NCBI RefSeq assembly: GCF_021206925.1
Contig: NZ_JAJPRF010000001.1
Coordinates: 372,001-436,000, forward strand
Length of the DNA stretch: 64,000 nucleotides
Reading direction: 5' to 3'
Source: Rhodoflexus caldus
Lineage (GTDB): Bacteria > Bacteroidota > Bacteroidia > Cytophagales > Thermoflexibacteraceae
The notes beneath the pieces were generated by a model. The model made no database searches, had not been told where the DNA came from, and was given only the letters and a program-made list of their open reading frames with translations. The position numbers and the translations under genes were made by a program. This document shows, piece after piece, positions 1 to 64,000 of this stretch (positions are counted from its first letter, which is position 1; the number at the start of each line of letters is the position of its first letter).

Positions 1-362
1 TCTTCGTGGTGTACTTTTTCCAGCAAGGCGGTTTCTAATGCGTGCGAAAACGGCCCATGCCCGATGTCGTGCAGCAGGATAGCTGCCAGTGCGGCTTCGT
101 ATTCTGCATCCCAGATGTAGTGCCCTTTGGCGCGGAGGTTGTCTAAGGCAAGTGTCATCAGGTGCATAGCGCCCAGTGCATGATGGAAGCGGGTATGAAT
201 GGCGCCGGGATAGACCTGTTCGGTCAGCCCTAATTGTTTGATACGGCGCAGGCGCTGAAACCACGGATGGTTGATTAAGTCAAATACCAACCTGTTGGGG
301 ATGGTAATAAACCCGTGTACAGGGTCGTTGATGATGGTTTTGCGGCGTAGTTGTGCTGTCAT
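1..362 (-). CDS. HD-domain phosphohydrolase (dGTPase/SAMHD1-like), C-terminus outside window
   Basis: The N-terminal 120 codons are visible; the gene runs off the left edge. The protein opens with INDPVHGFI, followed by FQRLRRIKQLG, a TRFHHALGAMHL stretch (His60 and His61) and LLHDIGHGPFSH (His98-Asp99), the metal-binding signature of HD hydrolases related to dGTP triphosphohydrolases and SAMHD1. Its substrate cannot be read from sequence; a nucleotide or phosphate ester is likely. The ATG overlaps the stop of pspA in an ATGA junction, so translation is probably coupled and this is the last visible gene of the leftward tamB-J-pspA operon. In many Bacteroidota an HD protein of this type sits next to lpxD, which may lie just outside the window (inference). 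Confidence 0.88.
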   Translation of the reverse strand, partial: MTAQLRRKTIINDPVHGFITIPNRLVFDLINHPWFQRLRRIKQLGLTEQVYPGAIHTRFHHALGAMHLMTLALDNLRAKGHYIWDAEYEAALAAILLHDIGHGPFSHALETALLEKVHHE

Positions 363-1171
363 TGACCGTCTTTATCGTCTTTGAGGCGGGCTTTCAGTTC
401 TGCCAGTTCGTTGGCGAAGGGTGCATTTGCATCCGGTTCGGCCTGTGGGTTGAGCGGGCGCTCGGGCGTAGCCTGTACCTGCGATTTGAGCCTTTGGAGG
501 TCGTTATGTACAGAGCCTTTGCTGTCTAAGCCCAAAATGCGGTCAATTTCGGCATCCAGGGAGGTTTGGCTGTTGGACAACTGATGGTAGGCATCTGCCA
601 TGGCTTCCTGCTCGGTTACTTTTTCTTTGAGGTTGTCTAACAAGGCAAGCGTACCTTGTGTGTCGGTGCGGGAGAGGCGCTCTTGCAGCGAGCGTGTTGC
701 CTGACTTACCTGTGCCCGTGCTTTGAGTGTTTTTACTTCACCTTCCCACTGGTCTATCTGCATTTTGAGCTGCATGGTCTGCTTCTCCAATTGCTTAACC
801 ATTTGCTCGTAGGTTTGCAGCCCTTTTTCGCCTGCCTGCACCCGACGCATGATTTCGTCTTTCTTCATCAGCGCTTGGGTTGCCAACCGGTCGGCTTCGG
901 CTTCTGTTATCAGGCCGTCGCGGGCTTTTTCCAGCAAAAGAATGGCTTTGCGCTCATATTCGTTGGCAACGCGCTTTTGGGCATCGCTTTCATGTTTGGC
1001 GCGGATGTAAATAGCTTTTACTTCTGCAAGGCTTTTCAGGCTTTCGCTCAGGTCGCCTTTCAGGTCGCGTATATTTTGCTCTGCGAGCAGGATGGGGTCT
1101 TCTGCCTGTTCAACTTTTTTCCCTACAAGGGCTTTTATCACGCGGATGATGCGGGCTAACAGTTCATTCAT
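359..1171 (-). CDS. pspA: PspA/IM30 (Vipp1) family membrane-stress protein
   Basis: The 270-residue protein has the PspA plan: an N-terminal amphipathic helix (residues 1-18), the AEDP motif near residues 23-26, then a long Lys/Glu-rich coiled coil to about residue 215 and a short polar tail. PspA/Vipp1 proteins are ESCRT-III-like; they assemble on the inner face of the cytoplasmic membrane and stabilise it under stress. The length is slightly above E. coli PspA (about 222). It overlaps both neighbours by ATGA (the J-protein upstream, the HD hydrolase downstream), which indicates tight co-translation. No PspF, PspB or PspC gene is nearby, so regulation must differ from the enterobacterial system. 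Family assignment is secure; the precise role in this organism is inferred. Confidence 0.93.
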   Translation of the reverse strand: MNELLARIIRVIKALVGKKVEQAEDPILLAEQNIRDLKGDLSESLKSLAEVKAIYIRAKHESDAQKRVANEYERKAILLLEKARDGLITEAEADRLATQALMKKDEIMRRVQAGEKGLQTYEQMVKQLEKQTMQLKMQIDQWEGEVKTLKARAQVSQATRSLQERLSRTDTQGTLALLDNLKEKVTEQEAMADAYHQLSNSQTSLDAEIDRILGLDSKGSVHNDLQRLKSQVQATPERPLNPQAEPDANAPFANELAELKARLKDDKDGQ

Positions 1172-1542
1172 TTGCCAAATTTTTTCTCGAAGTAGCTGTA
1201 TGCAATATTAATGCGTTGTGTGATTTGTATGGCAGTTTTTTGTTTGTCCGGTTCGTTAGGGAAGCGGTCGGGGTGATATTTTTTTACCATTAGTTTGTAG
1301 GCAGCCTTAATTTGCTCAAAAGTAGCCCCGGGTTGTACTTCCAGCGCCTGATAGTAGCCCAATTCTTCGGCAGAGTAGGCAGGTGGCGGAGGGGTTTGCT
1401 CATAAGCAGGTTCGGCGGCCGCTTTCCGCATTTGTTCTTGGTATTGTCTGTACAGTTCGCGCTCCAGCGAGTCCATCTGCGGCTCTTGCGACAGGGCATC
1501 TCCTATATTGGCGCGAATGATTTTAAAAATGCGGTCAAACAT
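1168..1542 (-). CDS. J-domain protein with PspA-like N-terminal helix
   Basis: A 124-residue protein in three parts. Residues 1-20 (MFDRIFKIIRANIGDALSQE) form an amphipathic segment resembling the membrane-binding first helix of PspA/Vipp1, including the ANI element. Residues 21-58 are a charged then Pro/Tyr-rich linker. Residues 61-124 are a J domain with the HPD tripeptide at 90-92, which stimulates Hsp70 (DnaK) ATPase. There is no G/F region, zinc finger or client-binding domain, so this is a class C J-protein. Its stop overlaps the pspA start by ATGA. The simplest reading is a dedicated Hsp70 recruiter for PspA assemblies on the membrane, similar in logic to the chloroplast CDJ2/HSP70/VIPP1 system; that role is inference. 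The J domain is certain, the PspA-like helix likely. Confidence 0.87.
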   Translation of the reverse strand: MFDRIFKIIRANIGDALSQEPQMDSLERELYRQYQEQMRKAAAEPAYEQTPPPPAYSAEELGYYQALEVQPGATFEQIKAAYKLMVKKYHPDRFPNEPDKQKTAIQITQRINIAYSYFEKKFGK

Positions 1543-1581
1543 GGGTTGAATTTTTTAAGTGAGCATATTTCTATCGCTGTT

Positions 1582-4500
1582 TTACTGAATCTCCTCCTCA
1601 TCTGTCGGAATGTATATCCGGCTGTCGCGGTAAGGGATAACAGATTTATCTTTCTGTTTGGATTTACGACGTTTCTTTCCAAAAAGTTCCGATACGTGGT
1701 TGAAACTTCGGGTGTACATCATGCTTGCGCCTGTGGTGGCGTTTGCACCCAGCAGTGCAGCATTGAACGTATTGGAAATATTGCGGCGATACATTTTCAT
1801 GCGCACCCTGCCGTCTTGTGTGAGCAGGTATTCTACCGTCCAGTCGCCGGCGATGCTGCTGATGTTGGCCTGATTTTGCACGTTGGTAAAACTGCCGTCG
1901 CGGGTGATGCGCATCCGACCGTTCAGGAAGCTGTACGATAATCGCAATTGCATGGTATTCAGTGCATTGGCATCAAATCCGTTGAGGTCTATGTCCACCT
2001 CCAAGTTGTCATCTACTTGCGACATCCACGCGCTTAGTTGGTTGGTAATCAGTTCGCTGAGGCTGTTGCCCGCCGACTGCCCAATGCCTTCAAAGGCATT
2101 TTCGGGCAATAGTTTCCGCAACATTAACAGGCTGAATACCTGCTTTTGGAGTTCCTGCTCATCGCCTGCCAGCCTTGCCTTAAATGCGGCGATATAGGTT
2201 TCTAATGAAATAGGAACGCCACCGGCAACGATAGTGCGCGGATAGTCAAAAAATACGACATCGTATTTGATGAGGGGTTTCAGCAATTCGCCTGTCAGGA
2301 ACAAATCTACCCGCACGGGATAGCGACGTTTCAGCTCGGGGCGGTTCAGCGTGGCACTGTCTAACTGTGCACCCGATAGAATGGGAGCAAGCGCTACTTT
2401 TTGGTCGTAGGAAGCAGTGATGTTCATTTTACCCTTAAACGGGTCGCCGTTCCATGCAATACTGCTGCCCTGATTGATGTCAAAAGACTTATTGAACAGG
2501 TTTTGGAAAGTGAATGTGTAAGACCCCTTCACAATTTCCACGTCGCCAAACATGGTGAAGTCACCTTTGGTATCTAAGTCCATCTTCAACTTGCCTCGTG
2601 CATTGCCGCGTATAATGTCGCCTGCTTTGCGGTCAAGGATAATTTCCATGTAGGCATCGGGGGTAATGTCCAAATTGAGGGTAATTACCAATTTGGACAA
2701 ATCCAGCGCGCGTTGGGTTTGCAGTTCGGCCACTACGGTATCTTGTGTTGCCGTGTCGGGTTTTAGCGATACAAAGCGGATGAAGTTTTTTTCCTCGGCG
2801 CTTGCATAGCCGTCTAAGGGCATAAAAATGCGCGTTCCCCGTTCACTGGTTGCATTTACGGTAATTTTCAGGTTTTCGGGCGGCCCGAAAATTTCCATTC
2901 TGCCCGTTCCGATGGCTGTTCCGTAGTATAGCGCATCTTCGGTCTGTTGGGTGTCCAATACTTTAAAGCGACGAAAATCGCTTGTTACGTCTATGATAAA
3001 ATTCGTAAAGCCGTAGTGGTAAACACCGCCGTCTACAAATGCTACGTTTTGTTCGTCATCGCGCAGGCGCAGTCGCTTTACGGCAATGCGGTCGTCATCA
3101 AACAGGATTCTGTCATCAAAAAAATAGGTAGTGTTCAGGTAATTAACCTTAAATCGGCCGCCCGTAACAAATACCTCTCCCGAAATCTGTGGTGCATCTG
3201 CCTGCCCGTACACGCGTAGTTTGCCTTCTGCTCTGCCGCCAAATTGGGAGGCAATTTCCGAAAGGAATGATTCCAATACGTTGATTTCGGTTTGTTTCAG
3301 GTCAATATTCAAGTCCAGTTCATTGTCGGACTGCTTGTAGGTGCCGTTGAGCAACAAAACTTCGCGGCTGTCGCGCAGTATCCGCGATTCCATGGCAAGC
3401 GATTGTGCCTCCTGATTCCACTTTACAAAGTTGCGGATTTCGCCCAAGAGGAATCCTTCCATTTTAACGTTGTGCGCAAATACAAATCCGTTGGCCTGAA
3501 TTTGATGGTAGAGGTCTTTCAAAAACACTTTGCCATCGGCTTCGCCCTCTATTTTTTTGCCGACAAAGTTGCTGAGCAGTTCTATGCCTATGCGCCTGAT
3601 TTCTACTTCCAGAGTAGTTTCCGGGTCTTCCGAAATGCCACCTTTTACGCTGATAAAGCGCTGGCCGTCAGAAAAGTAAAAATCCTTAACGGCTATTTCG
3701 CGCCCCTGAATGGTAACGGTTGCCGTGTCGGTATTTTCCCATTTGCGGTTGCTGAGTATGGCAAAAGACGGGTGAAACGCTGCCATGTAGCGTTTTTCGG
3801 GAAGGAAGCGGAAATCGCCGCTGATAGCGCCGTGGTCATCGGAATGGGCAGCCTTTGCCGATAGCGTATAGGCTATTTTGTCGCGCAGCCATTCGGCATC
3901 TGTCCACAAATTTTGCAACAGTGTATCTGTTTGTCCGCGCTCGGCCGTTTGGTTAAGGTAGGCGGCCTGTATGTTCAGCTTGGCGTTGATTTGGTTAGCG
4001 TCCGCAACTTTTACCGTTTGGTAGGCTGCGGCTATTTTCTTTAAAAAGTAGCTGCCGTAGCGCAAGGTGTCGGTAGAAAGCAAAACATCAAAATCTTTGG
4101 TTTCGCCGCTGCGAAATTGACCTTTCAGTTCTGTGTTGCGGGCAATGTAAAAATCAGGTACGAAAATTTGTATAAACGGGCTCAGATTTTTAACGCGAAT
4201 CAGGTAATCTACCGCATAAGGCGTTTCAACAATCGGCTTGCGGGCTTTGAGTTTCTTTGCCAGTTTTTCGCTGTAATATTTTTCTATTACCTCGCGGTCG
4301 TTGCCGATGTAGAGCATGTATTCATCTATCAGTTTGCTCAGGTCATCAATGGTGGTCGAGGGTCTAAAATTACCCTCCGACTCGAGGTCTATCAGGTCGG
4401 AGCGGATGTAGAAAGTGCGCATTGCGCCATTGCGTTCCGAGTGGAAGTTGAGCGTATCAAAAAGAATGTCCTTTTTGTCGTAGGCAAAGTAGAAACTGTC

Positions 4501-6222
4501 GAGCCTGATATCACCCGTGAGGTTGTCTAAGGTAAGGCCTTTGAAATTGCAGTCTATACCGGCGCGAGTAACGGAGGGCTTGTCGGTAAAGTTGAGTTTT
4601 TCTAAATCTGCTTTTTCCAATGAGGCTTTCAGGCGAATTACACTGTCTTTCAGATTCACCTCTCCCGAGCCGTCAAAAGTAAAGTTGGGGTCATTTACTT
4701 TCAGATAACCTTCGGCAATGCCTTTTTTGAGGAAAACATCGGTTTGAATGTTTTTGTAGTTGTAACCGCGAAGCCCCAGCCGACCGATTCGTCCTGCAAT
4801 GTCGGTTTCCATTTCGTCAATGGAAAAACCTTTCCCTTTGATGCTCACATCCGCATCTATCAGCCCCAGCAGAGAAACCTCCGCCACCTGCCCCAAATGG
4901 AAGCCTTCCGTGATAATCTGCCCGCTATATGACTTTTGGTCTAATTTCAGGTTAATATCGGGTTTAATAATACCCAAGGCAGTTTCAAACTGACCGCGTG
5001 CCACAAAATCGTTTACATAGCCAACAAATTGCCCGTTGAAGCGCACATCCCCGAATTTTTGCACCGTAGCAAAGTTTTCTTCCGACAGAAACGGCTTTAC
5101 GTCGTTCATATCCAGCCGCGATTGCCGGAACTGAAACTGCATCAGGGTTTGGTCGGTTTCGGGCAGTCCGTCAAAAGAAAGGTTGCCGTTGATATTGGTG
5201 TTCTGTCCGAAATACAGGCGCATATTGCGCACGTTCAGGCGGCTGACATGTCCGTCAATGCTGCCGCTGATATTGGCGCTGATGTCCCAACTTTTCAGTG
5301 AAGGGGCAAAATGTGCGATATCGTCCGTATGCAATGTAGTAGAGTCCAGCTCGGCATTGATTCGCACCCGATTGTTAAAGTCGTCCATTGCATCGGGGGT
5401 GTCGTAGGTAAGCGATATACGGCGGCGCAAATAACTTTTCCCGATGCGCATATCCAAGTCATCAAAGAAAATACCCTTGTCGCAATAGAGAAAAGAGGTA
5501 TTGAAGCGGTGAATAGGCCAGTCCAAAGCCAATTCATGAGCCGATAAGTCTTTGATTTGCAACAGAATAGAGTCTTGCACGCTGACAAAATCGCGCACTT
5601 CGCCGTTGATTTTGTCTAAGACAAAGTGGTAATAATCAAACTCGTCTTTGCCTATGCCGGCATCTTTTTGCGGGCGGTTATAGCCAAAAGTGCAGTTGTT
5701 CAAAACAGCTCTTTCAATAATAAACTTGGCCGTAGAAGGCGTTGTATCGGGCTTGCCGCTGCTGAAAGCATCAATCAATTCGTTGATATTCAGTTCGCCG
5801 TCTTTGCCGTCCGAAATCAGATGGAAGGCTACGCTGTCTAATCGGGCGCGGTTCAATACAATGTCTTTGCCTTCTATCAGTGCCATTAAGTCGTAGTCCA
5901 CTCCTAACTCGGAGGCTGCAATCATTACAGCACCGGCACGGTCTTTCACAAGCACGCCGCGCAGTACCACATTGTCTAACCAACGGATAGCCAAGCGATT
6001 GATGCGCATTTCAAAACCTGTCATATCGCTCAGGTAGCGCGTAGCATGGCCACCCAGCCATGTTTGCACAGTGGGGAACTGCAAACCCAGCAAAAGCAGC
6101 AATACCAAACTGACCAATGTAAAAAAAGCACTTACCGTGCCTCTCAATACACGGCGCAACAGGCTTTCTCTCGGTGTTTCGGGTACTGCCGACTCGGGCA
6201 ATATGTCTTTATTGACCTCCAT
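1582..6222 (-). CDS. tamB: TamB/AsmA-like translocation and assembly module protein (DUF490)
   Basis: A 1546-residue protein. A signal anchor at about residues 31-52 (TVSAFFTLVSLVLLLLLGLQ) is followed by a very long repetitive beta-rich region, as in AsmA-like proteins that form a hydrophobic groove across the periplasm. The C-terminal roughly 400 residues match the TamB domain (repeated INAxASY and GDVEIVKGSYTF-like elements near the end). TamB-family proteins connect inner and outer membrane and carry phospholipids or assist outer-membrane protein assembly. The length is typical for Bacteroidota. The next gene in the leftward operon starts 39 bases after the stop. The C-terminal tail is strongly basic (GKKRRKSKQKDKS) before a short acidic end. 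TamA/Omp85 is not adjacent. Confidence 0.92.
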   Translation of the reverse strand: MEVNKDILPESAVPETPRESLLRRVLRGTVSAFFTLVSLVLLLLLGLQFPTVQTWLGGHATRYLSDMTGFEMRINRLAIRWLDNVVLRGVLVKDRAGAVMIAASELGVDYDLMALIEGKDIVLNRARLDSVAFHLISDGKDGELNINELIDAFSSGKPDTTPSTAKFIIERAVLNNCTFGYNRPQKDAGIGKDEFDYYHFVLDKINGEVRDFVSVQDSILLQIKDLSAHELALDWPIHRFNTSFLYCDKGIFFDDLDMRIGKSYLRRRISLTYDTPDAMDDFNNRVRINAELDSTTLHTDDIAHFAPSLKSWDISANISGSIDGHVSRLNVRNMRLYFGQNTNINGNLSFDGLPETDQTLMQFQFRQSRLDMNDVKPFLSEENFATVQKFGDVRFNGQFVGYVNDFVARGQFETALGIIKPDINLKLDQKSYSGQIITEGFHLGQVAEVSLLGLIDADVSIKGKGFSIDEMETDIAGRIGRLGLRGYNYKNIQTDVFLKKGIAEGYLKVNDPNFTFDGSGEVNLKDSVIRLKASLEKADLEKLNFTDKPSVTRAGIDCNFKGLTLDNLTGDIRLDSFYFAYDKKDILFDTLNFHSERNGAMRTFYIRSDLIDLESEGNFRPSTTIDDLSKLIDEYMLYIGNDREVIEKYYSEKLAKKLKARKPIVETPYAVDYLIRVKNLSPFIQIFVPDFYIARNTELKGQFRSGETKDFDVLLSTDTLRYGSYFLKKIAAAYQTVKVADANQINAKLNIQAAYLNQTAERGQTDTLLQNLWTDAEWLRDKIAYTLSAKAAHSDDHGAISGDFRFLPEKRYMAAFHPSFAILSNRKWENTDTATVTIQGREIAVKDFYFSDGQRFISVKGGISEDPETTLEVEIRRIGIELLSNFVGKKIEGEADGKVFLKDLYHQIQANGFVFAHNVKMEGFLLGEIRNFVKWNQEAQSLAMESRILRDSREVLLLNGTYKQSDNELDLNIDLKQTEINVLESFLSEIASQFGGRAEGKLRVYGQADAPQISGEVFVTGGRFKVNYLNTTYFFDDRILFDDDRIAVKRLRLRDDEQNVAFVDGGVYHYGFTNFIIDVTSDFRRFKVLDTQQTEDALYYGTAIGTGRMEIFGPPENLKITVNATSERGTRIFMPLDGYASAEEKNFIRFVSLKPDTATQDTVVAELQTQRALDLSKLVITLNLDITPDAYMEIILDRKAGDIIRGNARGKLKMDLDTKGDFTMFGDVEIVKGSYTFTFQNLFNKSFDINQGSSIAWNGDPFKGKMNITASYDQKVALAPILSGAQLDSATLNRPELKRRYPVRVDLFLTGELLKPLIKYDVVFFDYPRTIVAGGVPISLETYIAAFKARLAGDEQELQKQVFSLLMLRKLLPENAFEGIGQSAGNSLSELITNQLSAWMSQVDDNLEVDIDLNGFDANALNTMQLRLSYSFLNGRMRITRDGSFTNVQNQANISSIAGDWTVEYLLTQDGRVRMKMYRRNISNTFNAALLGANATTGASMMYTRSFNHVSELFGKKRRKSKQKDKSVIPYRDSRIYIPTDEEEIQ

Positions 6223-6294
6223 TATTTATGTTTCCATCACTTTTGCCACCGCAAATGTCAAGATTTTTACTCTTGAACCCTTTGCTTAGGTTTA

Positions 6295-7989
6295 CTATAC
6301 CTGCCAGTTGCGCGGCTGTATGAATTGCCACGCCTGTTCGTTATCGGTCTGTTGTGTTACAACTTCCATTAGCACAGCGCTGTCTGCCGACAACTGAGGC
6401 AGCAATTCGGCAAAACGCTCTTTATTATTTACGTAAAGATACGTAAAACCCGCGTCTTCGGCTGCGGAACGTGCGGAAAGCGCCTGCCGCGTTACGAAAT
6501 ATTCGTCGGTTTCGGCGAGCCCGCGTGGCCCGTCTATCATGCGGAAAATACCGCCGCCGCCGTTGTTCAACACGACGATGCGCAAGTTGGGCAGCGCGTA
6601 GTTGTGCCATAGCGCATTGCGGTCGTACATGAAGGCAATATCGCCAACCAGCAGCACGTGCAGTTTATCGGGTGAGGCCAGCGCATGTCCCACGGCGGTG
6701 CTTACACAACCGTCTATGCCGCTTGTTCCGCGATTGCAGAAAACTTCTACTGCCTGCCAACGTTGCAAACCTACGGCTTGTGCATAGCGTACAGCCATGG
6801 AGTTGGCAAGGTGCAACGTTGTGCCCTGCGGCAAAACCTGCATTAACCGATACACAACGGCGGGCTCATTCAATGCGGCCGTTTGCCACAGTTCCTCAAA
6901 TTGGCGGTCGCCTTTGTGCATATCCACAGGCGGGAAGGGTTGCCATGCCGTTGCTTTTTGTACAAAGGCAGATTTTTCGGCAAGTGTTTGGAAAAACAAT
7001 AACGGAGATGTTCTGATAATCCGCGTTAAAGACTGGAACACATCGGGAACGCTGCCTGACTCCTGAATGTGCCAATGCTCTTGCGGCGGAAATTTGCGCA
7101 GTCGGTTTTTCAGAGCTTTGGATAAAACGGATTGTCCGAAAGTAATCAACAAATCAGGGGGTTGCCATTCGGCCAAATTATTTTCGGTCAGTTGCAAACC
7201 TGCCTCATAGCGAAAAACGGCATTGGTTGCGGTGTGAATATTAGAAAAAATATCCCCAAACAGCGGAAAAGGCAGGCGATTGAGCGCTTCTATCAGCGGT
7301 TTTTCCATGCGATTTTGCCCTGCTACAAGTAATATTTTTTCTGTTTTTGACAATTTTTCAACAATTGAACACCATGAAGCCTCCGATAATTGCATAGAGC
7401 CGCGTTCTTCCGAAAAAATTTTTACGTCTTCATCAAAAGCAATTTCATGCTCGGGTTTGGGGTAAAAAGGCTCGCGAAAGGGCATATTTACATGCACTGC
7501 ACCGGGCGGAAAAGCAGTGGCGGTATGTATAGCCTCGCTCATTGTGCGATAGATAGCCCACACCGAATCGGGGTGCGAATAGTCTGCGGGGATTTCGTAA
7601 GCTGCCTTGCAGTGTTTGCCGTACATATCGCGCTGGCGGATGGTCTGCCCGTCTGCTTGGTCTATCCATTCGGGCGGGCGGTCGGCGGTCAGCAACAGCA
7701 GCGGCGCCCTGCTGAAAAAGGCCTCAGCCACAGCAGGCGCATAATTCAACCCTGCCGAGCCCGAAGTGCAAATCAAAGCCACAGGTGCACCCGACTGTTG
7801 TGCCATACCCAAAGCAATGAAGGCGGCAGCACGCTCATCGCTAACGCTGTAACATTGTATATCAGGGTGGCGGGCAAAAGCAATGGTCAGCGGCGCATTG
7901 CGCGAACCCGGTGAAATAACTGCACGGGTTACACCCAAACGGGCACAAACGGCGGCAATATTAATAATGGGGTAATGAGAATATCGCAT
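6295..7989 (-). CDS. menD: 2-succinyl-5-enolpyruvyl-6-hydroxy-3-cyclohexene-1-carboxylate synthase
   Basis: MenD is the thiamine-diphosphate enzyme that joins isochorismate and 2-oxoglutarate in menaquinone synthesis. The 564 residues match the family length. The N-terminal pyrimidine-binding domain shows VISPGSRNAPL and the glutamate-containing DERAAAFIALG; the C-terminal diphosphate-binding domain has GDIAFMYD followed some 20 residues later by VVLNNGGGGIF, the GD-to-NN motif that holds Mg-ThDP. No other men gene is in view. The gene precedes tamB by 72 bases on the same strand and may share its transcript. A CAAAGCTA (TAGCTTTG on the coding strand) lies 32 bases upstream of the ATG as a possible -7 box, but no good -33 box accompanies it. 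Confidence 0.95.
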   Translation of the reverse strand: MRYSHYPIINIAAVCARLGVTRAVISPGSRNAPLTIAFARHPDIQCYSVSDERAAAFIALGMAQQSGAPVALICTSGSAGLNYAPAVAEAFFSRAPLLLLTADRPPEWIDQADGQTIRQRDMYGKHCKAAYEIPADYSHPDSVWAIYRTMSEAIHTATAFPPGAVHVNMPFREPFYPKPEHEIAFDEDVKIFSEERGSMQLSEASWCSIVEKLSKTEKILLVAGQNRMEKPLIEALNRLPFPLFGDIFSNIHTATNAVFRYEAGLQLTENNLAEWQPPDLLITFGQSVLSKALKNRLRKFPPQEHWHIQESGSVPDVFQSLTRIIRTSPLLFFQTLAEKSAFVQKATAWQPFPPVDMHKGDRQFEELWQTAALNEPAVVYRLMQVLPQGTTLHLANSMAVRYAQAVGLQRWQAVEVFCNRGTSGIDGCVSTAVGHALASPDKLHVLLVGDIAFMYDRNALWHNYALPNLRIVVLNNGGGGIFRMIDGPRGLAETDEYFVTRQALSARSAAEDAGFTYLYVNNKERFAELLPQLSADSAVLMEVVTQQTDNEQAWQFIQPRNWQV

Positions 7990-8072
7990 GTGCTTTGTTA
8001 AATAGTTTCGGGCTTTCTTGCAAAGCTATTTTGTTGATTCAATTACAGATGTAAGACAATAGGCGGATTTCC

Positions 8073-8111
8073 ATGAAATATTTCGCGCTTTTAGCGGTTA
8101 TTTGTTTGTAA
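8073..8111 (+). other. 12-codon upstream ORF resembling a truncated signal peptide
   Basis: ATG to TAA encodes MKYFALLAVICL, which looks like the start of a Sec or lipoprotein signal peptide but stops at once. It lies 66 bases before the apaG start. It may be chance, a decayed gene start or a leader ORF. No further coding potential follows in this frame. Confidence 0.25.
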
Positions 8112-8176
8112 CAACTCAGACAAGAATATCACGAGGAGTTACAGAACCGTTTGTCTCATCAAAACTACATTTTATT

Positions 8177-8563
8177 ATGATAACGGAAGTTACCCAAGGC
8201 GTTAAAGTATCTGTCAGAACGGAGTATAAGAGTGAGTATTCACGCCCGATGCAAAATCATCACGTATTCACGTATCATATCACGATTGAGAACAACAGTG
8301 ATTACACCGTGCAACTGATGCGTCGCCATTGGGAAATTTATGACGGAAACGGTACGGTAGCAGAGGTAGATGGCGATGGCGTAATTGGTGAGCAGCCTGT
8401 TTTGGCACCCGGTGAAGTGCATGAATATGCTTCCGGTTGTCATCTGAAAAGCGGCATCGGCAAAATGCTGGGCTACTATACCATGGAACGCATCATGGAT
8501 GGGCAGGAGTTTCCGGTAGCTATCCCTGAGTTTTCGCTGATAGCACCTTATTTGTGCAACTAA
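8177..8563 (+). CDS. apaG: Co2+/Mg2+ efflux protein ApaG (DUF525)
   Basis: A 128-residue protein covering the whole ApaG/DUF525 fold, an immunoglobulin-like beta sandwich. Diagnostic stretches are VRTEYKSEYS near residue 17, YTVQLMRRHWEIYDGNG, and the glycine-rich GDGVIGEQPVLAPGE loop. ApaG is linked genetically to Co2+ resistance and Mg2+ efflux in enterobacteria and to diadenosine tetraphosphate metabolism, but its biochemical role is unsettled. The ATG at MITEVTQGVKV is chosen because it gives the normal family length; the reading frame extends 75 bases upstream without homologous sequence. The gene stands alone, divergent from menD. Confidence 0.92.
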   Translation: MITEVTQGVKVSVRTEYKSEYSRPMQNHHVFTYHITIENNSDYTVQLMRRHWEIYDGNGTVAEVDGDGVIGEQPVLAPGEVHEYASGCHLKSGIGKMLGYYTMERIMDGQEFPVAIPEFSLIAPYLCN

Positions 8564-8606
8564 ATCGGGTGGAAGCGGCTTAATTTGCGCTCAATTCTTT
8601 GTCGCT

Positions 8607-9359
8607 ATGTTAAGCTATCTGCATTACTTGATTTCAGCTAAAACCCTGCACGATATTCATTCACCTTTTGTATTCAAACTACATAACGAGGTAACCCTTG
8701 CAAGTAAGCACTACTACGACTTTGACGAAATCGAAAGATTTTTTCACCCACTAATAACAGATAAATCTATGGTAAGCAACTTAGGCGCGGTTCACGCGTC
8801 TAAGTTTTTTTTTCGCCCTACCGTGGCGCAGATTATCCGAAATTTTGAGCCTTCGCAGCAGATAGCGCACCTGCTCTATAAATTGGCTGATTTCTTTCAC
8901 CCACAAACGATTGCCGTTATGGGGGGCAATGTAGGTTTGGCAACGCGCTACTTGGCCAAAGGCTGGCATAAAAGCCGCCTTGTGAGCATTGAACCTTGCA
9001 AAGACTTGGCACAAATCTCCGACAGCACTGCTCAGGGCTTGCCGCAGTTACGGATTGTGAACACCGACTGGCAATCGGGGGCAGCGGCTATTACAAAAGT
9101 TTTCCCGCAGTTAGATTTTTTATGGCTAAACACGCGTCATGCAGACAGCATGTACACCGCATGGCAAAGTTGCCTGCCTGCGCTGCACAGCGGGAGTGTG
9201 GCAGTATTCCATTTGCGCTATCGGAGCAGCACCATGGAACAAATGTGGCAAAAGGTCATTGCCGATGAGCGCGTGCGTTTCAGCATTGACCTTTGGGAAA
9301 CAGGCTTGGTTTTTATGGACGAAAAGCAGCCTAAGCAACATTTTGTTTTGCGTCGGTAA
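8607..9359 (+). CDS. Class I SAM-dependent methyltransferase
   Basis: A 250-residue protein. Its centre has a degenerate SAM-binding motif I (TIAVMGGNVGLATRYLA, about residues 97-112), then an acidic residue ending the second strand (VSIEPCKDL), and a DFLWLN strand near residue 170 matching later Rossmann-like motifs. The N-terminus (YLHYLISAKTLHDIHSPFVF) is typical of a Bacteroidota group of such enzymes next to housekeeping genes. The substrate is unknown. It starts 43 bases after apaG and may be cotranscribed. Its TAA directly abuts the stop of the convergent groES-like gene, leaving no room for a terminator between them. Confidence 0.75.
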   Translation: MLSYLHYLISAKTLHDIHSPFVFKLHNEVTLASKHYYDFDEIERFFHPLITDKSMVSNLGAVHASKFFFRPTVAQIIRNFEPSQQIAHLLYKLADFFHPQTIAVMGGNVGLATRYLAKGWHKSRLVSIEPCKDLAQISDSTAQGLPQLRIVNTDWQSGAAAITKVFPQLDFLWLNTRHADSMYTAWQSCLPALHSGSVAVFHLRYRSSTMEQMWQKVIADERVRFSIDLWETGLVFMDEKQPKQHFVLRR

Positions 9360-9773
9360 TCAACCGAACAAGTCGGGGTCGCGTTCCAGCAAAAGGATGG
9401 CGTGTTGCGGTACGATGAAATAGCGCTGCCCGCCATACATAACCTCATAAGCCGATTTTTGCAAAAAGATGGCCAAGTCGCCTTCTTTGGCTTGCAACGG
9501 AATGTATTTAACTTTTTCCCCGGGTTCTTTCCATGGTTCGTCTTCATCGGTAGGCAGCGGAATAGGGATGCCGGGGCCTACTTTCATAACATAACCGCTT
9601 TGCACGCGTTCGTTCTCCTGTACGCTTGGCGGCAGGTAAAGGCCGCTTTCAGTACGGTCGGCAGGCGATTTGGGTTTAATCAGCACACGGTCGCCTACTA
9701 CAATGATTTTATCTAAGTTTACTTCCGCCGTTGTCATAGAAGGGGTTGGGGCGATATTTGTTAAGTCAATCAT
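9360..9773 (-). CDS. Orphan GroES-like (Cpn10) co-chaperone
   Basis: A 137-residue Cpn10-fold protein. VVGDRVLIKPKSPADRTESG matches the GroES start, followed by a mobile-loop-like stretch with the tripeptide LYL before PPSVQENERVQSGYVMKVGPG. The C-terminal part (EGDLAIFLQKSAYEV, YFIVPQHAILLLERD) corresponds to the dome and final strands of GroES. It is longer than GroES (about 97 residues) owing to an N-terminal extension and an insertion rich in acidic and proline residues (PLPTDEDEPWKEPGEK). No groEL adjoins it. The ATG giving MIDLTN is preferred; the frame continues upstream but that part is unlike Cpn10. A 12-bp perfect palindrome lies just upstream of the start. Confidence 0.8.
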   Translation of the reverse strand: MIDLTNIAPTPSMTTAEVNLDKIIVVGDRVLIKPKSPADRTESGLYLPPSVQENERVQSGYVMKVGPGIPIPLPTDEDEPWKEPGEKVKYIPLQAKEGDLAIFLQKSAYEVMYGGQRYFIVPQHAILLLERDPDLFG

Positions 9774-9778
9774 TGGTT

Positions 9779-9790
9779 GTATAATTATAC
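9779..9790. repeat. Perfect 12-bp palindrome upstream of the groES-like gene
   Basis: GTATAATTATAC is self-complementary and ends five bases before the start codon of the leftward GroES-like gene. It could be a binding site for a dimeric regulator, or an AT-rich chance palindrome. Confidence 0.4.
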
Positions 9791-9894
9791 TTTTGAACAC
9801 CAATTGCGTTCCTGACTGATTGAAAAACTGTTTTTGATGCGATTGGTTTTCTAACCACAATAATACCACAACCCGCAAACTGACAAAAAGTCAT

Positions 9895-10911
9895 ATGACA
9901 GAGCCGCTTTTGGAATGTATCCCTAATTTTTCGGAAGGGCGCGATGAACAAGTGATTCGCGCTATTGCAGCTTCTATCACTTCGGTAGCGGCAGTAAAAT
10001 TATTGGAAATAGATTCGGGTTATGATGCCAATCGGACGGTAATGACTTTTGTAGGCACTCCCGAAGCAGTTTGTGAAGCGGCTTTTCGGGCAATGGCAAC
10101 GGCAGCCAACCTGATAGATATGCGCCGCCATCGCGGAGCGCACCCACGCATAGGCGCTACGGACGTATGCCCGCTGGTGCCGTTGCACCATGTGAGCATG
10201 GAAGAAACCGTACAGTTAGCGCACCGACTTGCCCGACGAGTGGGCAGCGAACTGCAAATTCCGGTGTATTGCTATGAGTATGCGGCCACATCGGAAGAAC
10301 GCCGCAGCCTGCCGTTTTTGCGCAAAGGAGAATATGAAGGGCTGGCGCGCCGCATGTTGCATTTTAAACCCGACTTCGGCCCTAAAACGTTTCAGCCCAA
10401 ACCGGGGGCTACGGTAATCGGTGCGCGCAAAATTCTGGTGGCGTGGAATTGCAACCTTGCAACCAAAGATATAGCCATTGCCAAATCAATTGCGGCCGAG
10501 GTGCGCACTTCGGGGCGCAAGTTACCCGGCAACTCTTATCCCGAAAAGCAGTTTATTCCGGGCAGGTTGCCCGCCGTGCGTGCCATTGGCTGGCTGATGC
10601 CCGAATACGACTGTGTACAGGTTTCTACCAATCTGATAGATATTGATGTTACGCCCATTCATACGGCTTATGAAGAAATCAGCAAAACGGCACTTCGCTA
10701 CGGCACAAGAGTTACAGGCTCCGAATTGGTGGGGCTGATTCCCTTGAAAGCTATGCTGGAAGCAGGCCGTTACTTTTTTGCGAAGGACAAACAGCCTGTA
10801 CCCAACGATGAAGGCGCACTCATTGCCAAAGCCGTACAAAGTATGGGGCTGGATGAACTGCGGCCTTTTGAACCCGACAAGAAGATTATTGAGTATGCCA
10901 TGAAACGTTAG
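9895..10911 (+). CDS. ftcD: Glutamate formimidoyltransferase
   Basis: The enzyme transfers the formimino group of N-formimino-L-glutamate to tetrahydrofolate, the last step of one route of histidine degradation. The 338 residues cover the two formiminotransferase subdomains: LLECIPNFSEGRD at residues 4-16 and RRHRGAHPRIGATDVCPLVPL near residue 77 are family signatures. The cyclodeaminase domain found in mammalian FTCD is absent, as in many bacteria. Histidine ammonia-lyase is encoded in this window but 37 kb away; hutU and hutI are not seen. The gene is divergent from the GroES-like gene and stands alone. Confidence 0.93.
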   Translation: MTEPLLECIPNFSEGRDEQVIRAIAASITSVAAVKLLEIDSGYDANRTVMTFVGTPEAVCEAAFRAMATAANLIDMRRHRGAHPRIGATDVCPLVPLHHVSMEETVQLAHRLARRVGSELQIPVYCYEYAATSEERRSLPFLRKGEYEGLARRMLHFKPDFGPKTFQPKPGATVIGARKILVAWNCNLATKDIAIAKSIAAEVRTSGRKLPGNSYPEKQFIPGRLPAVRAIGWLMPEYDCVQVSTNLIDIDVTPIHTAYEEISKTALRYGTRVTGSELVGLIPLKAMLEAGRYFFAKDKQPVPNDEGALIAKAVQSMGLDELRPFEPDKKIIEYAMKR

Positions 10912-10935
10912 CAGCCTATGCGCCCTTTCTACGAT

Positions 10936-11835
10936 TCATTTTTTCAACCATAAAACAACTTTGCGCCCCATCAGAAACTTGGCCAAGAGGGTTAGCTGCG
11001 GCCAATTGATTCCCAACAGGCGGATGGCTTGCAACATATAGCGGATGCTGTCTCTGTAACGGTGGTCTAAGTAGCTGTGAATGGCACAGAATCGGTAGGT
11101 GTTGCCCCACAGAAGTGCTTTTTCCTGCTCACTGAGCGTTGTTTGGGAAATAATAAACTCCGTAGCTGCTATACGTCCGGCGATAACGTGGCTGTGGTTG
11201 GTCATGGAGCGGTTGTTATGCACAACTACCACATTGGTAACTTCATCTATCAGCAGCAATTGGCGACGGCGGTAGTTCAAAAGGTGAAAAATCCAGTCTT
11301 CGCAAAAGTTGAACTGCGGCGGAAAGAGGTGAATATCAGGGCATTCTTTTCGCACGCACACAAATATACCTACCGGATTGCCGCTCAGAAATAGGCGGTA
11401 GTCATACCTCCCCCCTGCCAGTTGATTGATTTCATCTTCTGCAATGCCTTCATCGGTTTGCAGCACAAATTTGGTAGCCAGAAAGCACACATCGGGGTTT
11501 TCGGTAATGGCACGGGCAAGCGTTGCCAAGTGGTTGGGCTTCATCAGGTCGTCCGAATCATGAAAAACCACGTAGCGACCTTTGGCCAGCAAGAAGCCCG
11601 TATTGCGGGCAATAGAGCGTTCTTCATTTTTCTTGCGATGGTAGCGGATGCGCTCATCACGCCGCAACCACTGCTGCATTAGCTGCAGGGTATCGTCAGT
11701 ACTGCCGTCATCTATCAGTAAAAGTTCAAAATCTGCATAGGTTTGCGCCAGAATGGTTTCCAACACCTGCGGCAAAAAGTCGGCACGGTTATAAGCCGGT
11801 ATCACAACGGAAAAAAGTGGGGTTGGAGCAGGCAT
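10936..11835 (-). CDS. Family 2 glycosyltransferase
   Basis: A 299-residue GT-A enzyme. FSVVIPAYNRADFL (residues 8-21) and LLIDDGSTDDT give the nucleotide-sugar binding start, and VVFHDSDDLMKPNH supplies the metal-binding DxD-type motif near residue 93. The C-terminal third lacks membrane helices and ends with a basic tail (GRKVVLWLKK). Acceptor and sugar cannot be predicted; family 2 members of this length usually decorate surface glycans. It lies tail to tail with ftcD and 17 bases downstream of the Rpn nuclease on the same strand, with no other polysaccharide genes around it. Confidence 0.87.
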   Translation of the reverse strand: MPAPTPLFSVVIPAYNRADFLPQVLETILAQTYADFELLLIDDGSTDDTLQLMQQWLRRDERIRYHRKKNEERSIARNTGFLLAKGRYVVFHDSDDLMKPNHLATLARAITENPDVCFLATKFVLQTDEGIAEDEINQLAGGRYDYRLFLSGNPVGIFVCVRKECPDIHLFPPQFNFCEDWIFHLLNYRRRQLLLIDEVTNVVVVHNNRSMTNHSHVIAGRIAATEFIISQTTLSEQEKALLWGNTYRFCAIHSYLDHRYRDSIRYMLQAIRLLGINWPQLTLLAKFLMGRKVVLWLKK

Positions 11836-11852
11836 GTCCGTCAGTTATTTTC

Positions 11853-12722
11853 TTATGGGTTAATTTTCCGAAGGATTTCCGTTACTCTCTCTGCACTGAT
11901 GCCGACCTGTGAGGCAATTTCGTCTGTTGTTTTCCCTTCTTTACGTAGATTAAACACTTGGAGAACAATCTCAATACCTTGTTCAACCCCCTCTTCCCTT
12001 GTCGTATCCAGAGAGTTTTTTAAATCTCTGTACGATTTCAAGCTGTCTTCGTAAGCCTCTGCCTCTTGGCGGCTGAATCGTGCGATTTCGGCTAATTCAA
12101 ACAGTTTCAGGAAAACCCCCTCACGCAACTCATCAGGCACTCTGTTGAGTTTATTCAAGTTCCGAAGTACATACATCCACTTATCAAAGCGCGTAGTCAG
12201 CTCCGTTAGCGGCTTGCTGAATTTGGGCATTTCCAAATAAATAAACGTGAGTTTATCATAAAATACTTTGCACGTTTCTATGTCGGTAAGTTTGACATCA
12301 TAACGGAATTTATCCGGTTCGGCTTTGTCTTCATCAAACACAAAGTCAAGAATGGCAACGGTATAAACAGCATTGAGTTCAAAATTCCAGTCAGAACCGC
12401 GCTGTGCCTGTTCGCGGATGGGGAAGGTGGAGTAGTAAACTGTTCGGTCTTTGAAAAACTTCTGCTTGGTTTTTTGCAGTTCTACGATGAACTTTTCGCC
12501 GCGCTCGTTTTCGCAATACAAGTCAAATATCGCCCGCCTGTCGTCTTCGCTGCCGCCTAATCGGTCAGATTTCAAGTAGGTAAGACTTACGATTCTGCCT
12601 TGTTCCTGCTTCAACAATTCATTGAGAAAATCCAGCAACAACTCCTTGCTCGGCTCTTCGCCAAAGAGTCGCTTGAAACCGTAATCGGTAAACGGATTGA
12701 CATATTTTTCTGCAAATTCCAT
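11853..12722 (-). CDS. Rpn family recombination-promoting nuclease / PD-(D/E)XK transposase-like protein
   Basis: A 289-residue member of the Rpn/PDDEXK family. It begins with the hallmark YVNPFTDYGFKRLFG and continues ELLLDFLNELL. The nuclease core is IFDLYCENERGEKFIVELQK, carrying the Asp and the E-x-Q of the PD-(D/E)XK fold (about residues 70-92). The C-terminus has a helix-turn-helix-like segment (GKTTDEIASQVGISAERV). Rpn proteins promote RecA-independent recombination in E. coli and often occur in many copies per genome. No terminal inverted repeats were seen. The ATG at MEFAEKYV is preferred over a GTG four codons earlier because family members start there. Confidence 0.85.
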   Translation of the reverse strand: MEFAEKYVNPFTDYGFKRLFGEEPSKELLLDFLNELLKQEQGRIVSLTYLKSDRLGGSEDDRRAIFDLYCENERGEKFIVELQKTKQKFFKDRTVYYSTFPIREQAQRGSDWNFELNAVYTVAILDFVFDEDKAEPDKFRYDVKLTDIETCKVFYDKLTFIYLEMPKFSKPLTELTTRFDKWMYVLRNLNKLNRVPDELREGVFLKLFELAEIARFSRQEAEAYEDSLKSYRDLKNSLDTTREEGVEQGIEIVLQVFNLRKEGKTTDEIASQVGISAERVTEILRKINP

Positions 12723-12859
12723 TGTATCTTCCACGGAAAAGAATGGTCAAACGTTGTCCATCAGCAATATTTGAGTAGTTTTTCAGACTTGGTCAGTCAT
12801 TTGATGTATGTTTGACCGGCCAACGAACGCATAACAAAGTTTCAAAATAATTTTAAGAT

Positions 12860-14500
12860 ATGCTACGAATCTATTGCCTCATTGCGCTGCTCTTATTTGG
12901 GCATACAACTTTTGCCCGGCAAAGACTCTACACCCGTGCCGATACGCTTCGCGGAACATTGCTGCCCGAGCGCGCCTGCTACGATGTAACCTATTACGAC
13001 CTAAACCTGAAAGTAAAACCCGCGGAGAAGGCCATTGCAGGCTATAATGCGATTACCTTCCGCGCCGTGCAAGATTTCAGTATCATGCAAGTGGACTTGG
13101 CTGCCAATATGGTAATTGACCGCATTTTATACGAGGAATATCAGGTGCGGTTTCGTCGTGATGGCAATGCGATATTTATCAATCTGAATAAGACTGTTCC
13201 GGCAGGTAAAACAGGCACAGTAAAAATTTACTATCAGGGGCAGCCTCGCATAGCACCCAACCCACCGTGGGACGGCGGCTTTTCATGGGAAAAAGATAAA
13301 CAAGGGCGCCCTTGGATTGGTGTGAGTTGCGAGGGCTTAGGGGCAAGCACTTGGTGGCCTTGCAAAGACCACCCCTCCGACGAGCCGGACAGTATGCGCA
13401 TCTACTGCGAAGTACCCGAGCCGCTTATGTGCGTAGCTAACGGCAATCTTTCGGGAGTGGTAAGTGCGCCGGGCAATTACAAAGGGTATGACTGGCGCGT
13501 CAGCTATCCTATCAACAACTATAACGTAACACTGAACATTGCCCACTACGCGCATTTGGAGGATGAATATACGGCTGCCGACGGAGAAAAATTGGCAGTG
13601 GATTATTACATCTTGGACTATAACAAGGACAAAGCAAAAAAGCATTTTGAACAGGTAAAACCCATGCTCGCCTGTTTTGAAAAACGTTTTGGCAAATATC
13701 CCTTCTGGCGCGATGGCTTTGCATTAGTGGAAACCCCTTACTGGGGCATGGAGCATCAGAGTGCTGTGGCTTACGGCAATAATTATCGCAATAATGAGTT
13801 TGACTTTGACTTTATCATTATTCACGAAAGCGCACATGAGTATTTTGGCAACAGCCTGAGCGCAAAAGACCACGCAGAGTTATGGATTCACGAATCGTTT
13901 ACTACCTACGCCGAGGTACTCTATCTGGAATGTTTGACGGGCAGCACCGAAAAAACGATTGAATACCTCAAAAAGCAGCGCATCCGCATCCGCAACTTAG
14001 ACCCGATGGTAGGGCAGTTTGGCATTAACTACAACTACTGGCGCGATTCCGACATTTACTTTAAAGGCACTTGGATGTTACATTCTATCCGCCACACCAT
14101 CGCCAACGATACACTTTGGTACAATACCATCTACGACTTTGCGCAACAATTCCGCATTCAGAGTCTTTCTACCGATGAAGTGATTGCGTTTTTCAACAAG
14201 CGTACCCGCAAGAATCTGACCCCGATTTTCCGTCAGTATCTGTTCCATACACAGGTGCCGCAGTTAGAGTACAAGTGGGAGCAGAAGGGTAAAAAAACAA
14301 TCCTCAGCTACCGATGGAATGCGGCAGAAAAGGATTTTAACATGCCGGTATGGGTGCGCACCAACAAGGCCGCCGATTGGGTGAAAATATTCCCCAAGGC
14401 TCAATGGCAAACCCTGACCGATAGGAAAAACAAACAGCCCGACCTGCAATTCAATACCGACTTGATGTATTTCAAGCCGGTAGAAGCAGTCAGCAGATAA
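12860..14500 (+). CDS. Secreted M1 family zinc aminopeptidase (short form)
   Basis: A 546-residue exported gluzincin. The signal peptide covers residues 1-19 (MLRIYCLIALLLFGHTTFA). The zinc site is HESAH at 322-326 with the third ligand Glu345, exactly the HExxH-X18-E spacing of M1 peptidases. A WWPCKDHPSDEPDSMRI stretch and GMEHQSAVAYG (the exopeptidase GxMEN-like motif, here GMEHQ) precede it. The protein ends shortly after the catalytic domain, so the ERAP-like C-terminal helical domain is missing. It probably trims peptides in the periplasm. A TATGTTTG box lies about 50 bases upstream of the ATG. It is convergent with ppsA. Confidence 0.9.
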   Translation: MLRIYCLIALLLFGHTTFARQRLYTRADTLRGTLLPERACYDVTYYDLNLKVKPAEKAIAGYNAITFRAVQDFSIMQVDLAANMVIDRILYEEYQVRFRRDGNAIFINLNKTVPAGKTGTVKIYYQGQPRIAPNPPWDGGFSWEKDKQGRPWIGVSCEGLGASTWWPCKDHPSDEPDSMRIYCEVPEPLMCVANGNLSGVVSAPGNYKGYDWRVSYPINNYNVTLNIAHYAHLEDEYTAADGEKLAVDYYILDYNKDKAKKHFEQVKPMLACFEKRFGKYPFWRDGFALVETPYWGMEHQSAVAYGNNYRNNEFDFDFIIIHESAHEYFGNSLSAKDHAELWIHESFTTYAEVLYLECLTGSTEKTIEYLKKQRIRIRNLDPMVGQFGINYNYWRDSDIYFKGTWMLHSIRHTIANDTLWYNTIYDFAQQFRIQSLSTDEVIAFFNKRTRKNLTPIFRQYLFHTQVPQLEYKWEQKGKKTILSYRWNAAEKDFNMPVWVRTNKAADWVKIFPKAQWQTLTDRKNKQPDLQFNTDLMYFKPVEAVSR

Positions 14501-14511
14501 AATGGCAACAT

Positions 14512-16881
14512 TCAGCGCTGTCGTTGCTCGGCGGCGCTGATGTTTTCAATGCCTTTGAGCAGTGCATCGGGCGTGAATGAAATACTGTCAATGCCTTGCT
14601 CTACCAAAAACTGCGCAAAGGCGGGGTAGTCGCTTGGGGCTTGCCCGCAAAGCCCGATTTTGCGTCCGGCAGCCTTGGCCGCCTGAATTACGGAGGCAAG
14701 CATCGCCCTGACGGCCTCGTTGTTTTCGTCAAATAAATCGTTGATGATGGCAGAGTCGCGGTCTATGCCTAAGGTCAATTGTGTCAGGTCATTAGAGCCG
14801 ATGGAAAACCCGTCAAATATTTCGGCAAACTCCCGTGCCAAAATCACATTGCTGGGGATTTCTGCCATCACATAAACTTCCAGCCCGTTTTTACCGCGCT
14901 CCAAACCGTAGGACTGCATTGTTTCCAATACCTTTTTGCCTTCGGCTATGGTGCGGCAGAACGGAATCATCAGTTTAACGTTGGTCAGTCCCATTTCGTC
15001 TCGGACAATGCGCATGGCTTCGCACTCCAGCCCGAAGCCTTCGCGGTAACGCTCGTGGTAGTAGCGCGACGCCCCCCGAAAGCCCAGCATTGGGTTTTCT
15101 TCTTCGGGTTCAAAAGGTTTTCCGCCGATGAGTTGCGCATATTCGTTGCTTTTGAAGTCGCTCATGCGCACAATCACATCTTTGGGATAAAATGCCGCTG
15201 CCACCATCGCCACCGCTTCGGAAAGTTTTTCAATAAAATACTTTTTCTTATCGCTGTATTGTGCCGTGATGGCCTCAATGGCTTTTTTGTCGTTAAAACT
15301 TGCCAGTTCATGGAATTTGACCAAGGCCATCGGGTGAACGCGGATGCTGTTGGAGATGATGAACTCCATGCGGAGCAACCCCACACCTTTGTTGGGATAG
15401 CGCGCCAAGTGGAACGCGCGGTTGGGGTCTGCCAAAATGAACATTGGCTCGGTACACGTTTCAGGAATTTGCTGAAAATCAATCACTTTTTCTTCCCATT
15501 CCAATTGACCGTCGTACACGTAGCCCTCGTCGCCTTCGGCACAGGAAACAGTAACAATTTGTCCGTCGTGCAGTTTATGGGTAGCATCGCCCGTCCCTAC
15601 CACGGCATGGATGCCCAATTCGCGGGCAACAATAGAGGCATGGCTGGTTCTGCCGCCTTTGTTGGTAACAATGCAAATGGCTTTGCGCAGCAGGGCGTTC
15701 CAATCGGGATTGGTAATGTCGGCCACAATGATGTCGCCCTGTCGTATTTTGCCTGCATCTGCCAGCGAGTGTACGATACATACTCTGCCGCTTGCAATAG
15801 CACTTCCTACGGCTTTTCCTTTGCAAAGCGGTTTGGCCTTGGCGCGCAGCTTGTATTCTTTGATGTTGATGGCCTGTTTTTGTGCGTGTACGGTTTCGGG
15901 GCGTGCCTGAACGATGAACAATTCGCCGGTAATACCATCCTTTGCCCATTCTATGTCCATCGGCATTTGGTAGTGTTGCTCAATGGCATAGCACCAGCGC
16001 CCCAGCATTTCCACATCGGCATTGCTGATGGAATACACGCCGCGCTCCTGTGGTGAGGTTTCTACGTTGGTGATGGGGCGTTCAGTTCCCCGCGAATAAA
16101 TCATCTTGTTTTCCTTTGCGCCTAACTTTCTGCTAATCAGCGCATTTTTACCCTGCGCAACGGAAGGTTTAAATATGTAAAATTCATCGGGATTGACTGC
16201 CCCCTGTACAATATTTTCGCCCAATCCCCAAGCAGAAGTAATATAAATCACCTTGTCAAAACCGCTTTCGGGGTCTAAGGTGAAAGCAACGCCTGCGCTG
16301 CCTTTGTCGGAGCGAACCATGCGCTGCACGCCTACCGAAAGAGCCACGTGCATATGTTCAAAGCCGTTGTCCACGCGATATTTGATGGCGCGGTCGTTAA
16401 AAAGCGAAACATAACAGCGGTGAACGGCTGCTATAACGGCCTCTTCGCCTTGCATGTTTAGAAAACTGTCGTGTTGGCCGGCAAAACTTGCCGTAGGCAG
16501 GTCTTCGGCGGTGGCGCTGCTCCGAACAGCAAACGATAACTCTTCACTACTGCCGAGCGCATTCAGCGAGTGCCGCACTTGCTGTGCAACTGCATCGGGT
16601 ATTTTACCTAAGGCTACCAACTCGCGGCACTTCTGCCCTACCTCGGACAAGTTTTCAAGATGTGCCGTATCTAATTGTGCCAGTGTTTGCGCAAGTTTTT
16701 CTTTCAGGCCGTTTTGCTCTATAAAATACCAATAGGCCTCTGCCGTAACGGCAAAACCGTCGGGAATTTGAATACCCAGCGGCGCGAGTTGATTGAACAT
16801 TTCACCCAAAGAGGCATTTTTACCTCCGACCAGTGCCACATCGGTATTGCGGATGCGGCTGAATGGAATGCAAAAAGTCAT
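14512..16881 (-). CDS. ppsA: Phosphoenolpyruvate synthase
   Basis: The enzyme makes PEP from pyruvate and ATP, yielding AMP and phosphate, for gluconeogenesis. The 789 residues carry the three expected domains: the N-terminal ATP-grasp part (VGGKNASLGEMFNQL; FAVRSSATAEDLPTASFAGQ), the phosphohistidine domain with GGRTSHASIVARELG, and the C-terminal PEP/pyruvate TIM barrel (GVGLLRMEF; IGSNDLTQLTLG; GLCGQAPSDYP). All catalytic elements look intact. A promoter with one mismatch (TTTG-N20-TAGCTTTA) lies upstream between this gene and typA. It is transcribed alone, convergent with the M1 peptidase. Confidence 0.96.
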   Translation of the reverse strand: MTFCIPFSRIRNTDVALVGGKNASLGEMFNQLAPLGIQIPDGFAVTAEAYWYFIEQNGLKEKLAQTLAQLDTAHLENLSEVGQKCRELVALGKIPDAVAQQVRHSLNALGSSEELSFAVRSSATAEDLPTASFAGQHDSFLNMQGEEAVIAAVHRCYVSLFNDRAIKYRVDNGFEHMHVALSVGVQRMVRSDKGSAGVAFTLDPESGFDKVIYITSAWGLGENIVQGAVNPDEFYIFKPSVAQGKNALISRKLGAKENKMIYSRGTERPITNVETSPQERGVYSISNADVEMLGRWCYAIEQHYQMPMDIEWAKDGITGELFIVQARPETVHAQKQAINIKEYKLRAKAKPLCKGKAVGSAIASGRVCIVHSLADAGKIRQGDIIVADITNPDWNALLRKAICIVTNKGGRTSHASIVARELGIHAVVGTGDATHKLHDGQIVTVSCAEGDEGYVYDGQLEWEEKVIDFQQIPETCTEPMFILADPNRAFHLARYPNKGVGLLRMEFIISNSIRVHPMALVKFHELASFNDKKAIEAITAQYSDKKKYFIEKLSEAVAMVAAAFYPKDVIVRMSDFKSNEYAQLIGGKPFEPEEENPMLGFRGASRYYHERYREGFGLECEAMRIVRDEMGLTNVKLMIPFCRTIAEGKKVLETMQSYGLERGKNGLEVYVMAEIPSNVILAREFAEIFDGFSIGSNDLTQLTLGIDRDSAIINDLFDENNEAVRAMLASVIQAAKAAGRKIGLCGQAPSDYPAFAQFLVEQGIDSISFTPDALLKGIENISAAEQRQR

Positions 16882-16912
16882 AATTGTTCCGTATCGTTTG
16901 TTTGTTGGTGAA

Positions 16913-16944
16913 TAAAGCTATAAAAAGTACGGCTGTTGCCCAAA
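16913..16944 (-). promoter_or_regulatory. Probable ppsA promoter
   Basis: On the leftward strand a TTTG (complement of CAAA at 16941-16944) is followed after 20 bases by TAGCTTTA, one mismatch from the Bacteroidota -7 box TAnnTTTG. It lies about 32 bases upstream of the ppsA ATG. Confidence 0.5.
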
Positions 16945-16974
16945 TTTTCACGGAAACTTAATCATTATCAAGGC

Positions 16975-17005
16975 TTTGCGCTTCGGTAGTTTTGACGTAC
17001 CTTTG
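16975..17005 (+). promoter_or_regulatory. typA promoter of the Bacteroidota type
   Basis: TTTG at 16975-16978, a 19-base spacer and TACCTTTG at 16998-17005 match the primary-sigma consensus of this phylum exactly. The predicted 5' leader is about 38-40 bases and contains a short GGGC-AAA-GCCC hairpin. Confidence 0.8.
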
Positions 17006-17049
17006 CGCCTCAATTGAGGGCAAAGCCCTTGTGTATCATTTAGTTTCTT

Positions 17050-18864
17050 ATGCAAAACATCCGCAACATCGCCATTATTGCCCACGTTGACCACGGCAAA
17101 ACAACTCTGGTGGATAAAATTATTCACACCTGTCAGGTCTTCCGCGAAAACCAGCAAACCGGCGAACTTATTCTGGACAACAACGATTTGGAACGCGAGC
17201 GAGGCATTACCATTGTTGCCAAAAATGTATCGGTGCGCTACAAAGGCGTAAAAATTAACATCATAGACACTCCGGGGCACGCCGACTTTGGCGGTGAGGT
17301 AGAGCGTGTGCTGAAAATGGCAGACGGCGTATTGTTGTTGGTGGATGCGTTTGAAGGGCCGATGCCGCAAACCCGCTTTGTATTGAGCAAGGCCATTGGC
17401 TTAGGATTAAAACCGATTGTAGTAATCAATAAGGTAGATAAAGAAAACTGCCGCCCCGACGAAGTGCACGAGTCGGTGTTTGACCTGATGTTTAACCTTG
17501 GCGCAACCGAAGAGCAGTTAGATTTCCAAACGCTGTACGGTTCTTCTAAGCAAGGTTGGATGAGCCACGACTGGAAGGTGAAAACAGACAGCATTTTGCC
17601 GCTGTTGGACACTATCTTGGAGGTTATTCCTCCGGCACCTGCACCCGACGGTATTCCGCAAATGCAGGTAACATCGCTGGACTATTCGGCTTACGTAGGC
17701 CGCATAGCCATCGGTCGCGTATTCCGCGGCGTGCTGCGCGAAAATACGCCGATGGCACTTTGCAAACGCGACGGCAGCATCCAGAAAGTGCGCATCAAAG
17801 AGTTGTTCGTATTTGAAGGCTTGGGTCGCGAAAAAGTGAGCGAAGTACGCGCCGGCGATATCTGCGGCGTCATTGGTCTGGAAGATTTTGAAATCGGCGA
17901 CACGCTCACCGATGCGGAAAATCCCGAGCCCTTGCCACGCATTGCCATTGACGAGCCAACCATCAGCATGGTGTTCAGCATTAACAACTCTCCTTTCTTC
18001 GGCAAAGAAGGCAAGTTTGTTACCTCACGCCACCTGCGCGACCGCCTGATGAAAGAAACCGAGAAGAACCTCGCACTGCGCGTAAAACCGACCGATTCGG
18101 AAGACCGCTTTTTAGTCTATGGTCGCGGCATTCTCCACTTGTCGGTGCTGATTGAAACCATGCGCCGCGAAGGTTACGAGTTGCAAGTAGGCCAGCCGCA
18201 GGTAGTATTTAAGGAAATTGACGGACAACGCCACGAGCCTATGGAAACATTGGTTGTGGACGTTCCCGAAGAGTTTGCCGGTAAGGTAATTGAACTGGTA
18301 ACGCAGCGCAAAGGCGAACTGCTGATTATGGAGCCCAAAGGCGACTTGCAGCATTTGGAGTTCAATATTCCGGCACGCGGCCTGATTGGCTTGCGCAGCA
18401 ATATGCTGACCGCCACACAAGGAGAAGCCATTATTTCACATCGTTTCAATGGCTACGAACCTTTCCGAGGCCCTATCCCCGAGCGCATCAACGGTTCGCT
18501 GATTTCTATGGACAACGGCCCGGGTACGGCTTATTCCATTGATAAATTGCAAGACAGAGGTATCTTCTTTGTTGACCCGGGCGAGGAAGTGTATGCAGGG
18601 CAGGTAATCGGTGAGCACAACCGCCCCAGCGACCTGATTATCAACATACAAAAAGGAAAAAAACTGACCAACATGCGCGCTTCCGGCTCCGATGATAACG
18701 TACGTATTGCCCCTAAGCGCCAGTTCTCGTTGGAGGAAGCCATGGAGTATATCCAGAAAGATGAGTATGTGGAAGTTACGCCGCTCAGTATCCGCATGAG
18801 AAAAATCATTCTGGATGAGAATGAGCGCAAACGTCAGGAAAAACGCGAACTTGAAACCGCTTAA
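17050..18864 (+). CDS. typA: Translational GTPase TypA/BipA
   Basis: A 604-residue ribosome-binding GTPase involved in 50S assembly and stress adaptation. The GTPase motifs are intact: G1 [10 protein letters not shown] (residues 10-19), G2 region ERGITI, G3 [11 protein letters not shown], and G4 NKVDK. Elongation-factor-like domains II, III and V follow, with the BipA-specific C-terminal domain containing [12 protein letters not shown] and the [17 protein letters not shown] loop. The length is typical. It has a textbook promoter. Its stop overlaps the start of the polysaccharide deacetylase (TAATG), so the two are cotranslated. Confidence 0.97.
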
Positions 18865-19484
18865 TGCATATCCACAGCACGCCCGAATGGATGCACCGTT
18901 GGTTTAGCGGATTTACTTGGCGCAAACCAACCGACCGAAAGGTGCTTTATATCACCTTTGACGACGGCCCTATTACCATGACAGAGTGGATATTGGACGT
19001 GCTGCGCGATTACAACGCAAAAGCCACTTTCTTTTGTGTCGGTGAAAATGTGATGCGCAATCCGCAAATTTTTCGCCGCACGCTTGCCGAAGGGCACGCC
19101 GTAGGCAATCATACATACAATCATTTAAGCGGTTGGACAAACTCTTTTGACCGCTACATGGCCAATGCAGCCCTCTGCCTTTCCGAAATGGAGAAGCACG
19201 GGGCTGTTTGCCGTTTATTTCGCCCACCCTACGGGCGCATTACTTCGCAAAAAGCAGCAGCCCTGCGCAATCGTTACGAAATTATCATGTGGGATGTGCT
19301 TACTTGCGACTACAGCCCAAGCATTCGCCCCGAGGACTGCCTGAACAACTCTATCGCCGTTACTCGTCCCGGTTCCATTGCGGTATTCCACGACAACCTC
19401 AAAGCAGATAGAAATATCCGCTATGCCCTGCCCCGTTACTTAGCACATTTCGCCGATTTGGGTTTCACTTTTGAGGCATTGTAA
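18864..19484 (+). CDS. Polysaccharide deacetylase (NodB/CE4 family)
   Basis: A 206-residue carbohydrate esterase family 4 enzyme that removes N-acetyl groups from glycans such as peptidoglycan. Motif 1 is YITFDDGPI (catalytic and metal Asp, about residues 31-39), motif 2 HAVGNHTYNH with the HxxxH zinc ligands, and motif 3 RPPYGR. There is no signal peptide or membrane segment, unusual for an envelope deacetylase but common in Bacteroidota members. The ATG shares a base with the typA stop codon. A large inverted repeat follows the stop. Confidence 0.9.
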   Translation: MHIHSTPEWMHRWFSGFTWRKPTDRKVLYITFDDGPITMTEWILDVLRDYNAKATFFCVGENVMRNPQIFRRTLAEGHAVGNHTYNHLSGWTNSFDRYMANAALCLSEMEKHGAVCRLFRPPYGRITSQKAAALRNRYEIIMWDVLTCDYSPSIRPEDCLNNSIAVTRPGSIAVFHDNLKADRNIRYALPRYLAHFADLGFTFEAL

Positions 19485-19491
19485 TAACAGG

Positions 19492-19536
19492 TATCTGCCA
19501 AACCATTTGGGTATTGCAACATTCATTTGGCAGATA
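19492..19536. repeat. 11-bp inverted repeat between convergent genes
   Basis: TATCTGCCAAA and its exact reverse complement TTTGGCAGATA flank a 23-base spacer, in the short gap between the deacetylase and the antiporter. A nested CCAAA-CCA-TTTGG hairpin competes with it. There is no T-tract, so a simple intrinsic terminator is not evident; an mRNA-end structure serving both strands is plausible. Confidence 0.5.
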
Positions 19537-21033
19537 TTACGAGGAAAAATCGGGGATATGTACCTCATCATCGGTAAGCCCGAGGCAACGGTGGGCTTTC
19601 CCGATATTTTCCACAGTGTCGGACAAAATGATGAGTTTATCGCCGGCCTGCAACTGCGTAGAGCCATTGGGGATAATAAACTTTCCTTCGCGCTTAATCA
19701 TGGCAATAATAGCCGCATGAGGGAATTTCAAATCTACTATCTTTTTGCCTACGGCATACCCGTCGGGTGCAAGCACGGTTTCATCTATAATGGTTTTGGC
19801 CGTTTCCGAAAGGAATAAATTGAGCGGGCTGCGAGGCTTGACCTTTTCGGGTAAGGCCACACGCAGCCAGTGCGCTACAAGTGAAAGAGATGAGCCTTGT
19901 ATCAGCACAGAAGTAAGGGTAATGAAGAATACGATGTTGAAAATCATGTGCGATTTTTCAATCCCTGCCAGCATAGGGTAAGTGGCAAACACAATCGGCA
20001 CAGCACCGCGCAAACCTACCCATGAAATATACAGCCGCTTGCGAATGTGCACCCTAAAAAATACTAATGCAGCAAACACTCCCAAAGGTCGGGCAACCAA
20101 CATCAAAAACAGCGAAATGACAATACCTACGCCCATAATCGGGATGATTTGAGAAGGGAAAACCAGCAGTCCCAATGTCAGGAATAAGATAATCTGCATC
20201 AGCCACGCCAGCCCGTCAAACATCTTCATGATGGTATTCTTATGGATTAAGTCCTGATTGCCCAGATACACGGCACACAGATACACGGCCAGAAACCCGT
20301 TGCCTCCTATCAAATCGGTTGTTGAAAAGGTGAGAAACATGATTGCAATCACCAGCACGGGGTAAAGTCCTTCAAAATCCAGTTTGATGCTGTTGATTAT
20401 CCATTTGCCAAGCCGCCCGAATAACAAACCGCTGATACCGCCAAAGGTCATTTGGCGCAACAGCATAATGATGATGGAAAAAATATCGGTTGAGGGGTTT
20501 GTTACCATCCCTAAAAAGGCCAGCGTCAGCACGTAGGCCATGGGGTCGTTGCTGCCACTTTCCATTTCCAGCACAGGGCGCAGGTTGCCTTTCAGTGCCA
20601 AGTTTTTAGAGCGTAAAATAGAAAAAACGGCCGCCGCATCGGTAGATGAAACCACTGCCCCCAGCAGTAGCCCTTCGTAAATGGTAAAGTCGGTAATTTG
20701 GGTAACAAAAAGCCCTACCAAAACGGCGGTGAATAAAACGCCAATGGTTGAAAGAGAGATGCCTTGCCAAAGCACAGGGCGAATGGCTTTCCAGTCGGTA
20801 TCCAGCCCGCCGGAGAACAAGATGAAGCAGAGCGATACAATGCCGATAAACTGCGCCACGCGGGCATCGTCAAAATAGATGCCGCCGATAGATTCCGAGC
20901 CTGCCAGCATACCAATCAGCAAAAACAACAACAAAGTAGGTATGCCTAATTTGAAAGAGGTTTTGCCTGCCAAAATGCTGATAAGCAGCAAGACAGCGCT
21001 AATCAACAAGCTGTTTTCTATGGTGAAGTTCAT
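19537..21033 (-). CDS. K+/H+ antiporter, CPA1 (NhaP2/CvrA type) with RCK_C domain
   Basis: A 498-residue inner-membrane protein with about 12-13 hydrophobic segments up to residue 400, including the ion-site region SSTDAAAVFSILRS (residues near 130) and MESGSNDPMAYVLTLAF, both characteristic of CPA1 antiporters. Residues 410-490 form a TrkA-C/RCK_C domain (FPHAAIIAMIKREGKFIIP) that usually senses a ligand and gates transport. It exchanges K+ (perhaps Na+) for protons. It is probably monocistronic. Confidence 0.9.
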   Translation of the reverse strand: MNFTIENSLLISAVLLLISILAGKTSFKLGIPTLLLFLLIGMLAGSESIGGIYFDDARVAQFIGIVSLCFILFSGGLDTDWKAIRPVLWQGISLSTIGVLFTAVLVGLFVTQITDFTIYEGLLLGAVVSSTDAAAVFSILRSKNLALKGNLRPVLEMESGSNDPMAYVLTLAFLGMVTNPSTDIFSIIIMLLRQMTFGGISGLLFGRLGKWIINSIKLDFEGLYPVLVIAIMFLTFSTTDLIGGNGFLAVYLCAVYLGNQDLIHKNTIMKMFDGLAWLMQIILFLTLGLLVFPSQIIPIMGVGIVISLFLMLVARPLGVFAALVFFRVHIRKRLYISWVGLRGAVPIVFATYPMLAGIEKSHMIFNIVFFITLTSVLIQGSSLSLVAHWLRVALPEKVKPRSPLNLFLSETAKTIIDETVLAPDGYAVGKKIVDLKFPHAAIIAMIKREGKFIIPNGSTQLQAGDKLIILSDTVENIGKAHRCLGLTDDEVHIPDFSS

Positions 21034-21115
21034 GGTCTATCGGAATTATCGGTGAAAATAAAATTGCATGGCAAAAGTTATGTTTTGCCATGCAATTAGA
21101 CGAATGTAACCAAAA

Positions 21116-22783
21116 TTATTTACCCAATATTTTGCGGAATCGGGCAGGGTCTTTAAACAGTGCAAGTGCTGCCTGAATATCGGGGTCGTCGTCAAAAGAG
21201 GCTTCCATGCTGCCTTTTTCCAGATAGTAGCGCGAAACAATTTCACGCTCGAGCAATTCGGCAATTTCGGATTTGAATTTGATTAAATCTTGTTCTTTGT
21301 TGTGCGAAACTTTGCTGCGCAAATTGTCCAACTGTGGCTTAATGTCTTCATAATATTTTTCGGCTTTCGCGGTTTTGGCCAATTCGTCAATGGTTTTTTC
21401 TACTTGTGTGGTGTAGTCATAGTCTTTACCGGCAAGCCATTTAACAAAGTCGCCATATGCGGCATCTGTTAGCTTGAAGTTTCGCGGAGAAGGAAGCGTA
21501 GGGTTCTTCTGACGATAGAAGGAAGCATAATCAAAGATAAACCCTTTGTTGAGCAGGCTACGTGTAATGGGAGCGTAGTTGGGCTTTTCTACCTCTACAT
21601 CGGGTTTTACGCCGCCGCCATCGTAAACGGTGCGTCCGCCCGCTGTTTTAAATTCCCTGCGCAACGAATCGGGTATTTTACCCACGCTGCCGTCGGGGTT
21701 GCGGTGGCTGTAATCAATGGCCTGAATGCACCTGCCGCTTGGGATGTAGTATTTGGCAACGGTTACTTTCAGTTTTGAATTATGAGAAAGGGAGCGCGTA
21801 GCCTGCACCAAGCCTTTACCGAAACTGTTTTGCCCTACAATTACGCCTCGGTCATAGTCCTGAATCACGCCGGAAACAATTTCTGCTGCCGATGCGCTGG
21901 TGCTGCTGGTCAGTACGATTAACGGAATCTCCGTATCGTCGGGGTTGTTAAGGGCAACATAGGTTTTGTTCCATTCTTTCACCTTGCCTTTGGTGCTTAC
22001 TACATCCTTTCCTTTGGGAACAAATATATTGGATACGTTCACCGCCTCGCTCAAAAGCCCTCCGGGGTTGCCGCGCAAGTCCAAAATGATGTTTTTGGCT
22101 CCCTGCTCTTTGAGTTTATTCAATGCATCCCGCACCTCCTTGCCTGCATTCTGCGTAAAGTCAGACAACTGAATCATGCCGACTTCGGGCGTAACCATGC
22201 CGTAGTAAGGCACATTGGAAATGGTAATTTTTTCACGCTTAATGGCAAATTCCAGCGGCTTATCTACTCCTACGCGTCTGATGGCAAGTTTGATGGTGGT
22301 ACCTGCCTGACCTTTGAGCAGTTGGCTTACTTCTTCGCTGTCCTTGTTTTCAATATTGATGTCATCAATTTTGATGATTTCGTCGCCAATGAGCAAGCCT
22401 GCTTTGTGGGCAGGAAATCCTTCCATCGGCATCATGATAACGGCTTTTTCTTTTTTGGTAACAGGGTCTGTTCGCGTGCCTACGTTAGCGCCAATGCCGC
22501 CGTATTGCCCTGTGGTCATTACGCGGTAGTCTTCTATCTGTTCTTCGGGGATGTAGTTGGTGTAAGGGTCTAAGTTGTTGAGCATAGACTCTATACCCTG
22601 TTGAATGAGTTCCTGCGGGCTGACCTCGTCCACATAAAACATGTTGATTTCCTTGAACAGACTGGCAAATATTTCAAGGTTTTTGGCTATCTCAAAATAT
22701 TTTTCGTCGGGATTGGTAAAGGCGAATGTTAGCACCAAAAGAGAGCCGACACCTGCGAAGATGGCTTTTTTGCGAATACTCAT
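21116..22783 (-). CDS. S41 family C-terminal processing peptidase
   Basis: A 555-residue CtpA/Prc-type protease. Residues 1-22 are a signal anchor (KKAIFAGVGSLLVLTFAF). A PDZ domain runs from about 80 to 175 (GGIGANVG; GLLIGDEIIKID). The S41 core has STSASAAEIVSG with the nucleophilic Ser and NSFGKGLVQ with the general-base Lys. The C-terminal part is a charged, helical extension (EKTIDELAKTAKAEKYYEDI). Such proteases cut periplasmic proteins at their C-termini. The ATG at MSIRKK is preferred over an in-frame TTG two codons earlier. The 232-base upstream gap holds an ATCCGC-type repeat cluster. Confidence 0.93.
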   Translation of the reverse strand: MSIRKKAIFAGVGSLLVLTFAFTNPDEKYFEIAKNLEIFASLFKEINMFYVDEVSPQELIQQGIESMLNNLDPYTNYIPEEQIEDYRVMTTGQYGGIGANVGTRTDPVTKKEKAVIMMPMEGFPAHKAGLLIGDEIIKIDDINIENKDSEEVSQLLKGQAGTTIKLAIRRVGVDKPLEFAIKREKITISNVPYYGMVTPEVGMIQLSDFTQNAGKEVRDALNKLKEQGAKNIILDLRGNPGGLLSEAVNVSNIFVPKGKDVVSTKGKVKEWNKTYVALNNPDDTEIPLIVLTSSTSASAAEIVSGVIQDYDRGVIVGQNSFGKGLVQATRSLSHNSKLKVTVAKYYIPSGRCIQAIDYSHRNPDGSVGKIPDSLRREFKTAGGRTVYDGGGVKPDVEVEKPNYAPITRSLLNKGFIFDYASFYRQKNPTLPSPRNFKLTDAAYGDFVKWLAGKDYDYTTQVEKTIDELAKTAKAEKYYEDIKPQLDNLRSKVSHNKEQDLIKFKSEIAELLEREIVSRYYLEKGSMEASFDDDPDIQAALALFKDPARFRKILGK

Positions 22784-22877
22784 AAGCAATTCATATTGAG
22801 AATAAGCGATTTAAGAAGCAAGTAGTAGCTTACACAGTTATTCAGTAAACAAGCAAAACAAAACAGCATGTCAGTAT

Positions 22878-22957
22878 TCGGATTTACGATTTCGGATTGA
22901 AGAAATCCGCGAAAACCATATCTCATCCGCAACAATCCGCGTACTTGTGTCATGCGT
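22878..22957. repeat. ATCCGC/GCGGAT-rich interspersed element, copy 1
   Basis: The stretch contains TCGGATTT, TTTCGGATT, AAATCCGCG, CATCCGC and AATCCGCG in close succession. Related words recur in three other gaps of the window (around 38257, 61545 and 63550). It fills most of the gap between the S41 peptidase and the esterase; nothing else was seen there. Confidence 0.5.
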
Positions 22958-23015
22958 TTTTAATTGCTCAACTGCTTGCAATCTTTTTACAGAACGCAAA
23001 AAGGCTGAGATTAGT

Positions 23016-23903
23016 TTAGCGGCGGAAACTTTGTCCGACAAACTTTAATCCTTCAATCAGATAAGTGCGCCAGTAAGTCCATGTATGAGCGCCGTCGTGT
23101 ATGCGGTATTCATGCGGAATGTTCATATCGCGCATGGTGGTGTGCAGTGCATCGTTGCCTTTGTAAAGAAAGTCATCGTCGCCGCAGTCAATGTACCACC
23201 GCACCGATTTGAGCTTTTCGGCAGGAACGGTTTTCATCAAGTCCAACACACTGTATTTGCGCCAATGGTCAGTCAGGCGTTCTTTGCCTTCGCCCGGCCC
23301 GTAAATCCACGCAAAAGTCTGGTCATAGCGGTCTTTGGGTGCGTCAATGGCCTCTTGGTCGGTGAATACCGCTGCACTGAAAGCAGCTACGGCAGCAAAA
23401 AGTTCCGTGTTTTTGGCTGCCAAATGCAATGAGCCGTAGCCCCCCATGGAAAGCCCCGCAATGGCGCGAAATTCTTTTTGTGTGCGGGTGCGATAGGTGG
23501 CATCAATAAAAGGAATCAGTTCTTTGATGAACATGTCCTCGTAGCGGTTTTTGCCTTGGTAGTCGTTGGCGTACCAATCGTTGCGTCCGTCGGGCATGAC
23601 GATAATCATTGGCGGTATTTCGCCGGCAGCTATTGCCTTGTCTGCCGTATGGTTGGCTTCACCAAATTGTACCCAGTCCGTATCGTTGCCGGTGTAGCCG
23701 TGCAGCAAATACAATACAGGGTAGCGCCTTTGCGAGGTAGCATAATCAGGCGGCAGATAGAGTGTGTACTTCACATCGCGCCCCAAAATTTTGCTGTTCA
23801 TTTTGAGACTTTCCAAAACTTGCCCGTTTTGGGCAGATGCAGTCGTAGGAACAACAGCAAACCAGAAAAGGATTGCTCCAATCAGTGTGTGTAATTTTTT
23901 CAT
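23016..23903 (-). CDS. Secreted esterase (esterase D / FrmB-like family)
   Basis: A 295-residue alpha/beta hydrolase with a signal peptide at residues 1-24 (ending TTASA). YLLHGYTGNDTDW forms the oxyanion region, GLSMGGYGSLHLA contains the nucleophilic Ser, and CGDDDFLY and HDGAHTWTYW place the Asp and His. This matches the putative esterase family (PF00756) that includes feruloyl esterases and S-formylglutathione hydrolase. Being exported, it likely acts on esters of polysaccharides or other extracellular substrates; the substrate is not deducible. It has no clear operon partner. Confidence 0.88.
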   Translation of the reverse strand: MKKLHTLIGAILFWFAVVPTTASAQNGQVLESLKMNSKILGRDVKYTLYLPPDYATSQRRYPVLYLLHGYTGNDTDWVQFGEANHTADKAIAAGEIPPMIIVMPDGRNDWYANDYQGKNRYEDMFIKELIPFIDATYRTRTQKEFRAIAGLSMGGYGSLHLAAKNTELFAAVAAFSAAVFTDQEAIDAPKDRYDQTFAWIYGPGEGKERLTDHWRKYSVLDLMKTVPAEKLKSVRWYIDCGDDDFLYKGNDALHTTMRDMNIPHEYRIHDGAHTWTYWRTYLIEGLKFVGQSFRR

Positions 23904-23941
23904 ATCGCAGTTTTTATCCTGCGAAAGATAAGCAAGAATGG

Positions 23942-24193
23942 TTAATTTTTCTCACGGTCTTTCATGCTCATATAGCGGCTGCGACAAACAACAGCCTCTC
24001 CGAAGACCGAAAGCCCCGCATTGAATACTGCCAAACTGAAAGTTCCGTACAGAAACCAATCCCAAAAATCGGCTTGGGCATACTTGCGCATGGCTGCCTC
24101 CCCAAAAAGGCTCAACCCCAGCCCGATGAGTACTAACCCCAGCGGCGCCATGAGCAACCATTTGCGATACAGTTGGCGGGCAAGCGGATTCAT
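23942..24193 (-). CDS. Small two-helix membrane protein
   Basis: An 83-residue protein with two hydrophobic segments (LLMAPLGLVLIGLGLSLFG, about 13-31, and FLYGTFSLAVFNAGLSVFGE, about 47-66) and a basic, charged C-terminus (SMKDREKN). No family function is recognised. It is six bases downstream of purS on the same strand, so it probably belongs to the pssA-purS transcript. The repeated LSxFGEA motif after each helix suggests an internal duplication. Confidence 0.65.
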   Translation of the reverse strand: MNPLARQLYRKWLLMAPLGLVLIGLGLSLFGEAAMRKYAQADFWDWFLYGTFSLAVFNAGLSVFGEAVVCRSRYMSMKDREKN

Positions 24194-24199
24194 CGTTGT

Positions 24200-24451
24200 T
24201 TAAGCAGGAAAAATTCGGTAGCTGTAATCTTCCATAATCAGGTTGGCAAGCAGCTTTTGGCAGGTCATCTCAACTTCTTCGCGGGCTGCCGCCTCATCGG
24301 CCACATCCAACTCCATGCGGATGTTTTTCCCGATACGTACATCGGCTACATTCTGAATCCCCAGATTTTTCAAGCCCAGCAATACGGCTTTGCCTTGTGG
24401 GTCTAAAATCTCTTTCTGTGGCATTACCTGAATTTCAGCGATAAATTTCAT
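24200..24451 (-). CDS. purS: Phosphoribosylformylglycinamidine synthase subunit PurS
   Basis: An 83-residue protein with the PurS beta-alpha-beta-beta-alpha-beta pattern: FIAEIQVMPQKEILDPQGKA, then VADVRIGKNIRMEL, and the ending MEDYSYRIFPA. PurS bridges PurL and PurQ in the third step of de novo purine synthesis in organisms with the three-subunit enzyme. Neither purL nor purQ is nearby. Its ATG overlaps the pssA stop by four bases (ATGA), an unexpected coupling of purine and phospholipid synthesis. Confidence 0.92.
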   Translation of the reverse strand: MKFIAEIQVMPQKEILDPQGKAVLLGLKNLGIQNVADVRIGKNIRMELDVADEAAAREEVEMTCQKLLANLIMEDYSYRIFPA

Positions 24452-25125
24452 GAGGCAATTTTTTTGATGATGGAAAGACCGATGTAAATAAGAATAATCA
24501 GCGGTATGGCTGCAAATTTAAAAGTAAAAAGCAAAACAAGCCCTGCCAACAACAGGATGTATTGAAATTTGTATTGTTGCCAGTTCCATCCTTTAAATTT
24601 AAGTGCCAGCAGCGGCAGTTCTGCCACTAACAGCAACGACATCACCACCGCCACTGTCGCCAAAACAGGCAGGCCGAGCAAGGCAGGGAAGTGTGCGCCT
24701 GCAAACGGCAATGCGCTGATAAGCAAGGCATTGGCAGGCGTAGGTACGCCAATGAACGAATCGCTTTGACGCGGGTCTATATTGAATTTGGCAAGCCGCA
24801 GCGCAGAGAATGCGGGCACGAGCATCGCCAAATATGCCCATTCGCCGCCTTGTGCCTCGTTCATCAGGCGGAACAGGATGAAGCCGGGCAGTACGCCAAA
24901 ACTCACCACGTCGGCCAGCGAATCCAACTGTTTGCCCAATTCGCCTTGTACGTTGAGCAGGCGAGCCGCAAAGCCATCGGCAAAATCAAAAAGTGCAGCA
25001 ATGTAAATAAAATAAGCAGCCCACTCCAATGAACCCTGAAAAACCGAAATAATGCCCAAACATCCGCAGATTAAATTGGTGCAGGTCAGTGCGTTAGGAA
25101 TTTGTTGTTTGATTTGTTCAATCAT
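24448..25125 (-). CDS. pssA: CDP-diacylglycerol--serine O-phosphatidyltransferase
   Basis: A 225-residue integral membrane CDP-alcohol phosphatidyltransferase making phosphatidylserine, the precursor of phosphatidylethanolamine. The signature DG-xx-AR-x8-G-x3-D-x3-D is visible as DGFAARLLNVQGELGKQLD followed by SLAD (about residues 50-72). Six or so hydrophobic segments follow the family plan. The ATG at MIEQIKQQIPNALTC is chosen; an upstream in-frame TTG gives an atypical extension. No psd gene is adjacent. It is divergent from the papain-like peptidase. Confidence 0.93.
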   Translation of the reverse strand: MIEQIKQQIPNALTCTNLICGCLGIISVFQGSLEWAAYFIYIAALFDFADGFAARLLNVQGELGKQLDSLADVVSFGVLPGFILFRLMNEAQGGEWAYLAMLVPAFSALRLAKFNIDPRQSDSFIGVPTPANALLISALPFAGAHFPALLGLPVLATVAVVMSLLLVAELPLLALKFKGWNWQQYKFQYILLLAGLVLLFTFKFAAIPLIILIYIGLSIIKKIAS

Positions 25126-25188
25126 ATTCGGCACGTTATTTTCGGGCAAATTACAGATAGTTCGTACAACCCTCCAAATTTACCCGTT

Positions 25189-26571
25189 ATGAAACTGTTC
25201 AATCACCTGACATATCGCAGCGTGCTGATGCTGCTTCTACTCAGTCAGCCGCTTGCGGCACAAGAGCGTATTGCCGGCTGTTTATACGACCCCGCCAAAG
25301 CCGATAGCGTCCCGATGGCGGTGGAATTAGTGCGCGGCAACTATATTGTGCCTGTTACCGCCTCGCTGAAAAAATATTGTCCTACGCCACAAGACCAAGC
25401 AAATACGGGCACTTGTACCGCATGGGCAACTGCTTATGCCGCACGCACCATCCTGATGGTGCAGCGGAGAAACATATCCAACGCTACGCTGGTCAATCAG
25501 ACTGCCTTTTCCCCTTCGTTTATCTACAATCAAATCCGACGCGACCAAGGCTGCATCAAGGGCACATTTCTGGTGGATGCACTGTTTACGCTCAAATCGG
25601 TGGGGGCGGTGCTGCACAGCGACTTTGGCTTTGATTGCAGCAAGCAGGTTTCTTTTGACTACAAACTGCGTGCGCGCAGCAATGCAATTCAGGACTACCG
25701 CAAGTTATTTAACGCCAACGAAACAGCAGACCGCAGCAATATTATCAGGTACGTGAAAAAGGCATTGGCAGAAGGTAAACCTGTGGTTACTACCATTCGC
25801 TATCTGCGGTCTTTGGACAATGCCAAAGGGTTGTGGTCGCCGCTGCCATATGAAAACAGCAGCTATTACCACGCTGTAACGATTGTGGGATATGATGACA
25901 ACCGCTACGGCGGCGCATTGGAAATTATGAACAGTTGGGGCACGGCATGGGGCAACGACGGTTTTATCTGGGTAAAATATGAAGACTTTCAGCGCATATG
26001 CATGGAAGCCTACGAAATGGTGGATTTCCCCACAGAAAAGCCCTTGTTGCGGGAGACTTTCGGGGCTAACATAGTACTTAAACAAAGCACGGGCAGCACC
26101 ATGGAGATAGGCGGCACCGGCGGACATTATCGCACCAACCAGACCTATCAGGCCGGTACGCGCTTCCAGATACAGGTAGCCAACCGCGAGCAAATGTACT
26201 TTTATGCTTTTGGTTTGGACATTAATAACGAGTGTACGCAGCTTTTCCCAAGCAACAGCAATCAAAGTCCGCTGTTGAGCTATGAGCACTCCAATATCAT
26301 TCTGCCAAGCGAAGGCGAACATATCATCATGGACAACGCCGTGGGCAATGAATATTTGTGCATGATTTACAGCAGTACGCCTGTAAATTTATGGGGCGTT
26401 ATGCAGCGCGTAAAGCAACTGAAAGGGCTGCCGATGGAACGACTGAAACAAGCGCTTCGGGAGTACAACCTCCTCACCGACGTTGTCAATTATCGCTACT
26501 CAACTGCCGATTTCTCGGCGTTAGGTACGGCAAAAGCCGTTCCGATGGTGATAGAAATCAGAAGGCCTTAA
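25189..26571 (+). CDS. Secreted papain-like (C1) cysteine peptidase with DUF4384-like domain
   Basis: A 460-residue exported protein. The signal peptide covers residues 1-24 (cleavage after PLAAQ). The peptidase domain has Gln70, the nucleophile Cys76 in TGTCTAWA, His228 in YYHAVTIVGYDD and Asn248 in IMNSWGTAWGNDGF, the complete papain catalytic set. No propeptide of classic length precedes Cys76. The C-terminal part (about 320-420) resembles DUF4384 with repeated beta strands (YFYAFGLDINNECTQLFP, NSNQSPLLSYE), a domain often fused to bacterial caspase-like and C1 peptidases. It is likely a periplasmic or surface protease. The ATG at MKLFNHL is preferred since it creates the signal peptide. 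Its last bases overlap the convergent hydrolase gene. Confidence 0.88.
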   Translation: MKLFNHLTYRSVLMLLLLSQPLAAQERIAGCLYDPAKADSVPMAVELVRGNYIVPVTASLKKYCPTPQDQANTGTCTAWATAYAARTILMVQRRNISNATLVNQTAFSPSFIYNQIRRDQGCIKGTFLVDALFTLKSVGAVLHSDFGFDCSKQVSFDYKLRARSNAIQDYRKLFNANETADRSNIIRYVKKALAEGKPVVTTIRYLRSLDNAKGLWSPLPYENSSYYHAVTIVGYDDNRYGGALEIMNSWGTAWGNDGFIWVKYEDFQRICMEAYEMVDFPTEKPLLRETFGANIVLKQSTGSTMEIGGTGGHYRTNQTYQAGTRFQIQVANREQMYFYAFGLDINNECTQLFPSNSNQSPLLSYEHSNIILPSEGEHIIMDNAVGNEYLCMIYSSTPVNLWGVMQRVKQLKGLPMERLKQALREYNLLTDVVNYRYSTADFSALGTAKAVPMVIEIRRP

Positions 26572-27353
26572 TGGTCTTGTTTTTGGCTGTTAATCCATGC
26601 TGCCAATACGCCCTGATGCCCGCAGGCAAATGTACGGTGCGTGCAAAGACTGCCTAACAAATCGGTTAGTTTTTTCATGTAATGCGGACGAATGACGCGG
26701 TCATACTCACCCGTAACTATCTGCACCTGAGGCCTGTACAGATGCACCAACCAACTGATAGCCCGCAAGCTCGGCTCTAAGTAGCGATACAGCATCCATG
26801 TATTGTACACCCGTTTGCGCAGTGCAGGCGTGCGCATCTGTTGCTGTGCCAATTTGGCAAGCATCGGGTGCAGCAGGCGGCGTTTCTCGAGTGCCCGAAC
26901 GCTGTAATGAAAAATATTGGCATTTTCGGATGTGATATACCGAAACAGGCCGTGCAACAGTCTGTTGCGCGTAGCTACCCGATACCAAGCGTTGGTTTTA
27001 ATGCCGTCGGGCGCTAACAACCACATCCGACCAATTTGCGGTGCAAACAACTCATAAGTTACCAGTGCAATGCGCCCGCCCATAGAAAACCCAATCAGGT
27101 CAAACCGGTCAATATTGTGTTTGGCCAAAAAATCAGCGACTAATTGCTGCCAATTTTCGCGCAGTAAAGGTTGAGAAGGTTCAGGCCAGTGGCTTTCTCC
27201 GTGAAAAAAAAGGTCAATTGCATAAACCGTGTATTGGGGGAAGGCATCGGATAGAGGCGCAAAGAAACTGCTGTCCTGCCCGAAACCGTGAAAAGCTATT
27301 AAAACCTGCTGCCCTGAACCAAATGTTCTGTAATGCAGATAAGGCTTTGCCAT
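26568..27353 (-). CDS. Alpha/beta-fold hydrolase
   Basis: A 261-residue cytoplasmic hydrolase. LIAFHGFGQDSSFF gives the HG oxyanion motif, LIGFSMGGRIALV the nucleophile elbow (Ser about residue 92), TGEYDRVIRPHY the acidic residue and FACGHQGVLAAW the histidine. The cap region is helical and basic. This group resembles MenH-like and epoxide-hydrolase-like enzymes, but no specific substrate can be named. It is convergent with the C1 peptidase, with a four-base overlap of the coding ends. Confidence 0.83.
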   Translation of the reverse strand: MAKPYLHYRTFGSGQQVLIAFHGFGQDSSFFAPLSDAFPQYTVYAIDLFFHGESHWPEPSQPLLRENWQQLVADFLAKHNIDRFDLIGFSMGGRIALVTYELFAPQIGRMWLLAPDGIKTNAWYRVATRNRLLHGLFRYITSENANIFHYSVRALEKRRLLHPMLAKLAQQQMRTPALRKRVYNTWMLYRYLEPSLRAISWLVHLYRPQVQIVTGEYDRVIRPHYMKKLTDLLGSLCTHRTFACGHQGVLAAWINSQKQDH

Positions 27354-27384
27354 TTTTTTTACGGCAAATATAAACCTACTGACC

Positions 27385-27564
27385 TTATCCTGCCATTTTG
27401 TTAATCCGTTTGCGCTTTCGCACAGCCGGTTCCCCTGTGCGGCTTTGCACGTAGAGGTCGGTCATATCGTCCTGTACGCGGACATACTGCTTGTTGCGCA
27501 TGACAATAATTTGCTGCCGCTCGGCAACCGTACGCTCTTTTTCGGATGAATAAACAGTCTTCAT
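27385..27564 (-). CDS. Small basic protein, 59 residues
   Basis: An ATG-to-TAA frame encodes 59 residues with no similarity that I recognise. It is highly charged: SSEKERTVAERQQIIVMRNK, then a QYVRVQDDMTDLYVQ segment and a strongly basic tail (RKRKRINK). The codon use and length look like a genuine small gene, and it is divergent from the S24-type regulator, whose operator region it would share. No Shine-Dalgarno sequence is visible, as is usual here. It could be chance, but it fills an otherwise empty gap. Confidence 0.5.
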   Translation of the reverse strand: MKTVYSSEKERTVAERQQIIVMRNKQYVRVQDDMTDLYVQSRTGEPAVRKRKRINKMAG

Positions 27565-27633
27565 GGTTGTTTAAATATTGATATAAAATGTTCATTTTCG
27601 GCAAGAAATACAGGCAGTTAGAAGCCCTCAGAC

Positions 27634-27664
27634 TTGCGTATATTTAATTATTTACTTATTTTTG
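27634..27664 (+). promoter_or_regulatory. Promoter of the S24 regulator gene
   Basis: TTG at 27634-27636, a 20-base AT-rich spacer and TATTTTTG at 27657-27664 fit the Bacteroidota promoter consensus. The predicted leader is about 58 bases and very AT-rich. Confidence 0.6.
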
Positions 27665-27687
27665 TCCGACAAACTTAATTATTAAAG

Positions 27688-27726
27688 ATTTAAAAATCAA
27701 TTTTTATTAATCAAATATTTAAAAAT
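27688..27726. repeat. Paired 10-bp direct repeats in the regulator leader
   Basis: ATTTAAAAAT occurs at 27688-27697 and again at 27717-27726, 29 bases apart, immediately before the regulator ATG. They may be an autoregulatory operator; the AT-richness of the region makes chance possible. Confidence 0.35.
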
Positions 27727-27728
27727 TT

Positions 27729-28508
27729 ATGGAGGGAGCAGTTAGTCAGCGGTTGATAGAAATTATCGGGCACTTTGCCGATGGGAACGAAAAGCGCTTT
27801 GCAGAATCGATAGGTGTAAAACCTGCGGTTATCAATAACTACACCAAAGGCAAGCAACAGAGCAAACCCGGATTTGAAGTGCTGCAAAAAATGGCTGCTA
27901 CCTACCCCACGCTTAATATTGAATGGATTTTGAGCGGCAACGGGCACATGCTCAAACGCACAACAGAGCATGAGCGAATTATGATGCTGCCGCAGCAAAC
28001 ATCGGCTGATATTGTGGCCGTGCCTGTAATTAACCGCCGAGCCGCTGCCAACTATTTGTCAGGTTATCAGACACAGGAGTATTTTGAAGAATTGGACGTT
28101 ATCAACCTGCCCCGCAGTTTTGTCAAAGGCAAGCAATGTTATGCACTGCAAGTAACCGGAGACAGTATGGAGCCAACCTTATATGAAAACGACTATCTGA
28201 TTTGCCACCTGATAGACCGCAGCGAGTGGGAATATTTGGACGAAGGGCAGGTTTGCGTAGTGGTTTCCGAACGAGGTTTGCAGGTAAAACGCATAAAAAA
28301 CAAACTCCACAGCCAATACCTTACCCTTGTTTCCGATAACCCCAAACATCCGCCGTTTGATATGGAGCACAGCGAGGTAATGGAGATATGGAAGGTAAAC
28401 TGGCGGCTTACCGACCAGTTAAGCCCTGCCTCCGAAGACCTTAACAACCGCATAGCACAGTTGGAGGCACGATTGGAGCGGGTAGAAAAACAACGGGCAA
28501 ATGGCTGA
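27729..28508 (+). CDS. HTH-S24 (CI/LexA-like) transcriptional regulator
   Basis: A 259-residue regulator. Residues 18-55 form a helix-turn-helix (RFAESIGVKPAVINNYTKGK). Residues 125-222 are a LexA/CI-type S24 peptidase domain with Ser146 in GDSMEPTL and Lys187 in LQVKRIKN, the catalytic dyad. Residues 235-257 are a predicted coiled coil (LEARLERVEKQ). No Ala-Gly or Cys-Gly cleavage pair is evident in the linker, so RecA-triggered self-cleavage is uncertain; many Bacteroidota homologues may use the domain only for dimerisation or sensing. No phage genes surround it, so a chromosomal stress role is more likely than a prophage repressor. Confidence 0.88.
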   Translation: MEGAVSQRLIEIIGHFADGNEKRFAESIGVKPAVINNYTKGKQQSKPGFEVLQKMAATYPTLNIEWILSGNGHMLKRTTEHERIMMLPQQTSADIVAVPVINRRAAANYLSGYQTQEYFEELDVINLPRSFVKGKQCYALQVTGDSMEPTLYENDYLICHLIDRSEWEYLDEGQVCVVVSERGLQVKRIKNKLHSQYLTLVSDNPKHPPFDMEHSEVMEIWKVNWRLTDQLSPASEDLNNRIAQLEARLERVEKQRANG

Positions 28509-28545
28509 TTTTGGTTAATTTTGCCCTTTAAGCCGGCATCCGATT

Positions 28546-29364
28546 ATGCAACAATCTCCAGCGGCAAACTATGCCGACTTAACTATCTATCTGGATTCCA
28601 AGCACTTGAAATTCGAGAAAAGGATAGACCTTTTTTTTCCGCACGGTCATCGGGCAGATGCACCCGCCTGCCTGCTGATTGTTAACGACGGACAGGATGC
28701 ACAAGCCTTGCATCTTCGCGAAACTTTACACAAACTGACAGCCAAAAAAGCCGTCCGACCTACCATTATAGCCGCTGTACATGCCACAGAACGCATTCAG
28801 GAATACGGTACAGCCAACATCCCCGATTATGCCAAGCGCGGCAGCAAGGCTCATCTGTACACTGCCTTTTTGATAGAAGAATTGATGCCGGCACTTGAAC
28901 AGCGTTTTGTGCTTGCTCAACAAGCCGACTGTCGGGCTATATTCGGCTGTTCGCTGGGTGGCCTTTCCGCATTTGATATTGCATGGCATCATTCGTGGCT
29001 GTTTGGTCGCGTGGGCGTTTGCTCCGGTGCTTTTTGGTGGCGCAAACACTCCGCCAATGACAGTTTTGCCAACTCCGACCGCATTATTCATGCAGTTGTG
29101 CGCAATGGTCATCATAAGCGCGGGTTAAAATTTTGGTTTGAAGCCGGCACGGACGATGAAAAGGAAGACCGCAACAATAACGGAATTATTGACGCCATAG
29201 ACGATACGCTTGACCTGATTGGCGAATTACATCACAAAGGATATAATACCTTGACAGATGTGCGCTACTTAGAAATACAAGGCGGGCAGCACAACCAGCG
29301 CACATGGGCAAAGGCTTTCCCCGATTTTATGCTATGGGCTTTCGGATATTTGCCGACTACCTGA
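28546..29364 (+). CDS. Esterase (PF00756-like) with an EF-hand-type calcium loop
   Basis: A 272-residue alpha/beta hydrolase. The nucleophile elbow GCSLGG puts the Ser at 136, the acid is in AGTDDEKED (about 203-204) and the His is 249 in GGQHNQRTW. No signal peptide is seen. Directly after the presumed catalytic Asp lies D-R-N-N-N-G-I-I-D-A-I-D (208-219), a perfect EF-hand/dockerin-type Ca2+ loop. The family includes enterochelin esterases and acyltransferases; the substrate is unknown. A TAATTTTG box lies about 23 bases before the ATG. It is followed by trxA. Confidence 0.8.
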   Translation: MQQSPAANYADLTIYLDSKHLKFEKRIDLFFPHGHRADAPACLLIVNDGQDAQALHLRETLHKLTAKKAVRPTIIAAVHATERIQEYGTANIPDYAKRGSKAHLYTAFLIEELMPALEQRFVLAQQADCRAIFGCSLGGLSAFDIAWHHSWLFGRVGVCSGAFWWRKHSANDSFANSDRIIHAVVRNGHHKRGLKFWFEAGTDDEKEDRNNNGIIDAIDDTLDLIGELHHKGYNTLTDVRYLEIQGGQHNQRTWAKAFPDFMLWAFGYLPTT

Positions 29365-29443
29365 CGATTTGTCGCAAACTTATTTACCTGCACAATTGTT
29401 GTATTAGGAGTTTTGAACTTAAAATAAAAAAACATCTTAAATT

Positions 29444-29764
29444 ATGGCAAAAGCTATCGAATTAACGGACAGCAATTTTGAACAATACATCAATGGCGAC
29501 CGGCCTGTATTGGTAGATTTTTGGGCAGAGTGGTGCGGCCCCTGCAAAATGATTGGCCCGGCTATCGAACAAATGGCTGCTGAACTGGAAGGCAAAGCCA
29601 TTATCGGTAAGGTAAACGTAGATGAGCAATCACGCATTCCCGCTATTTTTGACATTCGCAGCATCCCTACCCTGATGGTGTTTAAAAACGGTCAGGTAGT
29701 AGCCAAAAAAATAGGTGCTGCTCCCAAAAGTGAGCTGGTAAAATTGCTCGAGCCACATATGTAG
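29444..29764 (+). CDS. trxA: Thioredoxin
   Basis: A 106-residue thioredoxin of normal length with the redox centre WCGPCK (Cys31, Cys34), the preceding FWAEW strand end and the cis-proline in IRSIPTLMVF. It reduces cytoplasmic disulfides using thioredoxin reductase. A strong hairpin terminator follows 22 bases after the stop. Confidence 0.97.
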   Translation: MAKAIELTDSNFEQYINGDRPVLVDFWAEWCGPCKMIGPAIEQMAAELEGKAIIGKVNVDEQSRIPAIFDIRSIPTLMVFKNGQVVAKKIGAAPKSELVKLLEPHM

Positions 29765-29786
29765 TTCTTGCTCCCCGATACAAAAC

Positions 29787-29827
29787 ATGAGTCATCCCGA
29801 AAAATTCAGGATGACTCATTTATTTTT
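29787..29827. terminator. Bidirectional intrinsic terminator between trxA and proS
   Basis: ATGAGTCATCC and GGATGACTCAT form a perfect 11-bp stem around an 11-base loop. The plus strand continues TTATTTTTT and the minus strand GTTTTG, so it can end both convergent transcripts. Confidence 0.85.
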
Positions 29828-29849
29828 TATCGTCAGACTTCGTAAAATC

Positions 29850-31331
29850 TTAATATGCCCGCGCAAACAATACGCGCTCTTTGGAAGGTTTGCCCGTCAG
29901 GATGCACTTGCCTTCTTCCTGCGGATTGTCTAACGGAATGCAGCGGATAGTTGCTTTGGTTTCGGCTTTGATGCGCTCTTCGGTTTCGCCCGTGCCGTCC
30001 CAGTGCGCGCTGATGAAGCCGCCTTTGGTTTCCAGCACTTCTTTAAACTCTTCGTAGCTGTCCACGCGGGTAATCATGCTGTCGCGGAAATTTTTGGCGC
30101 GTTGGTAGATAGAGTCATGAATGGTGTCCAGCATTTTAGGCACATAATCGTAAATACTGTCCATGCCGATGATTTCTTTTGTTTTCGTATCGCGGCGGGC
30201 TACCTCTACGGTGTTGTTTTCCAAATCTTTCGGACCGATGGCAATGCGCAACGGAACGCCTTTCAGTTCCCATTCGGCAAACTTGAAGCCCGGCTTGTGC
30301 GTGTCGCGGTTGTCGTGCTTTACGGAAATACCCGCTTTGCGCAACTGCTGTGCAATGTCGGCGGCTTTGGCATTGACGGCGTTCATTTCCTCATCGCTGC
30401 GGTAAATCGGTACGATGACTACCTGAATGGGGGCAAGGTTCGGCGGCAGTACCAAGCCGTCATCGTCCGAATGTGCCATAATCAGCGCACCCATCAGGCG
30501 CGTACTCACGCCCCACGAAGTACCCCAAACAAAATCTTGCTTGCCTTCTTTGGTTGTAAAGCGCACGTCAAAGGCTTTGGCGAAGTTTTGACCCAAAAAG
30601 TGCGAAGTGCCTGCCTGCAATGCTTTGCCGTCTTGCATCAGTGCTTCAATACAGTAGGTATCTACCGCGCCCGCGAAGCGTTCGTTGGCAGTTTTTACGC
30701 CTTTGATAACAGGCATTGCCATGTGTTTTTCGGCAAATTCGGCGTACACGTTCAGCATTTGTACGGTTTCTTCAACAGCTTCCTGCGCGGTGGCGTGTGC
30801 CGTGTGTCCTTCTTGCCAGAGGAACTCTGCGGTGCGCAAAAACAAACGCGTGCGCATTTCCCAGCGAACCACGTTTGCCCACTGATTGATGAGCAGCGGC
30901 AGGTCGCGGTAGCTCTGAATCCAATTGCGGTAGGTGTTCCAGATAACCGTTTCCGATGTGGGGCGCACAATGAGTTCTTCTTCCAATTTGGCTTCGGGGT
31001 CAACAATTACGCCGCTGCCGTCGGGTGCATTTTTAAGCCTGTAATGCGTAACAACGGCACATTCTTTGGCAAAACCCTCTACGTGCGAAGCCTCTTTGCT
31101 CAGGTACGACTTGGGGATGAAAAGAGGGAAATAGGCGTTCACGTGTCCGGTGTCTTTGAACATTTTATCCAACGTGTCGCGCATTTTTTCCCAGATGGTA
31201 AAGCCGTAGGGCTTAATCACCATGCAACCTTTAATGGATGAATGTTCGGCAAGGTCTGCCTTTTTGACAAGTTCGTTGTACCAGCCCGAATAGTCTTCGC
31301 TGCGTTTAGGTAATGCTTTATTATTGCTCAT
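29850..31331 (-). CDS. proS: Prolyl-tRNA synthetase, archaeal/eukaryal type
   Basis: A 493-residue class II aminoacyl-tRNA synthetase of the short type without the editing (INS) domain. The start ([21 protein letters not shown]), [16 protein letters not shown], the class II motif 2 region ([27 protein letters not shown]) and motif 3 vicinity ([21 protein letters not shown]) are plain. The C-terminus ends with the tyrosine-terminated extension (RVLFARAY) typical of this type. A good promoter sits upstream, partly inside the downstream end of the vapC gene. Confidence 0.97.
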
Positions 31332-31366
31332 AGTGGCGTGCTTTCTTTGCGTGCAAAACTAAGTCG

Positions 31367-31398
31367 CAAAGTTAGGCTTTGCGGGGCAGATGCTCAAA
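31367..31398 (-). promoter_or_regulatory. proS promoter
   Basis: On the leftward strand TTTG (31395-31398), a 20-base spacer and TAACTTTG (31367-31374) match the consensus. A second TAGTTTTG box lies at 31354-31361. The -33 element sits in the 73-bp segment that is repeated near 32214. Confidence 0.7.
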
Positions 31399-31454
31399 CA
31401 GGCGGCGGAATTACCGAATGGGCAAGTTTTCCGATACAAAAAGTTGTTCAAGCA
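31382..31454. repeat. 73-bp direct repeat, copy A (3' end of vapC)
   Basis: This segment covers the last 44 bases of vapC and 29 bases beyond. It recurs at 32214-32286 with a single mismatch (GAATGGG here, GAACGGG there). It is part of an ancestral vapBC tandem duplication. Confidence 0.95.
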
Positions 31455-31836
31455 GCGTGTCAAAAGTTTTATTGACAGTTACTTCTTGACGAAGGCTAAT
31501 TGCGGTTGCCAATTGTATGGAATCAAGCGTGCGCAGCCCTTGGTGACCGTATTTTTTGAGTAAAGCCCATGCATTCTCAATAATGGAATTACCGATATCC
31601 ACTATTTGATAATGACGCAAGTCAAACATAAACGATGCTGATAATGCTTCGGCTTCGGGTTGGGTAAGATGTCCCGTGCGAACTTTTTTGCGAATAGCAG
31701 ACTCAAATTCCAACAAACTTATTTTTGATAAATATATTCGGGTAATATTTTTGGAAAAAAGCAAATCCATTTCAGCAGTACCTGTTTCTGGACTGTACAG
31801 TTTGACTAATGCTGAAGTATCCAAAAATACAATCAT
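31411..31836 (-). CDS. PIN-domain ribonuclease toxin (VapC family)
   Basis: A 141-residue PIN protein. Asp6 in FLDTSALVKL, a Glu in LLEFESAIRK (about 43-45) and Asp in TLDSIQLATA (about 104) give three of the four acidic residues. The usual fourth position (ADKxL-like) reads TVNKTFDTLLE, so the active site may be modified. VapC toxins cut tRNA or rRNA. The start overlaps the antitoxin stop by four bases. The last 44 bases of the gene are duplicated upstream in the decayed copy. The neutralising partner is the 87-residue protein encoded before it. Confidence 0.88.
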   Translation of the reverse strand: MIVFLDTSALVKLYSPETGTAEMDLLFSKNITRIYLSKISLLEFESAIRKKVRTGHLTQPEAEALSASFMFDLRHYQIVDIGNSIIENAWALLKKYGHQGLRTLDSIQLATAISLRQEVTVNKTFDTLLEQLFVSENLPIR

Positions 31837-32096
31837 TGATAGCTGCGTCTTTCTTCTATGACTGTTTCACCCAAATGCAAATTTTTGCCTGCCAGCAGGC
31901 GACGGGTTTTTGCAAATGAAAACTCATGAGCAGATAAGGCAGCGGTTTCTTTTGCGGGTACGGCTTCTTCCATACTTGAAGCCGATGAGCGCATAAGCAT
32001 CTTGCGGATTTTTTGCTGTAAATAATCCCAAACCGCCCATAATTCCGCCGTATCCAATTTTTCTAATTCCTGCAACAAAAAATCTACTCTTGACAT
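31833..32096 (-). CDS. Putative antitoxin of the vapBC pair
   Basis: An 87-residue protein preceding the PIN toxin with a four-base overlap. The N-terminal half (FLLQELEKLDTAELWAVWDYLQQKI) is helical and the C-terminal half (FSFAKTRRLLAGKNLHLGE, ending EERRSYQ) resembles the toxin-binding tails of antitoxins that accompany PIN toxins in Bacteroidota and cyanobacteria. No classical AbrB or RHH DNA-binding domain is obvious. The assignment rests largely on position and size. Confidence 0.75.
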   Translation of the reverse strand: MSRVDFLLQELEKLDTAELWAVWDYLQQKIRKMLMRSSASSMEEAVPAKETAALSAHEFSFAKTRRLLAGKNLHLGETVIEERRSYQ

Positions 32097-32213
32097 AAGT
32101 TTATTGCTTTGAGTCTTTCATGTACAACAACTTTTCTAAGGTACGAATTCCTAAGCGGATTAGTTGACGGCATAAATTTATCGGTGAGTTTTTTTCATAA
32201 AAACGGCATTTGA

Positions 32214-32330
32214 CGGGGCAGATGCTCAAACAGGCGGCGGAATTACCGAACGGGCAAGTTTTCCGATACAAAAAGTTGTTCAAGCAAAATACAATCATAG
32301 CTGCGCCCATATGCAGATTTTGCCTGAAAA
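32214..32330 (-). pseudogene. Decayed second vapBC copy
   Basis: Positions 32214-32286 are the vapC 3' end (72 of 73 bases identical to the intact locus). They join directly to AAATACAATCAT (the vapC start codon region), AGCTGCG and CCCATATGCAGATTTTGCCTG, which match in order the vapC start and the antitoxin 3' end at 31826-31890. Thus some 370 bases of vapC and two shorter pieces have been lost. A chimeric frame across the scar starts MGAAMIVF, the old VapC start, and then shifts frame; it is not a functional gene. Confidence 0.85.
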
Positions 32331-32338
32331 TTGCTTGA

Positions 32339-32836
32339 CTACCTTACCTCAAAGCGCCAACCTTTAGATTTTCGGAAGGCACGCTTATTATTTTGGATAC
32401 TTCTTGTGGTAGAACTTCCAACACCCATTCCTATTACAAAGCCTTGCATGTAATTGAACTGCCTGCTGCCAAATAGTGGACTACCATACAATGCAGCAAC
32501 CCCGGCTCCGACCGCAACATTGACCGTACTCCATAATAATGCCCTTCCTACCGGATTTTTACGCGGAAGAAAAATAGCTTGGGTATATTCCAGATTAATG
32601 GCATGTGATGATGTCTCTGCACCGCCAAATGCCAGTACAGGTTGTCCTTCCTGAGTAAACTGTAATATTCCCGATATACTTAAACCGGGTCCATACTGCA
32701 CTTCCAACAAATCCCCCTTAGGTATAACACGAGTTCGCTTACCTTTGGTAAGAATAATAGACTCTTGTGCTAAGGCAGAGAAGCTAAGTGTGATGATTAA
32801 CATCACGGCAATGGATAACAAAACTTTGATTTTCAT
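32339..32836 (-). CDS. Exported hypothetical protein
   Basis: A 165-residue protein with a signal peptide at residues 1-23 (MKIKVLLSIAVMLIITLSFS). A beta-rich segment follows (IILTKGKRTRVIPKGDLLEV), then two glycine-rich stretches (VNVAVGAGVAALYGSPLFG and GFVIGMGVGSS) that could form a membrane hairpin, and a basic tail (RAFRKSKGWRF). The family is not recognised; periplasmic or outer-membrane association is likely. The inner ATG is chosen because the frame's upstream part would hide the signal peptide. Confidence 0.7.
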   Translation of the reverse strand: MKIKVLLSIAVMLIITLSFSALAQESIILTKGKRTRVIPKGDLLEVQYGPGLSISGILQFTQEGQPVLAFGGAETSSHAINLEYTQAIFLPRKNPVGRALLWSTVNVAVGAGVAALYGSPLFGSRQFNYMQGFVIGMGVGSSTTRSIQNNKRAFRKSKGWRFEVR

Positions 32837-32962
32837 AAGATTGATTGATTTGAAGCAAAATATCAGCTTTTTAACAGTAAACCAATAATTATCCAACCGT
32901 TTTGATGTTTTTTTTTATAAAGTAGTTTCTATATATATTTCAACAATCTACTCAGCTATGCT

Positions 32963-33118
32963 GTCAATCATTTAAAATCGTCCACCCATTTACCAATCAA
33001 GACTGATTTCAAATTGCGGCATTTTTTGCAATACAGGCGCGGAAGTCCGTAAATTAGCCGCGCTGATTAGACATATTTTTTTGCAAATCGTCAATCAACA
33101 ATCACCACTTGTCAATCA
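32963..33118. repeat. Three GTCAATCA direct repeats before the efflux genes
   Basis: GTCAATCA occurs at 32963-32970, 33090-33097 and 33111-33118; the last two are 21 bases apart, two helical turns. They lie in the 291-base gap upstream of the CusA-like gene and could be regulator sites. Nothing else is evident in the gap apart from AT-rich sequence and an imperfect TATTTTTTTG promoter-like box near 33073. Confidence 0.35.
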
Positions 33119-33127
33119 CAAACGTTC

Positions 33128-36100
33128 ATGGATGCAATCATTGCATTTTCGGTGCGCAACAAACTCATCATCGGTTTGCTGATGCTCATCTGGGTAATTT
33201 GGGGGGGCTATTCGGCTACTAAAATTGCGCTGGATGCCGTACCCGACATCACCAACAATCAGGTGCAGGTTATTACCCAATCCCCTTCGCTTTCCCCGCA
33301 AGAGGTAGAAAAATTTATCACTTTTCCCATAGAATTGGCAATGGCAAACGTGCAGCGCAAAGTGGAAATCCGTTCCATTTCGCGCTACGGGCTGTCGGTT
33401 GTTACCATTGTTTTTGAGGAAGGCATGGATATTTTGCAGGCGCGCCAATTGGTAGCCGAACAGTTGCGCATTGCCGAAGCCAACATTCCGCCCGAATTCG
33501 GCAAACCCGAAATGATGCCGATTACTACGGGGCTTGGCGAAATTTATCAGTACGTTTTGCAGGTGCAACCGGGCTACGAAAGCCGCTATTCGCCTATGGA
33601 ATTGCGCACCATTCAGGATTGGTTGGTGAAACGCTACTTGGCGGGCATCCCCGGCATTGCCGACGTGAGCAGTTTCGGCGGTTTTGTGAAGCAATACGAA
33701 GTTTCCGTGCTGCCCGACCGCCTGCGCAGCTTCGGACTAACGCCTATGGATTTGTTCCGCGCTTTGCAGATGAACAATCAGAACACGGGCGGCAGCTACA
33801 TGGAACGCGGGCAGCGGGCTTTCTACATCCGCGCCGAGGGGCTGGCGCAAGGCATCGCCGATATTGAAAAAATTGTCGTTACCCGAAAAGGCAACCTGCC
33901 CGTGTTGGTGCGCGATGTGGCAACCGTACAGTTGGGTTTTGCCCCGCGATTCGGTGCCATGACCAAAGACGGCAAAGGCGAAGTCGTGGGCGGCATTACG
34001 CTCATGCTCAAAGGCGCAAACTCTTCCGATGCCATTGCCAACGTGAAGGCACGCGTGGCACAGGTGCAAAAAATTCTGCCCGAAGGCATCCGCATAGAGC
34101 CTTACTTAGACCGCAGCATTTTGGTAGAAAAAACCATCCGAACGGTGGCGCAAAATTTGACCGAAGGCGGCTTGATTGTCGTTGCCGTGCTGGTGCTGAT
34201 GCTGGGTAACTTGCGGGCGGGCTTGGTCGTGGCTTCCGTGATTCCGCTGTCGTTCCTTTTTGCGCTGGGCATGATGGACTTGTTCGGCGTTTCCGCCAAT
34301 CTGATGAGCTTGGGCGCGATAGACTTCGGGCTGATTGTGGACGGGGCAATCATCATTGTAGAGGCGATGATGCACCGCCTGCACGGCGGCGACTTGCCGC
34401 ATCGGCTTAGCGCGGCTCAAATGGACGAGGAAGTGATTCTGACCGCTGCCAAAATTCGCCGTTCGGCAGCCTTCGGCGAGCTGATTATCCTGATGGTTTA
34501 CCTGCCGATTCTGGCACTGACCGGCATTGAGGGCAAAATGTTCAAGCCGATGGCGCAAACCGTAGGCTTTGCCATTTTCGGGGCGTTGTTGCTCTCTTTT
34601 ACCTACGTGCCGATGGCTTCCGCGCTGTTTTTGTCTAAACATACGGTCAAAAAGGTTAATTTTTCCGACCGCATGGTTGAATGGCTGCACGGCTTTTATC
34701 GCCCCGTGCTGTTGCTGGCTTTGCGCCACAAGGCACTTTTCCTCACGCTGATTGCGGCAATATTTGCGGGCTGTTTGTGGCTGTTTTCGCGCATGGGCGG
34801 CGAGTTCATCCCGACGCTGGACGAAGGCGACCTTGCCTGTCAGCAGGTAGTTCCCGTCGGCACGTCGCTGTCGGAAAGCATACGCACCTCGCTGGAAATG
34901 CAGAAAATCCTGCTCAAACATTTTCCCGACGAGGTAAAAACCATTGTTGCCAAAACGGGTTCGGCAGAAATTCCCACCGACCCGATGGGCGTGGAAGATT
35001 CCGACATTGCCATTGTGATGCACCCGCGTTCGCAGTGGAAAAAAGCCCAAGACCGCGAAACCATTTCCAACCTGATGAAAGCCAAACTTGCCGAATACAT
35101 GCCTTGGGTGAGCTACGAGTTTACGCAGCCCATTCAGTTGCGTTTCAACGAACTGATGACGGGCGTAAAAAGCGATGTTGCCATCAAAATTTTTGGCGAA
35201 GATTTGGACGTGCTGGCAGAAAAAGGCGCAGAGGCTGCCCAACTGATTGCCAAAATTCAGGGGGCGGGCGACGTTCGCGTGGAACAAACCGCAGGTATGC
35301 CGCAGTTAGTCGTGCGCTATAAGCGCGATAAAGTGGCACAATACGGGCTTTCCATAGAAGAACTGAACCGCACCGTACAAATTGCCTTTGCAGGGCTTGC
35401 CGCGGGAACGGTCTATGAAGGCGAGCGGCGTTTTGATTTGGTAGCAAGGCTGCCGCAACAGATGCGCCACCGGCTCAACGACATTGCCAATTTGTACGTC
35501 AATTTGCCCGACGGCAATCAGGTGTTGCTCAAAGAAGTAGCCGATATTGTGGAAGAACAGGGCGTTTCGCTCATCACCCGCGAGGATACGCGGCGCCGCA
35601 TCGTCATTGGCGTAAACGTCCGCAACCGCGACGTGGAATCGTTCATTGGTGAGGTGGAAAAAACGCTGGCAAGCCGTCTGAAACTGCCGCCCGGGTACAG
35701 CATCGTGTACGGCGGTCAGTTTGAAAACTTGCAGGCAGCAAAAGCGCGTTTGAGCGTTGCCGTTCCCGCTGCGCTGGGGCTGATTCTGATTTTGTTGTAT
35801 TTTACTTTTACTTCTGTTCGGCAGTCGTTGCTCATCTTTTCCGCCGTTCCGCTGGCGGCTATCGGCGGCATTTTGGCGCTGTGGCTGCGCGATATGCCTT
35901 TCAGCATTTCGGCGGGTGTCGGCTTTATTGCCCTGTTTGGCGTTGCCGTACTGAACGGCATTGTGCTTATCGGGCAGTTTAACCACCTCAAACACGACGG
36001 CATCGGCGATATTCGCAGCCGCGTGCTGGAAGGTACGCACATCCGTTTCCGCCCGATTCTGACTACGGCAATGGTAGCGGCTTTGGGCTTTCTGCCGATG

Positions 36101-36256
36101 GCAACATCCACACAGGCGGGGGCAGAGGTGCAAAAACCGCTGGCAACCGTTGTTATCGGCGGGTTGATAACCGCTTTGTTACTTACTTTGTTGGTGCTGC
36201 CCGTTTTGTACGAATGGGCAGAGCGCACTTTTGAACGCTCAACAGAAAAAAATTAA
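33128..36256 (+). CDS. CusA/CzcA-type heavy-metal efflux RND transporter
   Basis: A 1042-residue inner-membrane proton-driven pump of the HME-RND class. The start (MDAIIAFSVRNKLIIGLLML), DAVPDITNNQVQVIT and the TM4 signature SLGAIDFGLIVDGAIIIVEA with proton-relay acidic residues are diagnostic of Cu/Ag or Co/Zn/Cd exporters. Twelve transmembrane segments and two large periplasmic loops fit the length. Metal specificity cannot be read with certainty. The adaptor gene follows 15 bases downstream; no outer-membrane TolC-type channel is present, so that partner must be encoded elsewhere. The gene order (pump before adaptor) is reversed from cusCFBA. Confidence 0.93.
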   Translation: MDAIIAFSVRNKLIIGLLMLIWVIWGGYSATKIALDAVPDITNNQVQVITQSPSLSPQEVEKFITFPIELAMANVQRKVEIRSISRYGLSVVTIVFEEGMDILQARQLVAEQLRIAEANIPPEFGKPEMMPITTGLGEIYQYVLQVQPGYESRYSPMELRTIQDWLVKRYLAGIPGIADVSSFGGFVKQYEVSVLPDRLRSFGLTPMDLFRALQMNNQNTGGSYMERGQRAFYIRAEGLAQGIADIEKIVVTRKGNLPVLVRDVATVQLGFAPRFGAMTKDGKGEVVGGITLMLKGANSSDAIANVKARVAQVQKILPEGIRIEPYLDRSILVEKTIRTVAQNLTEGGLIVVAVLVLMLGNLRAGLVVASVIPLSFLFALGMMDLFGVSANLMSLGAIDFGLIVDGAIIIVEAMMHRLHGGDLPHRLSAAQMDEEVILTAAKIRRSAAFGELIILMVYLPILALTGIEGKMFKPMAQTVGFAIFGALLLSFTYVPMASALFLSKHTVKKVNFSDRMVEWLHGFYRPVLLLALRHKALFLTLIAAIFAGCLWLFSRMGGEFIPTLDEGDLACQQVVPVGTSLSESIRTSLEMQKILLKHFPDEVKTIVAKTGSAEIPTDPMGVEDSDIAIVMHPRSQWKKAQDRETISNLMKAKLAEYMPWVSYEFTQPIQLRFNELMTGVKSDVAIKIFGEDLDVLAEKGAEAAQLIAKIQGAGDVRVEQTAGMPQLVVRYKRDKVAQYGLSIEELNRTVQIAFAGLAAGTVYEGERRFDLVARLPQQMRHRLNDIANLYVNLPDGNQVLLKEVADIVEEQGVSLITREDTRRRIVIGVNVRNRDVESFIGEVEKTLASRLKLPPGYSIVYGGQFENLQAAKARLSVAVPAALGLILILLYFTFTSVRQSLLIFSAVPLAAIGGILALWLRDMPFSISAGVGFIALFGVAVLNGIVLIGQFNHLKHDGIGDIRSRVLEGTHIRFRPILTTAMVAALGFLPMATSTQAGAEVQKPLATVVIGGLITALLLTLLVLPVLYEWAERTFERSTEKN

Positions 36257-36271
36257 TCCGTACTGACAACC

Positions 36272-37417
36272 ATGCGTAAAATTTTGTATGTATTGCTCTT
36301 GCCTGCCGTTTGGGCTTGTTCCGATAAGCAGCAAACCGACACTGCCGAAACAAGCACCCCGCAAAAAACACCCGCAACATCCGTAACGCTTAGCCGACAG
36401 CAGGCAGAGCAGGCAGGCATCCGTTGGGATACGCTGCAACGGCGCAATATTGGCATTGCCGTAGCCGCCAACGGCACGTTGGAAGTACCGCCTTCGGAAA
36501 ATATTTCCATTACGGCAGTAATGGGCGGAATTGTTAAAAAAACCGACCTTTTGGCGGGTATGACCGTCAAAAAAGGTGATGTATTGGCGGTATTGGAACA
36601 CCCCGATTACATCCGCCTGCAACAGAACTATTTGGAAGCCCGCAACCAACTGACCTACGCCGAAAAAGAGTTGCGCCGTCAGGAAGAGCTGTTAGCCGCC
36701 AACGCCACCGCCGCACAAAAGCAGGAAGCGGCGGAAAATGCCTATAACGCTGCCCGCATACAGGTACGCAGCTTGGGCAGCCAATTGGAAATGCTGGGCG
36801 TGGATATGGCAGCACTCAATCGCGGCGATATTCAGCCACAGGTGGTCATCAGAGCACCCATCAGCGGCAATGTTACCGAAGTGGGCATCAATACGGGCAA
36901 GTTCGTAGCCGCCAACGAAATGCTTTGCAAAATCATCAGTCAAGAACATTTACACATTGTGCTGAAAGTTTTTGAGCGCGATGTGCTGAAAGTTCGCGTA
37001 GGGCAGCCCGTAACAGTGCGCATTATGGGCGCTGAAAAAGAATACAAAGCAAAAATTATTTTGGTCAATCGCGCATTTGACAACGCGACCAAGAGTGTGG
37101 AAGTACAGGCACACTTTGACCGCGACGATGTTACACTCAAACCCGGCATGTTCGTAGAAGCACAAATCCATACCAACGACATGCCGCACGAGTCGTTGCC
37201 CGACGATGCGCTTGTCAAAGAAGACGACCGTTGGTATGCCTTCGCCTTGAAGGAACAAGTGTCGGACAATCTCACTTTTGAAAAAATTCCGGTAGAAAAA
37301 ATAGCTTCCGAAAGCGGCTTTTCGGCAATCGTCGTTCCGCCGCAGTGGAAAGGCAAGCCTTTTGTGCAGTCGGGTGTATATTACCTCACCTCTACTATGG
37401 ACAAAGAGAGTGAGTGA
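36272..37417 (+). CDS. RND efflux periplasmic adaptor lipoprotein (CusB/CzcB-like)
   Basis: A 381-residue membrane-fusion protein. A lipobox ending in Cys16 (LLLPAVWAC) indicates a lipid-anchored adaptor. A beta-barrel and lipoyl half (ISITAVMGGIVKKTDLLAGMTVKKGDVLAVL), a helical hairpin rich in Gln/Ala/Glu (about 115-175), the second lipoyl half (VIRAPISGNVTEVGINTGKFV) and the membrane-proximal beta domain follow in order. It bridges the pump to an outer-membrane channel. No metal-binding N-terminal Met cluster as in CusB is seen. It is cotranscribed with the pump. Confidence 0.92.
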   Translation: MRKILYVLLLPAVWACSDKQQTDTAETSTPQKTPATSVTLSRQQAEQAGIRWDTLQRRNIGIAVAANGTLEVPPSENISITAVMGGIVKKTDLLAGMTVKKGDVLAVLEHPDYIRLQQNYLEARNQLTYAEKELRRQEELLAANATAAQKQEAAENAYNAARIQVRSLGSQLEMLGVDMAALNRGDIQPQVVIRAPISGNVTEVGINTGKFVAANEMLCKIISQEHLHIVLKVFERDVLKVRVGQPVTVRIMGAEKEYKAKIILVNRAFDNATKSVEVQAHFDRDDVTLKPGMFVEAQIHTNDMPHESLPDDALVKEDDRWYAFALKEQVSDNLTFEKIPVEKIASESGFSAIVVPPQWKGKPFVQSGVYYLTSTMDKESE

Positions 37418-37442
37418 TTTTGTCGTATTTTAGCGGGATAAA

Positions 37443-37472
37443 TGTAGGGACACGGCGTGCCTTGTCCCTACA
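37443..37472. repeat. REP-like palindrome
   Basis: TGTAGGGACACGGC, a GT loop and GCCTTGTCCCTACA form a 14-bp stem with one mismatch. It lies between the adaptor gene and the gldF-like gene. Such TGTAGGGACA palindromes resemble dispersed REP elements of other bacteria; it may also end the efflux transcript, although only a short A/T stretch follows. Confidence 0.65.
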
Positions 37473-37507
37473 TACGTTAGGTCAGAAAATAAAAAACGCA
37501 AACCAAC

Positions 37508-38236
37508 GTGTGGACGATATTTAAAAAGGAACTGAACAGTTTTTTCGGCTCATTGGTCGGTTATTTGGTCATCAGCATTTTTCTGGCGGGTGTGTGGCTG
37601 TTTGTCTGGCTTTTTCCCGATACAAGCATTTTGAGCTACGGATATGCAAGTATGGACGGCTTTTTTAACACTGTGCCGTTCGTATTCCTGTTTTTAGTTC
37701 CTGCCATTTGCATGAGGGCTTTCGCCGAGGAAAAGCGCAACGGCACACTGGAATGGCTGCTCACCAAACCATTGAGCGATTTGGAAATTGTGCTGGCAAA
37801 ATACTTCGCCGCATGGGCTTTGACAGGCATTGCCTTGCTGCCAACGCTGGTTTACTACTATTCGGTTTATGAGTTGGGTTCGCCCAAAGGCAATATTGAT
37901 ACCGCAGCCGTTGTTGGGTCGTATGTCGGGCTTTTCCTGCTGGGCGGTGTTTTTGCCGCCATTGGTGTGTTTGCCTCTTCACTTACCGATAGCCAGATTG
38001 TAGCCTTCATTTTGGCTGTATTTTTCTGCTTTGTGGCGTATTTCGGGCTAGGTGCGGTGGCTTCGCTGGATTTGTGGTCAGACAGTGCCGTTATTTTGGC
38101 GCAACTCGGGCTGGACTACCATTACAGCGCGCTCGGTCGCGGACTGATTGATTCGCGCAATGTGCTGTACCTGTTGAGTGCTGCGCTTATCTTCAATTAT
38201 TTAACATGGCTGGTTTTGCGCAGCCGCAAATGGTAA
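37508..38236 (+). CDS. gldF: ABC-2 type permease, GldF-like (gliding motility family)
   Basis: A 242-residue integral membrane protein with six hydrophobic segments. The start (MWTIFKKELNSFFGSLVGYLV) and the segment CMRAFAEEKRNGTLEWLLTKP are characteristic of GldF, the permease of the GldAFG complex required for gliding in Flavobacterium johnsoniae, and of related ABC-2 permeases. Translation begins with GTG, fixed by the stop-free MWTIF reading. GldG, normally downstream, is not here, and gldA is also absent. Motility function is therefore inferred only from family similarity. An ATCCGC-type repeat follows the stop. Confidence 0.75.
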   Translation: MWTIFKKELNSFFGSLVGYLVISIFLAGVWLFVWLFPDTSILSYGYASMDGFFNTVPFVFLFLVPAICMRAFAEEKRNGTLEWLLTKPLSDLEIVLAKYFAAWALTGIALLPTLVYYYSVYELGSPKGNIDTAAVVGSYVGLFLLGGVFAAIGVFASSLTDSQIVAFILAVFFCFVAYFGLGAVASLDLWSDSAVILAQLGLDYHYSALGRGLIDSRNVLYLLSAALIFNYLTWLVLRSRKW

Positions 38237-38256
38237 CGGCGATATATGCACGCGGA

Positions 38257-38331
38257 TTTTGGCAGACGGCACGGATAAACGCCGATTAAGCTATTTTATC
38301 CAATAAAAATCCGCGTAAACCCGCGTTATCT
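38257..38331. repeat. ATCCGC/GCGGAT-rich interspersed element, copy 2
   Basis: Contains ACGCGGATTTT, ACGGATAAACGCCGATT, AAATCCGCGTAAACCCGCG. It fills the 130-base gap between the gldF-like gene and radA. Confidence 0.5.
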
Positions 38332-38366
38332 GCCTGAAATCAGCGTTCTTCTAAAAAAGATACACA

Positions 38367-39767
38367 ATGGCTGCCAAACTCAAAACCTCCTATTTCTGCC
38401 AGAATTGCGGCTATCAGTCGGCCAAATGGATGGGTAAATGCCCCTCTTGCCAACAATGGAACAGCTTTGCCGAAGAAATTATTGCCAAAGAAGACAAAGC
38501 CAAACCTACATGGCGCAGCGAAGGCAAGCAGTCCGTAGCCCCGAAGCCTAAGCCCATTGCAGAGATAGACTACACCGAGCAACCGCGCCACATCACGCCC
38601 GACAAAGAACTGAACCGCGTACTCGGCGGCGGCATCGTGCCGGGCAGCATCGTACTCATTGGCGGCGAGCCGGGCATTGGCAAGTCCACACTCTTGCTGC
38701 AAATCGCCCTGAATATGCCCCTGAAAGTGCTGTATATTTCGGGCGAAGAAAGCGAACAGCAAATCAAGATGCGGGCAGAGCGCATTGAACTGCCCGAAAA
38801 TAAATCCATCACACCTGCGACGCAAAGCGAGTGCTTCATTCTGACCGAAACCAACACGCAGCATATTTTTAAACACATAGAGCAGTTAGAACCCGAACTG
38901 CTCATTGTGGACTCCATTCAAACAATGGCAACTTCGCACATTGAGTCGGCGGCAGGCAGCGTGTCGCAAGTCCGCGAATGTACCGCAGAGCTGTTGCGCT
39001 ATGCTAAAGAAAGCGGCACACCTGTTTTTCTGATTGGGCACATCACCAAAGAAGGCACACTGGCAGGCCCCAAAGTGCTGGAACACATGGTGGATACCGT
39101 GCTGCAATTTGAGGGCGACCGCCACCTGACTTACCGCATTTTGCGCACCATTAAAAACCGCTTTGGTTCTACTTCGGAACTCGGCATCTATGAGATGCGC
39201 ACCGGCGGCCTGCGCGAAGTCGGCAATCCTTCGGAAATCTTACTCTCGCAGCGCGATGACCACCTCAGCGGTATCAGCATCGGCACGACGCTGGAAGGTA
39301 ACCGCCCGCTGTTAATAGAAGTACAATCTTTGGTGAGTGCAGCCACCTACGGCACGCCGCAGCGCAGCAGCACGGGTTTTGACGCCAAACGACTGAATAT
39401 GTTGCTGGCCGTGCTGGAAAAACGCGGAGGCTACCGACTCGGCACGCAAGACGTTTTTTTGAACATTGCCGGCGGTTTCCGCGTGGAAGACCCAGCCATT
39501 GACCTTGCCGTCTGCCTTTCCATCGTTTCATCGTATGAGGACATTGCCATTCCGCCGCACACCTGTTTTGCGGGCGAAGTGGGACTGGGTGGCGAAATCC
39601 GCGCCGTGAGCCGCATAGAAAACCGCATCGCCGAAGCCGAAAAGTTGGGCTTCCGGCAGATTTTCATTTCCCGCTACAACACCAAAGGCTTGGAAATGAG
39701 TCGCTTCAACATGAAAATCCATCCTGTTGCACATGTGGGCGAAGTGATTCAAAAACTTATAGTGTAG
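38367..39767 (+). CDS. radA: DNA repair protein RadA
   Basis: A 466-residue RecA-paralogue helicase that drives branch migration in recombination. An N-terminal zinc finger has Cys11, Cys14, Cys25 and Cys28 (CQNCGYQSAKWMGKCPSCQ). The Walker A GGEPGIGKSTLL, the RadA-specific KNRFG motif and the C-terminal Lon-protease-like domain (GGFRVEDPAIDLAV, FAGEVGLGGEIRAV) are all present. The length is typical. No terminator follows immediately, but a long imperfect hairpin lies about 50 bases downstream. Confidence 0.97.
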   Translation: MAAKLKTSYFCQNCGYQSAKWMGKCPSCQQWNSFAEEIIAKEDKAKPTWRSEGKQSVAPKPKPIAEIDYTEQPRHITPDKELNRVLGGGIVPGSIVLIGGEPGIGKSTLLLQIALNMPLKVLYISGEESEQQIKMRAERIELPENKSITPATQSECFILTETNTQHIFKHIEQLEPELLIVDSIQTMATSHIESAAGSVSQVRECTAELLRYAKESGTPVFLIGHITKEGTLAGPKVLEHMVDTVLQFEGDRHLTYRILRTIKNRFGSTSELGIYEMRTGGLREVGNPSEILLSQRDDHLSGISIGTTLEGNRPLLIEVQSLVSAATYGTPQRSSTGFDAKRLNMLLAVLEKRGGYRLGTQDVFLNIAGGFRVEDPAIDLAVCLSIVSSYEDIAIPPHTCFAGEVGLGGEIRAVSRIENRIAEAEKLGFRQIFISRYNTKGLEMSRFNMKIHPVAHVGEVIQKLIV

Positions 39768-39815
39768 CTTTAACAAAAATATTCTAAGCCTTTTATTTGC
39801 AGTTAGTTAGCTTTT

Positions 39816-39880
39816 GCCTAACTTCGTTATACGATGCGTGCGCACATGCAGCGGCACGCTGTTGCATAACGAATTGAGGA
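39816..39880. repeat. Long imperfect hairpin downstream of radA
   Basis: TTCGTTAT (39823-39830) pairs perfectly with ATAACGAA (39866-39873), and GCGTGC (39836-39841) with GCACGC (39854-39859). GCCTAAC precedes the left arm and TTGAGG follows the right arm with partial pairing. There is no T-tract. The layout loosely recalls an attC site but lacks the matching GTTRRRY end. It occupies most of the 137-base gap before the LysM gene. Confidence 0.55.
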
Positions 39881-39904
39881 ATTGCTGTTCAAACGACACC
39901 GACC

Positions 39905-40678
39905 ATGAAATCCCGCATATTATTTTTTCTGGCATTAACTGTTCTATCGGGCATTATTCGGCCATTAGATGCACAAACGCCGCCCAAGGATGGTAAAAAG
40001 ATAAAATACACCGTTAAAAAAGGCGACAGCGTGAACGGCATTGCCCGCAAGTTTGGCATGAAGCCGCAAGAGGTGCTCGCACTGAATAACATCAAAAATG
40101 CCAACCACATCCGCGAAGGACAGGAAATTCTCGTTATTGACAATCAGCGTGCGGCAACCGATGCTATACCGGTGGTGGCGGCCTCGTCTGCTCCGGCTGC
40201 GGTAACAAAAGTGGAAACCAAGCGCTACCATGCCGTTATGCAGGGGGAAACACTCAACAGCATTGCTCGCCTCTACGGCACTACGGTAGCTAACCTGATG
40301 CAATGGAACAACCTGACAACAGCCAACACGGGCTTAAAACCCGGGCAAAAGTTGGTTGTGGGAGATTTAAGCAACGAAGTCAAGCAGGAACAGTTTCTCA
40401 CCGGCAAAGGGCGCATCATCAACGAGCGCGGCATGGGCATGATGATTAGCGGGGTAGATGCTAAACTCAACGTTGCGCTGCATCGCTCGGCACCCGAAGG
40501 CAGTATGATTCGTATCTACAACGAAAGCACCAAGCGCGCCGTGCTGGCAAAAGTTATCGGTAAAATCCCTAACGTGGACAGCGATAAAAAAGTAATCGTT
40601 AAACTTTCCGCAGGTGCATGCCGTGCATTGGGCGTAATGAACGACCGATTCCCCGTAGAGGTTACTTACGAGAAATAA
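39905..40678 (+). CDS. LysM-repeat protein with double-psi beta-barrel (RlpA-like) end
   Basis: A 257-residue exported protein with a signal peptide (residues 1-23, ending LDAQ). Two LysM repeats (KYTVKKGDSVNGIARKFGMK, about 34-78, and RYHAVMQGETLNSIARLYG, about 103-147) bind peptidoglycan. The final 80 residues (GMGMMISGVDAKLNVALHRS onward) resemble a septal-ring lipoprotein A-type beta-barrel without obvious catalytic acids. It probably sits on the cell wall. It is next to, and in the same direction as, the AsmA-like gene. Confidence 0.85.
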   Translation: MKSRILFFLALTVLSGIIRPLDAQTPPKDGKKIKYTVKKGDSVNGIARKFGMKPQEVLALNNIKNANHIREGQEILVIDNQRAATDAIPVVAASSAPAAVTKVETKRYHAVMQGETLNSIARLYGTTVANLMQWNNLTTANTGLKPGQKLVVGDLSNEVKQEQFLTGKGRIINERGMGMMISGVDAKLNVALHRSAPEGSMIRIYNESTKRAVLAKVIGKIPNVDSDKKVIVKLSAGACRALGVMNDRFPVEVTYEK

Positions 40679-40698
40679 AACCGACATAGTGCCAAAAT

Positions 40699-40729
40699 CA
40701 GTAGATTTGTGTAAACCAAATTACTACTG
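40699..40729. repeat. Inverted repeat abutting the AsmA-like start codon
   Basis: CAGTAGATTTG and CAAATTACTACTG form a stem with a two-base bulge around TGTAAAC; it ends one base before the ATG. It contains TAGATTTG (40702-40709), a possible -7 box. It could be an operator or an RNA hairpin limiting translation. Confidence 0.45.
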
Positions 40730-43700
40730 ATGATTATTTTCCGCAAGCGCTACTGGTTAGTCGGCATTGTCGGCATATTGTTCTTAGCCGCCGTTGCGCC
40801 AATAGTCGTTATCCACTTTTATCAGGATAAAATCCGTGAGTACATTGTTTCAGCGTTAGACAGACAGTTTAAAGGACGCACCGAGCTTGCCGGTTTTCAT
40901 GTAGCACCATTCGCCAATTTTCCCTATATATCGGTAGATTTGGAAGGCTTGCAATTTTTTGGCAGCACCGCCGATACTCTCCCGATTTATCGCTTCAACG
41001 ATTTATACGTCGGTTTTGATGTGGCCGAGTTGATGCGCGGTAAATTGGATATCAAGCAGTTGCGTGCAGAAGGCGGCTTGTTGCATATCGTCATAGACAA
41101 AGACGGGCGCATCAACCTGTTGGAAGCAAAAAAATCAAAAGAAGAGTTGCAAGCCGACACTGCGGCAAGCGAAGCCCTGCATTTGGATTTGCAAAAAATA
41201 CAACTGTCGGATTTTACACTCAAAGTAGATGACCGCGAGGGTAACAAATTTACCCATCTTGCCGTCAGCAATGCCAAAGGGAATTTCCGTTACACAGCGC
41301 AGGCCATTGACCTGAAGTGGGACATGGCGGCCGAACTTGCCGAATATACCGGCGGCACGACAACGCTGTTCCGCAATAAATACTTTGAGTTGCACAACAA
41401 CATCAGCTACGACCTCTCCCGCGATTTTCTGGAAATTCGCCCCGGCAAGCTGACCCTGAAAAACGGTGAGTTGGATTTCAGCGGCACCATTGATTTTGCC
41501 AACGAAATGGATTTGAACCTGACATTCAACGGACGCAAAGAAAACTTTGACCTGTTTGTTTCACTTGCACCGGAGGCCGTTGTTCAGGCAATGGAACAGT
41601 TCAGCTCGCGCGGCGATATTTACCTGAAAGGCAGCATTACGGGAAAATCGCTGCATACACCTCCGCACATTGAGGTAGAACTTGGCTGTGCCAACACCTT
41701 TTTTGCACGCAAAGACACCCAAAAGGACATTATCCGCGACCTGTCATTCAAAGGATTTTTCAGCACAGGCGACTCCAACACGCTGGCAACTTCGGTTTTC
41801 TATCTGGAAAGCCTTTACGGCGCACCTGAAAACAGCTTCGTAAAAGGCACCCTGCGCGTGGAAAACTTTGAAAATCCGCTGATTAACATGGATTTTCACG
41901 CCGATATAGACCTGCGCTACCTGCCTGACTTTATGCCCGTAGGGATGCTGAAACAAAGCAGCGGCAAGGTGAAAATGGATATCGCCCTCAAAGAGTATGT
42001 TACACCCGACAACGTGCTGGAAGTTGCCGGCCAGTTACAGGACGGCACCGCCAGTCATATTGACTTTCAAAATGTCAGTTTGCTGCTCAAAGACTACCCC
42101 AACCCGATTCAGGACATCAACGGCAGTATTAGCTTAAACGGCGACCACCTGATTATTAAGCAGTTAAAGGCCAAAGTAGGCGACAGCGACCTGCAACTTT
42201 CCATGGAATTGGACGACATGCTCCACTTTTTCCATGGCGACGATGTACCCGTGGCTTTCAAGCTCAAAGCCGATGCCCGCAAAATATTGCCCGGTCAGTT
42301 GGTGCCTGCCAATATGCGCCCTGCTTTGGACAGTACGCTGGCGGCAGTTTGGCGCGATGAAATTTATGATTTCCATGCCGAATTGGACGTAAATACGACT
42401 TCGCGCACTTTGGATACATTCCACTACCTGCCTACACTGGCCATAGATTTTCATGATTTTCATTTCCGCTCTAAACTGTACCCGAACGACATCAAAGAAA
42501 TCAAAGGGCATTTTGATATTAACGACCGCTACATTCGCCTGACCAACTTTACATTCCATGCAGGCGAAAGCAAAATGTACGGCAGTGCCGAAATTGCGCC
42601 TGTTGCACCGCTGCGCGTGCCTTCACGCAGAGAGTGGGTAAACTTCAAAGCCGATGTCAAAAGCCCGTATTTTGACGTAAAGCAATTGGTCTCTTACGAT
42701 GGCAAGTGCCTGCTCAACGACCAGATTGAGCGCGAAATCATCCACGAACTGGATTTTAAAGGGCACGGACGCTTTTTTGCTAATGTTTTCAAAGAAGACG
42801 GGTTTGTTTCTGAACTGGAAATTGACCGACTGCTGCTCCAACTCAACGATTTTCCGCAGGTAGAACGTGTATCGGGCAAAATCACCACCGATACACTGGG
42901 CAGTGTACATATTCAAGATTTTACCGCTTCTGTCGGAAAAACCGACATCCGCACAACGCTTGACCTGCTGCATTTTCTGGATAACGACCTGAAAAACAAG
43001 AACATCAAAGGCTCGTTTGCTGCCAATTGGATTGATATGGACGAATTGATGGGTTATCAGGAAAAGGCGCAACCGAAACCTGCCGCTGCTACCCATCAGA
43101 ACCCGCACGAAGAGGCATTCAACATCTTTGCGCTGAACTTCCCGAACATGAGCCTTGACGTACAAATCGGGCATTTCCGACACCATAAATACCTGATTGA
43201 CAATATCAAAGGGCGCATTCGCACCACACCGCAACACTACGCCTACGTGGACAGCCTGCACTTAGACGCTGCCGACGGGCACATGGTTCTACATGGCTAT
43301 TTCAACGGCTCTAACCCCAAGGATATTTACCTAACCGGCAAAATCCGCATGGAGCGCATTAATTTGAACAAGCTCATGTATAAGTTTGACAACTTCGGGC
43401 AGGACTATCTGGTAAGCAACAATGTGCGCGGCTTCCTCAGCGGAACGGTACAATCTACGGCGCACCTCTACCCTGACTTTACGGTAGATTTGGCAAAAAC
43501 AAAAGCCCATGCCGAACTGACCATTCGCAACGGCAGGTTGCTGCGTTTTGCTCCCATGCACGCCATGGCGGACTTTATGGGCGATAAGAATTTGGATGAC
43601 ATTGCCTTCGGCGAAATGACCAACACACTGGACATCAAAGACGGGCACGTGTATATCCCTGCCATGAAATTAGCTTCCAGCATTGGCTATATGTACATCA

Positions 43701-43996
43701 GCGGCAGGCAGAATTTTGATGACAAATTGCAGATGGATTATGAAATCCGCCTGCCCCTGAGCCTGATTAAAGAAGCCTCTTGGAACTTCATGAAAAGCAA
43801 ACTGTTCGGCAAAGGGAAAAAATCGGGCAGCGAGTCTGCCGCAACCACTCCCGAGCCACCCGCCGCCGATGAACTGCTGGAAGAAGAAAAGGAAATTATA
43901 GACGGCCAAAAAGGACTGATTCGCAAGTATGTGAATGTGCGCATTGCCGGAACAACCGAGGACTTCAAAATCAACTTGGGCAAGAAAAAGCAATAG
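40730..43996 (+). CDS. AsmA-family protein
   Basis: A 1088-residue protein with one N-terminal membrane anchor (WLVGIVGILFLAAVAPIVV, about 9-27) and an AsmA N-terminal domain (residues 28-150: LDRQFKGRTELAGFHVAPF). A long repetitive beta structure follows, ending in an AsmA-like C-terminal domain (residues 850-1010). A charged tail with Glu/Pro-rich linker follows (SAATTPEPPAADELLEEEKE). Members are thought to bridge the periplasm and move lipids; this is the second such protein in the window besides TamB. It is on the plus strand and convergent with the 7TM signalling gene three bases away. Confidence 0.88.
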   Translation: MIIFRKRYWLVGIVGILFLAAVAPIVVIHFYQDKIREYIVSALDRQFKGRTELAGFHVAPFANFPYISVDLEGLQFFGSTADTLPIYRFNDLYVGFDVAELMRGKLDIKQLRAEGGLLHIVIDKDGRINLLEAKKSKEELQADTAASEALHLDLQKIQLSDFTLKVDDREGNKFTHLAVSNAKGNFRYTAQAIDLKWDMAAELAEYTGGTTTLFRNKYFELHNNISYDLSRDFLEIRPGKLTLKNGELDFSGTIDFANEMDLNLTFNGRKENFDLFVSLAPEAVVQAMEQFSSRGDIYLKGSITGKSLHTPPHIEVELGCANTFFARKDTQKDIIRDLSFKGFFSTGDSNTLATSVFYLESLYGAPENSFVKGTLRVENFENPLINMDFHADIDLRYLPDFMPVGMLKQSSGKVKMDIALKEYVTPDNVLEVAGQLQDGTASHIDFQNVSLLLKDYPNPIQDINGSISLNGDHLIIKQLKAKVGDSDLQLSMELDDMLHFFHGDDVPVAFKLKADARKILPGQLVPANMRPALDSTLAAVWRDEIYDFHAELDVNTTSRTLDTFHYLPTLAIDFHDFHFRSKLYPNDIKEIKGHFDINDRYIRLTNFTFHAGESKMYGSAEIAPVAPLRVPSRREWVNFKADVKSPYFDVKQLVSYDGKCLLNDQIEREIIHELDFKGHGRFFANVFKEDGFVSELEIDRLLLQLNDFPQVERVSGKITTDTLGSVHIQDFTASVGKTDIRTTLDLLHFLDNDLKNKNIKGSFAANWIDMDELMGYQEKAQPKPAAATHQNPHEEAFNIFALNFPNMSLDVQIGHFRHHKYLIDNIKGRIRTTPQHYAYVDSLHLDAADGHMVLHGYFNGSNPKDIYLTGKIRMERINLNKLMYKFDNFGQDYLVSNNVRGFLSGTVQSTAHLYPDFTVDLAKTKAHAELTIRNGRLLRFAPMHAMADFMGDKNLDDIAFGEMTNTLDIKDGHVYIPAMKLASSIGYMYISGRQNFDDKLQMDYEIRLPLSLIKEASWNFMKSKLFGKGKKSGSESAATTPEPPAADELLEEEKEIIDGQKGLIRKYVNVRIAGTTEDFKINLGKKKQ

Positions 43997-43998
43997 GT

Positions 43999-46110
43999 TC
44001 AGCACAGCCTTGCGCCAATGACCAAAATATCATCAATTTGTCGGTAGTCGTTACCCATCCATGTATGGAGAGCCTTCGCAAACAGTTGCCGTTGTTCATC
44101 GGCAGAGCGCAACAGGCAGGAACTGTACAGTTCTTTAATTTGCTTGGCAAGAAACTTGCGCCCATGGCTGCCGCCAAACTGGTCTTGCAGGCCATCGCTG
44201 CAAAGCAATATTTGCGTGGGTTCATCAAGTGCAAATGTGTGGGTAAAAAACGACTGGTCGGGCGCGGTTTGCATCCCCCCCAAACTGATGCGTGAGGCTT
44301 TAACGGTAGTAAGCCCCGAATTGCGCAACAGATACAGCGGCATACGCGCACCGGCAAACGACAGCGTCCGCTCCTGATGATTAATCACGCAGATGCCCGC
44401 ATCCATGCCATCGCGGTTGTGGGTTTCATCTTGTCGCAGTGCACGCATGATGCCTTCATTCATCGCCTGCAAAATGGCGGCTGGGTCGGTCAGGCGGCGG
44501 GCTACCACCATCTGCCGAAACATGTTAATGCCCAACATGGACATAAAACCGCCCGGTACGCCGTGTCCTGTACAGTCGGCTGCAATAATAATGGTGCAGT
44601 TGTCAATTTGCTCCACGCAGTAAAAATCGCCGCCTACGATGTCGCGGGGCTTGAAAAGCACAAACGAATCGGGCAGGTATTGGCGCATTTGTGCCAGTGA
44701 AGTCAGCGATGCTTCCTGTATGCGTTTGGCATAGTTCAAACTGGCGGTAATGTCGCGGTTTTTGTCTTCAATCTCTGTTTTCTGGGCATTGACCACCTGT
44801 AAAGTCTGGTTGAGTTCGTCCACTGTATCGTTCAGTTCTTTGGTGCGTTTCCATACGCGCTGTTCCAGTGTGGCGTTGGCTTCCTGCTGAATACGCAACG
44901 CTTCCATTTGCGCTTCTTTTTTCTCTTGTTCAATGCGGTTGCGTTCAAGGCGCGTTTTATCTGCCAAAGCGATAGACAGCGTAATGGATTCCAGCAAAAT
45001 GGCTATTTCAAAACCATGCACCGTTACAAAGTTTTCGGGCAGAATGTTAGAGGTTTTGAGAATAAAGGCGGCGGCAAATATCAGGTAAAAGCAATAGGCA
45101 GCCAGATAAAACCGCGCTGCTTGGTTGCCCTTGCGCCATACCACAAAAGCAACTACTATCAGAAAAATAACGGAAAGAAGACTCAACGCCTTGATAACAG
45201 GCATGGCAACGTAGTAAGGAGCCGCAATAGAAGCCAGCAGCATCAGGCACTGAAACAACATGGCAACAACCGTAATGCGGAAAGTGCGCACCGAATAGCG
45301 GCGGATATCCAGAAAAACAAAGGCAAAAGCAACACCCATCAGAACACCCGATGTGGTAAAAACAGCAACCCATTTATTCTGCCAGCCCGCCGCATCGGTC
45401 AGGAAGTACTGGAACACATGCCCGCTAAGCGAAGCCTGAAATACCAAATTGGCAAGCACAAAAGAGATATACCACAAATAGCCCCAGTCTTTGATGTAAA
45501 AAAAGTAGAGCAGGTTGTTGAAAACAATGAGCAGCAATACACCAAAGAAAACACCGTAGCCCAACTCTTCCTTTTGCAGGATTTCGTAAAATGCCGATTT
45601 TTCAATCAGATTCAGGCGGGTATTTGTAGTGGTTTCGGAATACAGCCTGATATAGTAGGTCTGTGGTGCTGCCGTGATGCGCACAGGGAAAAGCGCCGTG
45701 CGATGCTCTATCAAGCGAATGTTGAAAGGTCGCATGTCGCCGGCCTGCAACTGCTGCCATTGGCCGTCATTTTGGGTGTAATAAAAATCAATTTCATCAA
45801 CAAGCGGATAGCTGATTTGTAGAAAATATTCATCGTTCGTGCGTGTACTGTCGCCTTGTATGGCTATCCGCAGCCAGTAATTGGTTTTTATCCGATTGAA
45901 GTTGAATTCATCTTTTGCATAAGTAGCAAATTCGTTTTGCAAGGAGGCTATTTCGCCAATGTTCATTTGGTTAGTGGTATCGGCAAACACCTGCACATAG
46001 GCAGTTATGTTTTGTTTGCCGGGCTTCCCGACTATGGGAGTCTGCCCAAGTAGCGCACTGCCCCACAAGCAACACCAGCAAAGTGAAATAATTTGCCAAA
46101 AGCCGTTCAT
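43999..46110 (-). CDS. 7TMR-DISM sensor fused to SpoIIE (PP2C) phosphatase
   Basis: A 703-residue protein. A signal peptide (about residues 1-24, ending ALLGQ) precedes an extracellular 7TMR-DISMED2 beta domain (to about 180: QNEFATYAKDEFNFNRIKT), seven membrane helices (about 190-400), a coiled-coil (EKKEAQMEALRIQQEANATL) and a C-terminal SpoIIE/PP2C domain with metal-binding GGDFYCVE and ADCTGHGVPGGFMS. It would sense a periplasmic ligand and dephosphorylate a cytoplasmic partner, perhaps an anti-sigma-antagonist. The ATG at MNGFWQ is chosen: it gives the signal peptide and fits the promoter; upstream in-frame TTG/ATG codons overlap the -7 box. No partner switch genes are adjacent. Confidence 0.87.
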   Translation of the reverse strand: MNGFWQIISLCWCCLWGSALLGQTPIVGKPGKQNITAYVQVFADTTNQMNIGEIASLQNEFATYAKDEFNFNRIKTNYWLRIAIQGDSTRTNDEYFLQISYPLVDEIDFYYTQNDGQWQQLQAGDMRPFNIRLIEHRTALFPVRITAAPQTYYIRLYSETTTNTRLNLIEKSAFYEILQKEELGYGVFFGVLLLIVFNNLLYFFYIKDWGYLWYISFVLANLVFQASLSGHVFQYFLTDAAGWQNKWVAVFTTSGVLMGVAFAFVFLDIRRYSVRTFRITVVAMLFQCLMLLASIAAPYYVAMPVIKALSLLSVIFLIVVAFVVWRKGNQAARFYLAAYCFYLIFAAAFILKTSNILPENFVTVHGFEIAILLESITLSIALADKTRLERNRIEQEKKEAQMEALRIQQEANATLEQRVWKRTKELNDTVDELNQTLQVVNAQKTEIEDKNRDITASLNYAKRIQEASLTSLAQMRQYLPDSFVLFKPRDIVGGDFYCVEQIDNCTIIIAADCTGHGVPGGFMSMLGINMFRQMVVARRLTDPAAILQAMNEGIMRALRQDETHNRDGMDAGICVINHQERTLSFAGARMPLYLLRNSGLTTVKASRISLGGMQTAPDQSFFTHTFALDEPTQILLCSDGLQDQFGGSHGRKFLAKQIKELYSSCLLRSADEQRQLFAKALHTWMGNDYRQIDDILVIGARLC

Positions 46111-46125
46111 TCTCAATACCATAAT

Positions 46126-46156
46126 CAAATTTAAGCCAAATTATTTCATTTGCAAG
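46126..46156 (-). promoter_or_regulatory. Promoter of the 7TM-SpoIIE gene
   Basis: On the leftward strand CTTG (46153-46156), a 19-base spacer and TAAATTTG (46126-46133) match the Bacteroidota promoter. Transcription would start just upstream of the ATG at 46110, which supports that start. Confidence 0.65.
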
Positions 46157-46163
46157 TTTTCGC

Positions 46164-47114
46164 TCAAAAGCGTAGAGTCAGTTCAGTATTTGCCCAGTTA
46201 TGAAGCAATGCCCCCCGAAATTCAGGGCTTGCCAATACGTGGAACAGTCCGATGCCAAACTTGCCGTGCGCAATCAAAAAACCGCTTTTCACCAGTCCCA
46301 TTGCCATATTCATTTGCCGCCAAGGTTGGGCAAAGCGATTTTGCAACCCGAAATATCCGCCTTGCAAGGTGGCATCGTAGGCACGCAGTACAACCTGTGG
46401 ATTAACAAATACATACGCCTGCAATCCTTCGCCTGCACGGGCTTTGGAAGCAAGTATCCAATGTTCATCAAACGGTATTAATTGCCCGAAGCGATAGTAG
46501 AGACCGGCTCCTGCGGCAACTTGCAGCAGCCCTGCCGAACCGATTGCCTGCCAACGCAATTCAGAACTTTTGCGCAAACGCAGCTCTTTTTCGTACAGGT
46601 AATTGCCTTGTACAAACAAGGCCTGCCCCAACTGATTGCCCCATCCCTGTACCTGAACGGCAGGCGTAATGCGGTGAAATGCCTTTTGTATGGCTTCTCC
46701 GAGCGAAGCTGCGCCCATAACGCCGACCTGAATGGAAACCGATTCTCGTATTTGTTTTTCAGAATTGGCCGCTACCCTGAAAACACCTGCCGAAAGATGT
46801 GCGGCATAGGGTCGGTCATCCAATAGGAAATCGCTGTTTTTCAAGTCGTTGGGCGTAAAAATATGCTGCTGTATCGCAATTCCTTGCCAAGCAGTTGTAC
46901 TGTTCTTACTGAATGGCGTAAGCCTGTGCAACGGAAGTTTGTTAAATACGGGTGCTGCATAAGCCAGTTGCAGCCCGCTGGTATAATAGCGGTCGGTTTG
47001 AAAAAACACATCGTTGGCAGCACCGAAGTGTACGTAATGGTCATTCGGCTGAGCCAAAGTAACGGTAGCAAAAACTGAAAGACAGGCGCACAACAGCCCG
47101 AAAAACGTTCTCAT
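46164..47114 (-). CDS. Lipid A deacylase LpxR family protein (DUF2219)
   Basis: A 316-residue outer-membrane barrel. The signal peptide covers residues 1-21 (MRTFFGLLCACLSVFATVTL), followed by FGAANDVFFQTDRYYTSGLQL, which matches the Asn-Asp and YTSG active-site region of LpxR. It would remove the 3'-acyloxyacyl group of lipid A. The rest shows alternating beta-strand patterns and the chain ends with an aromatic residue (LTLRF), as expected for OMPs. The ATG is preferred over an upstream GTG that would overlap the channel gene by 14 bases; with the ATG there is a 19-base gap. Cotranscription with the channel is likely. Confidence 0.85.
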   Translation of the reverse strand: MRTFFGLLCACLSVFATVTLAQPNDHYVHFGAANDVFFQTDRYYTSGLQLAYAAPVFNKLPLHRLTPFSKNSTTAWQGIAIQQHIFTPNDLKNSDFLLDDRPYAAHLSAGVFRVAANSEKQIRESVSIQVGVMGAASLGEAIQKAFHRITPAVQVQGWGNQLGQALFVQGNYLYEKELRLRKSSELRWQAIGSAGLLQVAAGAGLYYRFGQLIPFDEHWILASKARAGEGLQAYVFVNPQVVLRAYDATLQGGYFGLQNRFAQPWRQMNMAMGLVKSGFLIAHGKFGIGLFHVLASPEFRGALLHNWANTELTLRF

Positions 47115-47133
47115 CAAAATCAGCAAGTGTGGT

Positions 47134-47925
47134 TTAGTGGTGTTCACTGCCTATTTCTTTGCCGCAGTGCGGACAAATTTGCGCCTTCTTTTTGGTTTTC
47201 TTGCTCAACTCTTCGGAAAAGCCGGAAGCAAGCAAACCGGCAGGCAGAGCAAAAAGCCCCACACCGATAATGGCAATCATGCCGCCCAGAAATTTTCCCA
47301 AGCCCGTAACCGGATATACATCACCGTAGCCTACGGTTGTCAGCGTAGCAATGCCCCACCACATTGTTTTGGGGATGCTGGAAAACTGCTCCGGTTGTGC
47401 ATCGTTTTCAATATAATACATAAACGTGGAGGTAATCAGCAGCATGAAGAACATCAAAATAGTAGAAACGGTCAGTTCTTCTTTGCGGTCTTTGAGCACG
47501 GTCGTAATCAGTGAAAGTGCCTTTACATAGCGCACGATTTTGAAAATTCGGAAAATACGCAGCACCCGCAGAATGCGCAACAGGCGCAAATCAACTCCCA
47601 GAAAGGGCAAATAGAACGGTACAATTGCCAACAAATCAATTATCGGCAGTGGTTGTACGGCATAACGCAGGTTGCCCGTAAACGGCTTCCCGTAAGCAGG
47701 GTTTTCGTTGGCTGTCCACAGGCGCAGTACGTATTCAACGGAAAATATTGCCACGGAAAACACTTCAAATCCGTTGAAAAAATGCTCATATGCATTGCGT
47801 ATTTCTGCTTCCGACTCGAGCACAATGGCGATTACATTGGTGCTAATCAGCACAATCAGCATCACATTCACCACACGACCGAGTGCGCCTGCACCCGACA
47901 GTACTTCGTACACATATTTTTTCAT
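47134..47925 (-). CDS. Voltage-gated-type potassium channel
   Basis: A 263-residue six-helix ion channel. S4 carries Arg114, 117, 120, 123 and 126 at every third position (DLRLLRILRVLRIFRIFK), a true voltage-sensor pattern. The pore has the selectivity filter TTVGYGD (196-202). The cytoplasmic tail is short and basic (KKTKKKAQ) and ends with CPHCGKEI followed by HH, half a zinc ribbon. It lies upstream of the LpxR-like gene on the same strand. A long terminator (serving the small gene before it) precedes it, so it needs its own promoter. Confidence 0.9.
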   Translation of the reverse strand: MKKYVYEVLSGAGALGRVVNVMLIVLISTNVIAIVLESEAEIRNAYEHFFNGFEVFSVAIFSVEYVLRLWTANENPAYGKPFTGNLRYAVQPLPIIDLLAIVPFYLPFLGVDLRLLRILRVLRIFRIFKIVRYVKALSLITTVLKDRKEELTVSTILMFFMLLITSTFMYYIENDAQPEQFSSIPKTMWWGIATLTTVGYGDVYPVTGLGKFLGGMIAIIGVGLFALPAGLLASGFSEELSKKTKKKAQICPHCGKEIGSEHH

Positions 47926-48006
47926 GGCTGCCCCCTGAATTTCTTGGTGTGAAAGCAGTTACAAGGTATGAAATCGCAGCCATTTGTGCACCTTCCGTAG
48001 GGCAAC

Positions 48007-48042
48007 AAAAAGCCCTCAACAGTTTTCCTGCCGAGGGCTTTT
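48007..48042 (-). terminator. Intrinsic terminator of the 50-residue protein gene
   Basis: Reading leftward, AAAAGCCCTC and GAGGGCTTTT form a perfect 10-bp stem with a 15-base loop, ending in TTTTTG. It is 45 bases after the small gene's stop and isolates it from the channel gene. Confidence 0.88.
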
Positions 48043-48086
48043 CATTACACTTTGCGCAAAATGTACGTGAGAAATGCGGATGCCGA

Positions 48087-48239
48087 TTAGGCTTTTTTCG
48101 CTGCAAATGATGCTTTGATAGCTTCAATATCTACATTCTTAATCGCAGGCAGCTTAGTGAGCAACTTAATGTCTTTGATACGTTGGTTTGCAGCATTAGA
48201 ATTGCGTCTGTCTTTCCGCTTCAATCTGGTAACACCCAT
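48087..48239 (-). CDS. Conserved-looking small basic protein, 50 residues
   Basis: An ATG-to-TAA frame for 50 residues: MGVTRLKRKDRRNSNAANQR followed by IKDIKLLTKLP and AIKNVDIEAIKASFAAKKA. It is very rich in Lys and Arg in the first half and helical in the second. It has its own strong terminator and a CAAATGTA (TACATTTG) box about 25 bases upstream, so it is expressed on its own. Its size, basicity and lysine-rich pattern resemble ribosome-associated small proteins, and I recall similar short proteins in Bacteroidota, but I cannot name the family. It is divergent from hutH. Confidence 0.75.
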   Translation of the reverse strand: MGVTRLKRKDRRNSNAANQRIKDIKLLTKLPAIKNVDIEAIKASFAAKKA

Positions 48240-48364
48240 GGTTGTAACGATTTTAATGAGGCGCAAATGTAGCTCATTTTTAGCTTTCCGCGTATTTTTG
48301 AGCGATTTTTTTATCCCGCCATTGTTTTAGCCGTTATATTTTCCAATCAACACATCCCAACACT

Positions 48365-49927
48365 ATGTCTTTTTTTCGTTTTGGTGAAGATACGCTCACC
48401 CCTTCCATCGCGCTTCAAATAGCTCGCGGAACCTGCAAAGGAATTATTTCGGAAACCGTTCGCCGGAAAGTGGTCGCCAGCCGCGCAGCCGTGGACAGTA
48501 TGGTAGCTGCCGAGAAGGTAATCTACGGCATCAACACAGGCTTTGGCCCGCTTTGTACCACCATCATTTCCCCCGAGCAAACAGCCTTGCTGCAATTCAA
48601 CCTGTTGCGCAGCCACAGCGTAGGCGTAGGCGAACCCCTCGCCGACGATATCGCCAAACTGATGCTTATTCTGAAAGCACATTCGCTGGCTATGGGCTTT
48701 TCAGGTATTTCCATGCAAGTAATTGAGCGGATTTTGCTGCACATAGAAACCAATGCGATTCCGTTAGTGCCTTCGCAAGGGTCTGTCGGGGCTTCGGGCG
48801 ACTTGGCACCGCTGGCGCATCTGTTTCTGCCGCTGGTTGGGCTGGGGCATGTCAGGTGGCAAGGCAAAACGCTGCCCGCCGAGGAGTGGTTGCAAACCAT
48901 GCAACTGCCACCAATACAATTGCAGGCAAAAGAAGGACTGGCGCTCATCAACGGCACACAGTTTATTGCCGCCCATGCCGTAAAAGTGGTGGAGCAACTG
49001 CACAATTGTTTGGATAATGCCGATATCATCGGTGCTATGACGCTGGAAGGCGTACTTGGCTCGGTCAGCCCTTTTGAGGAACAACTGCACCTCATCCGCC
49101 CCTTTGCAGGCACACAACATGTAGCTTATCGCCTGCGCACGCTGCTGAAAGATTCGCCGATGGTGGCCTCCCACGCCAACTGCGGCCGCGTGCAAGACCC
49201 CTACTCCATCCGTTGCATGCCACAGGTACACGGCACTTCGCGCAACGCATGGCTGCACCTGAAAGAAATGGTCATTACGGAAATTAATTCCGTAACCGAC
49301 AATCCCATTATTCTGGATAGCGAACGCGCCATTAGCGGCGGCAACTTCCACGGTCAGCCGCTGGCATTGCCTTTGGACTATGCCACGCTTGCCGCAGCCG
49401 AATTAGGCAACATCTCCGACCGCCGCACCTATCTGCTGCTCGAGGGGCCTGCCAGTCTGCCCGTGCTGCTGATGCGCAATACGGGCATCAATTCAGGTTT
49501 TATGATTCCGCAATACACCTCTGCTGCTTTGGTAAGCGAAAATAAATCGCTGTGCTTCCCTGCAAGTGCCGACAGCATCCCGACCTCTCTTGGGCAGGAA
49601 GACCATGTGAGCATGGGCAGCATCAGCGGTCGCAAAGCACTGAAAGTGATTGAAAATCTGGAAAATATTTTGGCCATAGAACTCCTCTGCGCAGCGCAGG
49701 CATTTGATTTCCGCCGTCCTTTACATTCCACCCCACTGCTGGAAGCCTGCCATGAACTGGTGCGCAGCCGAATAGACCACGCCGAGAGCGACCGGTTATT
49801 CTACAACGATATTTTGCAGGCGCAGGCCATTGTTCGGGAACAATGGCTGCCGCAAACAGTAGCAGCCACCGCACAGGAGCGGCAAATCCCGTTGGAAAGC
49901 CCTTGGGAAACGCTGTTCAGTTGCTAA
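48365..49927 (+). CDS. hutH: Histidine ammonia-lyase
   Basis: A 520-residue enzyme that deaminates histidine to urocanate, the first step of histidine breakdown. The autocatalytic MIO prosthetic group forms from Ala143-Ser144-Gly145 in GSVGASGDLAPLAHL. Catalytic Tyr in VIYGINTGFGP (about 54) and the FHGQPLALPLDY and SLGQEDHVSMGS motifs confirm the family. Length is near the usual 500-520. hutU and hutI are not adjacent; ftcD is 37 kb away. A TATTTTTG -7 box lies about 65 bases upstream. The DoxX gene begins on the opposite strand right at its end. Confidence 0.95.
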   Translation: MSFFRFGEDTLTPSIALQIARGTCKGIISETVRRKVVASRAAVDSMVAAEKVIYGINTGFGPLCTTIISPEQTALLQFNLLRSHSVGVGEPLADDIAKLMLILKAHSLAMGFSGISMQVIERILLHIETNAIPLVPSQGSVGASGDLAPLAHLFLPLVGLGHVRWQGKTLPAEEWLQTMQLPPIQLQAKEGLALINGTQFIAAHAVKVVEQLHNCLDNADIIGAMTLEGVLGSVSPFEEQLHLIRPFAGTQHVAYRLRTLLKDSPMVASHANCGRVQDPYSIRCMPQVHGTSRNAWLHLKEMVITEINSVTDNPIILDSERAISGGNFHGQPLALPLDYATLAAAELGNISDRRTYLLLEGPASLPVLLMRNTGINSGFMIPQYTSAALVSENKSLCFPASADSIPTSLGQEDHVSMGSISGRKALKVIENLENILAIELLCAAQAFDFRRPLHSTPLLEACHELVRSRIDHAESDRLFYNDILQAQAIVREQWLPQTVAATAQERQIPLESPWETLFSC

Positions 49928-50320
49928 TCATCGCTTGCGGACATACCATGCCCAACCTATGAGCAGCGGGTGGATAACAAGCAGGCGCACCCAAGCTACC
50001 CACGGCGGCACGCAAAGCCCTCCTGCCACACAACTTCCGATTTGGATGAAATAGACATGCGAAGGAATAAACGCAACAAGCAATGCAACAATGCCCCACG
50101 CAGCCCATTGCCTGAGTGGGGCTATTAACAGCCCGACACCCAGCACCACTTCGGCAACCCCGGCCATCACGTTAATGCGGTCAGGAAAGGGCAGATAGTC
50201 GGGTATCAGCGGCAAATAAAACTCCGGCATAACAAAGTGATTCAGCCCTGCCAAAGCAAAAAAAGCCGCCAGCAGATTGCGAGCTATATACCTTTTACTG
50301 TCTGTCCATTCATTACGCAT
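49928..50320 (-). CDS. DoxX family membrane protein
   Basis: A 130-residue protein with four hydrophobic segments, beginning RNLLAAFFALAGLNHFVMPEF and containing MAGVAEVVLGVGLLI and WVRLLVIHPLLIGWAWYV. It resembles the DoxX-like family of four-helix membrane proteins, whose roles range from thiosulfate-quinone oxidoreductase subunits to redox adaptors. No partner genes are nearby. It is tail to tail with hutH with no space between the stops, and its 5' end faces a plus-strand terminator. Confidence 0.78.
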   Translation of the reverse strand: MRNEWTDSKRYIARNLLAAFFALAGLNHFVMPEFYLPLIPDYLPFPDRINVMAGVAEVVLGVGLLIAPLRQWAAWGIVALLVAFIPSHVYFIQIGSCVAGGLCVPPWVAWVRLLVIHPLLIGWAWYVRKR

Positions 50321-50338
50321 GGGTTAAATTTAATGGGA

Positions 50339-50376
50339 ACAGCGCAAAACTCTCCGTTTTTTTGCGCTGTTTTTTT
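50339..50376 (+). terminator. Strong plus-strand intrinsic terminator with no adjacent upstream gene
   Basis: ACAGCGCAAAA and TTTTGCGCTGT form a perfect 11-bp stem around a 10-base loop, followed by six T. The only plus-strand gene before it is hutH, ending 400 bases earlier with doxX antisense in between. It may end hutH read-through or an antisense RNA to doxX. Its T-tract also supplies the -33 box of the next promoter. Confidence 0.85.
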
Positions 50377-50403
50377 GTATCATACAATAAAATGATATCT
50401 TTG
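50374..50403 (+). promoter_or_regulatory. Promoter of the PUR-family gene
   Basis: TTTG (50374-50377), an 18-base spacer and TATCTTTG (50396-50403) fit the consensus. The -33 box lies in the T-run of the preceding terminator. Confidence 0.65.
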
Positions 50404-50430
50404 GCAGCCAACCAAAAATGAATTAGGAAC

Positions 50431-50766
50431 GTGGAAGACTTCAAAGAAAACGGTGAAATCTATTCTCAACGCATCAGAGCAGGAAAGCGGACGTATTTTT
50501 TTGACATCAAATCTACACGCAGTAATGACTACTACATAACCATTACTGAGAGCAAAAAAAGAGCAACTCCCGACGGTTTCGTTTTCGACAAGCACAAAAT
50601 TTTCCTCTACAAAGAAGATTTCTTCAAATTTGCCGAAGCGCTGAATCAGGCAATTGACCATATCAAAAACGACCTGATGCCCGAAGTGGATTTCAGTCAG
50701 TTTGAGCAATCGGAAGTAGAGGAATCCCTTGACGGTCTTTCCGAAGACGGTTTGAAGTGGGACTAA
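50431..50766 (+). CDS. PUR-family nucleic-acid-binding protein (DUF3276)
   Basis: A 111-residue protein starting with GTG (MEDFKENGEIYSQRIRAGKR); the only nearby ATG is followed at once by a stop, so the GTG is firm. TYFFDIKSTRSNDYYITITESKKR and FVFDKHKIFLYKEDFFKFAEAL are the hallmarks of bacterial Pur-alpha-like proteins (PUR repeat, DUF3276), which bind single-stranded DNA and RNA. The C-terminal third is acidic and disordered-looking (VDFSQFEQSEVEESL). In Bacteroidota and spirochaetes such proteins act as global regulators; the role here is inferred. It has a clear promoter with the terminator just upstream. Confidence 0.88.
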   Translation: MEDFKENGEIYSQRIRAGKRTYFFDIKSTRSNDYYITITESKKRATPDGFVFDKHKIFLYKEDFFKFAEALNQAIDHIKNDLMPEVDFSQFEQSEVEESLDGLSEDGLKWD

Positions 50767-50850
50767 GCACATCCGCCAAGCTAAGATTATACAGGCAGCA
50801 TTTTGTTATTGTGCTGTAACTGTATTTTTTTGCAGAAAAATTAAGAAGCG

Positions 50851-51588
50851 GTGTCCGATTCACTCATCATCATTCCAACCTACAACGAACTTGAAAATAT
50901 AGAGCCCATTATTCGCGCGGTAATGGGCTTGTCTTTTTTACCCGACCTGCTGATTATAGACGACGGCTCGCCCGACGGAACAGCCGACAAAGTGAAAGAA
51001 CTGCAAAAGGAGTTCCCCGGCAGGCTGCATTTGGAACAACGCAAAGGCAAGTTAGGATTAGGCACGGCTTATATCCATGGTTTCCGCTACGCATTGGCGC
51101 GGCACTATGAGTATATTTTTGAAATGGATGCCGACTTCTCTCACAATCCCGAAGATGTGCCGCGTCTTTACAGTGCCTGTGCCGATGAAGGTTATGATTT
51201 GGCTATCGGTTCGCGTTATATCAATGGCGTAACGGTTATCAACTGGCCTATCGGGCGCGTACTGATGTCCTATTTTGCAAGTACCTACGTGCGCATGATA
51301 ACAGGTATGGAAATTATGGACACCACTGCCGGTTTTAAATGCTACCGCCGTGCCGTGCTGGCCAATATAGAATTAGATAAAATCAAGTTTGTAGGCTATG
51401 CTTTCCAGATTGAAATGAAGTTCAATGCTTGGAAACTCGGCTTCAAAATCAAAGAAGTACCCATCATCTTCAAAGACCGCGAAAAAGGCGTTTCCAAAAT
51501 GTCCAGCAAAATCTTCAAAGAAGCCTTTCTGGGCGTATTGCAAATCAAAATCCGCAGTTGGTTCCGCACCTATCACCGGAAAGCATAG
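50851..51588 (+). CDS. Polyprenol monophosphomannose synthase (Dpm1-like glycosyltransferase)
   Basis: A 245-residue family 2 glycosyltransferase. IIIPTYNELENIEPIIRAV (residues 6-24) and LLIIDDGSPDGTADKV carry the nucleotide-binding motifs, and EMDADFSHNPED the DxD-type metal site (about 92). ITGMEIMDTTAGFKCYRR and VPIIFKDREKGVSKMS match the Dpm1/Ppm1 group that loads mannose (or another sugar) onto a polyprenyl phosphate carrier. There is no C-terminal membrane domain. The start is GTG (reading VSDSLIIIP as MSDSL). It is convergent with hflX. Confidence 0.87.
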   Translation: MSDSLIIIPTYNELENIEPIIRAVMGLSFLPDLLIIDDGSPDGTADKVKELQKEFPGRLHLEQRKGKLGLGTAYIHGFRYALARHYEYIFEMDADFSHNPEDVPRLYSACADEGYDLAIGSRYINGVTVINWPIGRVLMSYFASTYVRMITGMEIMDTTAGFKCYRRAVLANIELDKIKFVGYAFQIEMKFNAWKLGFKIKEVPIIFKDREKGVSKMSSKIFKEAFLGVLQIKIRSWFRTYHRKA

Positions 51589-51596
51589 CTCGACTC

Positions 51597-52841
51597 TTAT
51601 CCCACAATTTCCCCTTTCAGATACTCCGGCATCAGGTCGCGGTTGAGGAAGTTCGGGTAGATGCTGAAATACTTTTTGGCAATTTCCTGCATCATCATTT
51701 GCCGCAGTTCGTCAATGTTGATTTTTTGCGCTGCCGAAATGAATACGGCACGCGGCATTCGGTTCAAATAAGTAGCTTTGAGTTGTTCCAAAGTTGGTTT
51801 GCCGCCGTGCTCTTCGAAAGGTGCGCCGTCTTCCAATTCGGGGTTTTGGTAAGCATCAATTTTGTTAAGCACCAAAATCACGGTTTTGTCGCCTGCCCCT
51901 ATTTCGGCAAGCGTCTTGTTCACGACCTCAATCTGTTCTTCAAACGACGGGTGCGAAATATCCACCACATGCAGCAAAATATCTGCCTCTACGATTTCTG
52001 AAAGCGTGGATTTGAAACTTTCTACCAAGTGCGTAGGCAATTTGCGGATAAAACCGACCGTATCGGTCAGCAGGAACGGGATTTGGTCTATCACCACTTT
52101 GCGCACCGTAGCGTCCACGGTTGCAAAGAGTTTGTTTTCGGCAAAAACATCGGCTTTGGTGAGCAGGTTCATCAGCGTGGATTTGCCTACGTTGGTGTAA
52201 CCCACAAGTGCCACGCGCACCATCGTTTCCCGCGATTTGCGCTGGGTTTCGCCCTGTTTTTCAATGCGATTGAGCTTTTCGCGCAGCAAAGCGATTTTAT
52301 CGCGTACAATCCGTCGGTCGGTTTCCAGCTCGCTCTCACCCGGGCCGCCACGCACACCCACACCGCCCTGTTGGCGCGAAAGGTGCGTCCACATGCGCGT
52401 CAGGCGGGGCAGCATGTACTGCATTTGCGCCAGCTCTACCTGTGTGCGTGCCTGTACGGTCTTTGCCCGCAACAGAAAGATTTCAATAATGAGCATTGTG
52501 CGGTCTAAAATCTTGCACTTCAACTCTTTTTCCAAGTTGCGCATTTGCGAACTGCTCAACTCGTCGTCAAAAATGACCATCGTAGGCTTTTCTGCCTGCA
52601 CAAATGCCTGAATTTCTTCCAACTTGCCTTTGCCCACAAAGGTGCGCGGGTGCGGACGCTCTAACTTTTGGCGAAATTTTTTCAGCGTGCGGATGCCCGC
52701 AGTTTCAGCCAAAAATTCCAACTCGTTCAAATATTCGGTTGCCTGCTCTTCGGTCTGTTTTTGGGTAACAACAGCCACCAGCACAGCCGTAGGCTGCACG
52801 GGGGCGGTATCTATCATTTTTTGCTTGTTTTTTTGCATCAC
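51597..52841 (-). CDS. hflX: Ribosome-associated GTPase HflX
   Basis: A 414-residue GTPase that splits ribosomes after heat stress. The N-terminal HflX domain (VVTQKQTEEQATEYLNELEF onward) contains KLERPHPRTFVGKGKLEEI, and the coiled coil with the glycine-rich GGVGVRGGPGESELETDRR precedes the G domain. G1 is GYTNVGKSTL, G3 DTVGFIRKLP and G4 NKIDAY. The start may be GTG at 52841 or the ATG directly after it (52838); the mutS stop overlaps both, giving ATGA- or TGATG-type coupling. The C-terminal basic region is short. Confidence 0.95.
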   Translation of the reverse strand: MMQKNKQKMIDTAPVQPTAVLVAVVTQKQTEEQATEYLNELEFLAETAGIRTLKKFRQKLERPHPRTFVGKGKLEEIQAFVQAEKPTMVIFDDELSSSQMRNLEKELKCKILDRTMLIIEIFLLRAKTVQARTQVELAQMQYMLPRLTRMWTHLSRQQGGVGVRGGPGESELETDRRIVRDKIALLREKLNRIEKQGETQRKSRETMVRVALVGYTNVGKSTLMNLLTKADVFAENKLFATVDATVRKVVIDQIPFLLTDTVGFIRKLPTHLVESFKSTLSEIVEADILLHVVDISHPSFEEQIEVVNKTLAEIGAGDKTVILVLNKIDAYQNPELEDGAPFEEHGGKPTLEQLKATYLNRMPRAVFISAAQKINIDELRQMMMQEIAKKYFSIYPNFLNRDLMPEYLKGEIVG

Positions 52842-55471
52842 TTGCCTAACAAATTCTTTATCTCGTTTAGTTTCAACAGCGCCTCAACGGGCGAAATGGT
52901 GTTGATGTCCAGTTGTTGCAGCATTTCTTTCACTTTGGCATAGTTGGGGTCGGCAGGTTCAAACATGCTCATCTGATAGACTTGCGGCTTGGGCACGCGG
53001 CTCATTTTTGCCTGTATCTGCTTGCGGTGGTGTTCGCGGGAACTGTCCTTTTCCAAATGCTGCATGATTTCATGAGCGCGAATGACCACCGAATTGGGCA
53101 TGCCCGCCAACTGCGCCACGTGAATGCCGAAACTGTGCTCGCTGCCGCCGGGCATCAGTTTGCGCAGGAACACGACCTTGCCGCCCGTTTCTTTAACGGC
53201 TACGTTGAAATTTCGGATGCGCTCGTGTTCGGCTGCCAGCGCGTTAAGCTCGTGGTAGTGCGTGGCAAAGAGCGTCTTGGGGCGAAATTTCGGGTGATTG
53301 TGCAAATGCTCTACAATTGCCCAAGCAATGGAAATGCCGTCGTAGGTGCTTGTGCCGCGCCCGATTTCGTCCATAATCAGCAGGCTGCGCTCGCTGAGGT
53401 TGTTCAAAATACTTGCCGTTTCGGTCATTTCCACCATGAAGGTGCTTTCGCCGCGGGAAAGGTTATCGCTTGCCCCTACGCGGGTAAAAACCTTGTCCAC
53501 CAATCCGATTTTGGCTTCGGCGGCAGGCACAAAACAGCCCATTTGCGCCATCAGCACAATCAGTGCGGTTTGTCGCAACAGAGCGGATTTACCCGCCATG
53601 TTCGGACCCGTGATGATGAGAATTTGCTGACTTTCAGTATCCAGAAAAATATCGTTCGGTACGTATTGCTCGCCCGGGGGCAACTGCCGTTCAATAACGG
53701 GATGCCTGCCCGCGCGAATATCAATTGCCTGATGTTCGCCGATGACAGGGCGCACGTAGCCGTTGGCAACCGATACTTCGGCAAACGACAGCAAACAATC
53801 CAACATTGCCAATATTTTGGCGTTTTGTTGAATGGGAAGTACATAATCGGCAGCTGCATTGACCAATTGCTGAAAAATCTGCACTTCCAATGCCGCTATT
53901 TTTTCCTCTGCCGTCAGGATTTTTTCTTCGTAAACTTTCAGTTCTTCGGTGATGTAGCGCTCGGCGTTGGCAAGCGTCTGTTTGCGAATCCAATCGGCAG
54001 GGACTTTGTCTTTGTGCGCATTGCTGACCTCAATGTAGTAGCCGAAAACCTTGTTGTAGTTGATTTTCAGAGAGTTAATCCCCGTTCGCTGTATTTCGCG
54101 GTCTAAGATTTGTTTGAGGAAATCCTTGCCCGAAAAGGCAATAGCCCGCAACTCGTCCAATTCGGGATGTACGCCCGGGCGGATGAGATTGCCTTGATTA
54201 ATCAGCGCGGGCGCGTCTTCGTTGAGTTCCGCCCCGATTTTATCCAACAAAAATTGACAAGGGTTGAGTTGGTCGGCTAATTGTTTCCACACAGGCAAGC
54301 GCGCGTTTGACAAAAGCAACTTAACGGGCTGCACCTGCAAGAGCGAACGGCGCAGTTGCTGCAACTCTCGCGGATTGATGCGCCCCGCAGCCACTTTGGA
54401 AACCATGCGTTCCAAGTCGCCAATGGCGGCAAAATGGCGGCTCAACTGTTCGCGAAAGTCCTCATTTTCACCCAAGTAGGCTACGGCAGCCAAACGCTCT
54501 TCTATTTTTGCCTTGTTGGTCAGCGGCAGGGCAACCCATTTTTTCAGCAAGCGCGCCCCCATCGGTGTGCGGGTGCGGTCTAATATCTGAATCAGCGGGA
54601 TGCCGCCCTCGTGTTGCGGATAAAGCAGTTCCAAATTGCGCACCGTGAAGCGGTCTAACCACACGTAGCCCTCTTCCTCAATGCGGCTGACAGATGAAAT
54701 ATGACGAATTTCTTTGTGTTCGGTGGCTTCCAGATAGTACAGTGCCGCACCTGCCGCCACAATTCCCTCGGGCAGATTTTCTATGCCGAAACCTTTGAGC
54801 GAAGCGGTTTCAAAGTGCCTCGTCAGTTTTTCGTAGGCATAGTCATACTGAAAAACCCAGTCATCTACGGGATAACTGCTGATTTTATCGGCAGCTCCCG
54901 TAGATACAAAATGTTCTTCCCAAATTTTTTTACAAGACTTGCTGAAAATAACTTCGGCAGGTGCAAAGTTTTGCAGCAACTTTTGTATGTGCGGCAAATT
55001 GCCTTGTGTTGTGAGAAACTCGCCCGTGCTGATGTCCAGAAACGCAATGCCGATGGCGTTGTTGCCGCCTGCAAGGTGCAGGGCGCAAAGGTAGTTATTG
55101 CGGCGCGTGTCCAACACTTGGTCGTGATAGGCAACACCGGGCGTAATCAGTTCGGTAACGCCGCGCTTGACCAAACCTTTGGCAAATCGGGGGTCTTCCA
55201 ACTGGTCGCAAATGGCGACGCGCTCGCCTGCCCGCACCAATTTGGGCAAATAGTTGTCTAAGGCATGGTGCGGAAAGCCCGCCAAAGCCACTTCCGCCGC
55301 CGCGCCGTTGGAACGCTTGGTAAGCACAATATCCAAAATGCGGCTTGCCCGCACCGCATCTTCGCCGAAAGTTTCGTAGAAATCACCCACGCGAAACAGC
55401 AGCAGCGCACCTGGATACTTTCCCTTAAAGGCATTGTACTGTTGCATCAAGGGGGTTTCTTTTTGGCTCAT
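52838..55471 (-). CDS. mutS: DNA mismatch repair protein MutS
   Basis: An 877-residue MutS1. The mismatch-reading Phe-x-Glu is in GDFYETFGED (about residues 30-39). The connector and clamp domains are present, the Walker A is GPNMAGKSALLRQ, Walker B is LIMDEIGRGTSTYDG, and the C-terminal helix-turn-helix dimer region follows. It recognises mismatches and recruits MutL. The end sequence KLNEIKNLLGK overlaps the hflX start by four bases, so the two genes form an operon. No mutL is in view. Confidence 0.97.
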   Translation of the reverse strand: MSQKETPLMQQYNAFKGKYPGALLLFRVGDFYETFGEDAVRASRILDIVLTKRSNGAAAEVALAGFPHHALDNYLPKLVRAGERVAICDQLEDPRFAKGLVKRGVTELITPGVAYHDQVLDTRRNNYLCALHLAGGNNAIGIAFLDISTGEFLTTQGNLPHIQKLLQNFAPAEVIFSKSCKKIWEEHFVSTGAADKISSYPVDDWVFQYDYAYEKLTRHFETASLKGFGIENLPEGIVAAGAALYYLEATEHKEIRHISSVSRIEEEGYVWLDRFTVRNLELLYPQHEGGIPLIQILDRTRTPMGARLLKKWVALPLTNKAKIEERLAAVAYLGENEDFREQLSRHFAAIGDLERMVSKVAAGRINPRELQQLRRSLLQVQPVKLLLSNARLPVWKQLADQLNPCQFLLDKIGAELNEDAPALINQGNLIRPGVHPELDELRAIAFSGKDFLKQILDREIQRTGINSLKINYNKVFGYYIEVSNAHKDKVPADWIRKQTLANAERYITEELKVYEEKILTAEEKIAALEVQIFQQLVNAAADYVLPIQQNAKILAMLDCLLSFAEVSVANGYVRPVIGEHQAIDIRAGRHPVIERQLPPGEQYVPNDIFLDTESQQILIITGPNMAGKSALLRQTALIVLMAQMGCFVPAAEAKIGLVDKVFTRVGASDNLSRGESTFMVEMTETASILNNLSERSLLIMDEIGRGTSTYDGISIAWAIVEHLHNHPKFRPKTLFATHYHELNALAAEHERIRNFNVAVKETGGKVVFLRKLMPGGSEHSFGIHVAQLAGMPNSVVIRAHEIMQHLEKDSSREHHRKQIQAKMSRVPKPQVYQMSMFEPADPNYAKVKEMLQQLDINTISPVEALLKLNEIKNLLGK

Positions 55472-55522
55472 GGGCGAAATTTGTGGTGAGTTGATGAGTA
55501 AAAAGCTACTGCAAAATCCAAT

Positions 55523-56236
55523 TTACACATTCGCCCGCAACTGGCGCAGCAAGGCGGCAATATCTTTCGGATAGGGGGCTTCTACGCGCAGCGGCTCGCC
55601 GTTCAGGGCGGTAAATTCCAGCCCGAAGGCATGAAGTGCCACGCGGTTAATCAGCGGTTGCTCTTCGGTGAACTTTTTCAGATTGAAATTGCGCTTCAAC
55701 TCGGAAAGGTACAATTTATGACCGCCGTACAGTTCGTCGGAAACAATGGGGGCTTTGAGGCAAGCCAAGTGAATGCGGATTTGGTGCATCCGCCCTGTCA
55801 GCGGCAGGCACTCTACCAGCGTATGCTTTTTGAAAACCTCTTTGGTGTAGAAAATCGTTTCGGCTTCTTTGCCTTCCTGCTTGTCTATGCGCACGCCGCC
55901 GCCCGAAGTTTGAGCAATGGGCATGTACACATCCACGCCGTCAAACTGATGGATGCCTTCCACTACCGCGTGATAGACTTTTTTCACTGCGCGGTCTTCA
56001 AACTGAATGGCAAGGTTGCGGTAGGCTTCGGGATTTTTGGCAATTGCCAGAATGCCGCTCGTTTCCTTGTCTAAGCGGTGGCAAACCTGTGCATCGCCCC
56101 AATAGGCTTTTGCCATGCGGATGATGCTTGTGGTGTCAATGGTTCGCTCGTCTAAGGTTGAGACGTAGGGCGGTTTGTTAATCAGGATGTAATCACTGTC
56201 TTCATGCAGGATTAAATCTTCAAATCGGATTTTCAT
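55523..56236 (-). CDS. RluA-family pseudouridine synthase
   Basis: A 237-residue enzyme that isomerises uridine in rRNA or tRNA. The catalytic Asp56 is in CHRLDKETSGILAIAKN, the RluA motif II. Later motifs LPLTGRMHQIRIHLA and IVSDELYGGHKLYLSEL agree. An N-terminal S4 domain is absent, so it is closest to the RluA/RluC catalytic core without the RNA-binding module. A TAACTTTG box lies five bases upstream of the ATG, suggesting a very short leader. It follows the beta-barrel gene on the same strand by 22 bases. Confidence 0.92.
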   Translation of the reverse strand: MKIRFEDLILHEDSDYILINKPPYVSTLDERTIDTTSIIRMAKAYWGDAQVCHRLDKETSGILAIAKNPEAYRNLAIQFEDRAVKKVYHAVVEGIHQFDGVDVYMPIAQTSGGGVRIDKQEGKEAETIFYTKEVFKKHTLVECLPLTGRMHQIRIHLACLKAPIVSDELYGGHKLYLSELKRNFNLKKFTEEQPLINRVALHAFGLEFTALNGEPLRVEAPYPKDIAALLRQLRANV

Positions 56237-56258
56237 GCGGCAAAGTTACGCCACTTGC

Positions 56259-57551
56259 CTAAAACTTATACAAAAGCCCGCCACCGAACGAAATCCACTG
56301 CGGATTCGCCTGTAAATGAGGGCTTTGATAAACGGAAGTCAGGCTGCGGCGATAATTGGCATCTACGTGAATGCCTACATGCGGGGTGATGTTGTAGAAA
56401 AGTCCCACACCTGCCAATCCGCTGATATTGAAGGGTTTGTAATTGCCGAATGTGTATTCTACGCCTTCCACGCGGCGGCTGCTGATATTGTGGCTCAAAG
56501 TCAAATCGCCTGCAATCCCTGCTGAAATCTGATAGCCGAATTTGCCTTCGGAAACGTAGGCTAATTGCAGCGGCACGCTCAGCATCTGCATATTGACCTC
56601 TATGCTGTTGGCTTTGGCGGCACTGCCTTGCAGGAATGGCGGCAAAATCAGTTCGGCGGAACTGTTGATGCTGTATGAGTTGCGTACGAAAGCCAGCCCC
56701 GAACGAATCGCCCACTTGCGACCGATGAAATATCCGCCGTCTATGTGCAAACTCACCGACTTTTTGTTGAAAAGGCTGTCGGTCAGGTCGTTATGAATAA
56801 CGGAAGCCTCTGCATATTGCCCCACGATGAAGGGCGTAGGCTGCATATTGCTGACCCGCGAAAAACCCGGGTTGAAACTGTTTCCGCTAACCACTAAACC
56901 CACCCATCCGCGACGGGATGCCGCAGTTTTTTCAGCCGGCACATCTTCTGCCAAAAGGGCTGCAACCGCTGCTTTTTCAGGTGTTTTTGCATGGAAAGAA
57001 TAGCCGCTTACGGGCAGCATTTGCAACTCTGCCAAAGGCAAGAAAGCAATTGCAGAGGACTTTGCGCCCTGTGTATCGGCTAAGGGAATCGCTGTTGCTT
57101 GTCGGCGCGCTGCACCTGCAATGACGGCTATGCGCTTGTTGGCTTCGCCCGTAACTTTTACATTGGAATTAACAACGGGCGGCTGGACGGCAGCCCCATC
57201 AGGATTGGCAAGTGCCGTTTGCGGCGCATCTTTTGCCGCTGCATGGTCTTGCGGTTGAGGAACGGCAACACTTGGGGTTGTCGTAACGGAAGGTTGAGTA
57301 GTCGTATTTTCAATAGCAACAGTGGTTTTGGGGGTAAAGTACGATTGATAGACAAAATAAGAAGTTGAAAGCGCAAATAAAGCAATAGCCGCCGCGATGC
57401 CAATTTGCTTCAGCCTTGGCATGACAATCAGGCGCGGCTTTTTAGCCACTTCTTTCTCAATCCGTTCCCAAACCTTATCTGAGGGAATCAGTTCGGCGTT
57501 TTCAAACGCATCCCTGAAAATATCCTCAAATTCTTTCCCTGTGCTTTTCAT
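56259..57551 (-). CDS. Membrane-anchored beta-barrel protein, candidate anti-sigma factor
   Basis: A 430-residue protein in four parts. Residues 1-48 are a cytoplasmic, charged helical region (FEDIFRDAFENAELIPSDKV); residues 49-70 are a membrane helix (QIGIAAAIALFALSTSYFVY). A low-complexity Pro/Thr/Ala/Val linker of about 145 residues follows (TTTPSVAVPQPQDH). The last 210 residues form an outer-membrane beta-barrel-like domain ending in the aromatic LLYKF. The start overlaps the sigma factor stop by 26 bases. Position and topology suggest an anti-sigma factor whose exported part senses the outer membrane; the N-terminus lacks a recognised zinc anti-sigma motif, so this is inference. Confidence 0.7.
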   Translation of the reverse strand: MKSTGKEFEDIFRDAFENAELIPSDKVWERIEKEVAKKPRLIVMPRLKQIGIAAAIALFALSTSYFVYQSYFTPKTTVAIENTTTQPSVTTTPSVAVPQPQDHAAAKDAPQTALANPDGAAVQPPVVNSNVKVTGEANKRIAVIAGAARRQATAIPLADTQGAKSSAIAFLPLAELQMLPVSGYSFHAKTPEKAAVAALLAEDVPAEKTAASRRGWVGLVVSGNSFNPGFSRVSNMQPTPFIVGQYAEASVIHNDLTDSLFNKKSVSLHIDGGYFIGRKWAIRSGLAFVRNSYSINSSAELILPPFLQGSAAKANSIEVNMQMLSVPLQLAYVSEGKFGYQISAGIAGDLTLSHNISSRRVEGVEYTFGNYKPFNISGLAGVGLFYNITPHVGIHVDANYRRSLTSVYQSPHLQANPQWISFGGGLLYKF

Positions 57552-58104
57552 AGACCTTTTCCTCGTCTTTTGCCAGCATTTTTTGTATCAATGCTTTAGC
57601 CCTTGCGTATTGCGACTTTGATGTTCCTTCAGAAATGCCCAACATTTCTGCAATTTCGTTATGCTTATAGCCCTCTATGGCATACAGGTTGAAAACCGCC
57701 TGATAGCCGGGCGATAATTGCTGAATGATTGCCAACAGTTCTTTAAAGTCGTAGGACTGGTCTGCAAAGACTTCGGATGCAGGCTCTTCCACCATGTCAT
57801 CTACATCGTCCATGTGCATTTTGTCAAGGATGCGCCGATTCTGTTTGAGCGCCGTGTTGATAACGATGCGCTTAATCCAGTAATCAAGGGTAGAATCCTT
57901 TTTGAAGTTTTCTATAGCCCCAAAAACCTTGACAAAAGACTCTTGCAAAATGTCTTCGGCTTCAAAGGTGGTTTTGGAATAGCGCAGCGCGACTACATAC
58001 ATTTTTTTGTAAAAACGTTCGTATAGAAGCCGCTGTGCCGTACCATTGCCTTTGGCGCACATTTCAATCAGCTTTTCTTCCGTCCATTCTTTCGGCTGCA
58101 TCAT
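57526..58104 (-). CDS. ECF-type RNA polymerase sigma factor (sigma-70 family)
   Basis: A 192-residue sigma factor. Region 2 (DILQESFVKVFGAIENFKKD followed by LDYWIKRIVINTALKQNRR) binds core polymerase and the -10 element; region 4 (YKHNEIAEMLGISEGTSKSQ then ARAKALIQKML) recognises -35. An acidic linker (MDDVDDMVEEPASE) joins them. The following gene overlaps it and is the likely membrane regulator. Tandem ATGs offer two starts (58104 and 58101). The 267-base gap upstream contains nothing else I could identify except A/T-rich sequence near the end of the large M1 peptidase gene. Confidence 0.92.
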   Translation of the reverse strand: MMQPKEWTEEKLIEMCAKGNGTAQRLLYERFYKKMYVVALRYSKTTFEAEDILQESFVKVFGAIENFKKDSTLDYWIKRIVINTALKQNRRILDKMHMDDVDDMVEEPASEVFADQSYDFKELLAIIQQLSPGYQAVFNLYAIEGYKHNEIAEMLGISEGTSKSQYARAKALIQKMLAKDEEKVYEKHRERI

Positions 58105-58371
58105 TGTGTAGTCGTCAGGTTAATGGTGAGAAGAATTGCTGCTCGTTCAAAAGACCCCGCAAGACGTAGATTCGTTGCATGGTACAACAAAGATTTTTTT
58201 GAGTGAACGTAGCGGTTTGCTGAATATTCGCGGTAAAAATTGCCGATTGTCGGCCTGCAAACGTTGTCGGAAAAACAATGACTGTTTCGGTGGCAAGGGG
58301 TGTTGAAGACTTTTCAGGGGTTTGGTTCAACCATAAGGATGTAATTTTTCAGTCCAAAGATACAAAAAAAG

Positions 58372-61300
58372 CTATAAAGACCTACCGATACCCAAAATAA
58401 ATCTGTTGAGGTTCAAGTAGCGCCCTTCCAAGGGTCGGTTTGCCCAAAAGGGAACATCGCAGCGCAAAATAACGGGCTTCGTTGCGCGATACTCGCCGCC
58501 CAAATTGAGCGTAATGTATGCACCTAACCCTGCATCAGCCAGCCATTCGCCCCGATTGAGGCGACTATACAACAGCCCGCCATCGGCGAAAAGGTAACTG
58601 TTTACTTGGATGTAGTGTTTTAGTTTTTTTGAACGAACGGCAATTAGTTTACTGAAATCCCACTCTGCATTGGCGCTGATGCCGTGCCTGCCGATGAACG
58701 AACGCCGCAACGACCCGAAAGATTGCGGGGCAAAACCGCGAATGTTCATGCCGCCTGCCATGTGCAGCCTGTTCCACTCGCTGTCTTCGGTAATGAAAAA
58801 CAAGGGCGAAAAAACAGCGGCTTCCGTGAAGCGGTTGCTCAACAGTTGTTCGGGGTTTGCGCCTGCCGCGTACAAATCGGACTCAAAATGCAGCAGCGAA
58901 CCTTGCGTAAAGCGTGCATAGCCGCGCAGCCGCAAGTCCGATTTTTTGCCCGTAACGGTGTGTTTCCATTCGGCTTCCAAATAGCCGTAATTGTCGGGCG
59001 TTACCCAAAATGGGCTACGCAAGAGCAGTTTTGCCTGCCCGTTGCTTTTGCTTTTTTGATAAAAGCGCGTCAGGGAAGTATTCAGCGTGCTGTTGGCAAC
59101 GCCCGTGCGCCAAAAAGCGGGATAAATTAAATAATTGCGGTCTGTTTCGGCAGGGCGATAGAGCAACAACTGGTTGATTTCCAGCAGGTAGTAGTTGGGG
59201 TTGTATTGGTCGCGGCGGCGGATGATGCGCGAAATTCCGATTTGATGTCGGTAAATGCCGGCGTTCCATTTGGCGTTCAGGTGTTGCTGCCAGCGGGGCA
59301 TCAGGGGCAGATAGTAGCCGTTGATGCTCACCTGCGCCGACCAGGGGCGATGAAACGGGCGCTGCCCTTCGGGAATGTTGTTTTGCAGCAGCCCCGTATT
59401 CCACCAAAAGGCGACCAACCAGTTTTTTCTGCCGTCAAAATAATCGCCCGAAAGCCGTGCGCCTATCTGAAAGCCGTCGTAGTTGTTGTACCAAGGGTCG
59501 GGGCGCCAGAAATATTGCCAACCGCGCCAATAGGGCAGGTTTTTCACCTTGTGTTCCCATTGAAGGGGGGGCAGTTTGCGCTGCCAAATGTTGTTGCTGC
59601 GGTCAATATCGGCAAGGGTTTGCGAAGTGTCTATCTCGGCGCGAATCGGCGGTACTTCTAACCGAACGGTGGCGGTATAGCGACGGTTCAATACGCTGCC
59701 CCAGCCCGTCCATTTGGGCAAAACGGTTGCCTCGGTCGGTTTTTGAAACCAATCGTTGGGAATGTGAAAATTTTTTACTTCGCCGTTGCGCAGGGTGATG
59801 CTGATGTCCAAAGGCATTTGCATCTCGCCTTTTCGGGTGAGTTCCAAGCGGTATTCGCCCGATTTTTTGCCTTTGCGCAAGCCCGTAAGGGCGTAATCGG
59901 TAGTTTTGACGGTTTCCAACCATTGGTCAAAAAACCAGTTGAGGTTTTGCCCCGTGGTGGCAATGACGCTTTGGCGGAAATCTTCGGGATAGGGATGTTT
60001 GAACTTCCAACGCTGCACATAGTCGGCAATGGCGCGGTAGAAAAGTTCATCGCCCAGCACATAGCGCAACTGCATGAGCATCGTACCGCCTTTGGAATAG
60101 GCAAGCCCGTAGCCGCCCGTTTGCCCGATGCCGCCGTTGAAATCGTTGGAATGAGTGTTCAGCGGCTTGTCAAAACCCTGATGAACGGCATCCAAATACG
60201 GATACAGCAGCCGCGCATAGCCGAAGTTGTAGGGCTGCAAACGGCGCGTAACGGATTTGTTTTTCACACTCTGCGGCACTTCTTTGCTGCCGTAGAGTTG
60301 TTCCAACATCCAAACCGTCAGAAATTCGGCGAAACCTTCGTCCATATAGGCGCGGTAGGTTTCGTTGTTGGCAAGCATCCCGTAGAACCATTGGTGCGCC
60401 AACTCGTGCGCAATCAACCCGACATTGCCCGGATAAAAGCCGTTGACAATTGCCATCATGCCATACTCGGTGCCGTCTTGCGCATCGGCAACCACTAAGG
60501 AAGGGTATTCATACGCGCCGAAGCGTTCGCTGTACAGGCGCATCATCAGTGCTACAAGCCCGGGGATTTCCTGCCAGCGGGCGGCATGAGGTTCGCGTGC
60601 CAGCACCTGAATTTTCGTGCCGCGCAGTATCACCTCGCCGATGCGGTAGGTCGGGTCGGCAGTGAAGGCGAAATTATGCACGTTCCGCGCCGAAAAATGC
60701 CACGTTTTGGTTTTTCCGTTTTCTTCGGCAACAATAACGGAAGGCTTTTCATAAAGCGGCTTGTTCTTGAAATTGCTCAATTGCAGTCGCTTTTTGAGGG
60801 CAGGCGGCAGCACTTCGGCTTCGTTTATCAACAAACCCGTCGCCCCGACGATATACTGTTGCGGCAGGGTAATTTGCACGTCAAAATTGCCAAACTCGGC
60901 GTAGTATTCTTTGTCCAAATGTTGCGGCGTATGCCAGCCATAGCGGTCAAAAACGCACACAACGGGATACCAATGCACGGCGTTGTAGTGTTTCACGCCG
61001 TATTGGCGAAACATTTTTTGTCGGCGGCGCATCGTTCCCCCGTCGTCAAAGAAGGTGCGAAAGCGGATTTTTACCTGCAAAGAGTCGCCCGAAAGTAAAG
61101 GTCGGTTCAGGCGCACTTCCATAATGGTGTTGTCTATGACGTACTGCACAGAGTCGCCGTTGACGCGCAGCCCGTCTATGAGTGTGCCCAAACCTGCCGC
61201 CTCGTTCGTGCCGAAACGCACGGGCGCACGGTTGGCTTGGTAGAGGTGATGGTAGTAAGATTCGGGTTGGAAAGCATTCGCATAGAGGTGAAAATACAAC

Positions 61301-61494
61301 CTGTCTAAGGTGTGCGGCGAACGATTGTAGTAAGTCAGCGTTGCCTCTGCCATGATGCAGCCGGCACGGTCGTCCAATTCGGCTGTTATTCGGTAGTCGG
61401 CTTGCTGCTGCCAGTATTCGGTCTGTCCGAAAGTTGAAGAAGCGATGAAGAAGAGCGTCAGCCACGCGCCCGTTAAAGAAATGATGCGATACAT
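58372..61494 (-). CDS. Large M1 family zinc metallopeptidase, secreted
   Basis: A 1040-residue exported protein with a signal peptide (residues 1-24, ending STFGQ). The M1 catalytic region has HELAH at 363-367 and the third zinc ligand Glu386, again HExxH-X18-E. The preceding LVVADAQDGTEYGMMAIV takes the place of the GAMEN motif and differs from canonical aminopeptidases. After the peptidase half the last 400 residues show repeated beta-strand and aromatic patterns and end with a Phe-Ile-Leu-Gly-Ile-Gly-Arg-Ser-Leu stretch, resembling an outer-membrane barrel; this second part suggests a surface-anchored peptidase. A TAACTTTG box sits just before the ATG. Confidence 0.85.
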   Translation of the reverse strand: MYRIISLTGAWLTLFFIASSTFGQTEYWQQQADYRITAELDDRAGCIMAEATLTYYNRSPHTLDRLYFHLYANAFQPESYYHHLYQANRAPVRFGTNEAAGLGTLIDGLRVNGDSVQYVIDNTIMEVRLNRPLLSGDSLQVKIRFRTFFDDGGTMRRRQKMFRQYGVKHYNAVHWYPVVCVFDRYGWHTPQHLDKEYYAEFGNFDVQITLPQQYIVGATGLLINEAEVLPPALKKRLQLSNFKNKPLYEKPSVIVAEENGKTKTWHFSARNVHNFAFTADPTYRIGEVILRGTKIQVLAREPHAARWQEIPGLVALMMRLYSERFGAYEYPSLVVADAQDGTEYGMMAIVNGFYPGNVGLIAHELAHQWFYGMLANNETYRAYMDEGFAEFLTVWMLEQLYGSKEVPQSVKNKSVTRRLQPYNFGYARLLYPYLDAVHQGFDKPLNTHSNDFNGGIGQTGGYGLAYSKGGTMLMQLRYVLGDELFYRAIADYVQRWKFKHPYPEDFRQSVIATTGQNLNWFFDQWLETVKTTDYALTGLRKGKKSGEYRLELTRKGEMQMPLDISITLRNGEVKNFHIPNDWFQKPTEATVLPKWTGWGSVLNRRYTATVRLEVPPIRAEIDTSQTLADIDRSNNIWQRKLPPLQWEHKVKNLPYWRGWQYFWRPDPWYNNYDGFQIGARLSGDYFDGRKNWLVAFWWNTGLLQNNIPEGQRPFHRPWSAQVSINGYYLPLMPRWQQHLNAKWNAGIYRHQIGISRIIRRRDQYNPNYYLLEINQLLLYRPAETDRNYLIYPAFWRTGVANSTLNTSLTRFYQKSKSNGQAKLLLRSPFWVTPDNYGYLEAEWKHTVTGKKSDLRLRGYARFTQGSLLHFESDLYAAGANPEQLLSNRFTEAAVFSPLFFITEDSEWNRLHMAGGMNIRGFAPQSFGSLRRSFIGRHGISANAEWDFSKLIAVRSKKLKHYIQVNSYLFADGGLLYSRLNRGEWLADAGLGAYITLNLGGEYRATKPVILRCDVPFWANRPLEGRYLNLNRFILGIGRSL

Positions 61495-61544
61495 TGCCGC
61501 AAAGTTACAAGATGGCGGCGTAAGTAAGGAAAGTGGACTTCGGA

Positions 61545-61625
61545 AGTGCGGATTGGGGAAGGCGGATTTCGGATTTTTGGGGAATGAAGGATTTTATCCG
61601 TGAAATCCGCTAATATCCGTGAGCT
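61545..61625. repeat. ATCCGC/GCGGAT-rich interspersed element, copy 3
   Basis: Contains GTGCGGATT, GGCGGATTTCGGATTTTT, TTTTATCCGTGAAATCCGC and ATATCCGTGAG. It lies in the 270-base gap between the large M1 peptidase start and the vapC gene, together with the hairpin listed next. Confidence 0.5.
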
Positions 61626-61670
61626 GATGCAGTGCATTTAAATTTGTTCAACTGATTATCTGCGGGCTAT

Positions 61671-61704
61671 CCATAGCAAAGGGTTCGCAGACCTTTTGCT
61701 ATGG
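61671..61704. repeat. REP-like hairpin
   Basis: CCATAGCAAAGG pairs with CCTTTTGCTATGG with one bulged base around GTTCGCAGA. It lies 60 bases downstream of the leftward vapC stop. No T-tract follows on either strand, so it is more like a dispersed palindrome than a terminator. Confidence 0.5.
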
Positions 61705-61764
61705 GTGGATTTGTAAAGCGATAATTGGGGATGAGATTTTTATTGCGGAAATGCAATCTGTTGG

Positions 61765-62136
61765 TTAATCAAACGGATTTATAACAGCAAGCCCTGCAAT
61801 TTTGTTAAAATCCTTTACATTTCGCGTTGCCAGTGCCAGATTATGAGTCAATGCCGTAGCCGCAATAATTGCATCGGCAATTGTAATGCGATTCACTTGC
61901 CTAATATGAGCCGCTTGCCTGATAACGGTTGAATCAATTGGAAGATTATTGACCAGCGAAAAAAATTCTTCAAAAAAATCTTTATCCTCTTGGCTAAGTT
62001 TAGAAAAGCCAAGCACTTCTACGTATGAAAGCGCCGACACATAAAGTTCTTTGTCGGACAGCCATTCGGCTATCTTATCGTCGGTATCAGTAGCTGCATA
62101 GATGATAATATTGCTGTCTATCAATACCTTACTCAT
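61765..62136 (-). CDS. PIN-domain ribonuclease toxin (VapC family), second pair
   Basis: A 123-residue PIN protein with the catalytic acids Asp7 (VLIDSNIIIYA), Glu40 (SYVEVLGFSKL) and Asp88 (TIADAIIAATAL) and an ATRNVKDF ending close to the canonical TxNxxDF, so the nuclease should be active. Its closest relatives by pattern are the VapC proteins of bacterial type II systems. The start overlaps the antitoxin stop by four bases. It lies immediately after the shortened mutA. Confidence 0.9.
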   Translation of the reverse strand: MSKVLIDSNIIIYAATDTDDKIAEWLSDKELYVSALSYVEVLGFSKLSQEDKDFFEEFFSLVNNLPIDSTVIRQAAHIRQVNRITIADAIIAATALTHNLALATRNVKDFNKIAGLAVINPFD

Positions 62137-62375
62137 AGTTCACGGAAGGGCATGGGTCTGTCTTGCCGTTCTTCTGTTTGCCATTGAACAGCATCAGGAA
62201 TTTGTTGCACCAAAACCTTGCGTTCGGCTATTTTTCGCAAAGCGGCAAGTGCTTTGGGGGTATCGGCTGCAACAGGTTTAGCCTCAAACTTTACCTGCAA
62301 TCGCCGTAGTACCTGCTCTACGAATAACAACTCTTCGCGGTCTTTTACTTCAAGCGTAAACTGATACACAAACAT
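62133..62375 (-). CDS. Putative antitoxin of the second vapBC pair
   Basis: An 80-residue protein preceding the second PIN toxin. The N-terminus FVYQFTLEVKDREELLFVEQ is predicted as beta then helix and the C-terminus is acidic/basic mixed (ERQDRPMPFREL), like toxin-binding tails. No standard DNA-binding fold is recognised. It differs clearly in sequence from the antitoxin of the first pair. The assignment depends on gene order. It begins 24 bases after the mutA stop. Confidence 0.7.
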   Translation of the reverse strand: MFVYQFTLEVKDREELLFVEQVLRRLQVKFEAKPVAADTPKALAALRKIAERKVLVQQIPDAVQWQTEERQDRPMPFREL

Positions 62376-62398
62376 GTTGCATCTTTGTTTTTACCAAT

Positions 62399-63511
62399 TT
62401 ACACCATTTTCCGAAAACCCGACCAAACGGCTTCCAGCATTTTTTCGGTGAGTTGTTCAATGTAGTAGGCACCTGCGGCGGGGTCTATGTTTTTGCCGAA
62501 ATAGGCTTCTTCTGCCAAAATGTTGGAAACGTTGATGGCGATGCGCTGCCCGAAGCTGTCCACAGGCTCAATGCCTTTTTGGTGCGGGGTAACTTCCAGC
62601 GTGTTGCAGCCGCCAATGACCGCCGCCATTGCTTGTGTGGTGTTGGAAATCATGTTCCAATACGGGTCTTTTTGGTTGCGCTCGTTGATTTCAAAACCCG
62701 TGCAGGCGGCAATGTGCAACGCGGCAGGGCTGTAGTCGGGCACAAATTCGGCTGCCATTTCGGCAAAGAGCAGGCGAAAAGCCCGCATCCCCGCAATTTC
62801 GGCGAAGTAGCTGTTCGTAAGCGTATGGCTGACTGCCATGTGCGGCAACAAGGCGGCAGGCTGCGGGGCATGGTTCAACAGGCGATAGGCAGCGGCAAGA
62901 GCAGTTGCCCAGCGCGCACTAATGGTTTGCCCTGCGGTAGCTACAACGGCAATATGCAGCGAAGAGCCCCGCGCAACATCGGCAAGGGCAAGGTACAAAT
63001 CATCCGAAGCGCCGATGATGTCCAATCTGCCCGTGAGGTTTTCGCGGGCGTAGCCTTTGCCCTCGGCATAGGCAATGTATCGCTGCAAAAAGTCCGCTGC
63101 CTCATTGGCGTTGAGCCGCCAACTGACCGCACAAAAAGGCAGCATGATTTCGGCTAACAGCGTTTCCAAGTTCACTTGTGCGGCTTTGCCCGCTATGTCA
63201 AACGCTATTTCGTTCACGTTGCGGTTCAGCATATCCAATGCCAAGGCATTGGCAGCCTTTTCGTCGGCTACCTCAACGAGCAGGCGGTTGCGCCAGTTTC
63301 TGCCGAAAGCATCGGTAGCGGCAACCATACTGTCGGTCAGGTAGGTTTCCCAAGCCGGTGCGGGCAAATCGGTAAAGAAAGATTCTATTTCAAAGCCGTC
63401 GGGCGTTTGCCAATTGAGTTTTTCGGCAAGGTCTGCACCTTTGAGTTCTTTCTTTGCCTGCGCTTCCCACGCGGAAAGGGGCTGCATCGGAAATTCGCTG
63501 AACAGGTTCAT
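62399..63511 (-). CDS. mutA: Methylmalonyl-CoA mutase small subunit, C-terminally short
   Basis: A 370-residue protein matching the beta (small) subunit of methylmalonyl-CoA mutase: NLFSEFPMQPLSAWEAQAKK, KELKGADLAEKLNWQTPDGF, and DPAAGAYYIEQLTEKMLEAVW. It supports the catalytic B12-dependent large subunit in the propionate-succinate pathway and has no cobalamin-binding domain. Family members are usually 450 residues or more; this one stops (ending GFRKMV) just after the barrel end, so roughly 80 residues are missing. The second vapBC pair follows after 24 bases. No mutB is in view. The truncation may be a TA-module insertion, or a naturally short form. Confidence 0.8.
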   Translation of the reverse strand: MNLFSEFPMQPLSAWEAQAKKELKGADLAEKLNWQTPDGFEIESFFTDLPAPAWETYLTDSMVAATDAFGRNWRNRLLVEVADEKAANALALDMLNRNVNEIAFDIAGKAAQVNLETLLAEIMLPFCAVSWRLNANEAADFLQRYIAYAEGKGYARENLTGRLDIIGASDDLYLALADVARGSSLHIAVVATAGQTISARWATALAAAYRLLNHAPQPAALLPHMAVSHTLTNSYFAEIAGMRAFRLLFAEMAAEFVPDYSPAALHIAACTGFEINERNQKDPYWNMISNTTQAMAAVIGGCNTLEVTPHQKGIEPVDSFGQRIAINVSNILAEEAYFGKNIDPAAGAYYIEQLTEKMLEAVWSGFRKMV

Positions 63512-63547
63512 ATATGATTGAGCGATTGAATTATTTGTTGATTGAGC

Positions 63548-63625
63548 AATTTAAAACAGAACGCGGACTTCGGGCGGATAACGCGGATTTTTGAATCCGA
63601 ATTCCCGAATCCGAATTCCGAAATA
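63548..63625. repeat. ATCCGC/GCGGAT-rich interspersed element, copy 4
   Basis: Contains ACGCGGACTTCGGGCGGATAA, ACGCGGATTTTTGAATCCG and AATTCCGAATCCGAATTCC. It sits in the gap between the partial glycosyltransferase and mutA. Confidence 0.45.
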
Positions 63626-63626
63626 A

Positions 63627-64000
63627 TTACTTGTCCCCCAAAATATGCCATTTGGCAATGCCCATTTTGGCAAGCATGTAGCGGAAAGATACGCCCAGAA
63701 CGCCTAACCCATACTCAATGCTGTTGCGCAAATTGATGGATGAGGCTTCGTCAAAATATTTGGTCGGGCAGGTAACTTCGGCTATCTCAAAGTTATGATA
63801 AAATATTTGTGCAATCATCTGATTGTCAAACACAAAATTATCCGAATTGCGCTCATAGGGCACGGTTTCCAACACCTTGCGCGAATAGGCACGATAGCCC
63901 GTGTGGTATTCCGACAACTTCTGATTCATCATCAGGTTCTGCGCCAGCGTCAGGAAGCGGTTAGAGATGTACTTGTACATCGGCATACCGCCTTTGAGCG
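63627..64000 (-). CDS. Family 2 glycosyltransferase, N-terminus outside window
   Basis: The C-terminal 123 residues of a protein running off the right edge. [37 protein letters not shown], and [16 protein letters not shown] are the end motifs of family 2 dolichol-phosphate-type glycosyltransferases found in Bacteroidota, whose N-terminal half holds the nucleotide-sugar site. The last helix-like portion ([17 protein letters not shown]) is weakly hydrophobic. The frame is open to the edge without a start, so this is a partial gene. Confidence 0.88.

What the first reader, a model, noticed from the sequence alone, without database searches (positions are those of the whole stretch)
1168..1542. 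J-domain protein that begins with a PspA-type amphipathic helix
Residues 1-20 read as an amphipathic membrane helix like the first helix of PspA/Vipp1, including the ANI element, while the C-terminal half is a J domain with HPD at 90-92. This would place Hsp70 recruitment on the same membrane patches as PspA and recalls CDJ2/HSP70/VIPP1 in chloroplasts.
Basis: partly seen in the sequence, partly recalled or inferred. Interest (0 to 1): 0.55.

Follow-up and report, generated by a model that had tools for sequence, protein, structure and literature searches.

The report
Chaperone helper with PspA membrane helix
A small bacterial co-chaperone carries at its front end a look-alike of the membrane-binding helix of the stress protein PspA, its gene often sits beside the PspA gene, and it may be the missing partner that lets the Hsp70 chaperone take PspA coats apart.

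Summary
Confirmed, and better founded than claimed. Window 1168-1542 (minus strand) encodes 124 aa: PspA/Vipp1-type helix (residues 1-20), variable linker, C-terminal J domain (HPD 90-92). Its stop codon overlaps the start of a PspA gene (359-1171) by 4 nt. Against an alpha0 profile built from PspA/Vipp1 of other phyla it scores 24.3 bits; the best of 4,417 background N-termini scores 11.3. The family's N-terminal profile aligns to PspA alpha0 at hhalign probability 97.6; 0 of 200 hydrophobicity-preserving column permutations reach that score. The single sequence alone is not significant genome-wide (E 0.78). In two genome samples 36 of 38 and 26 of 27 genomes with the protein also have PspA, against 118 of 357 and 7 of 32 without it. 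Gene orders include J-PspA, J-CesT/Tir-PspA, PspA-PspC-J and J-rhodanese-sigma54 AAA+. Most likely it is a Psp-system co-chaperone that docks on membranes as PspA does and brings DnaK to remodel PspA polymers, as CDJ2/HSP70B do for VIPP1. Membrane binding, PspA contact and disassembly are inferred. Two Psp surveys name no J protein in their main text.

The parts
1168..1542 (-). alpha0-J protein (124 aa): PspA-type N-terminal helix, linker, C-terminal J domain
   Evidence: ORF; Pfam DnaJ 3.4e-11; 27 of 59 genomes in the relatives search, its own included, have the same layout
1483..1542 (-). alpha0-type amphipathic helix, residues 1-20, MFDRIFKIIRANIGDALSQE
   Evidence: 24.3 bits against a PspA/Vipp1 alpha0 profile, background maximum 11.3 of 4,417; hhalign prob 97.6 for the family
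1372..1482 (-). variable linker, residues 21-57, with a predicted helix 23-41
   Evidence: 16% mean pairwise identity against 35% for residues 1-14 and 38% for the J domain over 36 sequences; model
1180..1371 (-). J domain, residues 58-121; long helix III, no helix IV in the model
   Evidence: Pfam profile positions 2-51 of 63; helices; Foldseek lists J domains at prob 1.00, best E 0.02
1267..1275 (-). HPD motif, residues 90-92
   Evidence: HPD in 35 of 36 aligned sequences, HQD in one
359..1171 (-). PspA/IM30 protein (270 aa); its start codon overlaps the J stop codon (ATGA, 1168-1171)
   Evidence: Pfam PspA_IM30 4e-33; model matches Vipp1 structures in PDB, best E 2.3e-5; the same -4 overlap in L009, L010, L011

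Best explanation
The gene encodes a dedicated co-chaperone of the Psp envelope-stress system. Its N-terminal helix is of the PspA/Vipp1 alpha0 type and inserts into stressed, negatively charged inner membrane next to, or among, the alpha0 helices of PspA; the flexible linker lets the C-terminal J domain reach out and hand DnaK (Hsp70) onto neighbouring PspA subunits, so that ATP hydrolysis pulls the PspA/ESCRT-III coat apart, or keeps it remodelling, and recycles monomers. This is the job that the AAA+ ATPase Vps4 does for eukaryotic ESCRT-III, auxilin plus Hsc70 for clathrin, and CDJ2 plus HSP70B for chloroplast VIPP1. Shown here: J domain with HPD, PspA-type helix, conservation of both ends with a variable linker, gene coupling and co-occurrence with PspA. 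Inferred: membrane binding, contact with PspA, DnaK stimulation, and disassembly rather than assembly.
For: J domain and HPD. Alpha0 type: a profile from 16 PspA/Vipp1 of other phyla gives 24.3 bits for the window protein; 49 of 56 family members reach 10 bits against 5 of 4,417 background, 43 of 56 reach 12 against 0; the best ATG of 40 ordinary J-domain ORFs of 230 aa or more gives 8.7. hhalign 97.6%, E 3.6e-12 for this one comparison; 0 of 200 random and 0 of 200 hydrophobicity-preserving column permutations reach the score. Linkage: PspA follows on the same strand in 18 of 27 loci of the relatives, at -4 to +235 nt; J-CesT/Tir-PspA in 10 of 26 loci of the phylum sample and in Nitrospirales L054/L273; PspA-DUF4178/PspC-J in L129. 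Co-occurrence: 36 of 38 versus 118 of 357 genomes, with strong PspA (E<1e-30) 36 of 38 versus 21 of 357; relatives 26 of 27 versus 7 of 32 (from 10, 27, 53, 56). Precedent: HSP70B/CDJ2/CGE1 assemble and disassemble VIPP1, and E. coli DnaK can stand in for HSP70 (PMC6882379, PMC10602608, passages); PspA alpha0 binds membrane and its R6, R9, K12 meet the head groups (PMC12358876, passages).
Against: No experiment and no complex model. The single sequence is not significant against the genome (E 0.78). In 9 of 27 loci of the relatives and 15 of 26 loci of the phylum sample PspA is not in the fetched flank, and in many of the latter the gene sits with a rhodanese and a sigma54 activator. 21 genomes with a strong PspA show no such J protein, so PspA can work without it, though in the phylum-wide searches at most 10 (J) or 7 (PspA) candidates per genome were scored, so misses are possible. 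G028, G335 and G432 have the J protein and no PspA detected. Some members fit alpha0 weakly (L024 5.9, L145 6.0 bits). L129 reads HQD instead of HPD. Fisher p-values ignore shared ancestry.
Confidence: 0.6

Rival explanations
1. The helix is only a generic inner-membrane anchor that happens to resemble PspA alpha0. The protein is a membrane-tethered J protein, like a short DjlA, that serves general membrane-protein quality control and not PspA.
For: Amphipathicity alone is modest; many loci lack a PspA neighbour and pair with rhodanese and sigma54 activator instead; the best NCBIfam hit of the L256 relative is DjlA over residues 32-136, 61 bits against a cut-off of 162.
Against: Residue identity, not just the hydrophobic pattern, carries the match: class-preserving shuffles lower the family mean from 16.9 to 9.5 bits, and none of 200 pattern-preserving column permutations reaches the real hhalign score. 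Co-occurrence with PspA also where the genes are not adjacent.
Confidence: 0.2
2. The J protein works in assembly, not disassembly: it holds DnaK on newly made PspA, whose gene follows in the same direction, and keeps monomers soluble or loads them on membrane.
For: Gene order J then PspA with a 4-nt overlap in four of four same-genus genomes; the chloroplast system is reported to catalyse both assembly and disassembly; a CesT/Tir-like gene lies between the two in other lineages.
Against: No direct evidence; by inference a membrane-binding helix is more use on a formed coat than on a nascent chain.
Confidence: 0.25
3. It is a regulator: it uses alpha0 to sense membrane stress and, through DnaK, controls a sigma54 activator or PspA-dependent signalling rather than the PspA polymer itself.
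For: J-rhodanese-sigma54 AAA+ gene order in 13 of 20 loci without adjacent PspA; the two activators read in full lack an N-terminal regulatory domain and carry HTH_8, a PspF-like layout (recalled).
Against: The two activators tested are not PspF by NCBIfam: TIGR02974 at 276 and 288 bits against a cut-off of 443.55, with other families scoring higher; a sigma54-like site stands within 250 nt upstream of pspA in 1 of 30 loci, 1 of the 13 genomes with that operon. The window's own locus shows no such activator beside the J gene.
Confidence: 0.1
4. The resemblance is chance.
For: A single short helix gives E 0.78 in the genome.
Against: Kept in 56 sequences from several lineages while the linker next to it is not.
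Confidence: 0.02

Closest known systems
CDJ2 with HSP70B/CGE1 acting on VIPP1 (Chlamydomonas chloroplast)
   Same: A J protein that directs Hsp70 to a PspA-family ESCRT-III polymer (passages in PMC10602608, PMC6882379, PMC13051332)
   Different: CDJ2 acts in the chloroplast; whether it carries an alpha0-type helix was not tested. Here the J protein has a PspA-type helix and its gene overlaps pspA.
Auxilin / Hsc70 clathrin uncoating
   Same: J domain at the C-terminal end plus an N-terminal targeting part that delivers Hsp70 to a membrane coat (layout recalled); the analogy to IM30 is drawn in PMC6882379 (passage); auxilin J domains are among the Foldseek matches
   Different: No room for clathrin-binding or PTEN-like parts in 124 aa; the proposed target is an ESCRT-III-type coat
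DjlA and other membrane-anchored bacterial J proteins
   Same: N-terminal membrane part, C-terminal J domain (recalled); weak NCBIfam DjlA matches of the window protein and of L256
   Different: PspA-like helix instead of a transmembrane segment; linked to PspA
CesT/Tir-PspA dyad of Ravi et al. 2024 (PMC11237479, section read)
   Same: A CesT_Tir_1 gene (PF22550, E 1.8e-52 in L121) upstream of pspA; it lies between J and pspA in 10 of 26 phylum-sample loci and in Nitrospirales L054/L273
   Different: The paper's main text has 0 occurrences of DnaJ, J-domain, J domain, Hsp40, Hsp70 or DnaK; its supplements were not read
PspA / Vipp1 (IM30)
   Same: Helix alpha0, residues 1-20
   Different: No PspA_IM30 domain; not a PspA

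Membership tests
J-domain proteins (Hsp40) | DnaJ domain over curated cut-off with HPD between helices II and III | tested here: met
   Pfam DnaJ 43.5 bits against 27.8; HPD 90-92 between helices 75-88 and 98-121; fold
J-domain proteins (Hsp40) | Stimulates DnaK ATPase | not testable with these tools
   needs biochemistry
PspA/IM30 (ESCRT-III superfamily) | PspA_IM30 domain with alpha1-alpha5 | tested here: not met
   No PF04012 hit at E<=1; only about residues 1-20 align to the alpha0 profile
PspA/Vipp1 alpha0-type helix | Sequence profile of alpha0 including Arg6 | tested here: met
   Profile scores, hhalign and permutation controls
PspA/Vipp1 alpha0-type helix | Single-sequence match significant genome-wide | tested here: not met
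   E 0.78, one of four hits
PspA/Vipp1 alpha0-type helix | Binds anionic membranes as a helix | not testable with these tools
   needs liposome assay; predicted helix 3-16 at pLDDT about 50
Psp system component | Conserved gene neighbourhood or co-occurrence with pspA | tested here: met
   PspA follows in 18 of 27 loci; 36 of 38 and 26 of 27 co-occur
CDJ2-type VIPP1 co-chaperone | Physical interaction with the PspA-family protein and ATP-dependent (dis)assembly with Hsp70 | not testable with these tools
   no complex prediction or assay available
CDJ2-type VIPP1 co-chaperone | Sequence orthology with CDJ2 | not tested
   CDJ2 sequence was not fetched; the 2005 paper is not held
PspF (for the linked sigma54 activators) | NCBIfam TIGR02974 over cut-off | tested here: not met
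   276 and 288 bits against 443.55 for the two tested, L256 and L253

The most novel reading that the evidence does not exclude
This is a widespread bacterial counterpart of Vps4/auxilin: a dedicated ESCRT-III uncoating factor that enters PspA coats by carrying a PspA-type alpha0 helix and uses the general Hsp70, instead of a private AAA+ ATPase, as motor. With CesT/Tir it would form a conserved J-CesT-PspA module in the window's phylum and in Nitrospirota, with a rhodanese/sigma54-linked branch elsewhere.
Probability: 0.42. Interest if true: 0.82.

Novelty: new variant of a known kind. Interest (0 to 1): 0.68.

Why it matters
How PspA and Vipp1 polymers are taken apart in bacteria is an open question in print: Liu et al. 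2021 say it is unclear whether PspF plays the Vps4 part for PspA or whether an equivalent ATPase assists Vipp1 (PMC8281802, passage), and Ravi et al. 2024 say it is unknown how PspA homologues without an associated AAA ATPase regulate assembly (PMC11237479, passage). A conserved J protein that shares PspA's membrane helix and often its gene neighbourhood gives a direct, testable answer, and links the chloroplast CDJ2/HSP70B/VIPP1 system to bacteria.

Tried and rejected
One pattern scan of viral contigs with the window protein confirmed no relative. TamB (1582-6222), upstream of the J gene, was tested as a possible conserved partner and dropped: of 15 longer loci (L038-L052) only the same-genus L038 shows it by tblastn. 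The idea that the J-rhodanese-sigma54 operon is a PspF/PspE-type psp regulator was tested and not supported: no PspF assignment for the two activators tested, and a sigma54-like site within 250 nt of pspA in 1 of 30 loci against 0.29 expected (promoters further upstream would be missed). Amphipathicity as sole argument was dropped. The alpha0 HMM alone is too short to be significant genome-wide. In the hhalign control, rotating the columns by 3, 4, 7, 11 or 14 still gave scores of 20 to 34 against 40.5, because local alignment keeps contiguous blocks; reversal gave 8.2. No hetero-oligomer prediction was possible (single chains only).

Rows dropped before counts: of loci L118-L146 (29), L133, L141 and L143 were left out because I saw no alpha0 start; L051 and L052 (long variants like L024) and L038-L043, L045, L047-L049 (same as or very near genomes already used) were left out of the 56; A4 uses 36 of the 56. 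G284 was left out of the 38 because its frame holds no ATG and no alpha0 start. Start codons of family members were chosen by eye; the background was scored over every ATG, which works against the claim. Of the 38 phylum-sample genomes, the N-terminus was read in 32 and judged from profile coordinates only in 6 (G327, G421, G085, G199, G331, G285). Place lists are cut ('more matches are not listed').

Full report
WHAT IS THERE. The ORF at 1168-1542 on the minus strand gives a 124-residue protein, MFDRIFKIIRANIGDALSQEPQ...HPDRF...FGK. Pfam finds a DnaJ domain at residues 63-116 (E 3.4e-11), HPD lies at 90-92, and the AlphaFold model (mean pLDDT 73; about 85-91 over the J domain, about 50 at the N-terminus) has helices 3-16, 23-41, 58-66, 75-88 and 98-121. 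Foldseek against PDB lists J domains at probability 1.00, though with E-values of only 0.02 and above. Pfam covers profile positions 2-51 of 63, and the model has no helix IV. The gene ends in an ATGA overlap with a PspA gene (359-1171; PspA_IM30 E 4e-33) whose model matches Vipp1 structures (E 2.3e-5). The genome is most likely Cytophagales: the same-genus genome G001 and the record of L038 (Bernardetiaceae bacterium SKYG34) share a 354,323-base contig.

IS THE HELIX PSPA-LIKE BEYOND CHANCE. I built a position-specific profile of alpha0 from 16 PspA/Vipp1 proteins of other phyla (loci, two PDB chains). The window protein scores 24.3 bits. Of 4,417 ATG-started 26-mers from 1,106 other ORFs the best scores 11.3; 49 of 56 family members reach 10 bits (background 5 of 4,417), 43 reach 12 (background 0). 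The best ATG of any of 40 ordinary J-domain ORFs of 230 aa or more gives 8.7. Shuffling residues within chemical classes lowers the family mean from 16.9 to 9.5, so the match is more than an amphipathic pattern. hhalign of 35 J N-termini against 13 alpha0 sequences gives probability 97.6 and E 3.6e-12 over 23 columns, an E-value for a single comparison; 0 of 200 random and 0 of 200 hydrophobicity-preserving column permutations reach its score (maxima 14.5 and 21.9 against 40.5), while rotations that leave blocks intact give 20 to 34. R4, present in 34 of 36, aligns with invariant R6 of PspA, one of the residues reported to meet lipid head groups (PMC12358876, passages). Results against: Pfam PspA_IM30 misses the single sequence; a 30-column HMM ranks it last of four hits in the whole genome at E 0.78; the hydrophobic moment alone is unremarkable; some members fit weakly (5.9 and 6.0 bits). 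Homology by descent cannot be told from convergence on an 18-residue helix; the resemblance of kind is what is supported.

A CONSERVED FAMILY. Of 59 genomes of the relatives search (own included), 55 have some J-domain hit and 27 have this architecture. In a sample of 395 genomes of the phylum 38 have it, 37 of them outside the window's class. It also occurs in Nitrospirota (L054/L273, read with a GTG start; one clear case among the 15 loci fetched from 148 genomes) and in the phylum of a Spirochaetota genome (clear alpha0 in L288, L292, L294, L295, weaker in L296, of 15 loci fetched from 149 genomes). Across 36 sequences mean pairwise identity is 35% in residues 1-14, 16% in the linker and 38% in the J domain: both ends are kept, the middle drifts.

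TIES TO PSPA. PspA follows on the same strand in 18 of 27 loci of the relatives at -4 to +235 nt. In 10 of 26 loci of the phylum sample the order is J-CesT_Tir_1-PspA (Pfam run on two of the CesT genes), and the same triad stands in Nitrospirales L054/L273. L129 has PspA, then a DUF4178/PspC protein, then J. In the window's genome the CesT-PspA dyad sits on another contig with a second PspA whose alpha0 is canonical (L001; 23.2 bits), while the J gene is paired with a PspA whose own alpha0 matches poorly (6.1 bits). Co-occurrence: 36 of 38 genomes with the J protein have PspA against 118 of 357 without; for strong PspA hits 36 of 38 against 21 of 357; among relatives 26 of 27 against 7 of 32 (Fisher 3.7e-14, 8.6e-34, 2.3e-9, none corrected for ancestry). 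Exceptions: G335, G432 and G028. In the phylum-wide searches only up to 10 (J) or 7 (PspA) candidates per genome were scored, so absence there is soft; in the relatives all candidates were scored.

A SECOND NEIGHBOURHOOD. Of 20 phylum-sample loci with no PspA within about 5 kb, 16 have a rhodanese gene directly next to J and 13 a sigma54 AAA+ activator after it. The two activators read in full lack an N-terminal regulatory domain and end in HTH_8, and the rhodanese I read (L130) has a hydrophobic N-terminal stretch. It is tempting to see PspE and PspF (rhodanese and activator of the E. coli psp system; PspE recalled), but NCBIfam does not assign PspF to the two tested and pspA in these genomes shows no sigma54 site beyond one case (1 of 30 loci, 1 of the 13 genomes with the operon). 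I leave it unexplained.

MECHANISM. The simplest reading is a targeting factor: alpha0 puts the protein on the membranes PspA acts on, possibly inside the PspA coat, and the J domain brings DnaK to PspA. The chloroplast precedent is direct: HSP70B/CDJ2/CGE1 assemble and disassemble VIPP1 with ATP, and E. coli DnaK can replace the algal HSP70 (passages in PMC10602608 and PMC6882379; the original papers of 2005 and 2007 were not read). PMC6882379 itself draws the auxilin/clathrin parallel and names membrane-associated chaperones as candidates. Not shown here: lipid binding, PspA binding, DnaK stimulation, direction of the reaction.

NOVELTY. Two surveys of the Psp system (PMC11237479, passages and section 19; PMC9239133, passages) have 0 occurrences of DnaJ, J-domain, J domain, Hsp40, Hsp70 or DnaK in their main text (supplements not read), although the first describes the CesT/Tir-PspA dyad in detail. 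Full-text searches for PspA with J domain and amphipathic helix, PspA with DnaJ and Bacteroidetes, and 'J domain-containing protein' with 'phage shock protein A' found no paper. One search (three of: phage shock protein, PspA, DnaJ, J domain) found 56, of which I saw the listing of 20, none with a title on a bacterial PspA-J pair; one search found 8 (listing), one search found 5 (listing; three of them on PspA/Vipp1), one search found 18, of which 10 were listed. Subscription papers are mostly not held, so this is not proof of novelty. I file it as a new variant of a known kind: an Hsp70-targeting J protein for a PspA-family coat, with a new way of targeting.

Noticed in passing
L253-L256, L258-L262, L264, L268-L270 (loci), around position 5000: J-rhodanese-sigma54 AAA+ gene order in 13 of 20 loci; L257, L263 and L272 have the rhodanese only. 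Function of this operon unknown.
   Followed up: partly
window 359-1171: The PspA beside the J gene fits the alpha0 profile poorly (6.1 bits) compared with the second PspA of the genome (L001, 23.2 bits), as if the canonical helix were carried by the J protein instead.
   Followed up: partly
L129:1492-1854: A relative in a PspA-DUF4178/PspC-J locus has HQD in place of HPD, so it may be unable to stimulate Hsp70.
   Followed up: no
L024, L051, L052: Long variants with an extra stretch between a weakly PspA-like helix (5.9 bits for L024) and the J domain.
   Followed up: no
window 1582-6222: TamB-like protein (Pfam TamB 2.7e-47) directly upstream of the J gene on the same strand; of 15 longer loci only the same-genus L038 keeps it.
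   Followed up: yes
L053, L064, L290, L291: Short C-terminal J proteins from Spirochaetota genomes with a different N-terminal helix (for example MANLFDHLNGIFESLDKLFDNIF) that does not fit the PspA profile (2.4 to 4.4 bits).
   Followed up: no
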